Below, one piece after another: positions 1 through 64,000 of a stretch of 64,000 bases of DNA. A model generated the notes under the pieces. It did not search any database. It was not told the DNA's origin and saw only the letters and a list, made by a program, of their open reading frames with translations. The translations under genes were made by a program, and so were the position numbers. How positions within the stretch are numbered: the first letter of the stretch is position 1; each line of letters starts with the position of its first letter. Location of the stretch: NCBI GenBank assembly GCA_900317885.1, contig ONIM01000002.1, positions 1-64,000 on the forward strand, in the 5' to 3' direction. This DNA is from an uncultured Bacteroidales bacterium (GTDB lineage Bacteria; Bacteroidota; Bacteroidia; Bacteroidales; Paludibacteraceae).

Positions 1-1
1 G

Positions 2-1882
2 ACTCAGGAAGGTGGTTTTACTGCAGCAGCTACGGTAGTGATTGCTCCGAAGCCGCCTGTGAAATATCCGCATGAGGTAGTAGAGGCTGAGGCTACGTAC
101 CATATCGAGGACTACACGATTCCGAGTTTCATTCCGTATCTGGTAGCCAAAGAAGTAGCTAAGATTGATAGTATGGAGCCGGATAATATTGATCTGTTGC
201 CGACTATTCCCGAGAAAGTTGCAGCCATGCAGGAGAAGATCGGCGAACTGAAGGTTAAAGAGTATCCGTACAACCAGATCGCTACTATCTATGGTGATCC
301 GGCTACCCATATGGGTTTCTGCTGGTTTACGAACGGCGGTATTACAGAAGGTAAGGTACAGCTGGTAGCGATGGCTAATGCTACGGCAGAGGACTTTACC
401 GAATCGAACGGAGTTATTGAAGTAAGTGCTCAGACGACGGACGCTACGCTCCACTATACGCCTATTCAGGCATCGGAGAGTCCGAAGTACGATATCTGTA
501 CAGCAGCGGGTCTGCCGCGTAACACGAAGTTTAACTACGTGAGTCATAAGGCGCAGGCTACTACCTTGCAGCCGGGAACGGTATATAGTTGGCGTGTCGG
601 TTATGGGGAGTATTGGAGCGAGATAGCCCAATTCGTGACCAAAGAGGCTAATCAGGGTGATTTCTCGTTCGTCTATATGACCGATAGCCATATACAAGAC
701 TATGAGTATATTGATCAGGCTCGCCAATGTGCAGAGGCAGTAGCCCAGAACGAGCCGGACGCTAAGTTCTGTTTGTTCCCCGGAGACTTCGCCGATACAG
801 GAGGTGATACTAACTCCGAGTGGCAATGGGAGCAGTGGTTCGAAGGTTCGATGCGTCCTGCATTGAACAAGATGGCTTTTGTGCCGACTGACGGTAATCA
901 CGATGACAGTAAGAGCTTGAATTACGACTACCACTTCAATACCGACTGGGGCTTTGCCAATGCAGCGGAGACCAAACCGCAGTTCAAGGGAATTACCTAT
1001 AGTTTCGTCTATGGCGATGTATTGTTCCTGGTTTATTCGTTGCAGGATTGGTGGCGCGCGCAGGGTAGTAGCGAGCAATCGATGCGGTCCTCTTATCTGA
1101 GCAAGGATGTAGCAAACTGGTTCAAGTCAGAGATTGCGAAATATCCGAATACCAAGTACCGTGTGACGGTTTCGCATAAGAACCTCTTCTCGGGTGCAGG
1201 TCACCATACGGATGACGAGTGTCCGTTGCTGAGAAATATGATGCTTCCGGTCTTCAAGGAGTGCGAGATCGACCTTGCTATCCAGGGTCACGACCACTGC
1301 TACGAGGTGATTGGTCCGGTTAATCCGGATACCTGGACGGTAGTACCGGGTTCTGTAACCGACACCACGCGTATAGCACCAGAGGCTACCGGCAGATGGG
1401 AAAGAAGTGAGAACAAGACAGGTCTGGAAGGCGGTACGTTTAAGACCGATGAAGGTACGCTTTATTTCATTGGCGCAACCTGTGGTCGTAAGCGTTACGA
1501 GCCGCACAACCGTGCTTTGATGGAAGAGGAGTACACGACCGATCCAAGTATTCTCTTTGACTACCACCACCATAATGTCAATAATCTCTTTGATCTGTTT
1601 AATACTAAGTTCGGTCAGCCGGGTGCACCGAGTTACAGCCGATTCAATGTAACGGCTCAAGGCATTGAGGTGATTACGTATAAGACGGACGCAGCGGGTA
1701 ATAAGACAGTTTATAACACTATTCATGTAAAACGCGACACTCCTCACTCAGTGCCATTAGGCTATGAGAATGCGCAGGTGGAGCAACCGGTTCGGAATGG
1801 TGAGAAATTCATCCGTAACGGCCAGTTGTATATTATGAAAGATGGCGTGACGTACAATATATTAGGTATTTCTGTAAAGTAA
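2..1882 (+). CDS. Secreted metallophosphoesterase with T9SS-type tail (5' partial)
   Basis: The reading frame is open from base 2, so the true start lies before the window; a GTG at 38 is only an internal candidate. The middle and C-terminal half carries the calcineurin-like phosphoesterase signature in order, numbered from that GTG: D-S-H (about 216-218), GDFAD (about 249), GNHD (about 286), a metal-ligand His in VSHKN (about 379) and GHDHCYE (about 417). A beta-rich segment before it (residues 100-200) resembles the N-terminal domain of purple acid phosphatases. The protein ends in KFIRNGQLYIMKDG...Y...G.SVK, the short C-terminal signal shared by seven other proteins here, so export through type IX secretion and cell-surface display is inferred. 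Substrate unknown. Phosphoesterase fold is secure; specificity is not. Confidence 0.88.
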   Translation, partial: TQEGGFTAAATVVIAPKPPVKYPHEVVEAEATYHIEDYTIPSFIPYLVAKEVAKIDSMEPDNIDLLPTIPEKVAAMQEKIGELKVKEYPYNQIATIYGDPATHMGFCWFTNGGITEGKVQLVAMANATAEDFTESNGVIEVSAQTTDATLHYTPIQASESPKYDICTAAGLPRNTKFNYVSHKAQATTLQPGTVYSWRVGYGEYWSEIAQFVTKEANQGDFSFVYMTDSHIQDYEYIDQARQCAEAVAQNEPDAKFCLFPGDFADTGGDTNSEWQWEQWFEGSMRPALNKMAFVPTDGNHDDSKSLNYDYHFNTDWGFANAAETKPQFKGITYSFVYGDVLFLVYSLQDWWRAQGSSEQSMRSSYLSKDVANWFKSEIAKYPNTKYRVTVSHKNLFSGAGHHTDDECPLLRNMMLPVFKECEIDLAIQGHDHCYEVIGPVNPDTWTVVPGSVTDTTRIAPEATGRWERSENKTGLEGGTFKTDEGTLYFIGATCGRKRYEPHNRALMEEEYTTDPSILFDYHHHNVNNLFDLFNTKFGQPGAPSYSRFNVTAQGIEVITYKTDAAGNKTVYNTIHVKRDTPHSVPLGYENAQVEQPVRNGEKFIRNGQLYIMKDGVTYNILGISVK

Positions 1883-1910
1883 AAAAGAGGTACAAAATGT
1901 ATATATATAG

Positions 1911-1947
1911 AAAAAGAGGGGCGAAAAATTGGTTTCGCTCCTCTTCT
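1911..1947 (+). terminator. Terminator hairpin after phosphoesterase gene
   Basis: An AGAGGGGCGAAA arm pairs with TTTCGCTCCTCTT around a short loop. An A-rich run on one side and a T-rich run on the other let it work in both directions. It lies between two convergent genes and touches the stop codon of the minus-strand regulator. Confidence 0.7.
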
Positions 1948-2722
1948 ATACTATTCTGACGTCTATATTCATCGCTTTGAGTTTGGAGGCCATTCCTGAC
2001 GGGATGGCGGAGTCGGTAATGATGCAGTTTAGATCCTTGACGTTAGCGACGAAGGAGAAGCTTCGTTTGTTGAATTTGGAGGAGTCAAAGACTGCGATCA
2101 CCTGTGAAGCCTGCTGCATCATCAGCTGGTTGAGCAGTGCTTCTTCGAGGTTCGGGGTAGAGATGCCGTTTTCTAAGGAGAAGGAATCTACGCCGAGGAA
2201 GAGTTTGTACTGGCTGAAATTCCGTAGAACGGAGAGTGCGAGGGGTCCGACGGTAGAGTAGCTGTTGAGGCGGACGTGTCCTCCGATGAGTACTACTTCG
2301 AAGCGTTTGTAGGACATCAGTTCCAAGGCGATGTTGAGGGCGTTGGTAACGATATGGAGGTGGTGGAACTTATGGAGGTTTTTGGCAATCTCCATGGTTG
2401 TTGTACCACTATCGAGCATGATATAGTCGCCCTCTTTGATGAGTTTGGTGGCTTCGATGCCGATGCGCTCTTTCTCCCGGAAGTTAAACATCCGTTTCTT
2501 GATAATTGCAGTTTCTTCGTTCGGGTTTTCGACAGGTCTGCGCATGGCTCCACCGCGTGTACGGATGAGGAGTTTGCGGTTTTGCAAGATGGTCAGATCC
2601 TTACGAATGGTAACTTCCGAAATACCGGTTTCTTTGCTCAGTTCAGAAACCAGGACCTCCTCTTTTGTATCGAGTTGTTTTAAAATCAGCGCTCTGCGCT
2701 CTTTAGCGGATGAAGGGTACAT
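1946..2722 (-). CDS. DeoR/GlpR-family transcriptional regulator
   Basis: 258 residues from the ATG at 2722. An upstream in-frame TTG at 2752 is rejected because it lies inside the promoter box. The N-terminus is a DeoR-type winged helix (about residues 1-60: a helix with LSKETGISEVTIRKDLTIL, then RTRGGA), followed by the DeoR sensor domain, with I-MLDSGTTTMEIAKNL and a conserved VTNALNIALEL segment. Family members usually repress sugar-use genes and are released by a phosphorylated sugar. It is transcribed away from the amidohydrolase/galactosidase/SusCD locus starting at 2971, and palindromes lie between the two starts, so it probably controls that locus and itself. The ligand cannot be read from sequence. 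Confidence 0.9.
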   Translation of the reverse strand: MYPSSAKERRALILKQLDTKEEVLVSELSKETGISEVTIRKDLTILQNRKLLIRTRGGAMRRPVENPNEETAIIKKRMFNFREKERIGIEATKLIKEGDYIMLDSGTTTMEIAKNLHKFHHLHIVTNALNIALELMSYKRFEVVLIGGHVRLNSYSTVGPLALSVLRNFSQYKLFLGVDSFSLENGISTPNLEEALLNQLMMQQASQVIAVFDSSKFNKRSFSFVANVKDLNCIITDSAIPSGMASKLKAMNIDVRIV

Positions 2723-2748
2723 AGTGGTAATGGGATTTGAAATCGGGT

Positions 2749-2780
2749 GCAAAGGTACGAAATATTTTCGAAATATGCAA
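2749..2780 (-). promoter_or_regulatory. Promoter of the DeoR-type regulator
   Basis: On the minus strand TACCTTTGC (2749-2757) matches the Bacteroidetes -7 box TANNTTTG, and a TTG begins exactly 23 bases upstream (2778-2780). The box is about 27 bases from the ATG at 2722, which supports that start. Confidence 0.75.
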
Positions 2781-2800
2781 ATAAAAAGTCACACCTTCGT

Positions 2801-2820
2801 ATTTCGAAACGTTTCGAAAT
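2801..2820. promoter_or_regulatory. Perfect 20-bp palindrome, probable DeoR-type operator
   Basis: ATTTCGAAACGTTTCGAAAT is a perfect inverted repeat made of TTTCGAAA half-sites, between the regulator and the divergent glycan locus. A weaker TTTTCGAAA-containing palindrome lies at 2761-2776, over the regulator's promoter spacer. DeoR-family operators often contain TTTCG half-sites; binding by the neighbouring regulator is inferred. Confidence 0.6.
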
Positions 2821-2938
2821 GTCTTTTTGGGTTATTGGCAGGTGCGTAAAATCCTTATTAATAGGTGGTTACGTATATATTCGTGAAAATGTGCTTTTCA
2901 GCATAATAATAATATATATATTATTTGAGAAAAATTTG

Positions 2939-2947
2939 TAATTTTGC
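2939..2947 (+). promoter_or_regulatory. -7 box of the glycan locus
   Basis: TAATTTTGC followed by ACCC sits 24 bases before the ATG at 2971. Unlike most promoters here it has no TTG at the usual 23-base distance, only a TTTG about 14 bases upstream, which would suit a weak or activator-dependent promoter. Confidence 0.55.
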
Positions 2948-2970
2948 ACCCGAATTAAATTCAATGCACT

Positions 2971-4080
2971 ATGAGAAATACCTTATTCATCTTATCAGTT
3001 GCTGCTTTGACATTCGTATCGTGCGCAAAGCAGCAGGATTCTTGTGAAAATCAATCGGAGTCTTCTTCTCCGGTAGATGGCATTCTGTTGAAGGATTTTA
3101 ATCCGCTGGTAGTGGACAATGTTCCTGTGACGTATATCGAGCGCGCTAAATTTGATATTATCGACATGCACGCTCACGACTACGCAGAGACGGATGAAGA
3201 GATTGCACAATGGTGCAAGACGATGGATGAGGTAGGCGTGCTGAACACAGCTGTGATGCATTGTTCGTGGATCGGCAGGCCTTTTGAGGAGTACGTTGCG
3301 GCATATGGTCCGTACAAAGACCGTTTCCGCTTCTGGTGCTGCTTCGATTATACCGATATGAGCGAAGAGGGCATCCGGAAGGCTTGCGAGACCTTGGAGC
3401 GCTATCATGAGATGGGAGCTATCGGTGTCGGTGAGTTGGGCGACAAGGGCGAAGGCGATACGTACGCTCGTCCGGGCGACGGAACGGGAATTCATATCGA
3501 CGACCCGCGTATCAAACCGCTTATCCAGAAAGCCGCAGAGCTGAAGATGCCGATCAGTATTCATATTGCTGAGCCGTATTGGATGTACCTGCCGATGGAC
3601 GAGACGAACGACGGTTTGGCAAATGCGGTTGTCTGGCATGTGGATACCACTAACTGCTTGGGTTACAATGCGTTAGTACAGACTTTCGAGAACGCTGTAC
3701 GTGAGAATCCGAACACGATTTTCATTGCGTGCCATTACCTGAACATGAACCACGATCTGCCGAGGCTGGGTGCGTTGCTGGACAAATATCCGAACATGTA
3801 TATCGATATCGCCGCCCGTGTAGCGGAGTCCGCGCACACGCCGCGCGCGACGCGCGAATTCCTTATTAAATATCAGGACCGCGTACTCTTCGGAACGGAC
3901 AATGGTATGGACCCGGAAATGTACCGTAAGATCTTCCGCGTGCTGGAGTCTAATGACGAGCATTTCTATGTTTCGGATTATAACTATCATTGGGCTCTGA
4001 GCGGATTTAACCTGCCGGACGAGGTGCTGAAGAAGATTTACCACGATAACGCAGAGCGGATTTTAACGGAGTATAAATAA
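2971..4080 (+). CDS. Amidohydrolase-family lipoprotein
   Basis: 369 residues beginning with a lipoprotein signal (LFILSVAALTFVSC, lipobox Cys at about 18). The mature part is a metal-dependent hydrolase TIM barrel of the amidohydrolase-2 type: HAH in DMHAHDY (residues 67-69), a His in SIHIAEPY, ACHYLNMN, and the late-barrel Asp in FGTDNG (about 310). Such enzymes act as decarboxylases, lactonases or hydrolases; the substrate is unknown. It is first in an operon with a one-base gap before the galactosidase-like gene, so it probably processes a product or substituent of the same saccharide in the periplasm or at the surface. Confidence 0.85.
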   Translation: MRNTLFILSVAALTFVSCAKQQDSCENQSESSSPVDGILLKDFNPLVVDNVPVTYIERAKFDIIDMHAHDYAETDEEIAQWCKTMDEVGVLNTAVMHCSWIGRPFEEYVAAYGPYKDRFRFWCCFDYTDMSEEGIRKACETLERYHEMGAIGVGELGDKGEGDTYARPGDGTGIHIDDPRIKPLIQKAAELKMPISIHIAEPYWMYLPMDETNDGLANAVVWHVDTTNCLGYNALVQTFENAVRENPNTIFIACHYLNMNHDLPRLGALLDKYPNMYIDIAARVAESAHTPRATREFLIKYQDRVLFGTDNGMDPEMYRKIFRVLESNDEHFYVSDYNYHWALSGFNLPDEVLKKIYHDNAERILTEYK

Positions 4081-4081
4081 C

Positions 4082-5956
4082 ATGAAGCATCAATTCTTAT
4101 ATATCCTTGCGGCGGTGGCGATGGTGGCTTGTGCACCAAAGCCGCAGACAGAGCGCTTGATCTGTGCGGAAGCAGAGATGAGTGCTTTCCCGTATAGTGA
4201 GAATGGTCTGAAAGTGAGCAAACACCAGACAGTGACGCCGGTAGAAGGCGTAGCGGGTCTGGAGGTTGTGGAGACCTATTTCGTGAACGAAGGCAAGCCG
4301 GTGACGGTCAAGGCATATGAGCTTTGCCGGACGGAGATAGAGGCGCAGGACAGTATCGTCTGGTCGCTTCAGCCGAGCAGCACTTCTGCCCGGATGGACT
4401 GGGTGCTGCCGGTACAAGAGGGCTTTGCGAAAGAGAACTACCTGGGCATGAACAACTCCGACTACGGAGGAGGAATCCCGGTAGTGGACCTCTGGCAGAA
4501 AGACGGAGGCATCGCGATTGGTCTGTTTGAGCCGGTGCTTCGGATGATCTCCATGCCGGTTGAATGGAAGCGGTACGACAACAAAGTGACGATGGCGCTG
4601 CGTTATGATCTGCCGGAAGCGGTAGAGTTGGGAACGGGCGATACGCTCCGTTGTTTCAAGGCGTTCCGCTTACGCCATGAGGGCGATTATTTCAATGCGC
4701 TCCGAATCTTCTCGGACTACATGCAAGCGCACGAAGGCGTTGAGATGAAGCCGAGTGAGCCGGAGGCATTCGAGCCTGTCTGGTGCGCGTGGGGCTACGG
4801 TCGTCCGTTCAAGATGGATATGGTCTTAGGGACGCTGGACAAGGTCGCTGAACTCGGATTCACGTGGGTGGATATAGACGACGGCTACCAGATTGCTGAG
4901 GGCGATTGGAATACGAACGAGTATTTCCCCGGCGGCGATGCGGACATGCGTCATATCACCGATGAGGTACACAAACGCGGATTGAAAGCCAAATTATGGT
5001 GGGCTCCGTTGGCAGCGGATCCGGATACGAAGCTCGTGAAAGAGCACCCTGAGATGCTGCTCAAGACCGAGGAGTGGGCGCATGAGTATATCACCTGGTG
5101 GGACAGTTGGTATCTCTCGCCGGTTAATCCTGCGGTAGATGCGTACACGACGGATCTGTTAGATATGTTCCTGCGCAGATGGAATTTTGACGGTTTGAAG
5201 ATTGACGGCCAGCACCTGAACTGCTGTCTGCCGGATTATAACGAGGCTTCGGGTCTGGAGAGCGCTTATGACGCCCCGGAGCAAATGCCGAGTTATTTTG
5301 GCAAGATCTACGAACAAGCCCGTGCGATGAAGCCGAATGCCGTTATTCAGGTTTGTCCGTGCGGTTGTGCGGTGAACTATTTCCTAATTCCGGAGATCAA
5401 CCAGGCGGTGGCTTCCGATCCGATGAGTTCTCGTCAGGTACGAATGAAACGTAAGGCGTACGCGGCGATGGCTCCGCAGTTGGCGTACTACGGCGATCAT
5501 GTAGAGCTGACAGACGGCGGTAAGGATTTCGCTTCGCAGATTGGTACGGGTTCGGTTATCGGAACGAAGTTCACGTGGCCGAAAGATAATCCCGATTGGA
5601 CGGAAGGTCCGTTCCTGCTGACGGAGGAGAAAGAGGCGCTGGTTCGCAAATGGATGAAGATCTACAAGGAGAACAACCTTGCCCGCGGCGAGTATCTGAA
5701 CCTCTATACCTGGGGCTTTGATTATCCGGAGGCGCATGTGATCCGTCAGAACGGAGCGCTGTATTACGCCTTCTATATTGACGACGATCCGGCTTTTGAC
5801 GGTACGCTGGAGCTGAAGGGCCTGGATCCCGCGAAGAGTTATACGGCGATTGAGTATGCAGCGGACGAACCGCGCGAGTTTGAGGTGAAGGGGTCTGAAC
5901 CGAAGATAAATGCTCAATTCGAGAGAAGCTACCTGCTGAAAGTAGTAGAAAAATAA
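4082..5956 (+). CDS. GH36/GH27-like alpha-galactosidase lipoprotein
   Basis: 624 residues with a lipoprotein signal (VAMVACAPK). An N-terminal beta domain (to about 230) is followed by a (beta/alpha)8 barrel with GFTWVDIDDGYQ, KLWWAPL and the nucleophile-type motif FDGLKIDGQ (Asp about 375). A second Asp in VASDPMSSRQVR (about 446) is the likely acid/base, the arrangement of clan GH-D retaining galactosidases. The C-terminal 130 residues look like the family beta-sandwich. Transcribed directly after the amidohydrolase and before SusC. Alpha-galactosidase is the best reading, but related specificities in the clan cannot be excluded. Confidence 0.8.
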   Translation: MKHQFLYILAAVAMVACAPKPQTERLICAEAEMSAFPYSENGLKVSKHQTVTPVEGVAGLEVVETYFVNEGKPVTVKAYELCRTEIEAQDSIVWSLQPSSTSARMDWVLPVQEGFAKENYLGMNNSDYGGGIPVVDLWQKDGGIAIGLFEPVLRMISMPVEWKRYDNKVTMALRYDLPEAVELGTGDTLRCFKAFRLRHEGDYFNALRIFSDYMQAHEGVEMKPSEPEAFEPVWCAWGYGRPFKMDMVLGTLDKVAELGFTWVDIDDGYQIAEGDWNTNEYFPGGDADMRHITDEVHKRGLKAKLWWAPLAADPDTKLVKEHPEMLLKTEEWAHEYITWWDSWYLSPVNPAVDAYTTDLLDMFLRRWNFDGLKIDGQHLNCCLPDYNEASGLESAYDAPEQMPSYFGKIYEQARAMKPNAVIQVCPCGCAVNYFLIPEINQAVASDPMSSRQVRMKRKAYAAMAPQLAYYGDHVELTDGGKDFASQIGTGSVIGTKFTWPKDNPDWTEGPFLLTEEKEALVRKWMKIYKENNLARGEYLNLYTWGFDYPEAHVIRQNGALYYAFYIDDDPAFDGTLELKGLDPAKSYTAIEYAADEPREFEVKGSEPKINAQFERSYLLKVVEK

Positions 5957-5984
5957 CAAACAACTTACTAAATAATTAACGACC

Positions 5985-8972
5985 ATGAAACGATTTCAGA
6001 CAATCTTTCTCAGCCTGATCGTGGCGATGTCGGCTTTCGCGGATATCCACGTCAAAGGTAAGGTTATTGACGCCGACAATTCGGAACCGATGATCGGTGT
6101 AAGTATTCTGGTAAAAGGATCAACGATTGGTACAGTAACCGATTTGGACGGTAGTTTCGAGATGTCCGTCCCGGACAAGGCGATTTTGCAGTTGTCTTAC
6201 ATGGGTTACAAGACCATTGAGATCCGTGCGGTGGACAACATGAATATTATCATGGAGTCCGATGCACTTCAGCTGCAAGAAGTGGTATCGCTGGGTTATT
6301 CAGCCGTAAAGAAAGCCGAGTTGAGTTCGGCGGTTGTTTCCGTATCAGCAGATGCTTTAACCGATGTAACGACCAGTGACGTCGGAACGATGCTGCAAGG
6401 TAAAGTGGCAGGATTACAAGTCAGCAGCGCAACCGGTCAACCGGGAGCCAATGCGGAGATTCGCATTCGTGGTACAGGTTCTATCACCGCAGCCAGTGAA
6501 CCCGTCTATGTAGTCGATGGTGTCATGGGTGGTTCCTTTAACCCCAACGACATAGAGACCATCTCCGTTCTGAAGGATGCCGGCGCAACGGGTATCTACG
6601 GTGCTGCCGCAGCAGGTGGCGTCATCGTAGTGACTACCAAATCCGGTAAACGCAACGAGAAGCCACGTATCAACGTCCGTGCTACAGCCGGTTCTACGCA
6701 GCCGTTGTTCGGCAATTTCCGACTAATGGAATCGGAGGAGTTATATTACTACCACCAGACGATGTATGACAACGATCTGTTTAAGACACAGCGTCCGATT
6801 GAATTGCTGGACAGAAATTTCAACTGGCAGAATGCAATGTTCCGCAACGGCGTCACGCAAAACTACTACATCTCTGTAGCAGGTGGTGGTCAGAAACTCG
6901 GATACTATGCATCGTTTGACTACTACAATCAGCAAGGTACGTTCCTCAATACCAAGTTTGAGAAATTCTCCGGTCGTGTGAACCTGAATGCCGAGATTGC
7001 CAAGTGGCTGGACATGAAGGTGGCAACTTATTTTGATAAGTCGAACTCAGAGAGTTATGCTTCATGGCGCATGATGGATGATGCTTACTATAAGCTGCCG
7101 TGGGATAACCCATATGACGCAGATGGTAATCCTGTATATATAGATACCAATAAGAAACGTCCGGATACCGGTGGTGTCTGGTATTCCCGTAACGGTTGGA
7201 ACTCACTTCATAATGCTCGGTACGACTACTCCAAAGGCGGAGGTTTATCTATGGGAGTCGATATGCAACTCAATTTCCATATCACGGATTGGTTGACGCT
7301 TCAATCCAGCAACCGTTTCTCACATAGCAACTCCAAGTGGAACCTGTATGAGGATCCTCGTACTTTCCATCCGGAGCATCTGGCTGGTTATCTGGAGAAC
7401 TCGTTGGATCAATCGAACTCGTTCGGAACGACGAATATTTTGAAGGCTCAGCACCAATGGGGAGCTCACTCTGTAAATGGAATGGTGGGCTTTGAATACG
7501 GCGTTTGGAAGAGCGAATATACTGTTGCTGGCGGTACAGGAATGCCGGCTGGTGTAGATGCCCTAAACGCAACGGCGGTGCCTTATGAGACTTCCGGTTA
7601 TTATGTTCCGGGAGCCAGCTGGGCTACTTTCATCCAGGCCGGTTATGACTACGGCAAACGCTACTTCATCAACGCTACTTTCCGTGCAGAGGCAAGTTCA
7701 ATTTTTGCACCAGGAAAGCGTGTGGGTTACTTCCCGTCTGTAGCGGCAAGCTGGTTGATCAGTAATGAAGAGTTCATGAAGGGACAGGATGTAGTCAGCT
7801 TCTTGAAACTGCGTGCCAGCTATGGCATCACGGGTAATAATAATATTCCGGCATACCAGTATCTGGCAACTTACGCCCTCAATGCAGCCTATAACAATGT
7901 CACTTCAGCGATCCCCTCTCGTCTGAGTAATCCGACACTTTGCTGGGAGACCGCAAACATGGCGGCAGTAGGTATCGATCTTACCTTCATCAACCGCTTT
8001 GACATGTCGATCGATTTATACAACACCGATAACACGGGTCTGCTCTTGGACGTGCCGGTAGCTCCTTCTACCGGATTCCAATACGTAACCAGAAATGCAG
8101 GAACCGTACGTAATCAAGGTATAGAGTTCCGATTTGATGCACAAGTACTCAAGATCAAGGACGTTCGTTGGGATATAGGTTTCAATATCGGCTTCAATAA
8201 GAACCGCGTAATCTCGTTGCCGAACCATACACCTTTCCCGCAAGGCTACAACTCTACTCAAATGGTTATGGAAGGTTATGATATCTACACCTGGTACATG
8301 AGAGAGTGGGCAGGAGTCGATCCGAATAACGGAGACCCGCTGTGGTATGTAGTGGACGGTAAAGGCGATTATGTATTGGACGCAGCCGGCAACAAGACCA
8401 CAACCAATGACTACAACGCTACGAACCCCCATGCAGTAGGTAAGGCCACTCCGTTGTTCCAAGGCGGTTTGAATACGCAGGTTAGTTGGCAGGGTCTCTC
8501 CTTGAGTATCAATACTTGCTTCACCTACGGGAATAAGATATATAATGCTACCCGCGAATCTCTGGATTCCGATGGAGCATACCCGGACTTCAACCAATAT
8601 TCGATGGAGAATAATAAGTTTGGATGGCAGCGTTGGGAGGCGCCAGGCGACGTGGCTACTCACCCGAGGGCCGTGCTTTACGGAAATAACCTTTCTAACA
8701 AAGTATCTTCCCGTTATCTGGAGGATGGCAGTTTCTTCCGTCTAAAGAACATTACCCTCGGTTACGATTTCTGCGCTACGCTCATTCCGAAAAAATATAT
8801 GCGCAAACTCCGCGTTTATATCTCGGCGGATAATATAGCAACAGCTACTAAGTTCTCCGGTATGGATCCTGAAGTTAGTATTTCGACGAGCGGAGGTAAT
8901 ACAGCAGGTATGTATGTTGACCAATATCCGGTTGCCCGCAACATTGTAGGAGGTATTGAGATAGAATTCTAA
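5985..8972 (+). CDS. SusC/RagA-family TonB-linked outer-membrane transporter
   Basis: 995 residues. A signal peptide (cleavage after SAFA) is followed by a carboxypeptidase-like beta domain (about 22-95, VKGKVIDADNSEPMIGVSILVKGS), the TonB-dependent plug with the SusC-type segment MLQGKVAGLQVSSATGQPG and VYVVDGV (about 110-225), then a long beta-barrel ending in an aromatic-poor IVGGIEIEF strand. SusC proteins import oligosaccharides through the outer membrane with a SusD lid. The SusD partner follows, and the galactosidase-like enzyme precedes it, marking a polysaccharide-use type locus. It is at the short end for the family (about 1000 residues). Confidence 0.95.
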   Translation: MKRFQTIFLSLIVAMSAFADIHVKGKVIDADNSEPMIGVSILVKGSTIGTVTDLDGSFEMSVPDKAILQLSYMGYKTIEIRAVDNMNIIMESDALQLQEVVSLGYSAVKKAELSSAVVSVSADALTDVTTSDVGTMLQGKVAGLQVSSATGQPGANAEIRIRGTGSITAASEPVYVVDGVMGGSFNPNDIETISVLKDAGATGIYGAAAAGGVIVVTTKSGKRNEKPRINVRATAGSTQPLFGNFRLMESEELYYYHQTMYDNDLFKTQRPIELLDRNFNWQNAMFRNGVTQNYYISVAGGGQKLGYYASFDYYNQQGTFLNTKFEKFSGRVNLNAEIAKWLDMKVATYFDKSNSESYASWRMMDDAYYKLPWDNPYDADGNPVYIDTNKKRPDTGGVWYSRNGWNSLHNARYDYSKGGGLSMGVDMQLNFHITDWLTLQSSNRFSHSNSKWNLYEDPRTFHPEHLAGYLENSLDQSNSFGTTNILKAQHQWGAHSVNGMVGFEYGVWKSEYTVAGGTGMPAGVDALNATAVPYETSGYYVPGASWATFIQAGYDYGKRYFINATFRAEASSIFAPGKRVGYFPSVAASWLISNEEFMKGQDVVSFLKLRASYGITGNNNIPAYQYLATYALNAAYNNVTSAIPSRLSNPTLCWETANMAAVGIDLTFINRFDMSIDLYNTDNTGLLLDVPVAPSTGFQYVTRNAGTVRNQGIEFRFDAQVLKIKDVRWDIGFNIGFNKNRVISLPNHTPFPQGYNSTQMVMEGYDIYTWYMREWAGVDPNNGDPLWYVVDGKGDYVLDAAGNKTTTNDYNATNPHAVGKATPLFQGGLNTQVSWQGLSLSINTCFTYGNKIYNATRESLDSDGAYPDFNQYSMENNKFGWQRWEAPGDVATHPRAVLYGNNLSNKVSSRYLEDGSFFRLKNITLGYDFCATLIPKKYMRKLRVYISADNIATATKFSGMDPEVSISTSGGNTAGMYVDQYPVARNIVGGIEIEF

Positions 8973-9017
8973 CGAATTATTCTAGATTTAAGAATTTAGA
9001 TTTAAAATTTGAAGAAT

Positions 9018-10709
9018 ATGAAAACGAAAGCTATATATCTAACCGTTGCACTCGGAATGATGCTCGGTTTCAGTAGTTGCGATCTCAACTACTTTCCCAG
9101 TGATGAGTTAAACAGCAATGCGCTGCTTTCATCAGACGATGGTCCGGAGAGCGTCATTAATGGATGCTATGCCATGATGAAAGAGGAATACGCTTATGTA
9201 GATCCTTATGAATCAGGCAATACGTATGTCCGCCATTATTTCCAGATGGCTGAGTTCCCTGCAGACAATACTTGTTTGTCAGGAGAAACCTCTGACCATT
9301 TGTTCCAGGCCGCATGCTACAAGAATTTTGATAATATGAAGAATACCAGCCATTTATGGTGGATTTCATACAAGATTATTTTCTCGGCAAATACAGTCAT
9401 CGAAGGTGTCAAAGAAGGCGAATCCGCATCGAAAGATCAGATTTTGGGCGAAGCATATTTCCTTCGCGCCATGATGCACTTCAATCTGGTTAATCTTTTC
9501 GGTAAACCGTATGTCATCAATAATGGAAATAATCCCGGTGTTCCTCTTCGCGTCAGCACGAATACGGAAGAAACCACCCGTGCTACCGTAGCAGAGGTAT
9601 ATAATCAAGTTGTTGCAGACCTCCAGAAGGGAGCTGAGCTGATGACATCGAGAGATGGCAAATTCAACCCCGGTTATGCAAGCAAGGATGCTGCACTCGG
9701 TCTGCTCTCGCGTGTATATCTCTACATGGGAGAGAATCAGAAAGTGCTGGATGTAATTGCTACGATGAGTGAGCCGACGTCCAATTTGGATGGAGACTAT
9801 GAACACTACTTCGCTAACGCTTTAACAAGCAAAGAAACCTTGTTCGCTTGCGTACACACCGCTATTGAGAGCCGCGGTTCAGGTAGTATCGGCTCTATGT
9901 ATAACGGCGACGGTGGAGGATGGGGCGAAGTATATCCAAGTGCTCCGTTGATGAACCTCTACGAGCGTTATCCGCAAGATATACGTATGAAGTATATCGT
10001 TCCGGTGGTAGAGACCGATACTCTCCATTATGCTAAATGGATCGGAAAACCGTCCGTATTCTTCCCTTATAAAGCGGAAAACAAAGCATTCCGAAGTAAC
10101 AAATGGGAAACGCTTAAAGAGGATGCTGGAGGTAAGTATTGCGAAATCGGTGGAACACGCTATAACATTAAGGAAAAAACCGTCAATGGTGAATATACTG
10201 AGTACTACGTTACCTACGACGGAGAGGATTGCGCTGCTCGTCTGTTCAACTATTTCCCATCAAGACGAGAGGATAATCCTATTATGTATATCACCAAGTT
10301 CTCCTACCAGGATGGCGATCCGCAACTCTCATCACCGGTATTCTTGCGTTGGGCAGAGATTGTACTGAACCGTGCAGAGGCCAATGCAAAGTTGGGTAAC
10401 ACAGCAGCAGCTTTGGCCGATGTTGACGCAATCCGTACGCGTGCCGGTATTCCTGCGGCAGGTATGTTCTCCGGTAATATGCATGGTTATACAGACGTGT
10501 TGGACATCGTTTGGGACGAGCGCCGCATGGAGCTGGCTTGGGAAGGACATCGTATGTTTGACGTATATCGTAACCGTCGTACTATGGACCGCCGCTTCCC
10601 AGGTATCCATCCGTGGGAAGAGATCGAATATACAGCGGACAAGATTCAGTACCCGATTCCGTACGTAGAGACGTCCGTTAGTCATATAGAGCAAAATCCC
10701 GGTTATTAA
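9018..10709 (+). CDS. SusD/RagB-family nutrient-binding lipoprotein
   Basis: 563 residues from the ATG at 9018; a TTG nine bases earlier is less likely. Lipoprotein signal MLGFSSC, then the SusD N-terminal TPR-like region (LGEAYFLRAMMHFNLVNLFGKPY at about 150-170) and the C-terminal region with ITKFSYQDG, LRWAEIVLNRAEANAKLG and WDERRMELAWEGHRMFD, all typical of SusD/RagB. It should cap the preceding SusC barrel and bind glycan at the surface. The 45-base gap from susC contains an AT-rich direct repeat. Confidence 0.95.
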   Translation: MKTKAIYLTVALGMMLGFSSCDLNYFPSDELNSNALLSSDDGPESVINGCYAMMKEEYAYVDPYESGNTYVRHYFQMAEFPADNTCLSGETSDHLFQAACYKNFDNMKNTSHLWWISYKIIFSANTVIEGVKEGESASKDQILGEAYFLRAMMHFNLVNLFGKPYVINNGNNPGVPLRVSTNTEETTRATVAEVYNQVVADLQKGAELMTSRDGKFNPGYASKDAALGLLSRVYLYMGENQKVLDVIATMSEPTSNLDGDYEHYFANALTSKETLFACVHTAIESRGSGSIGSMYNGDGGGWGEVYPSAPLMNLYERYPQDIRMKYIVPVVETDTLHYAKWIGKPSVFFPYKAENKAFRSNKWETLKEDAGGKYCEIGGTRYNIKEKTVNGEYTEYYVTYDGEDCAARLFNYFPSRREDNPIMYITKFSYQDGDPQLSSPVFLRWAEIVLNRAEANAKLGNTAAALADVDAIRTRAGIPAAGMFSGNMHGYTDVLDIVWDERRMELAWEGHRMFDVYRNRRTMDRRFPGIHPWEEIEYTADKIQYPIPYVETSVSHIEQNPGY

Positions 10710-10762
10710 CCGTGATTAATAAATCAAACGTTTTATTTATTAATTTTAAATTTTCTAACAAC

Positions 10763-11707
10763 ATGAAAAAAATTCTTTTTGCAAGCGTGATTGCTTTCAT
10801 GGCAATCTTTGCAACGTCCTGCAAGGACAAGAATGCAGGTGATGCTCCGAAGCCTCGTTTCACCTATGCTGTAGAGGGCTTAACTGTAACTTTCACCAAC
10901 CAATCAGTGGATGCAGAGGCCTATGCATGGGACTTTGGTGATGGCAGCGCTGTCTCAGCCGAGGAGAACCCTGTTCACGAGTATGCTGCAGAGGGTTCTT
11001 ACAAAGTAACCCTGACCGCAAAGAACAAAGCAGGAGAGAAAGCTATTTCTCAAACTGTAGTAGTAGAGAAACCGCTCTTCAATCTTAAGATTGATGGTGA
11101 CTTCGCAGATTGGAACAATCTTCCTGCTGAATTATTAGCAGAGGCATCTGTTGATGATTGGGCTTATTTAGAGAATCTTTACAAGATTCGTTTCATCTCC
11201 GATTCTAAGAAAGTGTACTTCTACATGGAGTTTAACGGCGAGGCTGAGGAAGGTGTTAATATCGTTGGCCCGATTGACATGATGATTGATATTGACGGCG
11301 ATGCAGCAGTAGGTATGGACACTTGGCTTTGGAGCCCGTCAGGTGTTGATCTCCTGATTGAAGGAAGTCCGTATCCGGTTGATGATCCGGAATGGCCGAG
11401 TGCAGGTTATCAGGATGCAGGCGTATTCCAATGGATAGGTGGCACTCCTGATGAATGGTTGTTTGATCCTCTGGATATCTCCGGTGCCATCGAAGCATCC
11501 GGAGTTGTTGAGGTTCGCTCTGGGGTAAAGGCATTCGAAGGTTCTATCCTTCGTTCCGCTATTCCTGGTCTGAAAGCGTTCAATGTGGGTGTGTTCACTT
11601 CTGATGCTGGTTGGAGTGGCGAGACGGGTAGTCTGCCTCAGATTAACATCAGCCCGGACGATGGCTCTAATAATCCGCAACCGATGTTGCAAGTTAAACT
11701 GAACTAA
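10763..11707 (+). CDS. PKD-domain lipoprotein of the SusCD locus
   Basis: 314 residues from the ATG at 10763. Lipoprotein signal (FMAIFATSCKD), a PKD domain at about 30-105 (YAWDFGDGSAVSAEENPVHEY, SYKVTLTAKNKAG), then a beta-sandwich at about 110-300 starting LKIDGDFADWNNLP, which resembles CBM9/DOMON-like domains. It occupies the SusE/F position of the operon, so a surface glycan-binding role is inferred. It has no catalytic motif. A terminator follows. Confidence 0.75.
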   Translation: MKKILFASVIAFMAIFATSCKDKNAGDAPKPRFTYAVEGLTVTFTNQSVDAEAYAWDFGDGSAVSAEENPVHEYAAEGSYKVTLTAKNKAGEKAISQTVVVEKPLFNLKIDGDFADWNNLPAELLAEASVDDWAYLENLYKIRFISDSKKVYFYMEFNGEAEEGVNIVGPIDMMIDIDGDAAVGMDTWLWSPSGVDLLIEGSPYPVDDPEWPSAGYQDAGVFQWIGGTPDEWLFDPLDISGAIEASGVVEVRSGVKAFEGSILRSAIPGLKAFNVGVFTSDAGWSGETGSLPQINISPDDGSNNPQPMLQVKLN

Positions 11708-11725
11708 TCATCTTATTTGTCGTAG

Positions 11726-11765
11726 GCGACTGCCCTTCGGGGCAGCCGCTTGCGGCTGTTTTTAA
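11726..11765 (+). terminator. Double hairpin terminator of the SusCD operon
   Basis: CTGCCCTTCGGGGCAG (11730-11745) is followed by AGCCGCTTGCGGCT (11744-11757) and a T run. The two share bases and so may compete. The first hairpin has a CCGAAGG core on the opposite strand, like the repeats inside the aroA fusion. Confidence 0.8.
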
Positions 11766-11778
11766 ATAGTGCCTTCTT

Positions 11779-13182
11779 ATGAAGAATACGTTCTGCTATA
11801 TTGTTCTGTTAGCCGCGGTTCTTTTTACTGCGTGCGAGTCACCAGAACCACAACCTCAGCCTCAACCTCAACCGATTGATGATGGTTTGCTCCATCGCTC
11901 ATTATCTGTTTCTGATGAGTTGTTCAACAATCCCGAACGTGGGTTTCATAAAGCATTTGAATGCCATAGTAGTAGTATTACGCCTTTGACGGAAGGAACA
12001 GTGAAGGCATTTTATAATGCCGGATATACACTCATCCATATTGATTTCTATATGGAGGATTATCGTGACAAGCTCATCGAAGAGTCTTATCTGGACGCAG
12101 TCCGCCAAAGCATGCAAGCGTTGCGTAATGGTGGCTGTAAATGTGTGCTTCGTTTTGCCTATACAAATAACGAGAATCAGAGTCCGCGAGAGGCGCCTGA
12201 GGATTTCGTTCTCCAACATATTGCACAAATCAAACCCATCCTGCAGGAATATGCCGATGTCATCTTTGTGATGGAAGCCGGCTTTGTAGGTGTTTGGGGA
12301 GAATGGTACTATACCAGCGATAAATATACCGGATTCAAGCAGAATCCTATTACTGATGAAGATTATGAGAGCCGTCGCCATGTTCTCAATGCACTATTGG
12401 ATGCCCTGCCTCAAGAACGGATGGTCTGTGTCCGGACGCCGTTGTTCAAACTGAAATGTTTGAGAATTTCGGCATCTGATACGATTACAAGAGCGGAAGC
12501 TTACAACGGTACCGCAAAATCCCGTGTGGCAGCACACGATGATGCTATCATGGCAAATAGCTCTGACTTAGGTACTTTTAATTCTGTAACACGCCCCTAC
12601 TGGGAAGCGGATACGAAATACACTATCTATGGTGGCGAATCATGCCCTCCCGGATCGGAAGCATCATGTGAAAAGACATTAGACCAATTTCTAAAGATGC
12701 ATATCGGATATATCAATAATGACTATTATCGGCCTACCATCTCGAAATGGTTGTCTGGAGGTTGTTTGGATCAGATTAAGCATGAGATTGGTTATCGCTT
12801 TGAGGGAAGAGAAGTAGCCACAACGAAGAATCCTAAATCGGGAGAAGAATTGAAAGTCAAATTGTCGCTGGTTAACGTGGGCTTTTCCTCTCCGAAAAAC
12901 CCGAGAGATATAGAGATGATTCTTGTCAATACGGCGAATGAGAAAGACCGCTACGTCGTTGTCCCTGATAACGATCCACGCTTCTGGTTTACTGACGAGA
13001 TGCAATTCGTGGAGGCTACTTTCAGCCCGAAGCAGGCAGGTACATATAAACTCTATCTTAATCTACCAGACCCGAAACCCAATCTGCGCAATAACCCGCG
13101 TTACTCCATCCGTCTTGCGAACGAGAACTGTTGGGATGAGACAACCGGATATAACTACCTGACAACCATAACTGTAGAATAA
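11779..13182 (+). CDS. DUF4874/DUF4832-like lipoprotein
   Basis: 467 residues. Lipoprotein signal (LLAAVLFTAC), a PQPQPQPQP spacer (about 26-36), then a glycoside-hydrolase-like barrel region with NPERGFHKAFE, TLIHIDFYMEDY, VLRFAYTNNEN and MEAGFVGVWGEWYY, as in proteins annotated DUF4874. A C-terminal beta-rich half with NVGFSSPKNPRDIEMILVN matches DUF4832. The GEWYY and RFAY segments lie where catalytic residues of barrel hydrolases sit, but activity is unproven. One base separates it from the transporter gene downstream. Confidence 0.7.
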   Translation: MKNTFCYIVLLAAVLFTACESPEPQPQPQPQPIDDGLLHRSLSVSDELFNNPERGFHKAFECHSSSITPLTEGTVKAFYNAGYTLIHIDFYMEDYRDKLIEESYLDAVRQSMQALRNGGCKCVLRFAYTNNENQSPREAPEDFVLQHIAQIKPILQEYADVIFVMEAGFVGVWGEWYYTSDKYTGFKQNPITDEDYESRRHVLNALLDALPQERMVCVRTPLFKLKCLRISASDTITRAEAYNGTAKSRVAAHDDAIMANSSDLGTFNSVTRPYWEADTKYTIYGGESCPPGSEASCEKTLDQFLKMHIGYINNDYYRPTISKWLSGGCLDQIKHEIGYRFEGREVATTKNPKSGEELKVKLSLVNVGFSSPKNPRDIEMILVNTANEKDRYVVVPDNDPRFWFTDEMQFVEATFSPKQAGTYKLYLNLPDPKPNLRNNPRYSIRLANENCWDETTGYNYLTTITVE

Positions 13183-13183
13183 T

Positions 13184-14056
13184 ATGAAAGATAAACTCTG
13201 GCTTCTTTTTATCCTCATTACCGTTGTTACGTGGGGTGTATGGGGAGCGTTTTCCGGTTATCAGATCCAAAACGGAATCCCTGATACCGTAGTGTATATC
13301 CTCTGGGCGTTGTCGATGGTGCCGTGTGCCATCGTGGCTCTGGTTATCAACAAGGGCAAGTTCCTGCACGATGCCAAATCGGCTCTGCTGGGCTGTACGG
13401 TCGGTCTGTTAGGCGCCGGCGGTCAGCTGGTGCTCTTCAAGGCGCTGACCCTCGGTCCGAGTTATATCATCTATCCGTTTATCTCGATGTCTCCGGTGAT
13501 CGTCATTACCTTGGCGGCTATCTTCCTCAAGGAGAAAGCGACCCGCTGGCAGGTAGCCGGTATCGTGGTAGCGCTGATAGCTATCCTGCTGCTCTCTCTG
13601 GAGACAGGGCAGGAGGGAAGCCCCGTTAGCGGATGGCTGTGGATCCTTCTGGCAATCCTCGTGCTCTTCGCATGGGGTATCCAGGGCTTCTTCATGAAGT
13701 TTGCCAACAACTCTATGGACGCGGAGTCGATCTTCGTCTGGATGGCGCTCTCGGGCCTGGCGCTGATTCCTGTGGCTTGGTATATGAACGGCGACGCAGC
13801 AGCTTTCTTCGCTGCGCAGGAGTCAGCTTCCACCAGCCTCGGCTGCTTCGGCATCCAGATACTCAACTCTATCGGTGCGCTGACCCTTGTCTATGCGTAC
13901 CGTTATGGAAAAGCCGTTATCGTCTCTCCGATGGAGGGCCTCTCGCCGATGGTGACGGTCCTGCTGTCGCTGATTATCCTTTCAGTCATTCCGAACCCAC
14001 TACAGATAGCCGGCATTTGTTGTGCCGCTTTCGCTATGTACGCGTTGTCGAAATAA
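13184..14056 (+). CDS. EamA/DMT-superfamily transporter
   Basis: 290 residues with about ten hydrophobic helices in two repeats. Segments such as VTWGVWGAFSGYQ near the start and PYHLLMLL-like glycine-rich helices are typical of drug/metabolite exporters and sugar or nucleotide-sugar carriers of this superfamily. It lies in the inner membrane, between a DUF4874 lipoprotein and a secreted protein, so it may move a product of the upstream locus. Direction and substrate are unknown. Confidence 0.8.
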   Translation: MKDKLWLLFILITVVTWGVWGAFSGYQIQNGIPDTVVYILWALSMVPCAIVALVINKGKFLHDAKSALLGCTVGLLGAGGQLVLFKALTLGPSYIIYPFISMSPVIVITLAAIFLKEKATRWQVAGIVVALIAILLLSLETGQEGSPVSGWLWILLAILVLFAWGIQGFFMKFANNSMDAESIFVWMALSGLALIPVAWYMNGDAAAFFAAQESASTSLGCFGIQILNSIGALTLVYAYRYGKAVIVSPMEGLSPMVTVLLSLIILSVIPNPLQIAGICCAAFAMYALSK

Positions 14057-14064
14057 ATATTGCT

Positions 14065-15174
14065 ATGAAAAAGGTCTTAGGAATTATTTTATTGTTGACA
14101 TGTATCGATTTGTGCCATGCCGCACCTCAATTAGTGTATTACGGTGATACATTGGAGTGGAATACCGATTGGGTAAAGAAACAATGCGGTACGCTGGATA
14201 TCTCCAAAAACATCATCGAGGTCTCCGGCATAGCGTGTTCCCGCGTCACTCCCGGATATATTTGGATGCAAAGCGACGAGACTGTGAAATATATCATCGC
14301 AACCGATGAGAAAGGTGCGGAGCGTGCATGTAAGGTGAAGTTCACCAAGTCGATTCGTTGGGATTGGGAGGATATGTCCGGTGGTGTGTACAACGACACC
14401 AACTACCTCTTCATCGGTGCTTTTGGAGATAACGAAGAGACAGATGGTAATTACTCGGTGGTCTATTTCCCCGAACCGGCGATAGATCCGGTTAACGCCC
14501 CCGAGATAACCGTCACGCCGCAGCAGATCAAGTACGTTTATCCGGATGGTAAGAATCATAACAACGAGGCCATCATGTACGATAACCGCGAGCAGATGAT
14601 CTATATCATCACCAAGGTTTACTACAATGTCTGCCAGGTCTTCTCGCTGCCTTTCCGCCTGGACTACGGCGATGAGACCCAGACGCTCACGTATGTCTGC
14701 GACCTCGGTGTGAAATCGGACCTCGGCTATAGCGAGACCAACAAACCCTTCCAAGGTTTCCACCTTGTCACCGGCGCAGATATATCGCCCGATGGAAAGT
14801 ATATTCTTATTAAGAACCATAATAATATCGTTGCTAAGTATTGCTGGGTGCTGCTTTGGGAACGGCAGGAAGGCGAGTCGGTGGCTCAGACCCTGACCCG
14901 CGAACGCCATCCGCAGCCCCTCAAATGCTATAACGTGACAGAGTGGCAGGGAGAAGCGATTTGCTGGCTCGATTCGACGACTTTCTACACCACTTCCGAT
15001 GCCGATGACGGCAATCCGCCGATCTACAAATATACGAAAAAATCTTCGCAGTCCGTGGAGGCGGTGCCTTCTCATAGTACCCCCAAAGCGGAACTCATCA
15101 TGCGGGACAATGTCATTTATGTCCGCGCGAAAGATCGCCTCTACACCATGGACGGCCGCGTAGTGAAGGAATAA
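14065..15174 (+). CDS. Secreted protein of unknown function with T9SS-like tail
   Basis: 369 residues from the ATG at 14065, eight bases after the transporter stop. The signal peptide ends near DLCHAA. I do not recognise the family. Alternating beta segments with repeated aromatic/aspartate motifs (LFIGAFGDNEE, MIYIITKVYY, SPDGKYILIKNHN) suggest a beta-propeller. The last residues, AELIMRDNVIYVRAKDRLYTMDGRVVKE, follow the pattern of the short C-terminal sorting signal on other proteins here, so surface export is inferred. Confidence 0.6.
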   Translation: MKKVLGIILLLTCIDLCHAAPQLVYYGDTLEWNTDWVKKQCGTLDISKNIIEVSGIACSRVTPGYIWMQSDETVKYIIATDEKGAERACKVKFTKSIRWDWEDMSGGVYNDTNYLFIGAFGDNEETDGNYSVVYFPEPAIDPVNAPEITVTPQQIKYVYPDGKNHNNEAIMYDNREQMIYIITKVYYNVCQVFSLPFRLDYGDETQTLTYVCDLGVKSDLGYSETNKPFQGFHLVTGADISPDGKYILIKNHNNIVAKYCWVLLWERQEGESVAQTLTRERHPQPLKCYNVTEWQGEAICWLDSTTFYTTSDADDGNPPIYKYTKKSSQSVEAVPSHSTPKAELIMRDNVIYVRAKDRLYTMDGRVVKE

Positions 15175-15195
15175 TTTCCGTCTACCCTAATCCTT

Positions 15196-15239
15196 AAGCC
15201 CCTCACTCCCCCTTCAGGTGGTTGTGGGGGGCTTCTTTT
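15196..15239 (+). terminator. Terminator hairpin
   Basis: AAGCCCC pairs with GGGGCTT across a 25-base C/G-rich loop, followed by TCTTTT. The 7-bp repeat ACTTTCT follows at 15239-15262. Confidence 0.6.
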
Positions 15240-15282
15240 GACTTTCTACTTTCTACTTTCGACTAAAAATCTCAGATTTTTC

Positions 15283-15314
15283 TTGCATAAGTCGAAAAAA
15301 ATCACTACCTTTGC
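15283..15314 (+). promoter_or_regulatory. Promoter of DPP III gene
   Basis: TACCTTTGC (15306-15314), with TTG starting 23 bases upstream (15283) in CTTGCATAAG. The ATG at 15335 lies 20 bases past the box. Confidence 0.75.
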
Positions 15315-15334
15315 ACCCGCAAAAACAAAAGCAT

Positions 15335-17344
15335 ATGAAAAAGTTTTATTTACCTTTCTTCGTTCTCGCTCTGTCGGCTATCTGTTTTTCCGGTTGCCGC
15401 AAGCACGAACAAGACCAACAATCCTTCCAATACAACGTGGATAAGTTTTATGACCTGGAAATCCTCCGCTACGACGTGCCGGATTTCGATTCGTTGAGCC
15501 TGCAGCAGAAGCAGCTCGTGTATTGCCTTTCCGAAGCAGCCCTCTGGGGACGCGACATCCTCTTTGACCAGAACGGCCGTTACAACCTCCGGATCCGTCG
15601 TGCGTTGGAGGCGCTCTACCTCAACTATCCGTACGACAAGAATACAGACGAGTTCGCCGCCTTCGAGCGCTACCTCAAACGCGTCTGGTTCTCCAACGGT
15701 ATTCATCATCATTATTCCGAGGATAAGTTCCTCCCTGAATTCGACCAAGCTTGGTTCGAATCTGCCTGTGCCGAAGCAGGCATCGCCTATGACGAGGAGA
15801 TCATCCCTGTGATGTTCGACCCGGCTATCATGCCCAAGCGCACGACCGCGCAGGACGGCGTGGATCTCGTTCTCTGCTCCGCCGGCAACTACTACGGCGA
15901 AGGCGTCACCCAGGCGGAGGCGGAGAAATGGTACGCCCTCCACAAAGACGACAGCCCCGAACCGAAATGGATCGGTCTGAATTCCCAGCTCGTGAAGAAC
16001 GACAACGGCGAGATCGAGGAGCGCGTCTATAAGGTCGGCGGACTCTATTCCGAAGCCCTCGAGCATATCGTCTTCTGGCTTAAAGAGGCGCTCAAATATG
16101 CGGAAAACGACGCCCAGAAACTCGCCATCGAGAAGATGATCGCCTTCAACGAGACAGGCGACCTCACGACCTTCAACGAGTACTGCATCGCCTGGGTCAA
16201 AGACCTCGACAGCCGCGTGGACTACGTCAACGGCTTCACGGAAACCTATTCCGACCCGCTCGGCATCACCGGCACCTGGGAGTCCATGGTCAACTTCAAA
16301 GACCTTGCGGCTACCAAGCGTACGCAGCTCATCTCCGACAACGCCCAGTGGTTTGAAGACCACTCCACGACCGACCCCAAATACAAAAAAGAGGAGGTCA
16401 AAGGGGTAACCGCCAAGGTCATCACCGCCGCTATCCTTGCCGGCGATTGCTATCCCGCTACGCCCATCGGCATCAACCTGCCGAACGCTAACTGGATCCG
16501 CAAAGAGTACGGCTCCAAGTCCGTCACCATCGACAACCTCATGCACGCCTACAACGAGGCGGCGAAAGGTAACGGTTTCAACGAGGAGTTCATGATTGAC
16601 GATGAGATCCGCGCTATCTACGAGAAATACGGAGCCCTCTGCGGCGACCTGCATACCGACCTCCATGAGTGCGTCGGTCACGGTTCCGGCAAACTCCTGC
16701 CGGGTGTGACCAAAGATGCCCTCAAAGAGCACGCTTCGACCATCGAGGAAGCCCGCGCAGACCTCTTTGGCTTGTATTTCTTGGGCGACCCGAAACTTGT
16801 GGAACTCGGTCTCATGCCCAACGAAGAGGCCTTCAAAGCCGGTTACTACCAGCAGCAGATGAACGGCCTTATGACCCAACTCGTGCGTATCGAGCCGGGC
16901 AAAGATATCGAGGAGGCGCACATGCGCAACCGCCAACTCATCGCCAACTGGGTCTATGAGCACGCGACGAACAAAGAGGTGGAGATCATCGAGCGTGACG
17001 GCAAACATTACCTCCGCATCAACGATTATCAGGGTCTCCGCCGTCTCTATGGTGAACTCCTCGCAGAGATCCAACGCATCACTTCCGAAGGCGATTACGC
17101 TGCCGCGAAAGAGATGGTCGAGAAATACGCTGTGAAGGTCAACCAAGACCTCCACAAAGAAATTTTGGCTCGCTATAAGAAACTCAACCTCGCTCCCTAC
17201 AAAGGTTTCGTGAACCCCGTCTATACCGCCGTTCGTGACGCGGAAGGCAACATCACCGACGTCCAAATCGATTTCACGGAAGGCTACATCGAGCAACATC
17301 TCCGTTACTCCCGCGACTACAGTCCGCTGCCGGATGTCAATTGA
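15335..17344 (+). CDS. Dipeptidyl-peptidase III (M49) lipoprotein
   Basis: 669 residues from the ATG at 15335. A lipoprotein signal ends in SGC. The zinc motif is HECVGH (His444, Glu445, His449), the six-residue HEXXGH that distinguishes family M49 from ordinary HEXXH peptidases, with the third ligand in EEARADL (about 471-477). Length and the downstream E-x-R-A-D helix agree with bacterial DPP III. It should remove dipeptides from short peptides outside the cytoplasm. It has its own promoter. Its stop is followed 28 bases later by the aroA fusion start. Confidence 0.9.
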   Translation: MKKFYLPFFVLALSAICFSGCRKHEQDQQSFQYNVDKFYDLEILRYDVPDFDSLSLQQKQLVYCLSEAALWGRDILFDQNGRYNLRIRRALEALYLNYPYDKNTDEFAAFERYLKRVWFSNGIHHHYSEDKFLPEFDQAWFESACAEAGIAYDEEIIPVMFDPAIMPKRTTAQDGVDLVLCSAGNYYGEGVTQAEAEKWYALHKDDSPEPKWIGLNSQLVKNDNGEIEERVYKVGGLYSEALEHIVFWLKEALKYAENDAQKLAIEKMIAFNETGDLTTFNEYCIAWVKDLDSRVDYVNGFTETYSDPLGITGTWESMVNFKDLAATKRTQLISDNAQWFEDHSTTDPKYKKEEVKGVTAKVITAAILAGDCYPATPIGINLPNANWIRKEYGSKSVTIDNLMHAYNEAAKGNGFNEEFMIDDEIRAIYEKYGALCGDLHTDLHECVGHGSGKLLPGVTKDALKEHASTIEEARADLFGLYFLGDPKLVELGLMPNEEAFKAGYYQQQMNGLMTQLVRIEPGKDIEEAHMRNRQLIANWVYEHATNKEVEIIERDGKHYLRINDYQGLRRLYGELLAEIQRITSEGDYAAAKEMVEKYAVKVNQDLHKEILARYKKLNLAPYKGFVNPVYTAVRDAEGNITDVQIDFTEGYIEQHLRYSRDYSPLPDVN

Positions 17345-17381
17345 TGTACAAAGGGACAATGTACAATGTACAATGTACAAA
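17345..17381 (+). repeat. 7-bp tandem repeat supplying a start codon
   Basis: The unit GTACAAT is repeated after GTACAAAGGGACAAT. Because the unit is 7 bases, its ATGs fall in three different frames (17359, 17366, 17373), and only the last opens the aroA fusion. A similar array lies at 49124-49153. Confidence 0.75.
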
Positions 17382-19358
17382 ATAGCCCTGCCGATATCAA
17401 AGAGTATAGCGAATAGAATTCTTCTATTGCAGGCTATCCATGGAGATCCGCTCATGCGGGTCTCTTCGGATATGCCGGACGACGTCCTCGTCCTCCACGG
17501 TGCCCTGGAAAAAATCAGGGATACCTTTGGTACGCCTAACGATCGAATCACCCATCCCTTTACGGGTGAAGAGCTCTGCTCGATCGGACTGCCGGTGGCC
17601 GTCCGTAGAACATTGCAGGGGGTAGGCCTCTCTCTCAACCTCAAGAATTGCGGTACTGCCCTCCGATTCCTCCAAGTCCACATCGCCAAATGTTATCCCG
17701 GCGCACCGATTACGCTTACCGGCGATCCGCGACTCATGGAGCGCGACGGGGCACCCACGACTCAAACGACCTCCGCTCTCATCCTCCACGGCGAAGACAT
17801 TCCCGTTGCCGAAAACGAATCGCCTTATATTACGATGAGCCGCCGCATGGTCTCCATGTATCAGCTATGCATGGCTGATGATATAGAGCCATGCTGGTCT
17901 TCCGCCGCCTTTTGGTATGAGTACGTAGCCATCCATGGCGGCGAGTTGCTCCTCGAAGGTCTCCAACCCGATTCCCTCCAAGGCGACCGCATCGTCGCTG
18001 ACCTCTATGCAAAATATTTCGGCGTCCAAACAGAGTTTATAGAAGAGGGGGTCCTAATTCGGTCTGTCAGTCCGAAGGACCGTCTGTATTCTGTCAGCGA
18101 AGCGGTCTGTCAGCCCGAAGGGCGGTCTGTGCTCTGTCAGCCGAAGGCGGTCTCAATCGATTTTTTCAACTGCCCGGATCTCTATCCGGCAGTGGCACTA
18201 ACGTGCGAAAAACTATCGATTGATTTAATTGCCACCGGCACCGACCGTCTCCGCCACAAGGAATCCGACCGCATAGAAGCCGTCCGACTCCACGAAGTCC
18301 GCAACGACCACCGGATGGCGATGGCCCTTATGGCAGCAGATTTTCCGGTTTCCACCGACGAACAGCAATGTATCGCCAAGAGCTACCCTCAATTCATAGA
18401 GATTTTCAGTCAAATCACGGTCGAATCCCGACGGTCAACCGACGGTCAACCGACGGTCAAAGCCAATGTAAGTACTCTGTCGGTTACCCATATTACCCCC
18501 AAAAGAGGCGTCAACGATGACAATTTAGGCAAAAAACATGCCCTCTCCAAACTCATCCATGCCGCCACGACAGAATACGTCTGGCTCCACGATGATGATG
18601 TCGTACTGCCTCCAGCGGCAACGGAGCCTGTCTGTCAGCCCGAAGGGCGGTCTGTATTCTGTCAGCCGAAGGCGGTCTGTCAGCGAAGCGGTCTAACAGG
18701 CGAAGCCGATCTGATTATCCTTCCTCTCCGCATGGAATCTTCCCCCCTTCATGGGGGGAGCGAGGGGGGCGTGAGGGTCTTGGAGGCACTCCAGATTGCC
18801 GAATACGCTGCCATTCAGGAGTTAACCATGCGTACCGCCAAAAGCGGTCATGCTGTCATGTGTTCCGGTGCGAACCTCATCGTTCGCCGCGAGGCATGGC
18901 TGGCCTGCGAACCTGACCTCCATCCGGAGATCCCTTCCGGCGACGATATGTTCCTGTTGGAAGCAATGAAAAAGCGCGGCTATAAGATCTCCGTCATCGA
19001 CGAACCGGACTTCACCGCCGTCGTCCGTCCGCAAACCACTTGGCGGGCGTTCTTCCGTCAGCGAATGCGTTGGGCAGGCAAAGCACCCCAATACACCGAC
19101 CCGGACATCCTCCGCTGCGGTGCACTCATCGTGGCTGCCAACCTCCTCCAGCTCCTCTGTCCGCTGATTCTCCTCATCAAGTTCCCGATAGAGTACGGGC
19201 TTATCCGCCGGCGCGAAGCATTGTACACCGTACACCATACACCATACACCAAAGAGCCACGTACACCGTGGTACGTGGCTCTTCTGCTTGAGGTTCTCTA
19301 TCCTTTCTATATCCTTCTCTCCCTCCTCGGCGGCCTCTTCCGCCAGAAGAAGTGGTAA
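17373..19358 (+). CDS. aroA: EPSP synthase (AroA) fused to family 2 glycosyltransferase
   Basis: 661 residues from the ATG at 17373. Residues 1-345 are EPSP synthase (phosphoshikimate plus PEP, shikimate pathway): SKSIANR (9-15), NCGTALRFL (92), GDPRLMERD, SLQGDR, NCPD, KESDRIEA (296), NDHRMAMA (311), AKSYPQF (about 334). About 28 residues normally between KESDR and DHRMA are missing. Residues from about 366 match a glycosyltransferase 2 only from its middle: gKk-AL-k-I-AAT-EYVWLHDDD (406-409), SGDD (about 523), QRMRW (about 562), then two hydrophobic segments at the C-terminus. The N-terminal nucleotide-binding third of the GT is absent. Palindromic repeats are translated in frame at about 232-259 and 419-442. 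The frame is open throughout, but whether either half works is uncertain. Confidence 0.8.
   Translation: MYKIALPISKSIANRILLLQAIHGDPLMRVSSDMPDDVLVLHGALEKIRDTFGTPNDRITHPFTGEELCSIGLPVAVRRTLQGVGLSLNLKNCGTALRFLQVHIAKCYPGAPITLTGDPRLMERDGAPTTQTTSALILHGEDIPVAENESPYITMSRRMVSMYQLCMADDIEPCWSSAAFWYEYVAIHGGELLLEGLQPDSLQGDRIVADLYAKYFGVQTEFIEEGVLIRSVSPKDRLYSVSEAVCQPEGRSVLCQPKAVSIDFFNCPDLYPAVALTCEKLSIDLIATGTDRLRHKESDRIEAVRLHEVRNDHRMAMALMAADFPVSTDEQQCIAKSYPQFIEIFSQITVESRRSTDGQPTVKANVSTLSVTHITPKRGVNDDNLGKKHALSKLIHAATTEYVWLHDDDVVLPPAATEPVCQPEGRSVFCQPKAVCQRSGLTGEADLIILPLRMESSPLHGGSEGGVRVLEALQIAEYAAIQELTMRTAKSGHAVMCSGANLIVRREAWLACEPDLHPEIPSGDDMFLLEAMKKRGYKISVIDEPDFTAVVRPQTTWRAFFRQRMRWAGKAPQYTDPDILRCGALIVAANLLQLLCPLILLIKFPIEYGLIRRREALYTVHHTPYTKEPRTPWYVALLLEVLYPFYILLSLLGGLFRQKKW
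18058..18153 (+). repeat. Cluster of GAA-loop hairpin repeats inside aroA
   Basis: Four consecutive GTCAG-stem-GAA-stem-GTCTG units with changing but matched stems: GTCC-GAA-GGAC, GC-GAA-GC, GCCC-GAA-GGGC and GCC-GAA-GGC. They insert about 28 residues (repeats of VCQPEGR / QPKAV) before the conserved FFNCPD segment. Confidence 0.8.
18430..18463 (+). repeat. 11-bp tandem repeat at the domain junction
   Basis: CGACGGTCAAC occurs about three times in a row exactly where the AroA part ends and the glycosyltransferase part begins. Confidence 0.75.
18625..18699 (+). repeat. Second cluster of GAA-loop hairpin repeats
   Basis: The same GTCTGTCAG...GAA...GGTCTG units as at 18058, again in frame (VCQPEGRSVFCQPKAVCQRSG), now inside the glycosyltransferase part. 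A different C/G-rich palindromic repeat (18737-18777, encoding PLHGGSEGG) follows. Confidence 0.8.
19219..19282 (+). repeat. 7-bp tandem repeat plus perfect hairpin in coding sequence
   Basis: GTACACC/ATACACC units are repeated four times, then AGAGCCACGTAC pairs perfectly with GTACGTGGCTCT around six bases (19253-19282). All of it is translated near the C-terminus of the aroA fusion, between its two hydrophobic segments. Confidence 0.75.
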
Positions 19359-19367
19359 CTCCCTTGG

Positions 19368-22300
19368 TCACTTTACCAACGCGCCCTGCGCATTGTACAC
19401 CTTCTCCCCGCGGAGGATGAAGATTTGGCCATTAAGCAGGATCTTACGAGCCTTACCCCAGCCCTCCCCTGAAGGGAAGGGAGTATTTTCGATGTCTTGG
19501 TTCGGGTTATGGATCTCAAAGGCCGGTCCATCAACCCATTCGGTAATCTGCTGGCGGTTCTCATTTGCTCCGCAAAGTTTCCATGTATAGGTACCGAATT
19601 GCTCAAAGAAGGAAGAGAGGGTCAGCGAAGTATTGTTGTTCATCGTTGTGCCTAAGAACACTTCTTGACTACCATAATAAATACCGATACCGAAATATGT
19701 CGGCAGGTCTTTTACGCTCCATGAGAAGGTTACTGTATTCCCATCGACGGTCGCATTCAAGTTATACGGCAAGTAGTCCTTGGGCTGCACTACTGTTTTC
19801 GGAGTTGCCTCAAAAACAGCCGTGTAATCGGCATCGGCGGTAGCCGCTACAAGTGCCGGTGACCAACCGGAGAAGGAGTAGGTATAGTTATCATCCTCCG
19901 GCTTGGTAGGCGTTGCTCCATTATAGGTCGGCATCTCGCCTTCGAGCACTTGCGACGATTGCAGTACTGCATCATCGTAATTCAGGAAACGGATGGTATA
20001 GTAAACCGGCTGCGGGATGAGTTCGTATTGGGCAATGATAATCAGGTTCGACGTGATATTGGTAATGGGTTTCGACCAGCCTGTGAAGATATATCCTTCG
20101 CGTGTCGGGTTTATCTCCGGACCCTGTGCATCGTGTCCTTCCTCAACCGTCTCTACCAACAGTTCCGTGCCATCCCAATCGAGGAAAGTGACGGTATAAT
20201 AAACCGTTTTCTTAATGGCATTGAATTGCGCAATATACGTAGCATTGGCTGTGGCCGCTACAATAGTGGGCAACCAACCGCTGAACTCGTAGGTAAACTG
20301 TGCGTCCTCCGGATGTGTCGGCGTAGCGCCGGTATATGTCGGCATCTCGCCTTCGAGTACTTGAGAAGACTGCAATATAGTACCGTCATAGTTGAGGAAT
20401 TGGATGGTATAGTAAACCGGTTGCAATTTCGCGGTAGCTGTATATTGCGCAATATAGTCAGCATCAGCCGTTGCAGCCACGACAGCCGGACTCCAACCGC
20501 TGAACGAATACGTGTAGTTCTCGTCCTCCGGACGTACAGGCGTAGCACCACCATAGCTCGGTATCTCGCCCTCTTTCACTTGGCTGTTCTGTAACTCTGC
20601 ACCGTCCCAGTTGAGGAAACGGATGGTGTAGTACGTCGGCTCCGGCGGTGTGACCTGTTCGACGACTTCAAAGGTAATGTAATCCTCCAATCCGTTGCTT
20701 GTGCGGGCTGTAATAGTGGCGATGCCGACACTTTGAGCGATTACAAGACCGGTACTTCCGTTAATCCAAACTATGTATGTATCGTCCGATTCCCAAGTAA
20801 CGCTCTTGTCCGCTGCATTCTCCGGCAGCACGGTGGCTGTCAGTTGGAAGGTCTCTCCCTTGTTGATTTGGATATACGAATCGGTTTTCTCATTGATGGT
20901 AATACTCTCGGGCACCACTACCGGCACCGCTTTGACACGGATATTGGTGTAAGCGTTCATGCCGTTGGAGGTCGTTACGCCTATCTGCGCGGTACCGGTG
21001 CTCACGGCGGTTACCAAACCGTTCTGGTCCACTGTTGCTACCGCTGTGTTATTGGACGACCATGTAACCGTCTTGTCCGTTGTGTTCTCCGGCTGGATAG
21101 TAGCGGTCAGTTGCTTCGTCTCGCCCTCGTATAGCTCAAATGTATCCCAGTATCCGCCTTCGTTGATAGTAATACTTTGTGCTTCAATGATCGAAACGGT
21201 GATAGTCTCGGTAGTTGCAGAGACATTGGTGCCGACTGCGCTTACTGTGATGGTAGCTGTTCCTACGCCGACAGCGGTTACCAGACCATTCTGATCCACC
21301 ATCAATACATTGGGATTAGAGGATGACCATTGGTAAGTAGGCAAGTAACTGATTCTATCTTCATAGCCATTATATACTTCCAACTGCTGCGTTTCGCCAA
21401 TACCCATTTCAGTCCAGGGTCTGAGCCACGAAGTGTATGGGGCTTGATAAATGTCAATGTAATATGATGGGCTAACCAAATCCACTCGGCTAACCTCTGT
21501 GTAAATGTTGGCGCTTTGTCCGTTCGGTAGCGTAGCAGTTATGGTTGCATTTCCGGAACCCTTTGCATAGGCGATAATACGCGAACACGGTTTCATACCA
21601 ACATTGTAAATATTGAGTACCGTATCCGCCATTTCAGTAATGGAATACACATCCTCGTTATTTACCGCCCATGTTAATCCCGTGCGTGCCGCTTCTATAT
21701 TGGTATATGCAGCCATCATATATTCAAAGTTTTCTGTATTTAACCACAATCCTTGGTATTTCCATTCCGTTTCTCCGTGGCGACGATAAGCGACAGGTTG
21801 AATCGTAATAGACGGCTGAGCGATAGTGAGCATACACTCAGCGGTATATTCACCTTCTTCGGTAGTCGCGATGACGCGGATCTTGCCGGAACGACCATTG
21901 TAATAATTATACGGATCTACGTGCGTAGTGATGAAACCATTCTCATCCATCTCAAACCAATTGGTGGCGAACTCATTGTTGCTACCGACTCCCCATAAGG
22001 ACGAAGTCCAAGTTACTTTCTTGTTCTCCGCTTCTGCCGGCAGCACAGTTGCCAACATCTGCAAGGTCTGCCCAGTGATGAGAGTTGTGTCGGTAGTATT
22101 GAGCGTAACACCGGTCACAATAATTGGATCCGGGCTGTCTTGAGGCGGATTGCTGTAGAATACACGAAGATACGGATAGCCGTCGTTAATAGCATCATTG
22201 CGCCCCCAGATATTGGTAAAATCCCAGTTTTGGTAAGTCGCTTTGGCGTGCATCTCGTTGGTAGTGCAGCCTTTGGAATTGTCGCATGAGAGTTTAGAGT

Positions 22301-25300
22301 GCGCCAACTCCTTATTGTAGTACGTGTTGTTATGGGTGATGGTTCCGTAACCCGAACTTGCACAGCCACAAATACCCGCCTTAGTCACTCCGGCGGAATA
22401 GCAGTTAATGATGGTTGAAGACCAATCGCTGGACATGAACGAACCTTCCGGTTGACCATATTTGTCATATACATTCACGCGGCTATAACAGTTAGAGACG
22501 GTGTCGTTATGCAATGCCCAGTAGTTATCTATATTACCGATGAAGGCTTTGGCATCAGTACAATAGATATTTCCTTCTGCGTAACATTGCTCGATGGTGG
22601 ATTGAACGGTAGCACCGATTAGCATGCCGACATAATTCCAACCTTGATCACTGTAACCGCAACGACTCCAATACTTTGTAGCATCTTTGTATTGTCCGCG
22701 AGTGTTATAGTCCTGACCGTCAATCACGGAAGCAGCGATACCTACATTGCGAATAATGGCAGAGTCACCCACAATGGCGAACAGGGCTGCATTATTGCTC
22801 CATCCCGGGGTTCCGTTCTTCTCCATGTACATGCCGTAAATAGTATGTCCTTGACCGTCAAAAGTGCCATAGAACGTGTGATTTCCTTCACCGTTGATAC
22901 CATAATACCAACCAATAGGAATAAACGGCAGACCGAATGCACCGCGTCCCCAATACTGCCAATCGGTGGTATCGCAGAGCACGATATCGTTGTCCAGCAC
23001 TACTTTCTTGCCTTTGAAGGACATCGGAGCTTGCGTCTGGGTGAGGTTATCCGCAGCGTATGAATGTGTATCGTCGTAGCAGGGTACACTATCCGTCCAT
23101 GAGTAGAGACCGTTCTGCATAGCGGCGAATCCGCGTAATTGCGCTGCCGTCTTGATATGGTATGTCTTGGTGAACTCATTTTGGAACGGCGTCACATCAA
23201 TCTCAAACCGCTTGTCCTCGTGCCAGCGGGCGTAAAGGGTGAGGCTACTTGTCGGATGCTCGGTCTTCCAATCGAAGAACTGCGTCAATTCGGGATCTTT
23301 ATACCATCCGGCGAAGATATACCCGCTGCGCAGCGGACGTTGTGGCGGCAGAACTTCGCTTCCCGGATAGATGTATTTGGTGGTAACATGCGAGCCGCCG
23401 GTGGTATTGAACGTGATGGTCAAAGCAGGTCTCCATGACGGATCTTGTGCGATACGAGGATAAGCACTTTCTTGCCACTCCCAATAGTTCAGTTGCAAGG
23501 TATCATTCCCTGCATGCTGCTCGTTCCAACGAGTGACGGAATAGTTATAGATATTGACCAACTCTTTCGACTGCATATATTCCGTTGAGACAGCGCAAGA
23601 AATTGGCGAACCGCTCTCTATACCGTCGCCTAACACGTCCGTATGTGCCTTCTCTTTGTCGGCAAAGAAGTTCTCTTTATACCGGAAAGTACAATTGGTA
23701 CCTCTGTTCATAGAACCCGTGTAGAGGAAATTCACCAGCGTATCTCCATCATACGGATACCCGCCACAGATGGCATCCACCCAAATACCTAAGTTAGCAG
23801 CATGAGCCCCGGTCAGTTGCGCAGAAGAGGCACAGTTGAGCACATATGCCCCGCTGGACATAGTTCCAATTAGTCCTCCCATATCGCCTTGGTATTGTCC
23901 TTGCGTAGCGGCATCACCGGATGTCCAACATTGGATAACACGCGGTTTGTCGTATATCTCACCTACCAAGATTCCCAAATTACTTGCCCGGACATATGCG
24001 TCGGTAACACCCAAGTTGCGCAATTCCGCTCCTTTAGCGATACGGCAGAACAGACCTTGCTTATCTGACAAAGTGTTGATATACATGTTCTGTATCTCAT
24101 GGAAACCTCCATCGTAGACACCTTTGAACTCATTAATCACTGTGACTCTATACCATGGATTTGTGCGAGGCGAAGCAATAGGTGTCCAGCGCGTCGGTGC
24201 TACTTCCTCCCATTCCTCCATAGGCGCATTGAGCGCAATATCTGCTGTCTGCAGGAAATATTTATCCTTAAACGTAAAGCCCTGGTTCACTAACCAACTG
24301 AGGTTCGAGAGATGCGCTTTGGTGGCAATGAGATACGGATTCACTTTGGTTCCCTCACCTCCACCAAATAGTATTGATGTATTGGTAGAATAAACACCGG
24401 TCGGACGAGGCAGACCGTCGCGCAACTCCCATTGACTGAGTCCCATGAAGGAAGCCAACATGTTGAGTGTATCTACAAAGGCTTGCGATTGCATCTGAGC
24501 AAGCGATTTGCCGACACCATTCCATACGGCTTCAGATTGTTCACTAATGACAGGAAGACCGTCTTGATTGAAATAACAGCCCATATGTTGCGACTGTTCC
24601 ACATTGGAAGAATAGAAACCACCATAACCGTGATACGATGCCACAAAAGCATGGATGTCATTGCGGAAAGACGATGCGTCATGGTGACGTATCGTGCTGG
24701 TAGAATAGCAGTTAATGATATCACCGCGGTCTATTCCATCATTGATATGTATTGCGTCATATCCGTTATCATAACAGAACGAAGCGAAAGAAGGATTGCC
24801 ACCCACATTGGTACTGTCACTAATATCACGCAACGCGCCGGTACAATAACATGACTCAATCCGTCCGCTTCCCCAGTTACGGTAACAGAAACCGGCGATA
24901 CCGGATCGCCAGATATAGTTCACATCGCTTCCTTCACTTGCTATATCACCAAAGGCCGCACACTCGCGAATCGTACCTCCCTCATTGGTTACCACAAACC
25001 CTGCTCCGCTTCGATACCACATGGGGTGATTACCATATTCATTTACACCCGGGCTGGGACCATATAGAGCCTGAATATCTACATCTGCGGTACATTTCTC
25101 AATCAGACCGTGGTTGGTGCTCACAAATCCTGCACCGTCGCTCATAGTGCAACGCATAGAACCCGTACTGGAACAATTACGGATGACACCGTCTGTCTCG
25201 TTCGTGCCCACAAAAGCACCACCGCCCTGCAAATCAGTAACAATATCCACCGAGCAGTTCTCAATCAGACCGTGGTTGCCGTTTACCAGACCGGCCGCAC

Positions 25301-25922
25301 CGCTCTGTGTGCCACGCATCTCACCCTGCGCGTGACAGTTACGAATCACCGTTCCTGCCCGTGCATCCACTACCAGGAAAGCTTGTGTAACACCAGCCAT
25401 TCGGGCATTCGCCAACCGCACATTCTCAATCGTGGCACCATCCGCATGAACGAACAGCGCTTTATACATCACCGAGAAGTCGTAGGTGGAGATGTCTATA
25501 TCCCAGTCGTTGGGATCCCAGTCGTCTCCCCAGTTCATGCCGGCACCGTAGTACATATTATAAATCGTGTGCCCGTCGCCGTCGAAATGGCCACGGAAAA
25601 ACGCGGTGTCCGCTGCCTCACCCCATCGCATCAGATGGTGTGCAATCGGTTCCCATTGCAGCCACGCTGTGGTGTCCGGATTGCTAAAGTCCGTGAGATA
25701 GATATCCGCTGTCAGTTTGATATACTGACCTGCGAAATCCTCTTTATCGACATTCGTTCGTTCTGCCAGTCCGGCTAACTGTTCCGGCGTACCAATCAAA
25801 TACGGATCGGTCTGTGTACCTGAACCACTGAAGGTTTTGTTACTCGTACCGTTCCAGTACGTCTGTCCTTGCATCGCGACCGCCATCAGCAGTCCTAATG
25901 CCATTGTTAGAATTTGTCTCAT
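19368..25922 (-). CDS. Giant T9SS surface protein, beta-helix, Big2 and InlB-type repeats
   Basis: 2184 residues. A signal peptide (ends near MQGQ) is followed by a long right-handed-helix-like region with GLUG-type motifs (about 20-830: GTPEQLAGLAERTN, GGLIGTMSSGAYVLNCASS). Then come an InlB-type repeat (about 830-900: ITFNTTGGS, GYIFAGWYKD), a second helix region (900-1250), bacterial Ig-like (Big2) domains (about 1265-1750: LTATIQPENTTDKTVTWSS), about five beta-grasp repeats beginning YYTIRFLNWDG (1764-2070), and the T9SS-type tail ARKILLNGQIFILRGEKVYNAQGALVK. Probably an adhesin or matrix-binding protein; no catalytic motif seen. It ends nine bases from the convergent aroA fusion. Confidence 0.85.
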   Translation of the reverse strand: MRQILTMALGLLMAVAMQGQTYWNGTSNKTFSGSGTQTDPYLIGTPEQLAGLAERTNVDKEDFAGQYIKLTADIYLTDFSNPDTTAWLQWEPIAHHLMRWGEAADTAFFRGHFDGDGHTIYNMYYGAGMNWGDDWDPNDWDIDISTYDFSVMYKALFVHADGATIENVRLANARMAGVTQAFLVVDARAGTVIRNCHAQGEMRGTQSGAAGLVNGNHGLIENCSVDIVTDLQGGGAFVGTNETDGVIRNCSSTGSMRCTMSDGAGFVSTNHGLIEKCTADVDIQALYGPSPGVNEYGNHPMWYRSGAGFVVTNEGGTIRECAAFGDIASEGSDVNYIWRSGIAGFCYRNWGSGRIESCYCTGALRDISDSTNVGGNPSFASFCYDNGYDAIHINDGIDRGDIINCYSTSTIRHHDASSFRNDIHAFVASYHGYGGFYSSNVEQSQHMGCYFNQDGLPVISEQSEAVWNGVGKSLAQMQSQAFVDTLNMLASFMGLSQWELRDGLPRPTGVYSTNTSILFGGGEGTKVNPYLIATKAHLSNLSWLVNQGFTFKDKYFLQTADIALNAPMEEWEEVAPTRWTPIASPRTNPWYRVTVINEFKGVYDGGFHEIQNMYINTLSDKQGLFCRIAKGAELRNLGVTDAYVRASNLGILVGEIYDKPRVIQCWTSGDAATQGQYQGDMGGLIGTMSSGAYVLNCASSAQLTGAHAANLGIWVDAICGGYPYDGDTLVNFLYTGSMNRGTNCTFRYKENFFADKEKAHTDVLGDGIESGSPISCAVSTEYMQSKELVNIYNYSVTRWNEQHAGNDTLQLNYWEWQESAYPRIAQDPSWRPALTITFNTTGGSHVTTKYIYPGSEVLPPQRPLRSGYIFAGWYKDPELTQFFDWKTEHPTSSLTLYARWHEDKRFEIDVTPFQNEFTKTYHIKTAAQLRGFAAMQNGLYSWTDSVPCYDDTHSYAADNLTQTQAPMSFKGKKVVLDNDIVLCDTTDWQYWGRGAFGLPFIPIGWYYGINGEGNHTFYGTFDGQGHTIYGMYMEKNGTPGWSNNAALFAIVGDSAIIRNVGIAASVIDGQDYNTRGQYKDATKYWSRCGYSDQGWNYVGMLIGATVQSTIEQCYAEGNIYCTDAKAFIGNIDNYWALHNDTVSNCYSRVNVYDKYGQPEGSFMSSDWSSTIINCYSAGVTKAGICGCASSGYGTITHNNTYYNKELAHSKLSCDNSKGCTTNEMHAKATYQNWDFTNIWGRNDAINDGYPYLRVFYSNPPQDSPDPIIVTGVTLNTTDTTLITGQTLQMLATVLPAEAENKKVTWTSSLWGVGSNNEFATNWFEMDENGFITTHVDPYNYYNGRSGKIRVIATTEEGEYTAECMLTIAQPSITIQPVAYRRHGETEWKYQGLWLNTENFEYMMAAYTNIEAARTGLTWAVNNEDVYSITEMADTVLNIYNVGMKPCSRIIAYAKGSGNATITATLPNGQSANIYTEVSRVDLVSPSYYIDIYQAPYTSWLRPWTEMGIGETQQLEVYNGYEDRISYLPTYQWSSSNPNVLMVDQNGLVTAVGVGTATITVSAVGTNVSATTETITVSIIEAQSITINEGGYWDTFELYEGETKQLTATIQPENTTDKTVTWSSNNTAVATVDQNGLVTAVSTGTAQIGVTTSNGMNAYTNIRVKAVPVVVPESITINEKTDSYIQINKGETFQLTATVLPENAADKSVTWESDDTYIVWINGSTGLVIAQSVGIATITARTSNGLEDYITFEVVEQVTPPEPTYYTIRFLNWDGAELQNSQVKEGEIPSYGGATPVRPEDENYTYSFSGWSPAVVAATADADYIAQYTATAKLQPVYYTIQFLNYDGTILQSSQVLEGEMPTYTGATPTHPEDAQFTYEFSGWLPTIVAATANATYIAQFNAIKKTVYYTVTFLDWDGTELLVETVEEGHDAQGPEINPTREGYIFTGWSKPITNITSNLIIIAQYELIPQPVYYTIRFLNYDDAVLQSSQVLEGEMPTYNGATPTKPEDDNYTYSFSGWSPALVAATADADYTAVFEATPKTVVQPKDYLPYNLNATVDGNTVTFSWSVKDLPTYFGIGIYYGSQEVFLGTTMNNNTSLTLSSFFEQFGTYTWKLCGANENRQQITEWVDGPAFEIHNPNQDIENTPFPSGEGWGKARKILLNGQIFILRGEKVYNAQGALVK

Positions 25923-26000
25923 ACGCGTGTATTTTTATAAGATGAGTATTTTTTTTAGCCATAGACATACGAAAAAGCGCGGGCTTTCGTTCGCTTCAAT

Positions 26001-26154
26001 TTGATACTTCAAGGTCTTCGACTACCTTTGTTAACACAAATCTATACACGGAAAACTCACGCTATCAACGTGAGCGTGCATAAACCGTACTTGTGTTAAC
26101 AATGGATCCTATATCCATGATACTAAGGAAGTGTCGAAGTTCTGAAGTATCAAG
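26001..26154. repeat. Nested inverted-repeat element, candidate structured RNA
   Basis: Outer arms TTGATACTTCAAGGTCTTCG (26001-26020, continuing AC) and CGAAGTTCTGAAGTATCAA (26135-26153) pair with one gap. Perfect 12-bp arms TTGTTAACACAA (26028-26039) and TTGTGTTAACAA (26091-26102) are nested inside. A CTCACG/CGTGAG hairpin (26056-26074) and TGGAT/ATCCA (26103-26117) form two more stems. TACCTTTGT at 26023 with TTTG 22-23 bases upstream could be a plus-strand promoter. On the minus strand it would be the leader of the giant surface gene. Identity unknown. Confidence 0.6.
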
Positions 26155-26275
26155 CTTTTCGGCTTATTACGCTATTTTTAGACGCTCGCTTGCGCTTATA
26201 TGTCTTATGTTTTCACCGCTTTTTTACGCTGTCAGTGAGGTCAGACCTGGATAGGTTGTTCAAACCTTTGCGACT

Positions 26276-26307
26276 GCAAAGGTACACAAAAAAAATGACA
26301 CTCGCAA
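26276..26307 (-). promoter_or_regulatory. Promoter upstream of the giant surface gene
   Basis: Minus-strand TACCTTTGC (26276-26284) with TTG starting exactly 23 bases upstream (26307). The nearest minus-strand gene downstream begins at 25922, implying a leader of about 350 bases. Confidence 0.65.
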
Positions 26308-26320
26308 ATAAAAGTGCCAT
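26288..26320 (-). terminator. Terminator of the peroxidase-regulator operon
   Basis: Read on the minus strand: ATGGCACT, loop, AGTGTCAT, then eight T. Its loop contains the -33 TTG of the next promoter, so the two signals overlap. Confidence 0.65.
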
Positions 26321-26346
26321 TTTCTGTAATTTTATTCTTTTGTCCC

Positions 26347-26778
26347 TTACCGGAGTCCTTCGATCAGTTTGTCGAGGGAGGGGATGAGGGAGGTGAGTTC
26401 CTCTATGGACACATGCTTGGTGACTTCGGCGCCTAATCGGTTCGGGATGTCTTTGGCTTGTTCCTCCATTGCCTTTCCGGCGTCGGTCAGGCAGACGATG
26501 CGTTGCCGCGTATCCACTTCTCCTTTGACGCGCGTCACTAAGCCCTGACGTTCCATCCGTTGCAGGAGCGGCGTGACGGTATTCGTCTCCAGATGAAGAC
26601 GTTTGGCGATGTCGTTCACCGGCTGACGGTCTTTCTCCCAAAGGACAAGCAGAACCAGGTACTGCGGGTACGTGATCCCCAAGGTCTCAAAATAGGGGCC
26701 GTACGCACCGGCAATCAACCGCGCCGCCGTATAGAGGCGGAAGCAGAGTTGGTTATCTAATTTCAGTTGTTCGTACAT
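26347..26778 (-). CDS. ohrR: MarR-family regulator of the OhrR type
   Basis: 143 residues. The N-terminus LDNQLCFRLYTAARLI closely follows the OhrR pattern, where the Cys (residue 12 here) senses organic peroxide. A winged helix follows (VNDIAKRLHLETNTVTPLLQRMERQGLVTR) with wing VDTRQRIVCLT. OhrR proteins repress a peroxidase gene until the Cys is oxidised. Its ATG overlaps the stop of the upstream peroxidase gene by one base (TAATG), so the two are translationally coupled and the regulator is likely autoregulated. Only one Cys is present, matching the 1-Cys OhrR class. Confidence 0.85.
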   Translation of the reverse strand: MYEQLKLDNQLCFRLYTAARLIAGAYGPYFETLGITYPQYLVLLVLWEKDRQPVNDIAKRLHLETNTVTPLLQRMERQGLVTRVKGEVDTRQRIVCLTDAGKAMEEQAKDIPNRLGAEVTKHVSIEELTSLIPSLDKLIEGLR

Positions 26779-27356
26779 TATTTCGCCAATTCAGCTACGA
26801 TCTCTGCCTCGATGTCTTCGGGCTTGGTGGTCGGAGCGAAACGGCCGACTACATTACCCTCGCGGTCCACGAGGAACTTGGTGAAGTTCCAGCGGATGTC
26901 GTTCTCTTTCTTGAAGGTCTTGCTGATGCCTTTGAGCATCGTAGCGGTAGCCTTGGCTTTCAGACCCTCGTATTTCTCCTCCGGTCCGTTCTCCTTCAGA
27001 TACGTAAATACCGGGCTCTCATTCTCGCCGTTCACCTCGATCTTCGAGAACTGCGGGAAAGATACTTTGTATTTGAGCTGGCAAAAGGATACAATCTCTT
27101 CGTCCGTGCCCGGAGCCTGCTGACCGAACTGGTTGCAAGGGAAATCCAGAATCACCAGACCCTTCTCCTGATATTTCTTATAGAGGTTCTCCAGCGCCTC
27201 GTACTGCGGCGTAAATCCGCAACCCGTAGCGGTATTAACTATTAAAAGGACTTTGCCTTTGTACTCGTCTAATTTGACTTCGTTCTTTTTGGTGTCCAGC
27301 ACCGTAAAATCATAGATGTTCATAACTGTAAGTAATATAATTAATAAATGTTTCAT
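26778..27356 (-). CDS. Glutathione-peroxidase-family thiol peroxidase
   Basis: 192 residues from the ATG at 27356, or 181 from the ATG at 27323 (MNIYDFTVLD), the usual family start. The extra residues MKHLLIILLTV are hydrophobic but short. Conserved: NTATGCGFTPQYEALENLYKKY with the peroxidatic Cys, LDFPCNQFGQQ with the second Cys, and RWNFTKFLVD. Such bacterial enzymes reduce hydroperoxides, usually with thioredoxin rather than glutathione. Co-transcribed with an OhrR-type regulator, so induction by organic peroxide is likely. Confidence 0.9.
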   Translation of the reverse strand: MKHLLIILLTVMNIYDFTVLDTKKNEVKLDEYKGKVLLIVNTATGCGFTPQYEALENLYKKYQEKGLVILDFPCNQFGQQAPGTDEEIVSFCQLKYKVSFPQFSKIEVNGENESPVFTYLKENGPEEKYEGLKAKATATMLKGISKTFKKENDIRWNFTKFLVDREGNVVGRFAPTTKPEDIEAEIVAELAK

Positions 27357-27403
27357 ATATTCAGTCTTCGGGTAATTTGTGTCGCTCGCGACTTAAATCG
27401 AGT

Positions 27404-27439
27404 GCAAAGGTACAACAAATATTTTAATATCGCAAGCGA
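27404..27439 (-). promoter_or_regulatory. Promoter of the peroxidase-ohrR operon with CGCTTGCG element
   Basis: Minus-strand TACCTTTGC (27404-27412). CGCTTGCG lies in ATATCGCTTGCGATAT (27427-27442) at the same distance as in three other promoters of the window, putting its TTG exactly 23 bases before the box. The surrounding palindrome could be an OhrR operator. Confidence 0.7.
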
Positions 27440-27510
27440 TATATCTAAAAATGGTGTATTTTCTTAATGAGAGTATATTATTTATTAAAATAAATACTAT
27501 ATATAAAACA

Positions 27511-27549
27511 ACACACGCGCGTACCTTATTATAATACGCGCGTATGTGT
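27511..27549 (-). terminator. Terminator-like hairpin of the rnf operon
   Basis: ACACACGCGCGTA pairs with TACGCGCGTATGTGT with a two-base bulge. On the minus strand it is followed by TTGTTTTATAT. It lies 71 bases past the rnfA stop. Confidence 0.5.
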
Positions 27550-27560
27550 GAGGGTTAGCT

Positions 27561-27608
27561 GACTAGTAGACTAGTAGACTAGTAAACTAGTAGACTAGTA
27601 AACTAGTA
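27561..27608. repeat. Six tandem 8-bp units
   Basis: GACTAGTA or AACTAGTA repeated six times between the rnf terminator hairpin and the rnfA stop. Confidence 0.85.
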
Positions 27609-27619
27609 ATACTAACTGT

Positions 27620-28222
27620 TTATACCACACCGCTGAAGCCCATGAAGGCCATCGCCAGGAGACCTGCGGTCAGCAGAGCGATCGGAGTGCCTTTCATTGC
27701 CTCGGGCACTTTGTTCAGCGCCAGCTGCTCGCGGATACCTGCAAAGAGGATCAGCGCGAGAGCGAAACCAACAGCGGTTGCGAAAGCGTAAACGGTACCG
27801 GAGAGCAGACCGTACTCGGCACCCAGCGGCAGTTTGGCCAGCAGCTTGTTCTGGTCAGCTACGATAAGAGCCACACCGAGAATACAGCAGTTGGTGGTGA
27901 TCAGCGGCAGGAACACACCCAGCGCCTGATAGAGCGCCGGAGACACTTTCTTCAGCATGATCTCGATCATCTGCACGAGGGCGGCGATGACGAGGATGAA
28001 GAGGATGGTCTGGAGGAACTCAACGCCCCAGAGAACCAGTAACTTCTGCAGCAGATACGTAACAACCGTAGCGAGCGTGAGCACGAACGTAACGGCGGCA
28101 CCCATACCCAGGGCGGTGTCAATCTTCTTACTTACACCCAGGAACGGGCAGATGCCCAGGAACTGGCTCAATACAATATTGTTAACAAATATTGCAGAGA
28201 TGAAAATCAGAAAATATACCAT
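27620..28222 (-). CDS. rnfA: Rnf electron transport complex subunit A
   Basis: 200 residues, six hydrophobic segments. Motifs VNNIVLSQFLGICPFLGVSKKIDTALGMG and ITTNCCILGVALI mark the RnfA/NqrE family, integral inner-membrane proteins that help bind the membrane iron-sulfur site of the complex. Last gene of rseC-rnfBCDGEA; the 27-base gap to rnfE carries the repeated word AAATTTATGATTTA. Rnf couples ferredoxin and NAD redox exchange to Na+ or H+ movement. Confidence 0.95.
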   Translation of the reverse strand: MVYFLIFISAIFVNNIVLSQFLGICPFLGVSKKIDTALGMGAAVTFVLTLATVVTYLLQKLLVLWGVEFLQTILFILVIAALVQMIEIMLKKVSPALYQALGVFLPLITTNCCILGVALIVADQNKLLAKLPLGAEYGLLSGTVYAFATAVGFALALILFAGIREQLALNKVPEAMKGTPIALLTAGLLAMAFMGFSGVV

Positions 28223-28249
28223 AGTAATTTCAAATTTATGATTTATGAT

Positions 28250-28837
28250 TTACTTTTTCTGCAGTTTGTTGACAGCTGCCATGAGGTATGCGAGGCAGAT
28301 GAACGCACCCGGAGCGAGTACGAAGATCAGCGCTGCGAACTGGCTGCTATAGAGTTGGAAACCGAAGACGGTACCTGCACCTAAGAACTCGCGGATGACG
28401 CCCAGGACGGTGAGCGAGAGGGTGAAGCCGAGACCCATACCGATACCGTCCAGCGCAGAGAGACCGACGGTGTTCTTCGCTGCAAATGCCTCTGCGCGGC
28501 CGAGTACGATACAGTTCACTACGATCAGCGGGATGAAGAGACCCAGCACATCGTAGATAGCCGGCAGGTAAGCCTGCATGACGAGTTGTACCATCGTCAC
28601 GAACGTAGCGATGACTACGATGAATGCCGGGATACGTACTTTATCCGGGATGAGATTCTTGAGGAGCGAGATCACTACGTTCGAGCAAACGAGCACGAAG
28701 AGCGTAGCCAAGCCCATGGACATACCGTTAACGGCACTGGTGGTAGTAGCCAGCGTAGGGCACATACCGAGAACCAACGCAAAAGTAGGATTCTCCTTGA
28801 GAATACCGTTGGTCAATGTTTTCATTGCGTTACTCAT
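28250..28837 (-). CDS. rnfE: Rnf electron transport complex subunit E
   Basis: 195 residues, six hydrophobic segments, with NPTFALVLGMCPTLATTTSAVNG and PLIVVNCIVLGRAEAFA, typical of RnfE/NqrD, the partner of RnfA in the membrane core. It starts two bases after the rnfG stop. GGAGG at the end of rnfG acts as a ribosome site, uncommon in this phylum. 195 residues is normal for the family. Confidence 0.95.
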   Translation of the reverse strand: MSNAMKTLTNGILKENPTFALVLGMCPTLATTTSAVNGMSMGLATLFVLVCSNVVISLLKNLIPDKVRIPAFIVVIATFVTMVQLVMQAYLPAIYDVLGLFIPLIVVNCIVLGRAEAFAAKNTVGLSALDGIGMGLGFTLSLTVLGVIREFLGAGTVFGFQLYSSQFAALIFVLAPGAFICLAYLMAAVNKLQKK

Positions 28838-28839
28838 AA

Positions 28840-29490
28840 TTATTCCTCCTTTTCTGCGGGTTGTACTTCAGTTGCTTCAGCGGGTTGCTCTGCTGCCGGT
28901 TCTGCACCTTGCAGCTGGCTTGCGCCGGAAGCTGCCTCAACAGCCCCTTCTGCAACAGCTGCATACGCTTTGTTGACAGCTTTCAGGAATGCGCGGCTGG
29001 AGATGGTGGCAGCGGTGATAGCATCTACGTCTCCGCCATCTTTATTGACAGCCAGCGCACCGGCTTTCTTACCGATGATAGAGCGGTTGCCGACAGCATC
29101 TTTGAACCAGTGGTCGATATGCGCACCCAGACCCGGAGTCTCGGTCTGCTTGAGAACGACGTAGTCGAGCACTTCGCCTTCTTTGCCTAAGCCCACCATG
29201 ATCACTTGCGGGCCGTCGAAACCGACTTCAGAGGTCTCTACCGCGGTAGCTACCCATTCGTCGTTGATGAAGGCTTTGTAGATGGTCAGCCCCTCTGCCT
29301 GCTCGGGTTCTGCGATAGAGCAGCCCTCCGGAAGCACAGCGAGGATAGCGGCCTGCTGTTTCTGAGCCTCTTGTTTAGCGATGGTGGCTTCGGTGACAGC
29401 GTAAACGCCTGCCAAAGCTCCTGCGGCTACCATAGAGATGATAACCAGGGAGAGCACCATGTTTTTGAATGTACTTTCTAATTTTGCCAT
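28840..29490 (-). CDS. rnfG: Rnf electron transport complex subunit G (FMN protein)
   Basis: 216 residues. One N-terminal membrane anchor (VLSLVIISMVAAGALAGVYAV) precedes an FMN-binding domain; DAITAATISSRA is the flavinylation motif whose Thr carries FMN by a phosphoester bond. The C-terminal 35 residues are Ala/Glu/Pro-rich and poorly conserved. AAGGAGG lies before the ATG. The domain faces the periplasm and passes electrons between the RnfD flavin and the membrane core. Confidence 0.93.
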   Translation of the reverse strand: MAKLESTFKNMVLSLVIISMVAAGALAGVYAVTEATIAKQEAQKQQAAILAVLPEGCSIAEPEQAEGLTIYKAFINDEWVATAVETSEVGFDGPQVIMVGLGKEGEVLDYVVLKQTETPGLGAHIDHWFKDAVGNRSIIGKKAGALAVNKDGGDVDAITAATISSRAFLKAVNKAYAAVAEGAVEAASGASQLQGAEPAAEQPAEATEVQPAEKEE

Positions 29491-29502
29491 AGTTGTGCCT
29501 CC

Positions 29503-30507
29503 TTATGCTTTTTTCGGTTCGCCGAAGTGTTGCGGACGAATCTTGTTCAACAATGGAACGCAAGCGTTCATGATCAGGATAGCGAAGGACATACCTTCGG
29601 GGTAGTTACCCCACGTACGGATAACCATCACAATGAATCCGATACCGATACCGAAGATGATCTTTCCCCACGCGCTCATCGGGCTGGTGACGTAGTCGGT
29701 TGCCATGAAGAAGGCACCGAGCATCAGACCTCCGGAGAGGAGTTCGTAGCCGATATAATGGCAGGTGTCCAGTCCCTCAGGCAGTGCGCCGGCGAGACCA
29801 GTGCAAGCGCAGAAGCAAGCTACGGTACCGAGGATCGCTACAGGGATGTGCCAGGTGATGACGCGGCAGCAGATGAGGATAATACCTCCGAAGAGCAGCG
29901 CAGCAGCGCTGACCTCACCGAGCGAACCGCCCATGACGCCCAGGAACGAATCCATGAGCGACGGCAGCTGGTCAATGACGGAAGAGTCACCGGCTTTGAC
30001 GATGTGCTTGAGATAATAGAGCGGGGTAGCGCCTGTCTCAGCGTCCACATACGCGCCGTGGAAGCCTTGCGGCGTGGGCCAGGTGGTCATCTGTGCCGGA
30101 TAAGCGATGAGCAGGAAGACACGACCTACGAGAGCGGGGTTGAAGGGGTTCTGACCCAGACCGCCGAAAGTCATCTTACCAATACCGATAGCTACTACGG
30201 CACCGATAATAACGATCCACCAATCGATGGTAGAAGGAAGGTTGAACGCGAGCAGCAGACCGGTGAGGACCGCCGAGAGGTCTCCGATGGTCTGACGTTG
30301 CTCTTTGAGCACATAACGGCTGATGACGTACTCGGTGCAGATACATGCGAGAACCGAGATGGCAGCCGTGATCAATGCGCCCCAGCCAAACTCCACCAAT
30401 GCTACTGCGTAAGCAGGCATCAAAGCGAGAATGACCAGAAGCATATTCCGGCGGACGGTATCACCACTATGGGCGTGCGGAGCCGGAGCGACAATCAATT
30501 GTTTCAT
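29503..30507 (-). CDS. rnfD: Rnf electron transport complex subunit D
   Basis: 334 residues with about nine hydrophobic helices. GQNPFNPALVGRVFLL and the flavin-attachment segment FMATDYVTSPMS (Thr carries FMN) identify RnfD/NqrB, the ion-moving membrane subunit. A 30-base gap to rnfC includes a 19-bp sequence repeated in the rnfA-rnfE gap. Confidence 0.95.
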   Translation of the reverse strand: MKQLIVAPAPHAHSGDTVRRNMLLVILALMPAYAVALVEFGWGALITAAISVLACICTEYVISRYVLKEQRQTIGDLSAVLTGLLLAFNLPSTIDWWIVIIGAVVAIGIGKMTFGGLGQNPFNPALVGRVFLLIAYPAQMTTWPTPQGFHGAYVDAETGATPLYYLKHIVKAGDSSVIDQLPSLMDSFLGVMGGSLGEVSAAALLFGGIILICCRVITWHIPVAILGTVACFCACTGLAGALPEGLDTCHYIGYELLSGGLMLGAFFMATDYVTSPMSAWGKIIFGIGIGFIVMVIRTWGNYPEGMSFAILIMNACVPLLNKIRPQHFGEPKKA

Positions 30508-30537
30508 AATTTATGATTTCAAATTTATGATTTAACA

Positions 30538-31884
30538 TTATTTTTTCGCTGCAGCGGCACGCTCACGGAGGATGGCGCCTACTTTTGCTTTACCCGGACG
30601 AATACCGTCGAGCAGACGGCGGTGAGCAGGACAGGTGAATACGCAGCAACCGCAGTCGATGCAATCCATGATGTCATGCTTCTCCAGTTCGTCCCACATC
30701 TCCAGTTCGCTGAGGCGTTGGAGCAAGTACGGCTCAAGTCCCATAGGACAAGCCTGTACGCACTTACCGCAACGGATACAGTTCTCTTGCTCCGGACGGA
30801 TACACTCTGCTTCCGGCAGGAAGAGAAGGCCGGAGAGACGTTTGTTAGCCGGCATGTTCTCAATATGATCCATGGCGCGTCCCATCATCGGACCACCGCC
30901 AATGACCTTGCCTGTATCTACAGGTACTCCTCCGGCGAGCGCAATCACTTCCTCGATCGGTGTACCGAAACGAACGCAGTAGTTACCCGGGTTCTTAACG
31001 GATTTGCCGGTAACGGTCATGACGCGGCTGATGAGCGGTTTGTTCTTCTGTACTGCCTCATAAACGGCATAGACAGTAGCCACGTTATCCACTACGGCAC
31101 CCACCTCAATAGGAAGTGCACCGGAGGGCACCTGGCGACCGATAGTGGCATCGATGAGCTGCTTCTCGCCACCCTGCGGGTAACGGAGTTTGAGCGGCAT
31201 CACCTCGATACCGAGTTGCTTCTCCGCCAGCTCGCGCATGTGTGCGATAGCGTCGGGTTTGTTATTCTCAATACCGATGATAGCGCGTTGTACGCCCAGG
31301 GCTTTCTTGAGGATCTGGATACCGATGATGATCTCCTCGCCGTGCTCCATCATCAGCTGGTGGTCACAGGTCAGATACGGTTCGCACTCTACGCCGTTGA
31401 CGATGAGCACTTCGGCTTTCTTGCCCGGAGGCGGCAGCAGTTTGACGTGTGTCGGGAAGCAAGCGCCACCGAGACCTACGATACCTGCGGCTGCGATCTT
31501 GTCGATGATCTCCTTCGGCTCCAGGGTACACTGGTGTATGAGATCCGGCTTGCGGTCAATCTCCGGCAACCACTCGTCGCCCTCTACGTCGATGTAGATA
31601 GCTTGTCCGGGAGCGCCCCATGCGTCGGTCCAGTCACCGATCTTGGTGATCGTACCGCTTACAGGAGAGCAGATGTTTGCACTCACGAACCCGCCGGCTT
31701 TCGCCAGCAGTTCGCCCACTTTTACTTTCTTACCAACCTCTACCACGGCTTGAGCCGGAGCACCGATGTGCTGCACCAGAGGAATGATAGCCTGCTTTGG
31801 CAGCGGGCACTCTTTGATCGCCTGGTGTGCAGAGTATTGCTTGTTGTCCTGCGGATGAACTCCGCCTATTTTAAATGTTCTCAT
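30538..31884 (-). CDS. rnfC: Rnf electron transport complex subunit C
   Basis: 448 residues, no membrane helix. An N-terminal RnfC barrel-sandwich domain precedes the NADH/FMN-binding fold (GIVGLGGACFPTHVKL, GVECEPYLTCDHQLM, about 140-190). Two 4Fe-4S motifs lie near the C-terminus: CIRCGKCVQACP and CIDCGCCVFTCP. This is the cytoplasmic NADH-reactive subunit. It sits directly downstream of an RnfB that lacks its own ferredoxin domain, so these two clusters may be the nearest soluble ones. Confidence 0.95.
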   Translation of the reverse strand: MRTFKIGGVHPQDNKQYSAHQAIKECPLPKQAIIPLVQHIGAPAQAVVEVGKKVKVGELLAKAGGFVSANICSPVSGTITKIGDWTDAWGAPGQAIYIDVEGDEWLPEIDRKPDLIHQCTLEPKEIIDKIAAAGIVGLGGACFPTHVKLLPPPGKKAEVLIVNGVECEPYLTCDHQLMMEHGEEIIIGIQILKKALGVQRAIIGIENNKPDAIAHMRELAEKQLGIEVMPLKLRYPQGGEKQLIDATIGRQVPSGALPIEVGAVVDNVATVYAVYEAVQKNKPLISRVMTVTGKSVKNPGNYCVRFGTPIEEVIALAGGVPVDTGKVIGGGPMMGRAMDHIENMPANKRLSGLLFLPEAECIRPEQENCIRCGKCVQACPMGLEPYLLQRLSELEMWDELEKHDIMDCIDCGCCVFTCPAHRRLLDGIRPGKAKVGAILRERAAAAKK

Positions 31885-31919
31885 AAGTCTTTTAGCTTTC
31901 AGAATTCAGTAATCAGCAT

Positions 31920-32336
31920 TCAGCTTTTTTGAGCCATTCGGATGGAAGCGGGGAACGCAGCTTTCGGCGTAGCGAGCGCTTTGATTTTCTCGGCGATAGC
32001 CGGATCGAAGCCCTTCTTGTCGCCGGCTTGAGCAGCAGGAGCTGCTTCTTCTGCAGCGGCAGGCGTAAGGATCTTCTTTACTTCATCCATGGTCGGGTCA
32101 CCGCCTACAGGGCAGGCCAAACCCTCTGTACTACCGGCTTTGACGCACGCTTCTGCGAAGTTGCGGCAACCGGCAAATCCGCAGCCACCGCAGTTAGCAC
32201 CAGGCAGAACGGCCTGTACCAAGTCGATGCGCGGATCTTCCTCTACTTTGAAGAACTGGCTGACAAAATAGAGCAGGATAGCTGCTACCAAGGCTGTCAC
32301 ACCAAGAACTCCCATAGAAATCAGAATCAGATTCAT
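31920..32336 (-). CDS. rnfB: Short RnfB lacking the ferredoxin domain
   Basis: 138 residues. N-terminal anchor (MGVLGVTALVAAILLYFVSQFF) and the RnfB cluster domain LPGANCGGCGFAGCRNFAEAC...GLACP are intact. Homologues continue for at least another 100 residues with two 4Fe-4S ferredoxin motifs; here the protein instead ends with an Ala/Pro-rich tail and a stop, and no ferredoxin motif appears in any frame before rnfC. RnfB normally receives electrons from or gives them to soluble ferredoxin, so the complex here must use another entry or be altered. Confidence 0.88.
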   Translation of the reverse strand: MNLILISMGVLGVTALVAAILLYFVSQFFKVEEDPRIDLVQAVLPGANCGGCGFAGCRNFAEACVKAGSTEGLACPVGGDPTMDEVKKILTPAAAEEAAPAAQAGDKKGFDPAIAEKIKALATPKAAFPASIRMAQKS

Positions 32337-32385
32337 TTTGGTTGTTGTTTTTAGTTGTTTGTTATTAGTAATTTGTTAAAATCTT

Positions 32386-32799
32386 TTAAATCTTCCTTGC
32401 GGTAAAGGAGAACTGTTTCTGGAGGCGATGTTTGAATACGGAAAGGCCGATGTAATAGAGCGCGATAGCGCATAGCGAGAGCGTCCCCACGACCGCTTCG
32501 TCAAGCCCGGTGGTAAGCTCCAAAACCGCAATAACCGCCATCATAACGACAAACGGTAAAATGTACGCGAGTAGCACCGCGCGCCACGCCAGATGCTCAC
32601 GAACCTCCACTACCGCACGGTCGCCGGGAACCATGGGCTCCAACATGAGCGCGTCCATCTCTTTGGCCTGGCTCTCAGACGAGGAACACATGGCTTTTGC
32701 CTTGCACGCCGAGCACGCGGAAGATTGCACAATCTGAATGTGCGCCATCTTGCCGTCGGTGCTGAGCACTATACCTTCGTGTGTGATAAGTTCTTCCAT
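32386..32799 (-). CDS. rseC: RseC/SoxR-reducing-system protein
   Basis: 137 residues. An N-terminal Cys cluster (SSACSACKAKAMCSSSE) is followed by two membrane helices (AVLLAYILPFVVMMAVIAV and LCAIALYYIGLSVF), the RseC layout. First gene of the rnf operon, the usual Bacteroidetes order. Its exact role is unsettled; in other bacteria it acts with Rnf/Rsx in keeping SoxR reduced. Confidence 0.88.
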   Translation of the reverse strand: MEELITHEGIVLSTDGKMAHIQIVQSSACSACKAKAMCSSSESQAKEMDALMLEPMVPGDRAVVEVREHLAWRAVLLAYILPFVVMMAVIAVLELTTGLDEAVVGTLSLCAIALYYIGLSVFKHRLQKQFSFTARKI

Positions 32800-32816
32800 A
32801 AATCAACAAAAAGCGC

Positions 32817-32852
32817 ACAAAGGTACAAAAACTTTTTTATATACGCAAGCGC
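32817..32852 (-). promoter_or_regulatory. Promoter of the rnf operon with GCGCTTGCG element
   Basis: Minus-strand TACCTTTGT (32817-32825) preceded at exactly 27 bases by GCGCTTGCGTATAT (32839-32852), the same arrangement as before the amylase cluster and the locus at 62.1 kb. Confidence 0.75.
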
Positions 32853-32939
32853 ACGCGTACAATATTTATAAAAAAGTGTCTTTTTTTTACAAAATGCTAA
32901 AAAAAATAATTTTTATTTTTTAAATCCAAATATTTATAG

Positions 32940-32948
32940 TATCTTTGC
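32940..32948 (+). promoter_or_regulatory. -7 box of ftsK operon
   Basis: TATCTTTGC, 19 bases before the ftsK ATG; AT-rich upstream with no TTG at the usual distance. Confidence 0.55.
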
Positions 32949-32966
32949 ACGTTAAATTGTGTCAAT

Positions 32967-35537
32967 ATGCCCAGAACTGTATCAAGATCGAGAAATACCC
33001 TTGCGGAAGACCGTCCGGCTGAGCGGGCGATAAGAGTGGAGAAAACAAGCTGGTGGGAAGCGGTAAGGCGTTTCCTGTCGGCCCGGGAGACACGCATGGT
33101 AGTGGGTATTCTGCTGCTGGCTTTTGCTGTGATAGCCGTCGTGGCATATGTCAGTTTCCTTTTCACGGGGACGTACGACCAGTCGATTCTTTCGTTGGAT
33201 CACGCAGGGCGCGTAGAGAACCGCGAAGCCATCCGTAATCTGTTAGGTCTTCCCGGGGCACGCTTGGCGCAATTTATGATCGACGGCGCGTTTGGTTTCG
33301 TAAGCGTGCTGTTGCTGTTGATGATCGCTATCTACGGATTGCGGTTGATGCATGTTCTTCGGGATATACATGCCATAAAATTGTTCTGCGGAGGCACTTT
33401 CTGGGTGCTATGGGGATCTATCGTGTTGGGCTTTGCCCAGCAGATGGTACATTTCGGAGTCTTCCGATGGGGAGGAGTTTTCGGAAGCGCAGCGGCAGCA
33501 TGGCTGGTGAGTTACGTGAATATCGTTGGCACGATAGCCATCTTGCTGGTAACGGTGGTAATCTTCCTGATTGTGACCGACCCGCGTTTTATCGACCGAT
33601 GCAAGGCTTTCGGCGAATGGTGTAAGGGACTCTTCAAGAGGAAGCCCAAAGATACAGAATCTCCCGAATCTCCTGAAGCTCCCGAAGAACCGGAAGAGCC
33701 GGAAGAGACTCCGGAGGATAACGAGGTGACGATTGACCTGCCCGTAGACTTCACGATTGAGCCTGTAGGCGGGGAAGCAGCAGAAGAAGAACCGAAGGTG
33801 GAGATCGAGGAGCCCTTGGTAGATGAAGACAACGAGCCGCTGGGCGATGCGCCGATTCCCATGGACGAACCGGAGGCGAAGGAAGAGAGCGATAAGAAAG
33901 ACGGAGACCCGGATCTGGAGATAGAGGACGTCAACGAAGATGAGTTATACACGAAGGACCCGGACAAACTCCTGGAGAAACTCGGTCCGTACGATCCTCG
34001 GAAGGATCTGGAGTTCTATAAGTTCCCGAGTTTGAACCTGCTGAAGGTCTATGACAACGAGACAGCTCCGATCATCGACGAAGAAGAGCAGCGCAATAAC
34101 GGCGCACGCATCGTGACCACTTTGCGCAATTATGGCATAGAAATTGATAGCATCAAAGCAACGGTCGGTCCGACGGTAACGCTCTATGAGATTGTGCCGA
34201 AAGCAGGTGTCCGCGTAGCGAGGATACAGCAGTTGGAGAACGATATCATGTTATCCCTCTCGGCTACAGGTATCCGTATCATCGCTCCGATGCCGGGCAA
34301 GGGAACCGTAGGAATCGAGGTGCCGAACGAGAAGCCGCAAGTGGTGTCGATGCACTCGGTCATCGCCTCCAAACGGTTCCAGGAAGAGACGAAGATGAAG
34401 TTGCCGATCGCGTACGGAAGGACGATCACGAACGAGGTCTTTATGTTCGACCTCGCCAAGACGCCGCACTTGCTCGTAGCCGGTGCTACGGGAACCGGTA
34501 AGTCCGTCGCGATCAACGCCATCATCACTTCGCTTCTCTATAAGAAACACCCGGCAGAGTTAAAACTCGTCATGGTCGATCCGAAGATGGTCGAGTTCGC
34601 GCCGTACAAGCCCTTGATCAAGCATTTCCTCGCGGCACAACCGGATACCGACCCGGAGCAGGTGGTCATCACCGATTGCGACAAGGTCATCAATACGCTG
34701 AATTCGCTGGTGATTGAGATGGAGAACCGATACAAACTGCTGATGGATGCCGGCGTGCGGAACCTGGAGGATTATAACGACAAGTTCGTGCGTAGAAGGC
34801 TGAATCCCAATAAGTTAGTGGGCGAAAGCTTGCACCATCAATACCTGCCCTATATCGTCATCATCATCGATGAGTACGGAGATTTTATCATGCAGGCAGG
34901 CAAACAGGTGGAGACGCCGATTGCGCGAATCACCCAGAAGGCGCGTGCCGTGGGAATGCACATGATCCTGGCTACCCAGCGTCCGTCTGTAAACATCGTC
35001 ACGGGTGTCATCAAAGCGAATATCCCGACGCGTATTGCGTTGCGGACGCAGAGTGTGATTGACTCCCGTACTGTCCTCGATGCGAAGGGAGCAGAGCAGC
35101 TGATCGGTCGCGGCGACAGTCTCTATGCCGGTAATGCTTCTATCACCCGTGTGCAATGTGCTTTTGTCGATACGCCCGAGGTGGACGAGATCGTGAAGCA
35201 TATATCCAAACAGCAGCGTTATACCGAACCGTACCAACTGCCGGAATATATCGGCGAAGGCGGCGATAGCGAGGCAGCAGCGCCGGGTAGCGTGGATATG
35301 AAACGACTCGATCCGATGTTCGCCGACGTAGCACGTTACGTTGTAACGAAGCAGGAAGGATCGACCAGCCGCTTGCAGCGTGCCTTCGAGATTGGCTATA
35401 ACCGCGCCGGTAAACTGTCCGACCAACTTGAGGCGGCAGGCATCGTAGGACCGAACAAAGGCCCGAAAGGACGAGATGTCCTGATCCAGGACCTCTCGCA
35501 GCTAGACCAACTGCTGGAAGAGCTGGGCGTCAAATAG
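32967..35537 (+). CDS. ftsK: DNA translocase FtsK/SpoIIIE
   Basis: 856 residues. Four or five N-terminal membrane helices (to about 205) are followed by a Pro/Glu-rich acidic linker (about 225-330), then the motor: Walker A GATGTGKSVAIN (about 510), Walker B YIVIIIDEYGDF, ATQRPSVNIVTG, and a C-terminal winged-helix gamma domain (STSRLQRAFEIGYNRAGKLSDQLEAAGIVGP) that reads orienting sequences in DNA. It moves chromosome ends through the division septum and activates Xer recombination; a Xer gene lies 12 kb downstream. An 11-base gap precedes lolA. Confidence 0.97.
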   Translation: MPRTVSRSRNTLAEDRPAERAIRVEKTSWWEAVRRFLSARETRMVVGILLLAFAVIAVVAYVSFLFTGTYDQSILSLDHAGRVENREAIRNLLGLPGARLAQFMIDGAFGFVSVLLLLMIAIYGLRLMHVLRDIHAIKLFCGGTFWVLWGSIVLGFAQQMVHFGVFRWGGVFGSAAAAWLVSYVNIVGTIAILLVTVVIFLIVTDPRFIDRCKAFGEWCKGLFKRKPKDTESPESPEAPEEPEEPEETPEDNEVTIDLPVDFTIEPVGGEAAEEEPKVEIEEPLVDEDNEPLGDAPIPMDEPEAKEESDKKDGDPDLEIEDVNEDELYTKDPDKLLEKLGPYDPRKDLEFYKFPSLNLLKVYDNETAPIIDEEEQRNNGARIVTTLRNYGIEIDSIKATVGPTVTLYEIVPKAGVRVARIQQLENDIMLSLSATGIRIIAPMPGKGTVGIEVPNEKPQVVSMHSVIASKRFQEETKMKLPIAYGRTITNEVFMFDLAKTPHLLVAGATGTGKSVAINAIITSLLYKKHPAELKLVMVDPKMVEFAPYKPLIKHFLAAQPDTDPEQVVITDCDKVINTLNSLVIEMENRYKLLMDAGVRNLEDYNDKFVRRRLNPNKLVGESLHHQYLPYIVIIIDEYGDFIMQAGKQVETPIARITQKARAVGMHMILATQRPSVNIVTGVIKANIPTRIALRTQSVIDSRTVLDAKGAEQLIGRGDSLYAGNASITRVQCAFVDTPEVDEIVKHISKQQRYTEPYQLPEYIGEGGDSEAAAPGSVDMKRLDPMFADVARYVVTKQEGSTSRLQRAFEIGYNRAGKLSDQLEAAGIVGPNKGPKGRDVLIQDLSQLDQLLEELGVK

Positions 35538-35548
35538 AAAAATCCAGA

Positions 35549-36112
35549 ATGAGTACATTATTAACTATATTAACCATCCTTAGTTCGTTCCTGACGAACT
35601 TGGAAACCAAAACCCTGCAATCGGATTTTACCATCACAGTCGCAGAGGAAGTGAACGCTCCGATGAACTTTCCCGGCGAGATTATCATGCAGGGAAACAA
35701 GTTCCGCTTGGAGATGATGGAGATCGAAGCGGCTTATGACGGCAAGACGATGTACATGTACTCGTCGGAGACGGACGAGTTGACGCTGTCGAATCCAACG
35801 GAACAGGAATTGTTGGAAGCCAATCCGTTCTTGTACGCCAAGGCTCTTGTGGACGTGTGCAACATCTCCGAGAAAGCATCGCAAGACGGCTCGCAGACTA
35901 TCGTGACGCTGACGCCGAAGGATCAGACGATTGGCATCAATCGCTTCACTTTGCATGTACGCAACGAGGACTTGATGCCCCTGAAAGTAGAGATCAAGGA
36001 GGGGAAGAAAACATCGACGCTGAAGATGAAAGAACCGAAGTTTGTTACTCCGCAAAACGAATTCGTACTCAAACCCGGTAAAGATACTTACGTAAATGAT
36101 ATGAGATTATGA
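35549..36112 (+). CDS. lolA: LolA-like outer-membrane lipoprotein carrier
   Basis: 187 residues. A short N-terminal signal (LLTILTILSSFLTNLE) precedes the LolA-type beta-sandwich: LQSDFTITVAEE, FPGEIIMQGNKFRLEM, YDGKTMYMYSSETDELTLSNP. It would carry lipoproteins across the periplasm, relevant to the many lipoproteins here. Its stop overlaps the trxB start by four bases (ATGA). The ftsK-lolA-trxB order suggests co-transcription. Confidence 0.85.
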   Translation: MSTLLTILTILSSFLTNLETKTLQSDFTITVAEEVNAPMNFPGEIIMQGNKFRLEMMEIEAAYDGKTMYMYSSETDELTLSNPTEQELLEANPFLYAKALVDVCNISEKASQDGSQTIVTLTPKDQTIGINRFTLHVRNEDLMPLKVEIKEGKKTSTLKMKEPKFVTPQNEFVLKPGKDTYVNDMRL

Positions 36113-37041
36113 ATAAAGTAAAATGTTTGATTATAGGTTCCGGCCCTGCGGGTTATACGGCAGCTATTTATGCGAGCCGCGCGAATTTGCAACCGGTATT
36201 GATTGAAGGTCCGCAACTCGGCGGACAACTCACCACAACCACAGAAGTGGAGAATTTTCCCGGTTATCCGGATGGCGTAGAACCCTTCCGGATGATGGAC
36301 GATATGAAACGCCAAGCTGAGCGTTTCGGTACGCAGTTTGTGTCGGGTGTTGTGACGAAGGTGGACTTTTCTGTGAGCCCCAAGAAAGTCTGGGTGGAGG
36401 ACACCGAAGAGTACGAGGCGGACGCAGTAATCATCGCTACGGGCGCGAGCGCCAAGTACCTCGGCATCGAGAGTGAGCGGACGTATAAAGGCCGTGGCGT
36501 GAGTGCCTGCGCTACCTGCGACGGTTTCTTCTATCGTAAGAAGACGGTGGCAGTAGTCGGCGGCGGAGACACCGCGTGTGAAGAAGCAAACTACTTGGCA
36601 GGGCTGTGTGAGAAGGTCTATATGATCGTCCGCAAACCTTTCCTACGCGCCTCGGAGATTATGCAACAACGCGTGCTCAACAACCCGAAGATCGAAGTGC
36701 TCTTTGAGCATAATACCGTTCAGCTGACGGGCGAGGGCAAGGTGCAAGGAGCCGATCTGGTGTACCGCAAAGGCGAACCGGATGAGGCGATGAAGCATAT
36801 CGCAATCGACGGTTTCTTCCTGGCCATCGGTCACCATCCGAACACAGAATTATTCAAGGATTTCATCGCCCGCGATGCTGAGGGATATATCCTTGTAGAT
36901 GGCGATAGCCCGAAGACGAATGTGCCGGGTGTTTTCGCTGCCGGCGATTGCGCCGACCCGCATTACCGCCAGGCGATTGTTGCTGCCGGCAGTGGTGCCA
37001 AGGCCGCTATTGAAGCAGATAAATATATCAAGAGTTTGTGA
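36109..37041 (+). CDS. trxB: Thioredoxin-disulfide reductase
   Basis: 310 residues. FAD site GSGPAGYTAAIYASRANL, redox pair CATC in SACATCDGFFY (about 136-139), NADPH site VVGGGDTACEEANYL, and C-terminal FAAGDCADPHYRQ. Reduces thioredoxin with NADPH and may feed the peroxidase at 26.8 kb. A strong bidirectional terminator follows. Confidence 0.97.
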   Translation: MNKVKCLIIGSGPAGYTAAIYASRANLQPVLIEGPQLGGQLTTTTEVENFPGYPDGVEPFRMMDDMKRQAERFGTQFVSGVVTKVDFSVSPKKVWVEDTEEYEADAVIIATGASAKYLGIESERTYKGRGVSACATCDGFFYRKKTVAVVGGGDTACEEANYLAGLCEKVYMIVRKPFLRASEIMQQRVLNNPKIEVLFEHNTVQLTGEGKVQGADLVYRKGEPDEAMKHIAIDGFFLAIGHHPNTELFKDFIARDAEGYILVDGDSPKTNVPGVFAAGDCADPHYRQAIVAAGSGAKAAIEADKYIKSL

Positions 37042-37063
37042 TTCTTGAAATAGAAGATGATAC

Positions 37064-37099
37064 AAAAAAGGCTCTCACGAAATTGTGAAAGCCTTTTTT
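37064..37099. terminator. Bidirectional terminator between trxB and tRNA-Phe
   Basis: AAAAAAGGCTCTCAC pairs with GTGAAAGCCTTTTTT, with A and T runs flanking the stem, so it can end both the trxB transcript and the minus-strand tRNA. Confidence 0.85.
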
Positions 37100-37100
37100 G

Positions 37101-37173
37101 TGGTGCCAACGGGAATCGAACCAGTGACACAAGGATTTTCAGTCCTTTGCTCTACCAACTGAGCTATGGCACC
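37101..37173 (-). tRNA. tRNA-Phe (GAA)
   Basis: Minus-strand cloverleaf of 73 bases: acceptor GGTGCCA pairs with TGGCACC, D-loop AGCTCAGTTGGTAGAGC, anticodon GAA in ACTGAAAATC, T-loop GGTTCGATTCC. No encoded CCA end. Confidence 0.97.
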
Positions 37174-37196
37174 CTGCTCTTCGAACGAAAGCGGGT

Positions 37197-37230
37197 GCAA
37201 AAGTACTGCTTTTTTTTGACATGACCAAAT
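37197..37230 (-). promoter_or_regulatory. Promoter of tRNA-Phe
   Basis: Minus-strand TACTTTTGC (37197-37205) with TTG exactly 23 bases upstream in ATTTGGTCA. The sequence from ATTTGGTCA through the box is nearly identical to the promoter of the tRNA-Tyr cluster (48628-48660). Confidence 0.75.
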
Positions 37231-37266
37231 TTTTTTGCATTTTTTTTGCATAAATGCGTATTTTTC

Positions 37267-37298
37267 TTGCAAATATGGGCGTTTTTTTGTATCTTTGC
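37267..37298 (+). promoter_or_regulatory. Promoter of trmO
   Basis: TATCTTTGC (37290-37298) with TTG at 37267, the standard 23-base distance, divergent from the tRNA-Phe promoter. Confidence 0.75.
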
Positions 37299-37315
37299 AC
37301 TCAAATTTGAAACTT

Positions 37316-37990
37316 ATGAACCTAAAAGTGATTGCGTACGCCCGAAACGGGCACACTGATAAATTTGGAATTCCGAGGCAGAGTAGAGACGAGAGCCCCA
37401 TACTCACGAGAATCGTGTTTGAACCGGAATACAACGTGGCGGAAGCACTACGCGGAATAGATGGATACAGCCATCTTTGGCTGATTTGGGGATTCAGCGA
37501 AGTACAAAGTGGCAAGGCGCAAAACGGCGAGGAATGGTCGCCTACTGTACGTCCGCCAAGATTAGGAGGAAACAAACGAATGGGGGTTTTTGCTACACGA
37601 AGTCCGTTCCGGCCGAATCCGATAGGGTTGAGTAGCGTAAGATTGATAGAAGTGAAAAACGGGGAACTGATCGTAAGCGGAGCGGATGTGTTAGACGGCA
37701 CGCCGATTTATGATATCAAGCCGTACCTGAGTTTTAGCGACAGCCATCCGGAGGCGAAGAACGGTTTTGCAGAGGAGACAAAGGATCGCGAGTTGGAGGT
37801 CGATTGGTCTTTAGTCGAGAATGCAGATGGTAAAAAGGCTGAGATAGAGTATATCTTACGTCAAGACCCGAGGCCGGGCTATCAGAATGACCCCGAACGG
37901 GAGTATAAGATGGATTATGCGGGGTTGCGCGTGACGTTCAAGGTAAGCGCAAAAACAGTAATTGTACTAAAAATAGAACAAATTTCATAA
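37316..37990 (+). CDS. trmO: tRNA m6t6A37 methyltransferase TrmO-like
   Basis: 224 residues from the ATG at 37316, chosen because the longer frame would run through the promoter. Family motifs: IAYARNGHTDKFGIPRQS, FEPEYNVAEALRGIDGYSHLWLIWGF, RPPRLGGNKRMGVFATRSPFRPNPIGLSSVRL and GTPIYDIKPYL. TrmO adds a methyl group to t6A37 of some tRNAs using S-adenosylmethionine. Probably a single-gene transcript, adjacent to a tRNA gene. Confidence 0.92.
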   Translation: MNLKVIAYARNGHTDKFGIPRQSRDESPILTRIVFEPEYNVAEALRGIDGYSHLWLIWGFSEVQSGKAQNGEEWSPTVRPPRLGGNKRMGVFATRSPFRPNPIGLSSVRLIEVKNGELIVSGADVLDGTPIYDIKPYLSFSDSHPEAKNGFAEETKDRELEVDWSLVENADGKKAEIEYILRQDPRPGYQNDPEREYKMDYAGLRVTFKVSAKTVIVLKIEQIS

Positions 37991-38002
37991 AAAAATGCTT
38001 GT

Positions 38003-38038
38003 GCGCTTGCGTATGTGCGAAAAAAAGTGTATCTTTGC
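38003..38038 (+). promoter_or_regulatory. Promoter of the amylase cluster with GCGCTTGCG element
   Basis: GCGCTTGCGTATGT (38003-38016) then TATCTTTGC (38030-38038), with 27 bases between element start and box start. Confidence 0.75.
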
Positions 38039-38063
38039 AATCGTTTTTTAACAAAGTTAAACC

Positions 38064-39539
38064 ATGAAAAAGATTATTCTAACGATTTCAGCTATTTTTA
38101 TATGCGCGGGCATGTGCTCGTTGAGTGCCAAAAATGCAGGTGTCCCGGCGGAATGCGAGGATGTAATGCTTCAGGCATTCTATTGGGACAGCTATAAGAC
38201 CAAGACGGCGACGGATAGCAAGTTCGGAAGAACGAAATGGATTGATCTGCTGAAGGACACAGCCGCTATTAATGCGAACTTCGATGTGGTATGGTTTCCG
38301 CCGAGTGCGGGCCCGACAGGTTGTGGTGTGGGGTATTCTGCCAAGCAGTACGGCAACCAGGACAGCGATTGGGGCACGAAGAGTAAATTAACAGAGTTGA
38401 TCACTGCGCTGCACAAGGGCAATACGAAAGTGCTGGCGGACGTGGTGTTGAACCATCGCGGTTCGGGTACCACTTGGTGTACTTTTTTGACGGATTACTT
38501 CGGTACTTATGGTACTTATACACTAACTCAGAAGCAGATAGTAAGCAATGACGAGTGCTTTACCAACTCGAGCTCGAATTGTTATGGCGCCGCTTCCTCT
38601 GAACGCGGGGCGTACGACACGGGTGATAATTTCGACGGCGCGCGCGATTTGGATCATCAGAGTACGGCTGTGCAGAAATGGGCGAAGGCTTATACGCAGT
38701 GGTTGCTTGGTTCGATGAAGTATGACGGCTTCCGGTATGACATGACGTTAGGTTTTCATGGCCGGTACCTGAGCATGTACAACGAGGCGGCTCAGCCGTA
38801 TATGTCGGTTTCCGAGTTGTGGCATGGAATAGACCGTCAGAAACAACATCTGGTGGAGTGTGATTCGAACACGATGATTTTTGATTTCCAGGCGAAATAC
38901 TCGATGAAAGGTATTGTAACCGGTTCGTATGGCAAACTGAATGCCAACAAGACGTTCGAGGGTTTCCGCAAGCATGGTCTGGAGCGTTATTCGGTGACGT
39001 TCATCGATAACCACGATACATTTGACCGTGGTGGGGCGTATGGGGACAACCAGTTTACTCCGAGTACGGATCTAAGTACTGCTACGAACAAAGATTACGT
39101 CCTGCAGGCGAGTGCGTACATGCTGATGATGCCTGGAGTGCCGTGTGTGTTCTATCCGCATTGGGCAAGTTATAAGGAGGAGATCAATGAGTTGATTGCC
39201 GTCCGTAAGCAGGCCGGAATCCATAGTGAGTCGCAAGTGTTGGAAGAGGAAAGCGGTCAGTATAAGTACCATGCTACGATCCAAGGGCATCGAGGCAAAG
39301 TGATTGTGCGCGTGGGCAAATACCGCAGCAAGACCCTGCCGGAGGGGTATGAACTGGCGGTGGAAGGCGGCAATAGAGGTGCCTATACGGTCTATATCCG
39401 GATGAATCCGCAAGGCGTAGAGCAGACTGCCTCCGGCTCCTCCTCAAAGGGAAGTAGAGAGAAATTCCTGAAGGACGGGAAATTATATATCCGTGTAGGT
39501 GAAAGAGTATATGATATAACCGGAAATAAGATACAATGA
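38064..39539 (+). CDS. GH13 alpha-amylase with T9SS-type tail
   Basis: 491 residues. After the signal peptide (MCSLSA) comes a GH13 barrel: ECEDVMLQAFYWDSY, VWFPPSA, DVVLNHR, nucleophile Asp226 in GFRYDM, acid/base Glu251 in VSELW, Asp318 in IDNHD, and GVPCVFYPHW. Cuts internal alpha-1,4 bonds of starch. The tail EKFLKDGKLYIRVGERVYDITGNKIQ implies surface export, preceded by a Ser-rich linker (ASGSSSKGSR). No starch-binding module at the N-terminus, unlike the next two. Its stop overlaps the next start by four bases. Confidence 0.92.
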   Translation: MKKIILTISAIFICAGMCSLSAKNAGVPAECEDVMLQAFYWDSYKTKTATDSKFGRTKWIDLLKDTAAINANFDVVWFPPSAGPTGCGVGYSAKQYGNQDSDWGTKSKLTELITALHKGNTKVLADVVLNHRGSGTTWCTFLTDYFGTYGTYTLTQKQIVSNDECFTNSSSNCYGAASSERGAYDTGDNFDGARDLDHQSTAVQKWAKAYTQWLLGSMKYDGFRYDMTLGFHGRYLSMYNEAAQPYMSVSELWHGIDRQKQHLVECDSNTMIFDFQAKYSMKGIVTGSYGKLNANKTFEGFRKHGLERYSVTFIDNHDTFDRGGAYGDNQFTPSTDLSTATNKDYVLQASAYMLMMPGVPCVFYPHWASYKEEINELIAVRKQAGIHSESQVLEEESGQYKYHATIQGHRGKVIVRVGKYRSKTLPEGYELAVEGGNRGAYTVYIRMNPQGVEQTASGSSSKGSREKFLKDGKLYIRVGERVYDITGNKIQ

Positions 39540-41323
39540 AAAAGACATTTTTATTTTTGATGATGATGCTGAGCGCGGTGTGGTGTTACGCCGGCAGCTA
39601 TGGCATTCTGGTGAACGGCACGACGTATTTTGCCGGAGAGCCTGCAGGTGAGTTTGAAGGATTTCAGCAGTACCTGGCGCATGTGCAGGTGGCCGGCGGT
39701 GACCGGTTGCAGTTGTATGATGTGGAGTATGAGGCCGCTTGGGCAGTGGATCTGAATACGTATTCTGTGGCAGGGTTTACGAGGAATGGCGATCATTATG
39801 AGGCGAGTGTGACGGGGTGCTATGATTTCTATATCAAGCTCAAGTATGGCGAGGATGAGTTGTATATCGGCAATGGTTCGAATTGCGGTGAAGGCGAAGA
39901 TAAACAGGATATCTACAAAGGCGCTGTTCCTCATCAGTGTGAGGCGGTGATGATGCAGGCATTCTATAACGAGTCGTATAGCGCTACTGCTCCGGGTGTG
40001 AGCGAGTATGGCGATACCAAATGGACAACCCTGACGGCGCAAGCAAGTGAGTTGGGTTATTATTTTGATTATCTATGGTTACCGCCCAGCGCGTATGGTG
40101 ACGGAGCGGGTTATCATCCCAAACAATATAGCAATCAGAACTCCAATTGGGGAACCCGTGCAGAGTTGGAAACGCTGATTAGTGCGCTGCACAACGCCGG
40201 CGCTAAGGTGGTTGCGGATATCGTGATCAACCACTGTGCTAATAAGAGCACGTGGTGCGATTTCTACCAGATGGACTTCGGCGAGTACGGCGTGTTCCAG
40301 CCGGATGAGACGTATATCTGTTCGAACGACGAGGTGAACTTGAATCCCGAGGCGGGCGATTGTTACGGAGCAGCGACCGGTAGTACGGACGACGGCGATA
40401 ACTGGGACGGCGCACGCGATTGGAGTCACGATAATGTGTATGTACAGGAGATGTTCATCGCCTATCTGCAATGGATGCGCAATGTGATGCATTATGACGG
40501 ATTCCGCTACGACAAAGGCGACGGATTCAATAACTGGCACCACTGGAACTATAACAAACATGCTAAACCGGAGATTGCGTTTATGGAGTGCTACTCGGGC
40601 ACGGATGAAATCCAGAACCGTATTAACGGAGCGCAAGGCGATCTGATGGGCTTGGATTTTGACCTCAAGTGGCATGTGTTCAATTCCTTTGCAGGCTGGG
40701 ATTACAGCCGTGGACGCGGAGATTGTATCATGAGTCGTGGCGATGGCAAGCACTCGGTAACGTTCATTGAGAGCCACGATTGGTTCTTGCGTCCGGATAA
40801 TGACAATGAGTTCGGCGGCCGCGGCAACTCGATGACCCCGGCGCTGAAAGCGCGTCTGATGCAGGCGAATGCGTTCCTGCTAAGCATGCCGGGAGTGCCG
40901 TGCGTCTTCTATCCGCATTGGGCAAAGTATAAAGAGGATCTCAAGCCGATGATCTTAGCGCGTAAATGGGCCGGTGTGCATAGCGAGAGCGAAGTGAAAG
41001 ACGAGTATTCGACGGCTACAGGCTATCAGGCGACGGTCGTCGGCAAGGACGGATGGCTGATTCTCTGCTTGGGCGATAAGACCGGTCAGACATTCCAGGG
41101 CTTTACCTTGGCTGCAAGCAACTATAGCACGATGGAGGGGCATAACGAGAGTTTCGAGATCTGGGTGAATAGTTCGAAGGAGAGACCTATACCGATGGGA
41201 GTAGAGAATCCTGCCTCCGACTTCTCCTTGAAGGAAAGAGGAGAGAAGTTCCTGAAGGACGGAAAACTCTATATCCGTTGCGGGAAACAGGTGTATGATG
41301 CCTTTGGAAAGAGTGTGAAGTAA
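39536..41323 (+). CDS. GH13 alpha-amylase with N-terminal binding module and T9SS-type tail
   Basis: 595 residues. Signal peptide, then a module of about 110 residues (20-130: SYGILVNGTTYF, EGFQQYLAHVQV, CYDFYIKLKYGEDELYIG) that resembles CBM26-type starch-binding domains and recurs in the next two genes. The GH13 barrel has Asp326 in GFRYDKGDGF, Glu351 in FMECYSG and Asp415 in IESHD. The tail EKFLKDGKLYIRCGKQVYDAFGKSVK fits T9SS export. Translationally coupled to the first amylase (ATGA overlap). Confidence 0.92.
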   Translation: MKKTFLFLMMMLSAVWCYAGSYGILVNGTTYFAGEPAGEFEGFQQYLAHVQVAGGDRLQLYDVEYEAAWAVDLNTYSVAGFTRNGDHYEASVTGCYDFYIKLKYGEDELYIGNGSNCGEGEDKQDIYKGAVPHQCEAVMMQAFYNESYSATAPGVSEYGDTKWTTLTAQASELGYYFDYLWLPPSAYGDGAGYHPKQYSNQNSNWGTRAELETLISALHNAGAKVVADIVINHCANKSTWCDFYQMDFGEYGVFQPDETYICSNDEVNLNPEAGDCYGAATGSTDDGDNWDGARDWSHDNVYVQEMFIAYLQWMRNVMHYDGFRYDKGDGFNNWHHWNYNKHAKPEIAFMECYSGTDEIQNRINGAQGDLMGLDFDLKWHVFNSFAGWDYSRGRGDCIMSRGDGKHSVTFIESHDWFLRPDNDNEFGGRGNSMTPALKARLMQANAFLLSMPGVPCVFYPHWAKYKEDLKPMILARKWAGVHSESEVKDEYSTATGYQATVVGKDGWLILCLGDKTGQTFQGFTLAASNYSTMEGHNESFEIWVNSSKERPIPMGVENPASDFSLKERGEKFLKDGKLYIRCGKQVYDAFGKSVK

Positions 41324-41330
41324 GTTCTTA

Positions 41331-41362
41331 AATAATAATTTATATAAATAATAATTTATATA
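41331..41362 (+). repeat. Direct repeat before third amylase
   Basis: AAATAATAATTTATAT occurs twice in a row and ends just before the ATG at 41365. Confidence 0.8.
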
Positions 41363-41364
41363 CT

Positions 41365-43236
41365 ATGAGAAAAACATTTTTAATGGTGGCTGCTTTGATG
41401 GTCTGCGTGCTGATGCAAGCCGCCAGTTATGGAATTTTGGTGAACGGCAAGATGTATTTTGCTGCGGAATACAAAGGCCCGGATGGAGCCGGAGAGGGTT
41501 TTGAAGAGTATCTGGCGCATGTGCAGGTACATAATGGTGATTATTGCCAGCTGTACGATTTGGACAACAAAGCCGCTTGGGCTAAACCGCTGAATTCGTA
41601 TTCGGTAGCCGGCTTTGCGTATGATCAGGCAAACGACCGTTATACCGTTTCGACGGACGGATGTTTTGATTTCTACATCAAGTTGAAGTACGAGCAGGAT
41701 GAGTTGTATATCGGTCCGAGTAGTCCAGGTACCGTATGTGGCGAAGGACAGGATATCAGTGGAGACACTCCGATTGATCCGGGGTATTCGGGAGCCGTTC
41801 CTGCCCAGTGTCCGGATGTGATGCTGCAGGCGTTCTATTGGAACAGTACGGAGGGTAATGCGGCAACTGGCAACGGATACGGTCGTACCAAATGGATTGA
41901 TTTTCTGAATGGAAATAACGGTTCGTCGGCAACGGAGATTGGCAAGTGGTTTGACCTCATCTGGATTCCTTCCGTCAGTGCCGGAAGCGGCTTGGGCTAT
42001 CACCCGTCGGATTATAGTTCATTAAACAGCGACCGCGGAACGAAGGAGAAACTGGTGCAGATGATAGATGTTATTCACCAAAACGGCGGTCGCGTAGTAG
42101 CGGATATCGTGATTAACCATGGCGACGCGAAGAGCGGTTGGTGCGGATATGTCAACGGATATAGCTTCGGTACGTATGGTAAGTTTGTTCCCGACGGATC
42201 GTATATCTGCAAAACAGACGAGGTGAATAATGCTGCTTCCGGAGCTCCTGCGGAGTGTGTGGGTTTTGCTACCGGCGGCAATGACGACGGCTACGGCGAC
42301 GAAGCCAACTATGCAGCTTCGCGCGACTGGGATCATACGAATGCGAAAGTGCAGAATATGTTCAAGGCCTATCTGAAATGGCTGCGCAATGTAGTGAAGA
42401 TTGACGGATTCCGTTACGACTACTGCAAGGGCTATCATAACAGCCATATCAATGATTATAACAAAGCTGCCGAGCCTTATTTCAGCGTTATGGAGTATTG
42501 GGACGGCAATGTGAACACGCTCCAGAGCCGTTTGTCAGATGCAGGGTGGAATACAGCGACTTTTGATTTCGCAATGAAATACACAGCATTCAATGACGGT
42601 ATAGCTGCAGAAAATTACTATAAGTTGGCAGGAGCCGGGCTCCCGGGAGCCGGTAAGGCACGTTATGCAGTGACATTCATTGATAGCCATGACTCGTTCC
42701 AACGCGATAACAATAACGAGTTCTGCGGGAATGGCAACTCCATGGGCCTCTGTGCAGACAAACTGATGCAGGCACATGCATATATGCTTTCGATGCCGGG
42801 TGTGCCGTGTGTATTTTGGCCGCACTGGGTAACTTTCAAAGAGCCGATCAAAAAGATGATCAATGCCCGCTATAAAACAGGCGTACACAGCGAGAGCAGT
42901 GTGACCGACGAATCGGTAGGAGACGGCTACTACAAGGCTACTATCAACGGTACGAACGGTTCGATCCGTCTGTTGTTAGGTCGCAACTCGGGCTATGACT
43001 CGACCCCGCAGGGCTACACCCTGGCGGTCAAAGGCAACGGATATGGGGTATATTATAAGGTAAATAGCGCGCGCGGGGACAAAGATACCGAGCGCACGCC
43101 GATTGTGGAAGGGATAGAGCAGCCTACCTCCGGCTCCTCTCTAAAGGCTAAAGGGGAGAAATTCATAGAGAATGGCAATTTGTATATCCGTTGCGGCGAG
43201 CAGGTCTTCGACGCCTTCGGAAGAAAAGTGAAATAA
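41365..43236 (+). CDS. GH13 alpha-amylase, second with binding module and T9SS-type tail
   Basis: 623 residues. Same layout as the preceding gene: signal peptide, binding module (18-135, SYGILVNGKMYF ... DFYIKLKYEQDELYIG), GH13 barrel with Asp352 in GFRYDYCKGY, Glu377 in VMEYWDG and Asp443 in IDSHD, then the tail EKFIENGNLYIRCGEQVFDAFGRKVK. One difference in the barrel is FWPHW instead of FYPHW. Probably arose by duplication with the neighbour; divergence suggests different products or substrate preference. Confidence 0.92.
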   Translation: MRKTFLMVAALMVCVLMQAASYGILVNGKMYFAAEYKGPDGAGEGFEEYLAHVQVHNGDYCQLYDLDNKAAWAKPLNSYSVAGFAYDQANDRYTVSTDGCFDFYIKLKYEQDELYIGPSSPGTVCGEGQDISGDTPIDPGYSGAVPAQCPDVMLQAFYWNSTEGNAATGNGYGRTKWIDFLNGNNGSSATEIGKWFDLIWIPSVSAGSGLGYHPSDYSSLNSDRGTKEKLVQMIDVIHQNGGRVVADIVINHGDAKSGWCGYVNGYSFGTYGKFVPDGSYICKTDEVNNAASGAPAECVGFATGGNDDGYGDEANYAASRDWDHTNAKVQNMFKAYLKWLRNVVKIDGFRYDYCKGYHNSHINDYNKAAEPYFSVMEYWDGNVNTLQSRLSDAGWNTATFDFAMKYTAFNDGIAAENYYKLAGAGLPGAGKARYAVTFIDSHDSFQRDNNNEFCGNGNSMGLCADKLMQAHAYMLSMPGVPCVFWPHWVTFKEPIKKMINARYKTGVHSESSVTDESVGDGYYKATINGTNGSIRLLLGRNSGYDSTPQGYTLAVKGNGYGVYYKVNSARGDKDTERTPIVEGIEQPTSGSSLKAKGEKFIENGNLYIRCGEQVFDAFGRKVK

Positions 43237-43265
43237 AACAGTTCAACTTTTAAAAATATACTATC

Positions 43266-44132
43266 ATGAAAAAGATTTTTATGCTGATGGCTGCGATGGT
43301 ATGTGCAGCGGGAATGTTTGCCCAGAGTTATGGCATTTTGGTGAACGGCAAGATGTATTATCCGGGCACGAAAGTAGATGAGTTTGAGGGATTTCAGCAG
43401 TATCTGGCGCATGTGCAGGTAGCCTCCGGCGACCAGCTGCAGCTCTGCGACGCGGAGAACCGCGCTGTGTGGGCGGTGAATCTGAACCCCGCTTCGGTAG
43501 CAGGTTTTACACGCGATGGCAATATCTACAAGGCTACCGTCAGCGGCTGCTATGATTTCTATATCAAACTGAAATACGAAGCGGATGAGTTGTATATCGG
43601 TTCCGGTTCCGACTGCGGTGAAGGTATTGATATCAGCGGTGGCGGCCAAGGCGGAGATGAGGATGTCAACTATTACGCTATCGGTTGGATTAATGGTGCG
43701 GACCATGGCGAGGCAGCGTACGATACCTATGAGGATGACCTTCTTTTCGTGGATGGTAAGTTAACAATCGACTGCCAGATGGGTAGCTATATCGCTATCA
43801 AAGACCATCTTGGTAATTTCTATTACTCCAAGACCGAGACAACGATTGCCAACGAGTCGGTCACGATGGACTGGGCAAACGGATGGACTCCTTGCCAGAA
43901 ATGGGCTATCCCGGAGGGTGTGAACTATATCATTATCCGCGAAGCGGCATGCAAAGGACAGATCAAGTTGGAGCGCGTGGACAAGGCTACCTATGATGCT
44001 TACAGTTTCGGCGGAAGTCAAGCGATTGAGAACACCGAGGTTAGCGAGAAAGCTCGCAAGATCTTCATAGATGGCCAGCTGCGTATCGTCCGCGGCGATA
44101 AGATCTTTGACGCAACGGGGCGCCAACTATAA
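43266..44132 (+). CDS. Non-catalytic starch-binding-like surface protein
   Basis: 288 residues. Signal peptide, the same binding module as the two previous amylases (about 20-125, with EGFQQYLAHVQV and CYDFYIKLKYEADELYIG), then a second unrelated beta-rich domain (about 135-255: YYAIGWINGADHG, WANGWTPCQKWAIPEGVNYIIIRE) and the tail ARKIFIDGQLRIVRGDKIFDATGRQL. No GH13 residues. By position and shared module it probably binds starch at the surface beside the amylases, a role like SusE/F but exported by a different route. Confidence 0.78.
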   Translation: MKKIFMLMAAMVCAAGMFAQSYGILVNGKMYYPGTKVDEFEGFQQYLAHVQVASGDQLQLCDAENRAVWAVNLNPASVAGFTRDGNIYKATVSGCYDFYIKLKYEADELYIGSGSDCGEGIDISGGGQGGDEDVNYYAIGWINGADHGEAAYDTYEDDLLFVDGKLTIDCQMGSYIAIKDHLGNFYYSKTETTIANESVTMDWANGWTPCQKWAIPEGVNYIIIREAACKGQIKLERVDKATYDAYSFGGSQAIENTEVSEKARKIFIDGQLRIVRGDKIFDATGRQL

Positions 44133-44143
44133 TAACTACTATA

Positions 44144-46159
44144 ATGAAAAAGATTTATGTACTGATAGCCGCCGTGGTGTATGCGGTGGGGTTGTCGGCA
44201 GCGAACTGGAATCCTGTAGCCGGTTTGACGCCGGAAGAGAGACAGCGTCCGGCAGGAGTTACGAATGGTATCTACTATGGTGCCGATGGTACGTCGGTAA
44301 CGCTCTGTACGTACGCAGCCAGCAAGACGGAATCCGCCAAGCGTGTCTTCCTGCTGGGCGATATGACCAACTGGCAACTTAGCGGGGACTATCAGTTGTA
44401 CAAAGACGGAAACTATTTCTGGATCACCTTGACCGGTTTGACACCGGGACAAGAGTATCGCTTCCAGTATGCGGTGGAGCGTGCGGACGGCGTGAAGAAA
44501 CAGATTTCGGATCTGTATTCGGAGAAATTGTTGCACCCCGATGATCAGTATGAACCGAGAACTATCGACCCGAACCTGCTGGCTTATCCGGCAGGAGGTG
44601 ATGGCTATGTGACGGTTATTCAACCCGGCAAACCGGCATATCAGTGGTCGGACGCTACGTTGAATTTTCAACGCCCGAACAAGAATAACTTGGTCATCTA
44701 CGAGCTCTGGATATACGACTACACGGAGAGCCGTTCTTTGAAGGGCTTAATGAAGCGTCTGGATTATATCCAGAACCTTGGCGTGAACGCAATCGAGTTG
44801 ATGCCGATCTGTGAGTTTGACGGTAACTATAACTGGGGCTATTCTCCGAACCACTATTTCGCGCCGGATAAGGCGTACGGTACCGAGACGATGTACAAAG
44901 AGTTCATCGACGAGTGCCACAAACGCGGCATGGCGGTCATCCTCGATATGGTATTCAACCATGCTACGGGTTTGAACCCGATGAACAAACTCTATCCATA
45001 TGGTTCGGACCTGGCGAAGAACCCTTGGTTTAATGTTAATCCACCTCATGGCGATAACGTCTATGAGGACTGGAATCACGGTTTCGAGCCGGCGCATGAG
45101 ATGTTTATCCGTGCGTTGAAATACTGGTTGACGGAGTATAAAGTGGATGGTTTCCGTTTGGATCTCAGTCATGGATTCTGTTCGGACAAACCGAATACCT
45201 CGGTAGCTAATCTCAAGGATTATTACGATAAGAGTATCAAGGCCGTTTCTCCCGATGCGTATATGATCTGTGAGCACTGGGGCAGTAATATGGGGACGGA
45301 GCGTCCTCAGTTGGTCAGCTACGGTATGCAGTGCTGGTCGAATACGTCTAATGCATACTGCCAGACGGCGATGGGTTGGCTTAAAGACGGCGATGGGTTT
45401 GGCGACGCGAGCAAAGACGGCTATGTCTCTTATTGCGAGAGCCATGACGAGGAGCGAATGCAGTACAAGGCAAAGAAATATGGTAATGGAGATCTCCAGA
45501 CCAACACGGCTGCCCGTCTGGCGCGTGTGCCGGAGAACGTAGCCTTCAACGTGCTGCTCAACGGCTCGCACATGCTCTGGATGTGGGAGGAGATCGGTTA
45601 TGATTTCTCGATTAACAGCGATCTGGATCATCCCAATGCGGAGAATACGAACTATCGTTGCAATAAGAAACCGAGACCGGAGATCCGCTCCTATTTTTCG
45701 AAAGCAGAACGCGTAGCGGCGTTCACCAAATGTGCGCAGGTCATCACCCTGCGTACCCAACTAATGCCGAGTGTCTTTGAAGGTAACCCCACGAACATCA
45801 GCGTAAGTTCCGGTAACGCGTTGCGTACGATCCGCTGGGGCAGCAATGTGTTTGCGGTGGCAAACTTCGATGTGACGAGCAATCAAGCCGTCACGCTGCC
45901 TTCCGGTACTTGGTACGACTATCTGAACGGCGCTACGCGCGCTAACGGCACTTATACGCTTGCTCCGGGAGAGTTGAAGGTCTTTACCGGTACGCCGGTT
46001 ATTGCGCCGACATTTGAGGATATCAACAAACGTGAAGCGCAGGGTTTTGAAGAAGTACAAATGGATCAAGTACCAAGTACCAAGTTCATCCGCGACGGGC
46101 AGATTCTCATTCGCCGCGGAGACAATATCTATACGATTACGGGCGAGCGCGTAAAATAA
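44144..46159 (+). CDS. GH13 alpha-glucan enzyme with N-terminal CBM48-like domain
   Basis: 671 residues. Signal peptide (VVYAVGLSAA), a CBM48-like beta domain (about 55-150: RVFLLGDMTNWQ, LTPGQEYRFQYAVE), then a GH13 barrel (VIYELWIYDYT, GVNAIELMPICEFDGNYNWGYSPNHYFAP) with Asp340 in FRLDLSHG, Glu377 in ICEHWG and Asp435 in ESHDEER. The arrangement resembles branching and debranching enzymes, but the extracellular tail TKFIRDGQILIRRGDNIYTITGERVK argues for degradation, so a pullulanase-like or amylase role fits best. An 8-bp repeat (CAAGTACC) is translated in the linker. Confidence 0.85.
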   Translation: MKKIYVLIAAVVYAVGLSAANWNPVAGLTPEERQRPAGVTNGIYYGADGTSVTLCTYAASKTESAKRVFLLGDMTNWQLSGDYQLYKDGNYFWITLTGLTPGQEYRFQYAVERADGVKKQISDLYSEKLLHPDDQYEPRTIDPNLLAYPAGGDGYVTVIQPGKPAYQWSDATLNFQRPNKNNLVIYELWIYDYTESRSLKGLMKRLDYIQNLGVNAIELMPICEFDGNYNWGYSPNHYFAPDKAYGTETMYKEFIDECHKRGMAVILDMVFNHATGLNPMNKLYPYGSDLAKNPWFNVNPPHGDNVYEDWNHGFEPAHEMFIRALKYWLTEYKVDGFRLDLSHGFCSDKPNTSVANLKDYYDKSIKAVSPDAYMICEHWGSNMGTERPQLVSYGMQCWSNTSNAYCQTAMGWLKDGDGFGDASKDGYVSYCESHDEERMQYKAKKYGNGDLQTNTAARLARVPENVAFNVLLNGSHMLWMWEEIGYDFSINSDLDHPNAENTNYRCNKKPRPEIRSYFSKAERVAAFTKCAQVITLRTQLMPSVFEGNPTNISVSSGNALRTIRWGSNVFAVANFDVTSNQAVTLPSGTWYDYLNGATRANGTYTLAPGELKVFTGTPVIAPTFEDINKREAQGFEEVQMDQVPSTKFIRDGQILIRRGDNIYTITGERVK

Positions 46160-46160
46160 A

Positions 46161-46817
46161 ATGTATATAGCAATCGCAGGAAATATCGGTGCAGGCAAGA
46201 CGACGCTGACGAAGATGTTAGCGAAGTATTACGGATGGGAGCCGCGGTTTGAGTCCGTGAATTTCAATCCCTACCTGGAGGACTATTATGGTGACATCCA
46301 GCGGTGGGCGTTTTGCCTGGAGACATATTTCCTCAAGGAGCGGTATAAAGACATGCAAGCCGTTCAGCGCGCGGGACATACGATTGTGCAGGACCGCTCG
46401 ATTTACGAGGGCGTCTATGTGTTCGTTCGCAATAACTACGAGCGCGGAGACCTCAGTCAGCGGGATTTTGAGACGTTTATGGAACTCTTTGACCTCATGA
46501 AGTCGCAGATGAAGATGCCCGATCTGATGATTTATCTTCGTAAGTCCGTACCGGCGCTCATCGCGCAGATACAGAAACGCGGAAGGGACTACGAGCAGAC
46601 GATGCAGATCGACTACCTCAAGGACCTGAACGACAAATACGAGGATTTTATCTATCATAAGTACGAAGGCCGCGTACTGGTGATCGATTCGGACGGAATG
46701 GATTTTGAGAACAACCCTGCGGACTTCCGCAAAGTGATTGACCGCGTCGATGCGGAACTCTTCGGACTCTTTAGCGAACATAATTGGTCAAATGACAGAA
46801 ACGAACACAATGTTTAA
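46161..46817 (+). CDS. Deoxynucleoside kinase, first copy
   Basis: 218 residues. P-loop AIAGNIGAGKTTLTK, EPRFESVNFNPYLEDYYGD, the QDRS motif VQDRSIYEGVYVF, and a LID-like RGRDYEQTMQIDYL. It matches the Dck/Dgk family, which phosphorylates deoxynucleosides for salvage. One base separates it from the amylase gene, so it may share that transcript, though functions differ. The ATG at 46161 is immediately followed by the conserved YIAIAGNIG. Confidence 0.9.
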   Translation: MYIAIAGNIGAGKTTLTKMLAKYYGWEPRFESVNFNPYLEDYYGDIQRWAFCLETYFLKERYKDMQAVQRAGHTIVQDRSIYEGVYVFVRNNYERGDLSQRDFETFMELFDLMKSQMKMPDLMIYLRKSVPALIAQIQKRGRDYEQTMQIDYLKDLNDKYEDFIYHKYEGRVLVIDSDGMDFENNPADFRKVIDRVDAELFGLFSEHNWSNDRNEHNV

Positions 46818-46991
46818 CCACTATAACAACTCCTTGGGCTAGGAGTGCTCTCCCCTCGGGACGTGCGCTAACAACGTGCACACGGACCGAAGAGCGAGAG
46901 CAAGGCGAAGATCCATATGAGTATGGATGATCGAGGCCTTTGGCCGAGAAAATCATACATACGAATCATTCTGAGCCTTAGCTCGCGCGAC
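46818..46991 (+). other. Hairpin-rich spacer between the two kinase genes
   Basis: About 170 bases with several short stems: ACTCCT/AGGAGT (46829-46846), GATCCATA/TATGGAT (about 46910-46930), GAGGCC/GGCC and GAGC/GCTC. The frame of the second kinase is open through part of it, but the residues (RGLWPRKSYIRIILSLSSR) are not kinase-like. Confidence 0.45.
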
Positions 46992-47639
46992 ATGCATATA
47001 GCAGTAGCAGGAAATATTGGTTGCGGCAAAACGACGTTAACCAATATGTTAGCCAAACATTATGGCTGGGAGCCGCGCTTCGAGAGCGTGGAGTATAATC
47101 CCTATCTGTCGGATTTCTATGCCGATATGGCACGATGGTCCTTTAATCTCCAGGTCTATTTCCTGAACAAACGCTTCAAGGATGTCATCGAGATCGGCAA
47201 GCAGGACAAGTATATCATCCAGGACCGTACTATCTATGAGGACGCGCGTATCTTTGCGCCTAACCTGCACAAGCAAGGATTCATGTCCGACCGGGATTTC
47301 GATAACTATACAGATCTCTTTGATCTGATGATGTCCTTGGTAAAGATGCCGGATCTGCTGATCTACGTGCGCGCCTCGCTGCCGACGTTAGTGGCGCAGA
47401 TTCAGAAACGCGGAAGGAACTACGAGCAGTCCATCCAGCTGGATTACCTGCAGGGTCTGAATGACCTCTATGAGAATTGGATCAAGGAATACAAGGGCAA
47501 ACTGCTGATCATCGAGGGCGACAAGATCAAGTTCGGCGAGAACCCCGAGGATTTCCGGTGGGTGACCGACCGTATTGATGCCGAGCTCTTTGGCCTCTTC
47601 CCCTTCGAGAGCGAATCTACCACCGGTAAGGAGATCTGA
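46992..47639 (+). CDS. Deoxynucleoside kinase, second copy
   Basis: 215 residues from the ATG at 46992, chosen because the P-loop AVAGNIGCGKTTLTN follows as in the first copy. QDRTIYEDARIFAPNLH has Thr in place of Ser of the first copy, and the LID-like segment is RGRNYEQSIQLDYL. Tandem, diverged dNK genes are common in Firmicutes and Bacteroidetes, where the two differ in base preference (dG versus dA/dC). Which is which cannot be read here. Confidence 0.9.
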   Translation: MHIAVAGNIGCGKTTLTNMLAKHYGWEPRFESVEYNPYLSDFYADMARWSFNLQVYFLNKRFKDVIEIGKQDKYIIQDRTIYEDARIFAPNLHKQGFMSDRDFDNYTDLFDLMMSLVKMPDLLIYVRASLPTLVAQIQKRGRNYEQSIQLDYLQGLNDLYENWIKEYKGKLLIIEGDKIKFGENPEDFRWVTDRIDAELFGLFPFESESTTGKEI

Positions 47640-47644
47640 TATCC

Positions 47645-48568
47645 GTGATACAACATTTTCTGGACTATATCGCTATTGAGCGGAAGTATTCGCCGCGGAC
47701 GGTGGAGGCATACCGCGATGACCTGCGGGATTTTTGCCGATTCCTGTCTGTGGAGGAAGAGGCGTTGGATCCTAAAAGTATTGGTGAAGACGATGTCAAG
47801 ACCTGGATGTTGGAGCTATTAGAGAAAGATAAACAGTCTCCCCGTTCTGTCAAGCGCAAGCTGTCCGCCTTGCGAAGTTTCTATCGTTTTCTGCTTCGTA
47901 CGGGTAAGGTGAGCCGTGATATAACCGCGCGCGTTGTTCCTCCGAAGGCGGATAAGCCGCTTCCGGTCTTCTTCCGTCCTGCAGAGATGGCGGAAGAGGA
48001 ACGGTTGAGTGATGAGCGATTAGCGACGTGCGGCAACTCGTTTGAGGACATCCGCGACGCTTTGATTATCGAGATGCTCTATCAGACGGGGATGCGTCAG
48101 GCGGAGATGTTGGGATTGCAGGATAAGGACCTGGATCTGCAGCAAGGTCAGGTACGTATCTTCGGTAAGCGGCGGAAAGAGCGGATAGTACCTTTTGGTT
48201 CTGCATTAGCGGAGCAGATTAAGGAATATATGGAGGCTCGGGTTGCATTGTGTTCCACCACTCCTGCTGTTTTCTTCGTAAAGAGATCGAGAGGAGGCGA
48301 GATTGTGCCGCTGACGAAGAACACCTTATATAATATCGTGCGCACGCGTATGGGTGAGGTGAGTACCTTGAAGAAGCACTCTCCGCACGTGTTGCGCCAC
48401 ACGTTTGCGACGACGATGCTGGATAACGGAGCAGATATACGAACGATTCAGACGCTTTTGGGTCACGCTTCGCTCAGTACGACGCAGGTATATACACACA
48501 CGACCTTTGAACAAATCAAACGAGTGTATATGGAGACGCATCCGAGAGCAAAGAAAGAGAAAAAGTAA
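47645..48568 (+). CDS. Xer-type tyrosine recombinase
   Basis: 307 residues from a GTG at 47645, with no ATG nearby. An N-terminal SAM-like core-binding domain (1-90) precedes the catalytic domain with Arg151 (TGMRQAEML), His248-x-x-Arg251 (HVLRH), His274 (LGHAS) and Tyr283 (TTQVYTH). Length and architecture fit chromosomal XerC/XerD that resolve dimers with FtsK, not an integrase. Five bases separate it from the second kinase. XerC or XerD cannot be settled. Confidence 0.9.
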   Translation: MIQHFLDYIAIERKYSPRTVEAYRDDLRDFCRFLSVEEEALDPKSIGEDDVKTWMLELLEKDKQSPRSVKRKLSALRSFYRFLLRTGKVSRDITARVVPPKADKPLPVFFRPAEMAEEERLSDERLATCGNSFEDIRDALIIEMLYQTGMRQAEMLGLQDKDLDLQQGQVRIFGKRRKERIVPFGSALAEQIKEYMEARVALCSTTPAVFFVKRSRGGEIVPLTKNTLYNIVRTRMGEVSTLKKHSPHVLRHTFATTMLDNGADIRTIQTLLGHASLSTTQVYTHTTFEQIKRVYMETHPRAKKEKK

Positions 48569-48628
48569 GGCATTAAGGGTGCAAAATCAAGAAAAATGAC
48601 CTAAATTTGCATTTTTTTGCAAAAATAT

Positions 48629-48660
48629 TTGGTCAATTCAAAAAAAAGCCGTACCTTTGC
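48629..48660 (+). promoter_or_regulatory. Promoter of the tRNA cluster
   Basis: TACCTTTGC (48652-48660) with TTG 23 bases upstream in ATTTGGTCA. Nearly identical to the tRNA-Phe promoter. An imperfect palindrome (GACCTAAATTTGCA / TGCAAAAATATTTGGTC, 48598-48634) overlaps the -33 region. Confidence 0.75.
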
Positions 48661-48737
48661 ACGCTTTTTCGTCGGAAGTGTATGGACGAACGCCTGAAAA
48701 AGGCTCAGTTCGTGCACAACGAGAATGCACACGATCT

Positions 48738-48770
48738 GCCTCTATAGCTCAGTTGGCTCAAGAGAGATCT
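48738..48770 (+). pseudogene. 5' remnant of a tRNA, probably tRNA-Thr
   Basis: GCCTCTATAGCTCAGTTGGC has the acceptor and D-arm start of a tRNA but no anticodon or T-loop follows; the sequence passes into AAGAGAGATCTTTGAA and then tRNA-Tyr. In related bacteria (as in E. coli thrU-tyrU-glyT-thrT-tufB) a tRNA-Thr(TGT) sits at this spot. Confidence 0.6.
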
Positions 48771-48779
48771 TTGAAAAAT

Positions 48780-48862
48780 GGGTGTGTTCCAGAGTGGCCA
48801 AATGGGGCAGACTGTAAATCTGCTGTCTTTCGACTTCGGTGGTTCGAATCCATCCGCACCCA
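48780..48862 (+). tRNA. tRNA-Tyr (GTA)
   Basis: 83-base type II tRNA: acceptor GGGTGTG/CGCACCC, anticodon GTA in ACTGTAAATC, long variable arm (TGTCTTTCGACTTCGGT region), T-loop GGTTCGAATCC, discriminator A. Confidence 0.96.
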
Positions 48863-48890
48863 CATACAACGCGGCAGTGCTGCTCGCGAC

Positions 48891-48963
48891 GCGAAAGTAG
48901 CTCAGTCGATAGAGCACTAGCCTTCCAAGCTGGGGGTCGCGGGTTTGAGTCCCGTCTTTCGCT
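48891..48963 (+). tRNA. tRNA-Gly (TCC)
   Basis: 73 bases: acceptor GCGAAAG/CTTTCGC, D-arm AGCTCAGTCGATAGAGC, anticodon TCC in CCTTCCAAGC, T-arm CGGGTTTGAGTCCCG. Confidence 0.96.
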
Positions 48964-48967
48964 CTTT

Positions 48968-49039
<72 letters not shown>

Positions 49040-49040
49040 C

Positions 49041-49122
49041 AGATCGCGTGTAAACGCGAACTCTGGTCTCCAGAGACAATTAAAAGGTTGGTCAACGGTC
49101 AAACATTGACCGGCCTTTTTTA
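49041..49122 (+). terminator. Three hairpins ending the tRNA transcript
   Basis: TCGCGT/ACGCGA and CTCTGG/CCAGAG are followed by TTGGTCAA pairing with TTGACCGG and a T run (49083-49122). The last is a typical intrinsic terminator. Confidence 0.75.
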
Positions 49123-49123
49123 A

Positions 49124-49153
49124 GTACAAAGGGACAAAGTACAAAGTACAAAG
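49124..49153 (+). repeat. 7-bp tandem repeat upstream of tuf
   Basis: GTACAAAGGGACAAAGTACA then further GTACAAA units; related to the array at 17345 before the aroA fusion. Confidence 0.7.
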
Positions 49154-49187
49154 GTCCTAAGGAATGACAATAATTAAACAATTTTTG

Positions 49188-49205
49188 TTTATTAACGTTA
49201 ATAAA
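49188..49205 (+). promoter_or_regulatory. Perfect 18-bp palindrome before tuf
   Basis: TTTATTAACGTTAATAAA is a perfect inverted repeat 15 bases before the tuf ATG. It may be a protein site or a leader hairpin. No TANNTTTG box is evident for tuf. Confidence 0.5.
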
Positions 49206-49219
49206 ATTAAAGAATTACT

Positions 49220-50407
49220 ATGGCAAAAGAAAAATTTGACCGTTCGAAACCGCACGTTAACATCGGTACCATCGGTCACGTAGACCACGGAAAAACGACT
49301 CTGACCGCAGCTATTACCACCGTATTGGCAAAGAAAGGTCTTTCAGAGCAGCGTTCGTTCGATTCTATCGATAACGCTCCTGAGGAGAAAGAGCGTGGTA
49401 TTACTATCAACACCGCTCACGTAGAGTATCAAACAGCTAACCGTCACTACGCACACGTAGACTGCCCGGGCCACGCTGACTATGTAAAGAACATGGTTAC
49501 CGGTGCCGCTCAGATGGATGGTGCAATCATCGTAGTTGCTGCTACTGATGGTCCTATGCCTCAGACCCGCGAGCACATCCTGTTGGCTCGCCAAGTAAAC
49601 GTACCGCGCCTGGTTGTATTCATGAACAAGTGCGATATGGTGGACGATCCTGAGATGCTTGACCTCGTTGAGATGGAGATGCGTGAGCTGTTGAACTTCT
49701 ATGATTTCGATGGTGACAACACTCCGGTTATCCGCGGTTCTGCACTGGGTGCACTGAACGGTGTTCCTGAGTGGGAAGAGAAGATAATGGAGTTGATGGA
49801 TGCTTGCGACAACTGGATCCAGCTGCCTGTACGTGCCGTTGACAAACCGTTCCTGATGCCGGTTGAGGATGTATTCTCCATCACCGGTCGTGGTACTGTA
49901 GCAACAGGTCGTATCGAGACCGGTGTCATCAAAGTAGGTGACGAGGTTCAGCTGATCGGTCTGGGTGCAGAGGGTAAGAAATCTGTTGTAACCGGCGTTG
50001 AGATGTTCCGCAAGTTGCTGGATCAAGGTGAGGCTGGTGATAACGTAGGTCTGCTCCTCCGTGGTATCGACAAAGATGAGGTTAAACGTGGTATGGTATT
50101 GACTCACCCGGGTATGGTAAAACCGTACAGCGAGTTCAAAGCTTCGGTTTATATCCTGAAGAAAGAAGAGGGTGGTCGTCACACTCCGTTCCACAACCAC
50201 TATCGTCCGCAGTTCTACATCCGTACTATGGATGTTACCGGTGAGATCACTCTGCCGGAAGGAACTGAGATGGTAATGCCGGGTGATAACCTCGAGATTC
50301 AGGTTAAGCTGATCTATCCGGTAGCTTGCTCCGAGGGTCTGCGTTTCGCAATCCGTGAGGGTGGCCGTACCGTAGGTTCGGGTCAGATTACCAAACTGAT
50401 TGACTAA
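49220..50407 (+). CDS. tuf: Elongation factor Tu
   Basis: 395 residues, the normal length. G1 [10 protein letters not shown], switch [15 protein letters not shown]4 NKCDMV, and domains II and III ([26 protein letters not shown]) are complete. Delivers aminoacyl-tRNA to the ribosome. Part of the conserved tRNA-tuf-tRNA-secE-nusG block. A hairpin terminator separates it from tRNA-Trp. Confidence 0.99.
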
Positions 50408-50422
50408 TAATCAATCGAAAGG

Positions 50423-50456
50423 AAAAATGCACGAGGCGTCGAGCCTCTGCATTTTT
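50423..50456 (+). terminator. Terminator after tuf
   Basis: AAAAATGC pairs with GCATTTTT and AGGC with GCCT inside. The T run leads straight into tRNA-Trp, so some read-through or processing is needed to express the tRNA. Confidence 0.75.
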
Positions 50457-50527
50457 ACGGAAGTCCTCCAATGGTAGGAGAGCGGTCTCCAAAACCGTCA
50501 ATGTGGGTTCGATTCCTGCCTTCCGTG
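50457..50527 (+). tRNA. tRNA-Trp (CCA)
   Basis: 71 bases: acceptor ACGGAAG/CTTCCGT, D-stem CTCC/GGAG, anticodon CCA in TCTCCAAAAC, T-loop GGTTCGATTCC, discriminator G. The usual tuf-trpT-secE position. Confidence 0.93.
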
Positions 50528-50662
50528 CAAAGCTTGGAACTGTTACGCCAAGCCCTCAAAAAAATGAATGACATAGCTTCCGATTCGACTTTAGCTGCTG
50601 CTAGAGCCGGATTGTTGGCGCGGAATAAGGTATAGAGTAACAAAGAAAAATCTACTATATAT

Positions 50663-50851
50663 ATGAAGTTTGTAGAATATTGCAAAGAATCGTACAATGA
50701 GTTAGTTCATAAGACGAGCTGGCCTACCCGCAAGGAGTTGGCGCAAAGCGCTGTTATAGTATTGATCGCTTCCATAATACTTGCGCTGATCGTTTGGCTT
50801 ATGGACTACTGCTTTGAGTCGATCATGACCTTTGTTTATGGTCTGTTCTAA
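50663..50851 (+). CDS. secE: Preprotein translocase subunit SecE
   Basis: 62 residues, one membrane helix (VIVLIASIILALIVWLMDY) after the conserved amphipathic helix KESYNELVHKTSWPTRKEL. Short single-helix form as in most bacteria. SecE clamps SecY in the inner membrane. Follows tRNA-Trp and precedes nusG. Confidence 0.95.
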   Translation: MKFVEYCKESYNELVHKTSWPTRKELAQSAVIVLIASIILALIVWLMDYCFESIMTFVYGLF

Positions 50852-50853
50852 TC

Positions 50854-50885
50854 ATTAATTCGTTAATTCATTAACTCGTTAATCG
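50854..50885 (+). repeat. Four tandem 8-bp units between secE and nusG
   Basis: ATTAATTC, GTTAATTC, ATTAACTC, GTTAATCG: near-identical units filling almost the whole gap before the nusG ATG. Confidence 0.75.
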
Positions 50886-50888
50886 TTT

Positions 50889-51440
50889 ATGGCAGAGTAC
50901 AAGAAACAATGGTATGTGTTGCGCGCTATCAGCGGCAAGGAGAACAAGGTAGAGGAGTACATCAACAATGCGCTCGTCTCTTCGTCTCTCTTCCGCGAGT
51001 ACGTGTCGCAAGTCCTGATTCCCCGCGAGAAGATCGTTACCCTCAAAAACGGTAAACGTACCGAGAAGGAGCGCAATCTCCTGCCGGGATATCTTCTGGT
51101 GGAGTGCTACCTGTGCGACGAGAGCTTCCCTCTGTTGCGCAACATTCCGAACGTGCTCGGATTCCTCAGCGGCGGCAAGACCTCTGCGAAGCCCGAACCC
51201 GTCTCCCAGGAGGAGGTCAACAAGTTGGTTGGCATCGCTTCCGAGTCGGAGACGAGAGCGGCAAGCGAGATCACTTTCCTTGTTGGAGAGAGTGTCAAGG
51301 TTGTGGATGGTCCGTTCAACGGATTCAAGGGCCAGGTTCAGGAAGTGAGCCAGGACAAGCACAAACTCAAAGTCGTTGTCACTATCTTCGATCGCCAGAC
51401 TCCTCTGGAGCTCGGCTTCAATCAGGTAGAGAAAGAGTAG
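50889..51440 (+). CDS. nusG: Transcription elongation/antitermination factor NusG
   Basis: 183 residues. NGN domain (WYVLRAISGKENKVEEYI, LLPGYLLVECYL, IPNVLGFLSG) and C-terminal KOW domain (VGESVKVVDGPFNGFKGQVQEV). Binds RNA polymerase and links it to Rho or the ribosome. The adjacent rplK leader and rpoBC belong to the same functional block. Confidence 0.98.
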   Translation: MAEYKKQWYVLRAISGKENKVEEYINNALVSSSLFREYVSQVLIPREKIVTLKNGKRTEKERNLLPGYLLVECYLCDESFPLLRNIPNVLGFLSGGKTSAKPEPVSQEEVNKLVGIASESETRAASEITFLVGESVKVVDGPFNGFKGQVQEVSQDKHKLKVVVTIFDRQTPLELGFNQVEKE

Positions 51441-51548
51441 GAGACCTCTTACGGGTCGTTAGTCACTACTCGGTAGTTTCAATTTTATTAACCGGCCGAG
51501 GACGAAAAGTCCGTTATCAGGCCAAAAACTATTAACAATCGTAAAACT
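51441..51548 (+). promoter_or_regulatory. Leader of rplK, possible L1 control site
   Basis: 108 bases with GGCC...GGACGAAAAGTCC...GGCC able to fold into a nested stem (about 51498-51528). In E. coli, L1 represses rplKA through the rplK leader; whether this stem does so is a guess. Confidence 0.35.
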
Positions 51549-51971
51549 ATGGCTAAAGAAATTGCTGGTTTTATCAAACTCCAAATCAAGGGTGGCGCTG
51601 CTAACCCTGCACCTCCGGTAGGCCCGGCTCTGGGTTCGAAGGGCGTGAACATCATGGAGTTTTGCAAACAGTTCAATGCCAGAACGCAAGACAAGGCAGG
51701 CAAAGTGCTGCCTGTAATCATTACCGTTTATGCTGACAAGTCGTTTGACTTCATCGTTAAGACTCCTCCTGTAGCTATCCAGCTCCTCGAGGCAGCTAAG
51801 GTGAAATCCGGTTCTGACCAGCCTAACCGTACCAAGGTGGCTTCGATCACCGAGGACCAGGCCCGCCAGATCGCCGAGGACAAGATGGCGGATCTCAACT
51901 GCTTCACCGTGGAGTCCGCACTCAAGATGGTCAAAGGTACCGCACGCAGCATGGGTATAACCGTTAAGTAA
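51549..51971 (+). CDS. rplK: Ribosomal protein L11
   Basis: 140 residues, typical length. [34 protein letters not shown] and the C-terminal RNA-binding part ([26 protein letters not shown]) are complete. Binds 23S rRNA at the GTPase centre with L10/L12. Confidence 0.99.
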
Positions 51972-51996
51972 TCAACTTCAATCATTATCAACAATT

Positions 51997-52686
51997 ATGG
52001 CAAAACTGACAAAAAAACAGAAACTTGCTGCTGAGAAGATTGAAGCAGGCAAGCTCTACACCATCGAAGAGGCGGCTGCTCTCGTTAAAGAGATCACCAC
52101 CACCAAGTTCGATGCGTCCGTTGATATCGACGTACGCCTGGGTGTTGACCCCCGCAAGGCTAACCAGATGGTTCGCGGCGTCGTAGCTCTCCCGAACGGT
52201 ACCGGTAAAGTGGTTCGCGTTCTCGCACTCTGTACTCCGGACCAGGAGGCAGCTGCCAAAGAGGCAGGTGCTGACTACGTAGGTCTGGATGAGTATATCG
52301 AAAAGATCAAAGGTGGATGGACAGACATTGATGTCATCATCACCCAGCCTCAGATCATGGGTAAGATCGGTGCTCTCGGTCGCGTGCTCGGTCCTCGCGG
52401 ACTCATGCCGAACCCCAAGAGCGGTACCGTTACCATGGACGTAGCGAAAGCTGTCAAAGAGGTGAAGGGCGGTAAGATCGACTTCAAGGTTGACAAGTTC
52501 GGTATTGTACACACCTCCATCGGTAAAGTGAGCTTCTCGGCTGACAAGATCGCAGAGAACGCTGCTGCGTTCATCGAGACGATCAAGCACCTCAAGCCCG
52601 CTGTTTCCAAAGGTGAGTACATCAAGAGCGTTTATCTTTCCAGCACTATGAGTCAGGGTATTAAGATCGATACCAAATCGCTTTAA
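51997..52686 (+). CDS. rplA: Ribosomal protein L1
   Basis: 229 residues. Conserved [48 protein letters not shown] and [17 protein letters not shown]. Forms the mobile L1 stalk at the tRNA exit site and is the usual autogenous repressor of rplKA. Confidence 0.99.
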
Positions 52687-52709
52687 TCTCTTAAAAATCA
52701 CAGACAAGT

Positions 52710-53237
52710 ATGAAAAAGGAAGATAAAAATCTCGTTATTGAAGCCCTTGGCGCACAACTCGCTGAGTACTCGCACTTCTACCTCGTTAATATCGAGGGTC
52801 TGGACGCTGCGAAAACCAGCGAACTCCGTCGCGCTTGCTTCAAGCAGGACATCAAACTCTTGGTAGCTAAGAATACCCTCCTCCAGAAAGCGCTCGAGAA
52901 AAAAGGCGTGGAGGCAGAGATCTTCGCAGCTCTCAAGGGCAACACCGCACTCATGCTCAGCAACACCGGTAACGCTCCCGCTAAACTCATTAAGGAGTTT
53001 ACCAAGGGCGACAAGACCGGAGAGGCTAAGCCGGAACTCAAAGCTGCGTACGTAGAAGAGACTGTATACGTAGGCAAGCAAAATCTCGCGTTCCTCGCTA
53101 CTATCAAGTCCAAGAACGAACTTATTGCAGAATTGGTTGCTCTCCTGCAATCGCCTGCGAAGAACGTCGTTTCTGCTCTCCAGAGCGGTCAGAACACCAT
53201 CCATGGTGTACTCGAGACCCTCGAGAAACGCGGATAA
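52710..53237 (+). CDS. rplJ: Ribosomal protein L10
   Basis: 175 residues. N-terminal rRNA-binding part (LAEYSHFYLVNIEGLDAAKTSELRRACF, KNTLLQKALEKKG, GNTALMLSNTGNAPAKLIKEF) and the C-terminal helix (NVVSALQSGQNTIHGVLETLEKRG) that carries L12 dimers. Only 23 bases separate it from rplA, so the long L10 leader of enterobacteria is absent. Confidence 0.97.
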   Translation: MKKEDKNLVIEALGAQLAEYSHFYLVNIEGLDAAKTSELRRACFKQDIKLLVAKNTLLQKALEKKGVEAEIFAALKGNTALMLSNTGNAPAKLIKEFTKGDKTGEAKPELKAAYVEETVYVGKQNLAFLATIKSKNELIAELVALLQSPAKNVVSALQSGQNTIHGVLETLEKRG

Positions 53238-53285
53238 TAAATACTTAATTAACTGAAAAAATAATCTTTTAAAATTTATAAGACA

Positions 53286-53621
53286 ATGGCAGATCTTAAA
53301 GTTATTGCTGAAACATTAGTTAACCTTACCGTTAAGGAAGTAAATGAACTCGCTACTATCCTCAAAGAGGAGTACGGAATTGAGCCGGCTGCTGCGGCAG
53401 CTGAGGAAAAAACCTCCTTCGACGTAGTTCTCAAATCCGCTGGCGCTAACAAGCTCCAGGTTGTAAAGGCTGTTAAAGAGCAAACCGGTCTCGGCCTCAA
53501 AGAGGCTAAGGACATCGTTGACGCTGCTCCCGCTAACGTAAAAGAGGGCGTTGACAAAGCTACCGCTGAGGCTCTCAAGAAAGCTCTCGAGGAAGTAGGC
53601 GCTGAGGTAGAACTCAAGTAA
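53286..53621 (+). CDS. rplL: Ribosomal protein L7/L12 with short hinge
   Basis: 111 residues against about 121-128 usually. The N-terminal dimer domain ([23 protein letters not shown]) and C-terminal factor-binding domain ([41 protein letters not shown]) are intact. The loss is in the Ala/Gly-rich hinge, reduced to AAAAAEE. The hinge sets how far the factor-binding domain can reach for elongation factors. Confidence 0.97.
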
Positions 53622-53638
53622 TAACCTCCCTCAACCAA

Positions 53639-53698
53639 CCACTCTATTTCGAGTGGAATAGGTTTAGATCCGCATGAAAATGTGGGTCTAAACCTTTT
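53639..53698 (+). terminator. Attenuator-like hairpins between rplL and rpoB
   Basis: CCACTC/GAGTGG is followed by AGGTTTAGA/TCTAAACCT and TTTT. A partial terminator at this spot, reducing polymerase relative to ribosomal protein output, is known in E. coli. The remaining bases to the rpoB ATG (53858) are AT-rich and show nothing else. Confidence 0.65.
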
Positions 53699-53857
53699 CT
53701 GCTCAATAGAACAGAATGCTTAAAAAACTGAAAATTTTGGTAATACAACGCGGGCGAAGATTAAAATACTATAAAATACACACCCATCGATTTAGAGCTA
53801 AATTATTCATTACCAACAGTTTAATTCTGTTAAACAATTTATCAACCATCCAAAATA

Positions 53858-57670
<3,813 letters not shown>

Positions 57671-57685
57671 TTTTGGAGGACTAAT

Positions 57686-60600
57686 ATGGCTTTTAAACAA
57701 GAAAATAAGAAAACCGGTTTCACCAAGATCTCTATCGGTCTTGCGTCCCCGGACGAGATCATGCAGATCTCTTCCGGCGAGGTGCTCAAACCGGAAACGA
57801 TTAACTATCGTACCTATAAGCCCGAACGCGACGGACTCTTCTGCGAGCGTATCTTCGGTCCTACCAAGGATTTCGAGTGCCACTGCGGTAAGTACAAGCG
57901 TATCCGCTATAAAGGGATCGTCTGCGAGCGTTGCGGCGTGGAGGTCACTGAGAAGAAAGTGCGTCGTGAGCGCATGGGACATATCAAACTCGTTGTGCCC
58001 GTAGCGCATATCTGGTATCTCCGCTCGCTGCCGTCCAAGATGGCGGCGCTGCTCGGCATACCTACTAAGAAACTCGACACCGTCATCTATTACGAGAAGT
58101 ACCTCGTCGTACAGGCAGGTGCGCTCCTCGGACAGGAGATCGGTGAGAAGCATGAGAACGATAAGATCCGCATCGAGATTGAGGATAAGATGCTCCTCGA
58201 CGAGGATCAGTACCAGCAGATACTGGCGATCATGCCGGAGGATAACGAGTTCCTCGAGGATACCGACCCCAATAAGGTCATCATCAAGATGGGTGCTGAG
58301 GCTGTCTATGACCTCCTCTGCCGTATCGACCTCGACCAGCTCTCTTACGAACTCCGTGCTACTGCCGACAAGGCTACTTCCGCGCAGCGTCGTCAGGAGG
58401 CCCTCAAGCGTCTGCAGGTGGTAGAGGCTTTCCGTGCGTCGAAAGGTAAGAACCGTCCCGAGTGGATGATCCTCCAGGCTATCCCCGTGACACCGCCGGA
58501 GCTCCGTCCCCTCGTACCGCTCGATGGTGGACGTTTCGCTACATCCGACCTCAACGACCTCTACCGTCGCGTCATCATCCGTAATAACCGTCTCAAACGA
58601 CTCATGGAGATCAAAGCGCCGGATGTCATCCTCCGTAACGAGAAGCGTATGCTCCAGGAGGCGGTGGACTCCCTCTTTGATAACTCCCGTAAGACTACCG
58701 CGATGAAGTCCGAGGCGAACCGTCCCCTCAAATCCCTCTCAGACTCACTGAAGGGTAAGCAGGGACGTTTCCGTCAGAACCTCCTCGGTAAACGTGTGGA
58801 CTACTCCGCGCGTTCCGTCATCGTCGTAGGTCCGGAGCTCAAGATGCACGAGTGTGGTCTCCCCAAAGAGATGGCGGCGGAGCTCTATAAACCGTTCATC
58901 ATCCGTAAGCTCATCGAGCGTGGTATCGTCAAGACCGTCAAGTCTGCGAAGAAGATCATCGATCGCCGCGAACCGGTTATCTATGAGATCCTCGAGCACG
59001 TTATGGAAGGACACCCTGTCCTCCTCAACCGTGCGCCGACATTGCACCGGCACGGTATCCTCGCCTTCCAGCCGAAGATGATCGAGGGTAAGGCTATACA
59101 GCTCCACCCGCTCGCTTGTGCCGGATTCAACGCCGACTTCGATGGCGACCAGATGGCAGTTCACTTGCCCCTCTCTAACGAGGCGATCCTCGAGGCACAG
59201 CTCCTCATGCTCGGATCCCATAACATCCTCGACCCGGCTAACGGTAACCCGATTACCGTACCTTCACAGGATATGATCCTTGGTCTCTATTATATTACCA
59301 AGGAACGCATGGGCGCGAAAGGCGAAGGACTCACCTTCTACTCCGAAGAGGAGGCGCTCATCGCCCTCAACGAAGGACGTGTGGACATCCACGCGAAGGT
59401 CAAAGTGCGTATCAAGGGACAGATCATCGAGACCACTCCCGGACGCGTTATTGTCAACCAGTACGTGCCCGAGGAGATTGGTTATCAGAATACCCTCATG
59501 AAGAAAGGTGCCGTCAAGGCGATCATCACTCAGGTCATCAAGACCTGTGGTGTGGCGCGCGCAGCGAAGTTCCTCGACGATATCAAGGACCTCGGTTACT
59601 ACCGCGCCTTCCGCGGAGGACTCTCCTTCAACCTCAATGATATCATCATCCCCAAGGAGAAGGAAGAGGAGATCGCCAAGGGTAATGCCATCGTGGACGA
59701 TATCTACTTCAACTACGTCAACGGTCTCGTTACCGACGACGAGCGCTACCGCAAGACCGTCGATACCTGGAAGGAGATCGATGAGGAACTCAAGGGTATC
59801 GTCATGAAGCACATGCAGGAGGCGGACGAAGGATTCAACTCGGTTTACATGATGATGGACTCCGGTGCCCGTGGTAACTCCGACCAGATCAAGCAGCTCG
59901 CCGGTATCCGTGGTATCATGGGTAAGCCGCTCAAAGCCGGCTCTACCGACACCCGTACCGATATCGAGAACCCGATTCTTGCGAACTTCAAAGAAGGTAT
60001 GTCCGTGCTCGAGTACTTCATCTCTACCCACGGTGCACGTAAGGGTCTGGCGGATACCGCCCTCAAGACTGCCGATGCCGGTTACCTCACACGTCGTCTC
60101 GTCGATGTGTCGCACGATGTGATCATCAATGAGGAAGACTGTGGTACCCTCCGTGGTCTTGCTACACGCGCTGTCAAGGATGGCGACCGCGTCGTCGCTT
60201 CCCTCTCCCAGCGTATCCTCGGACGTGTCTCTGTACACGATATTCACGACGCAGAGGGCAACCTCATCGTCGCTTCCGGTGAGGAGATACGCGAGCCCCA
60301 ATGCGAGGCAATCGAGGCGGCAGGTATCGAAGAGGTGGTCATCCGCTCCGTACTCACATGCGAGTCCAAGCATGGCGTCTGCGCCAAGTGCTACGGACGC
60401 AACCTCGCTTCACGTAAGATGGTCCAGAAAGGTGAGGCTGTCGGTGTCATCGCTGCCCAAGCAATCGGTGAGCCGGGTACACAGCTGACACTCCGTACCT
60501 TCCACTCCGGTGGTCTGGCGGGTGGTTCAGCTGCGCAATCCACTTACGACCTACCGCGCGAGGGTATCGTAGAGATCGAAGATCTCCGTACTATCACTAC

Positions 60601-61969
60601 CGCGGCAGGAGATGTCATCGCTGTATCCCGTAAGAACACCCTCTCCCTCAAGGACGAGAAGACCGGCGTCGTACTCGCTACCTTCGATATACCGTATTCT
60701 TCCAAACTCTTCGTCACCCCCGGTGAGAAGTACGAGAAGGGTACGCGCGTCTGCGAGTGGGACTCCTATAAGATCCCGCTCCTCATCGAGCAAGACGGAC
60801 ATATCCGCTTCGAGGATGTCATCGAGGGAGTCACCTGTAAGACCGAGACCGATGAGCAGACCGGCAAACGCGAGGTCTATATCACCGAGTCCAAGGATAA
60901 GACCAAACTGCCGCAGGCACATATCATCGACAAGGATGGGAATATCCTCCGTTCCTACAACCTCCCTGTGAAAGCGAACCTCGAGGTCAAGGATGGCGAT
61001 GCTGTCAAGATCGGTGATACCCTCTTCTCTATGGCTCGTGCGAAGAACTCCGGCGGTGATATCACCTCCGGTCTCCCCCGTATCACAGAGCTCTTCGAGG
61101 CGCGTAACCCCTCTAACCCCGCTATTGTTGCAGAGATCGACGGTGAGATATCTTATGGTAAGATCAAGCGTGGTAACCGCGAACTCTTCATCACCTCCAA
61201 ACTCGGTGAGCAGAAGGCATACCTCATCCCGCTTACCAAGCAGATCCTCGTGCAGGAAGGCGACTTCGTCCGCGCAGGAGCCCCCCTCTCCGACGGTGCC
61301 ATCACTCCCGATGACATCCTCGCTATCCAGGGCCCGACTGCCGTTCAGAACCATATCGTCAACGAGGCACAGGCTGTGTACCGTATGCAGGGTGTGGAGA
61401 TCAACGATAAGCACTTCGAGATCATCGTACGCCAGATGATGCGTAAGGTAGAGATTCTCGAACCCGGCGATACGCGGTTCCTCGAAGGAGACATCGTCGA
61501 TAAACTCGACTTCCTCGAGGAGAACGATCGTATCTGGGGACGCAAGGTCGTTACCGACGCCGGTGACTCCGAGCTCCTCCATGAGGGACAGATCGTTACC
61601 GCACGCCGTCTCCACGATGAGAACTCTTCGTTACGCCGTCGGGATAAGAAACTCGTCCAGGCGCGCGACGCAGAGTCTGCTACCGCTAAACAGATACTCC
61701 AGGGTATCACCCGTGCTGCACTCGGTACCAAGTCCTTCATGTCCGCTGCCTCCTTCCAGGAGACCACCAAGGTCCTCAACGAAGCGGCTATACGCGGCAA
61801 GGTGGATTATCTCGAGGGTATGAAGGAGAACGTTATCTGCGGTAACCTCATCCCGGCTGGTACCGGTATGCGTGAGTTCCAGAAGATCGTCGTTCATAAC
61901 GCCGAAGAATATGCCGCTATCCAGGCAGCCCGCGAGGCTGCCGAAGCAGCCCTCAACGGCGACGAATAA
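57686..61969 (+). CDS. rpoC: RNA polymerase beta' subunit
   Basis: 1427 residues. N-terminal zinc site [19 protein letters not shown], catalytic [12 protein letters not shown] (three Mg-binding Asp), trigger loop ([61 protein letters not shown]) and second zinc site ([19 protein letters not shown]). GGAGG eight bases before the ATG is a real Shine-Dalgarno site, rare in this phylum. Confidence 0.99.
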
Positions 61970-61986
61970 TCCTCTTCAGCCTATTC

Positions 61987-62020
61987 AAAAACACCCTGCC
62001 CATCCGGCGGGGTGTTTTTT
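61987..62020 (+). terminator. Terminator after rpoC
   Basis: AAAACACCC pairs with GGGTGTTTTTT around a C/G-rich loop; strong intrinsic terminator. Confidence 0.88.
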
Positions 62021-62104
62021 GTTTGCTTTTCGCTTCCATCTTGTTTGTGTAAAAATTGACGAAAATAACCTTTTTTGTGTAATTATTCGCGCCCTTGCGC
62101 CCTC

Positions 62105-62140
62105 GCGCTTGCGTATATGAAATATTTTTTGTACCTTTGC
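62105..62140 (+). promoter_or_regulatory. Promoter of the small gene-pair locus with GCGCTTGCG element
   Basis: GCGCTTGCGTATAT (62105-62118) and TACCTTTGC (62132-62140), 27 bases between element and box starts, as in the rnf and amylase promoters. Confidence 0.75.
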
Positions 62141-62158
62141 CCCGCAAAATAAATTGTT

Positions 62159-62209
62159 AATTTATTCATTTAACTAAAAACACAAAAGTTATGAAAAACA
62201 ATTTTCTAA
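62159..62209 (+). repeat. Leader repeat, copy 1
   Basis: AATTTATTCATTTAACTAAA (62159-62178) and ATGAAAAACAATTTTCTAA (62191-62209) recur at copy 2. The second part also recurs at copy 3, where it opens a surface-protein gene. Confidence 0.85.
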
Positions 62210-62325
62210 TAGATATGAGTAGAATTGAAGAATTGGAAAGCAAGGAACTCTTGACGAAAGAGGAGTTCAAAGAACTTGGTCACTACCGCATGTCTCAGAT
62301 GATTCATTCACAAGCCGCATGTTAA
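62191..62325 (+). CDS. Small protein, possible antitoxin of first pair
   Basis: 44 residues, not a recognised family. It starts MKNNFL, the same six codons as the surface protein at 63446, then MSRIEELESKELLTKEEF, a charged helical stretch. Its stop lies seven bases inside the next gene, the tight overlap usual in toxin-antitoxin pairs. An antitoxin role is inference from position; it lacks a visible DNA-binding motif. Confidence 0.5.
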   Translation: MKNNFLIDMSRIEELESKELLTKEEFKELGHYRMSQMIHSQAAC

Positions 62326-62651
62326 GATATACTCAACAAGCAAACGAAGATTTGTCTCGTATTCTTGCGGGATTGATCTCATTTCGAATAGGAAATGCGC
62401 TTGATCCGTCGCTGTCAATAGAACATGCAAATCAAATCTTCGATGACATTGTTGACAACATAGAAAAGATAGATAATCTTACATTTCATAGAACAAACAC
62501 CTTTGTGGGCTTGGATAGTTATGGTGAGTTTGTATATACTTATACAAGAAACAGAACCAATTGGTACGCGTTCTATGATAAATGTGTCGAGGGCAGTTTT
62601 GTGGTGAACCGCATTACGAATAACTGGAACATCCTCCTTCCACGGTTGTAA
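62319..62651 (+). CDS. RelE/ParE-like small protein, possible toxin of first pair
   Basis: 110 residues. LRYTQQANEDLSRILAGL, then IFDDIVDNIEKIDNL and a C-terminal beta part (YTYTRNRTNWYAFYDKCVEGSFVVNRITNNW), the order of helices and sheet in RelE/ParE-fold toxins. Residue-level similarity is weak, so toxin activity is not established. Overlaps the 44-residue gene. Confidence 0.6.
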   Translation: MLRYTQQANEDLSRILAGLISFRIGNALDPSLSIEHANQIFDDIVDNIEKIDNLTFHRTNTFVGLDSYGEFVYTYTRNRTNWYAFYDKCVEGSFVVNRITNNWNILLPRL

Positions 62652-62670
62652 AAAATCACAACTCAAAAAT

Positions 62671-62742
62671 AATTTATTCATTTAACTAAATATTTTTACA
62701 AATTTCAAAAATTTAATGCTTATGAAAAACAATTTTCTAAGT
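62671..62742 (+). repeat. Leader repeat, copy 2
   Basis: The 20-bp word of copy 1 recurs at 62671-62690. Bases 62709-62742 are identical over 34 bp to copy 3 (63433-63466), including ATGAAAAACAATTTTCTAAG, after which the frame stops (MKNNFLSC). Confidence 0.85.
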
Positions 62743-62834
62743 TGTTAATTAACGAAGAAAATTAAACTGAATAGAGAAAACAATTAGTCCGGAATGGACG
62801 AACAAAGATATAAAGCCATTTAAGATTAAGTAAT

Positions 62835-63059
62835 ATGACAGCAGTACAAACACAAGCGAGTAAACAATTCCTTGCAGCAATGGGGCCGATGGTAGAGGAT
62901 AAGGCGGCAATGCAACAAGTATTGCTTTATATCAGTACTATGAGACGCCGATCTGAATTGCCGGTGATGACAATTGAGGAAGCAGACCAACACGGTATGC
63001 CATTACATCAAGCAATGGATAAGTTGCGTGAAAAGGCACGTACATTCTACCAAGCATGA
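62835..63059 (+). CDS. Small protein, possible antitoxin of second pair
   Basis: 74 residues: QTQASKQFLAAMGPMVEDKAAMQQVLLYISTMRRR then a short C-terminal helix. Charged and helical, no known family recognised. Its stop overlaps the next start by four bases (ATGA). Sits between leader copies 2 and 3. Confidence 0.55.
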   Translation: MTAVQTQASKQFLAAMGPMVEDKAAMQQVLLYISTMRRRSELPVMTIEEADQHGMPLHQAMDKLREKARTFYQA

Positions 63060-63382
63060 TAGTGTATATTGATGAGATAGTTTACAACGTGCTTGATGAG
63101 TTTTATGATGCAAGCATGCGTAAGCATCCCTCTTTGGACTATCAAACGGTAATTGCTAAGATCGACAGACTGGAAAAAGCATTGTATGATTTCGCTGATT
63201 ATGCCGAAATGTTCCATGGAGAGCCCTATCGAAGAGATTGGCGCGAGGCAGGATATAATCAATACAATGTGGAAGGATTTAATTTTGCGTACCGTGTCTA
63301 TGTGCTACCAACCGGCGAAAAGTTGCTATATTATCATGATGCTGTGCATGATTCCTTGAACTGCAATCCGGAAGATAAATAA
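63056..63382 (+). CDS. RelE/ParE-like small protein, possible toxin of second pair
   Basis: 108 residues. A helical first half (DRLEKALYDFADYAEMFHGEPYRRDW) precedes beta strands FNFAYRVYVLPTGEKLLYYHDAVHD, compatible with a RelE/ParE fold. Not related by eye to the first pair's larger protein. Function unproven. Confidence 0.55.
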   Translation: MIVYIDEIVYNVLDEFYDASMRKHPSLDYQTVIAKIDRLEKALYDFADYAEMFHGEPYRRDWREAGYNQYNVEGFNFAYRVYVLPTGEKLLYYHDAVHDSLNCNPEDK

Positions 63383-63432
63383 TCAACAACGATTAGAAAA
63401 ATCAACATAAATAATCAAAATACTAACAATTT

Positions 63433-63466
63433 AAATTTAATGCTTATGAAAAACAATTTTCTAAGT
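63433..63466 (+). repeat. Leader repeat, copy 3
   Basis: 34 bp identical to 62709-62742; here it forms the translated start of the surface-protein gene. Confidence 0.85.
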
Positions 63467-64000
63467 AAGGCTTATGGAGGCGTGACAGTAGCACGACGTA
63501 AGCTCAATGGTCTAGGATTACCCCGACAATGGAAGGTAATGACCTCGACTTTACTCCTATTATTTACCTTCGCCATCGGTAATGTTTGGGGAGCTACTTT
63601 TGTAGAAAAGTGGCAAAACGGCAAAAACGAATCCACCAAAGCCTTAGTGGCGAATTTTACCTTAGGATCAAATGCATCGATCAACTCTAGTAGAATAGAG
63701 ATTGCAAATGGAAAAACAGGGTCTGTTACATGGACTGTTCCGACGGGTTACACTATAACTTCAGTTAAGTTCATAATGAATTCAACTGATGATAAAGTGA
63801 AAACTTTTTCTGCTACGAGTGGTACGGTAACCAATACAGCAACAAAAGAGTGGACATATGCTCCTTCCGCAAGTAATGTTAGTTCTGAAACGTTCTCTGT
63901 AGAGGCGCAAAATAATAAAGTTCAGATTAGCGAGGTTTGGGTGACTTTTACGGATGGAGTAAACGATGCTGCTACTGATTACGAGTCTATCTATCCTGTA
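63446..64000 (+). CDS. Large secreted surface protein (3' partial)
   Basis: 185 codons visible, running off the window. The N-terminus is long: MKNNFLSKAYGGVTVARRKL, then a charged stretch and hydrophobic segment STLLLLFTFAIGNVWGA as the signal peptide. The mature part has beta-strand repeats (GSVTWTVPTGYTITSVKFIMNS, TNTATKEWTYAPSASNVSSETFSV) like surface proteins exported by T9SS. The tail is beyond the window, so export class is a guess. It shares its leader with the two small gene pairs upstream. Confidence 0.75.
   Translation, partial: MKNNFLSKAYGGVTVARRKLNGLGLPRQWKVMTSTLLLLFTFAIGNVWGATFVEKWQNGKNESTKALVANFTLGSNASINSSRIEIANGKTGSVTWTVPTGYTITSVKFIMNSTDDKVKTFSATSGTVTNTATKEWTYAPSASNVSSETFSVEAQNNKVQISEVWVTFTDGVNDAATDYESIYPV

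Follow-up and report, generated by a model that had tools for sequence, protein, structure and literature searches.

The window, by which we mean the whole stretch of 64 kb analysed here, covers positions 1-64000 of contig C38 (192 kb) of an assembly of 2.1 Mb in 89 contigs. Shortly 3′ of rpoC it holds the start of a giant secreted-protein gene, called here the surface gene, with two pairs of small genes in between. The features of the locus are the following:

57686..61969, + strand: rpoC, upstream anchor of the locus (ORF)
61987..62019, + strand: intrinsic terminator 3′ of rpoC
62109..62139, + strand: promoter-like TTGC...TACCTTTG (TAnnTTTG type) 5′ of the array
62158..62214, + strand: leader copy 1, which also encodes the start of antitoxin 1
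62191..62325, + strand: antitoxin-like gene of pair 1 (44 aa; family F9; family-conserved from ~62209)
62319..62651, + strand: toxin-like gene of pair 1 (family F10, 110 aa; without a Pfam hit; ParE-like model of low confidence)
62670..62748, + strand: leader copy 2, with the dead end MKNNFLSC-stop
62749..62834, + strand: 86-nt spacer from leader copy 2 to pair 2
62835..63059, + strand: antitoxin-like gene of pair 2 (74 aa; family F1)
63056..63382, + strand: toxin-like gene of pair 2 (108 aa; family F8; predicted ParE-like fold)
63405..63466, + strand: leader copy 3
63440..64000, + strand: giant secreted-protein gene, 5′ part (MLMKNNFLSKAYGG...; ORF)

A preliminary description of this DNA had noted three copies of a leader, two overlapping gene pairs and a secreted-protein gene behind the third copy, and this layout was borne out. 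Exact ATGAAAAACAATTTTCTAA is present at 62191, 62722 and 63446, the genes of pair 1 overlap by 7 nt and those of pair 2 by 4 nt, copy 2 ends in MKNNFLSC with the stop at 62748, and copy 3 opens an ORF of 1,930 codons that runs to C38:69232 and encodes a protein with Big_2 and Listeria-Bacteroides repeats. Copies 2 and 3 share 34 identical nucleotides, a stretch to which copy 1 is 76% identical, and an exact block of 21 nt common to copies 1 and 2 ends 12 nt (copy 1) or 31 nt (copy 2) before the ATG. Two statements held in part. Each pair had been placed behind a leader, which is correct for pair 1, but pair 2 does not begin at leader copy 2, its ATG at 62835 lying 86 nt beyond the MKNNFLSC stop; by eye, this spacer does not align with the DNA upstream of pair 2 in two relatives. 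Copy 1 does run into the 44-residue gene, but the MKNNFL of that gene belongs to the leader and lies outside the antitoxin family, because the homology of pair 1 to its relatives begins at ATAGATATGAG; by eye, the codons upstream of this point differ between arrays.

The leader is ~50 nt long, has ATGCTTATG as its 3′ end and comprises a 5′ untranslated region and the first codons. With up to three mismatches, ATGAAAAACAATTTTCTAA has four matches in the 64-kb window against 0.02 expected, and with up to two mismatches the genome adds a single site (2 mismatches), at the start of another gene. We rejected the idea of a genome-wide start signal, the exact 19-mer being confined in this genome to the window locus. 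A structured RNA in the leader was likewise given no support by folding, in which five of six leader stretches, one of them misplaced, were no better than shuffles and copy 3 of the window reached a z of -2.55.

Family models gave no match to the INGELFILRGEKMYDAKGQLVK-like tail of the secreted protein, and we do not claim it as a type IX secretion client, as no sorting-tail model matched. Similar C-terminal tails have 34 matches in the same genome (E ≤0.01), in open frames of up to 3,281 codons. A nucleotidyltransferase-HEPN pair, recognised with Pfam, lies ~1.4 kb 3′ of the surface gene (L005:8774-9489, which is C38:70673-71388).

The small gene pairs as candidate toxin-antitoxin modules

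The pairs had been likened to toxin-antitoxin (TA) modules, and the likeness stands: both have the type II layout of two small adjacent or overlapping genes with the antitoxin first, and recognised toxin families occupy neighbouring modules in relatives. In the arrays, the two genes of a module are mostly separated by -13 to 3 nt. Toxin 2 is confidently modelled with a ParE-like fold, and hence with a known toxin fold of type II systems; its predicted model has a pLDDT of 89.7, and the seven best PDB matches are all chains of TA complexes (ParDE, PfiAT) with probability 1.00, at E-values of 1.2e-3 to 1.1e-2, none below 0.001. For toxin 1 the first eight PDB matches are ParE complexes (probability 0.97-1.00, TM ~0.5), which makes a ParE-like fold only suggestive because the pLDDT of the model is 57. 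The toxin function of both proteins is therefore putative, based on fold, gene order and the company they keep.

Neither toxin matches the Pfam ParE profile (PF05016) up to an E-value of 1, both pairs are without a Pfam family over the cut-off or an NCBIfam hit, no PADLOC model matches any of the four window proteins, PHROGs gave only weak hits of unknown function, and a PDB sequence search with profiles of the two toxins returned nothing credible. No sequence relation between toxins 1 and 2 was found. Between toxin 1 and the F17 toxins of other arrays there is a resemblance (hhalign 91.8%, with profiles of only 10 and 3 sequences). In the genus, 12 of 178 genomes gave a match to toxin 1, in two cases a short fragment, and 11 of 61 genomes gave one to toxin 2. 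Public relatives of pair 1, eleven in number, are labelled Paludibacteraceae or Bacteroidales; some of them are MAGs from the duodenum of roe deer and from horse faeces. An origin from phages or plasmids was discarded, neither toxin having relatives in the plasmid or phage collections, and searches of viral contigs with toxin 2 alone and with one exact 28-nt leader sequence found neither.

Arrays and leaders in related genomes

Of 178 genomes in the genus, 141 have a match to the C-terminal 149 aa of RpoC, and DNA downstream of rpoC was obtained for 75 loci of other genomes (40 + 35), in 74 of which the ORFs were inspected. By eye, 22 of these loci and our own carry a leader- or array-type interval that ends in a giant secreted-protein gene; small gene pairs are present in 20 of the 23, and three (G006, G034 and G106) have the surface gene without pairs. 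The remaining inspected loci have other genes in this slot, and two genomes with a PIN-like ORF near rpoC (G017 and G074) were not counted as arrays. Fifteen further arrays lie outside the rpoC slot, 12 of which were located with the leader pattern and the other 3 with toxin 1; this gives a table of 38 arrays from which the fetched loci L168, L202 and L210 were left out. The window locus is thus one case of a wider arrangement in the genus, in which Paludibacteraceae-like gut MAGs carry arrays of 0 to ~5 TA modules ending in a giant secreted-protein gene.

Clustering of the small ORFs over the 38 arrays gave recurrent modules. Pfam assigned ParE (F4, F7), YafQ (F6), PIN (F13), Gp49 (F24), a DUF4160/DUF2442 pair, and HEPN and HepT with nucleotidyltransferase partners (F11, F5, F3), and gave no family over the cut-off for F8, F10 and F17. 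Of 36 ParE hits in 16 of 20 genomes, 10 fall in arrays, a count that is no proof because the 20 genomes were picked for having arrays. The cargo is not of the TA type alone, as F19 precedes an aspartyl-protease-like ORF. Such cargo behind a leader was seen as a DUF5678-like plus an aspartyl-protease-like ORF (L207:1483-2171; L180, turned, 2337-2897), and in G163 the DUF5678-like ORF is followed only by a short ORF.

The order of the modules is not fixed: F1F7 precedes F2F6 in G199 and G147 and follows it in G163, and F9F10 comes after a PIN module in G082 and G157, after F1F7 in G174, and first in the window and in G173. A single antitoxin N-terminus (SAAQAIASSRFL...) occurs with three different C-termini, and each of these goes with a separate toxin (F4, F7 or F8), so that recombination seems to reach into the antitoxin gene; examples of this shared F1 N-terminus are L164:1112-1369, L182:1810-2064 and window:62835-63059. 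Two loci showed further features of their own. In G082 a serine-recombinase-like ORF (L063:10852-11463) lies ~2.4 kb downstream of the surface gene, flanked by ORF6N-like and DUF4160/DUF2442-like genes, all named by eye, and in G031 a second homologue of pair 2 lies ~12 kb downstream of rpoC, before another giant surface gene (L075, turned, 11833-12389).

It had been proposed to look for the leader at other loci, and it was found in many genomes of the genus, before antitoxins and surface genes and not before toxins. A search with the leader pattern, which fails to detect divergent leaders (those of G000, for example), returned 49 sites in 27 of the 178 genomes and none with the reversed control, at one locus per genome with the exception of G034, which has two. 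Gene starts in the 38 arrays, other than those of HEPN and nucleotidyltransferase genes, were then scored against a 41-nt consensus (AACCAATTTTTTTGTTTAACTTTAAAAATTTAATGCTTATG) with a threshold of 20, shuffled sequences averaging at most 12.3. This score was reached by 39 of 57 antitoxins, by none of 52 toxins and by 31 of 38 surface genes, the last count being partly by construction because 12 of the 15 arrays outside the rpoC slot were found via the leader and the 23 in the rpoC slot were chosen by visual inspection; 18 antitoxin and 7 surface-gene starts fall below the threshold. A single ordinary gene duplication, which had been named as the explanation to be excluded, does not account for a leader that recurs at antitoxins and surface genes in many genomes and is absent from toxins. 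The starts of the window score 14, 7 and 17, all under the threshold, so its array is a divergent member. The window type of leader also precedes two surface genes of G152, where tandem surface-type ORFs each carry it, with a small gene between them (L190, turned, 1308 and 2468).

Leaders also resemble each other within an array. For different modules of one array the likeness of the leaders is 0.704, against a mean of 0.654 (sd 0.012) in 2,000 family-preserving permutations, none of which reached the observed value. In comparisons that are not independent of each other, the leader of a module was nearer to the surface-gene leader of its own array than to the leader of the same module elsewhere in 603 cases, farther in 198 and tied in 25.

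Promoter motif, junctions and module turnover

The motif TAnnTTTG, which we take to be the Bacteroidetes -7 element, is present in the window as TACCTTTG at 62132-62139, downstream of the strong rpoC terminator. It precedes 33 of 44 first starts as called by script (shuffled rate 0.12), or 31 of 38 once six that are really inner starts behind an unclassified ORF are removed, two of which have the motif 185-189 nt away. Before internal starts it was found in 0 of 71 cases (shuffled rate 0.03), the scanned stretches being short, so that ~2 would be expected at this rate. An own promoter is typical of type II TA modules, though not defining, and at these internal starts its motif is missing. Fourteen stand-alone homologues of pairs 1 and 2 were retrieved, and the motif stands before 10 of the 13 with an antitoxin ORF. 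In the window's own genome, contigs C34 and C54 hold more TA-like pairs 5′ of other secreted-protein genes (L228, L229, L230), three of which carry their own TAnnTTTG motif, and both ParE hits of this genome lie within ~1.7 kb upstream of secreted-protein genes. No terminator-like site was detected inside 32 arrays, by a scan that is insensitive and misses many sites, because it was positive in only 9 of 19 control stretches 3′ of rpoC.

The preliminary description had suggested comparing relatives for the presence or absence of each pair, and the comparison agrees with its view of the pairs as cassettes between leader repeats: pairs are missing, replaced or reordered, with breaks mostly at the leader, pair 2 of the window not being flush with its own. 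G197 and G172 share 95.6% identity from 5′ of a HEPN-nucleotidyltransferase module exactly through the ATGCTTATG of the ORF that follows; in G197 that ORF is the surface gene, in G172 a YafQ module. In G082 and G097 a block of 97.6% identity corresponds to the pair 1 module with a leader at each end and stops 11 nt into the surface gene, and around the end of rpoC the two are only 72% alike. G199 and G147 are 96-98% identical on both sides of a difference of one whole module. In the comparison of G199 with G093 the break falls within an antitoxin gene, and in G093 no toxin follows that antitoxin.

For 69 same-gene pairs with differing or unclassified upstream neighbours, identity is 0.87-0.90 over the 20 nt directly upstream of the ATG and 0.36-0.59 beyond 70 nt from it; for 10 same-gene pairs with the same upstream neighbour it is at least 0.79 out to 130 nt. 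Identity of the module and of the 120-nt rpoC tail is 0.993 versus 0.883 in G082/G097 and 0.782 versus 0.992 in G163/G172, and since the two disagree in both directions the modules seem to move independently of the host. At the level of sequence, these comparisons establish a modular layout, a shared leader, one promoter motif and a turnover of modules mostly at leaders.

Proposed mechanism and relation to known systems

The reading that we favour, and consider probable, is that of a one-promoter operon in which leader-bounded TA cassettes precede a giant secreted-protein gene and are exchanged by homologous recombination, with expression-linked addiction as a putative benefit. TA modules would sit as cassettes between the operon promoter and the surface gene, most of them beginning with a copy of the leader that also opens the surface gene. 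Exchange would take place by homologous recombination between leaders, with incoming DNA or between copies, and would need no dedicated integrase. A captured TA pair would shed its own promoter and be transcribed from that of the operon. Since the antitoxins would then depend on the operon promoter, stable toxins would be set free if the operon were lost or silenced, and the modules would in this way keep the operon, and hence the surface gene, in place and switched on. Recombination at leaders, promoter loss on capture and addiction linked to expression are the steps that we infer. The preliminary description had also raised an effect of the pairs on expression of the surface gene, and the single-promoter layout makes such an effect plausible. 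Addiction would not be absolute, because several modules look decayed, with shortened toxins in G168, G092, G170 and G015 and none left in G093.

The leader might instead be a mere shared translation-initiation or regulatory element, kept by selection for co-expression, with modules arriving by illegitimate recombination. The leader is AT-rich and extends into the first codons, as translation signals would, and the five of six stretches (one misplaced) that are no more structured than shuffles fit this as well; on the other hand, in two swaps the homology of relatives ends at, or within 11 nt of, the leader start codon, and leaders co-vary within an array, so that we regard this explanation as unlikely. 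A rather improbable alternative is that the array is an anti-phage (abortive-infection) island, its adjacency to the surface gene being incidental or the surface protein being the phage receptor. TA and HEPN-nucleotidyltransferase modules can serve phage defence, and the position of both ParE hits of the window's genome, also within ~1.7 kb upstream of secreted-protein genes, may be counted in its favour; yet no PADLOC model fits the four window proteins, and the sharing of a leader with the surface gene is left unexplained.

A single promoter before promoterless modules in shuffled order would also be expected of an integron or integron-like element whose site-specific recombinase uses the leader as an att site, and the recombinase-like ORF 2.4 kb 3′ of the surface gene of G082, named by eye, could be such an enzyme. 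However, the integron integrase model TIGR02249 is over its cut-off in none of 20 array-bearing genomes, weaker matches to it occur in all 20 and equally in 14 of 14 control genomes, the leaders fold poorly and vary from array to array, and no recombinase was noticed within the arrays whose ORFs were inspected, all of which makes this explanation very unlikely. That two ordinary TA pairs merely came by chance to lie beside a gene start that had been duplicated has a negligible probability in our view: TA pairs are common and often mobile, but the 19-mer is expected 0.02 times, and the same architecture recurs in tens of genomes and at several loci.

The favoured operon of leader-bounded cassettes has parts in common with several known systems. 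In the Vibrio cholerae superintegron, reshuffled and generally promoterless cassettes stand behind one promoter and TA cassettes stabilise the array (PMC11551772, PMC11023631), the TA cassettes of integrons carrying their own promoters (PMC11023631). To that extent the arrays resemble sedentary chromosomal integrons, with promoterless, reshuffled cassettes, TA modules included, behind one promoter. They differ in that no integron integrase was found over the cut-off in the 20 array genomes, the borders are poorly folding leaders and not folding attC sites, the TA modules show no promoters of their own, in contrast to integron TA cassettes, and the arrays end in a giant secreted-protein gene. 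The small overlapping antitoxin-toxin genes and the model of toxin 2 recall type II systems of the ParE/RelE superfamily (ParDE), whereas the window pairs lack Pfam (over the cut-off), NCBIfam and PADLOC hits and the array modules lack an own promoter motif. Polymorphic toxin loci are reported to diversify their toxins through recombination with stand-alone cassettes (PMC3482391). Recombining cassettes would thus be common to both, and the arrays are unlike those loci in having whole TA modules upstream as separate genes. The titles and abstract openings of the open-access literature, among the matches listed, contained no description of such arrays, subscription papers being mostly outside this search. 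Taken as a whole, a capture of modules at the leader of the surface gene without an integrase, followed by promoter loss and yielding a lock, backed by toxins, that keeps a variable giant surface protein from being silenced, is a tentative proposal, which we hold to be possible and somewhat doubtful.

The arrangement has the look of a cassette system that lacks the usual integrase, and it may tie survival of the cell to keeping the operon switched on. TA modules are usually regarded as self-contained units with their own promoter, and the fact that families which lack a promoter motif in the arrays have one where they stand alone offers a natural experiment on TA expression ceded to a host operon. 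The system would test whether cassettes can be exchanged with no more than short leader repeats and no integrase, and whether addiction protects the expression, beyond the presence, of neighbouring genes.
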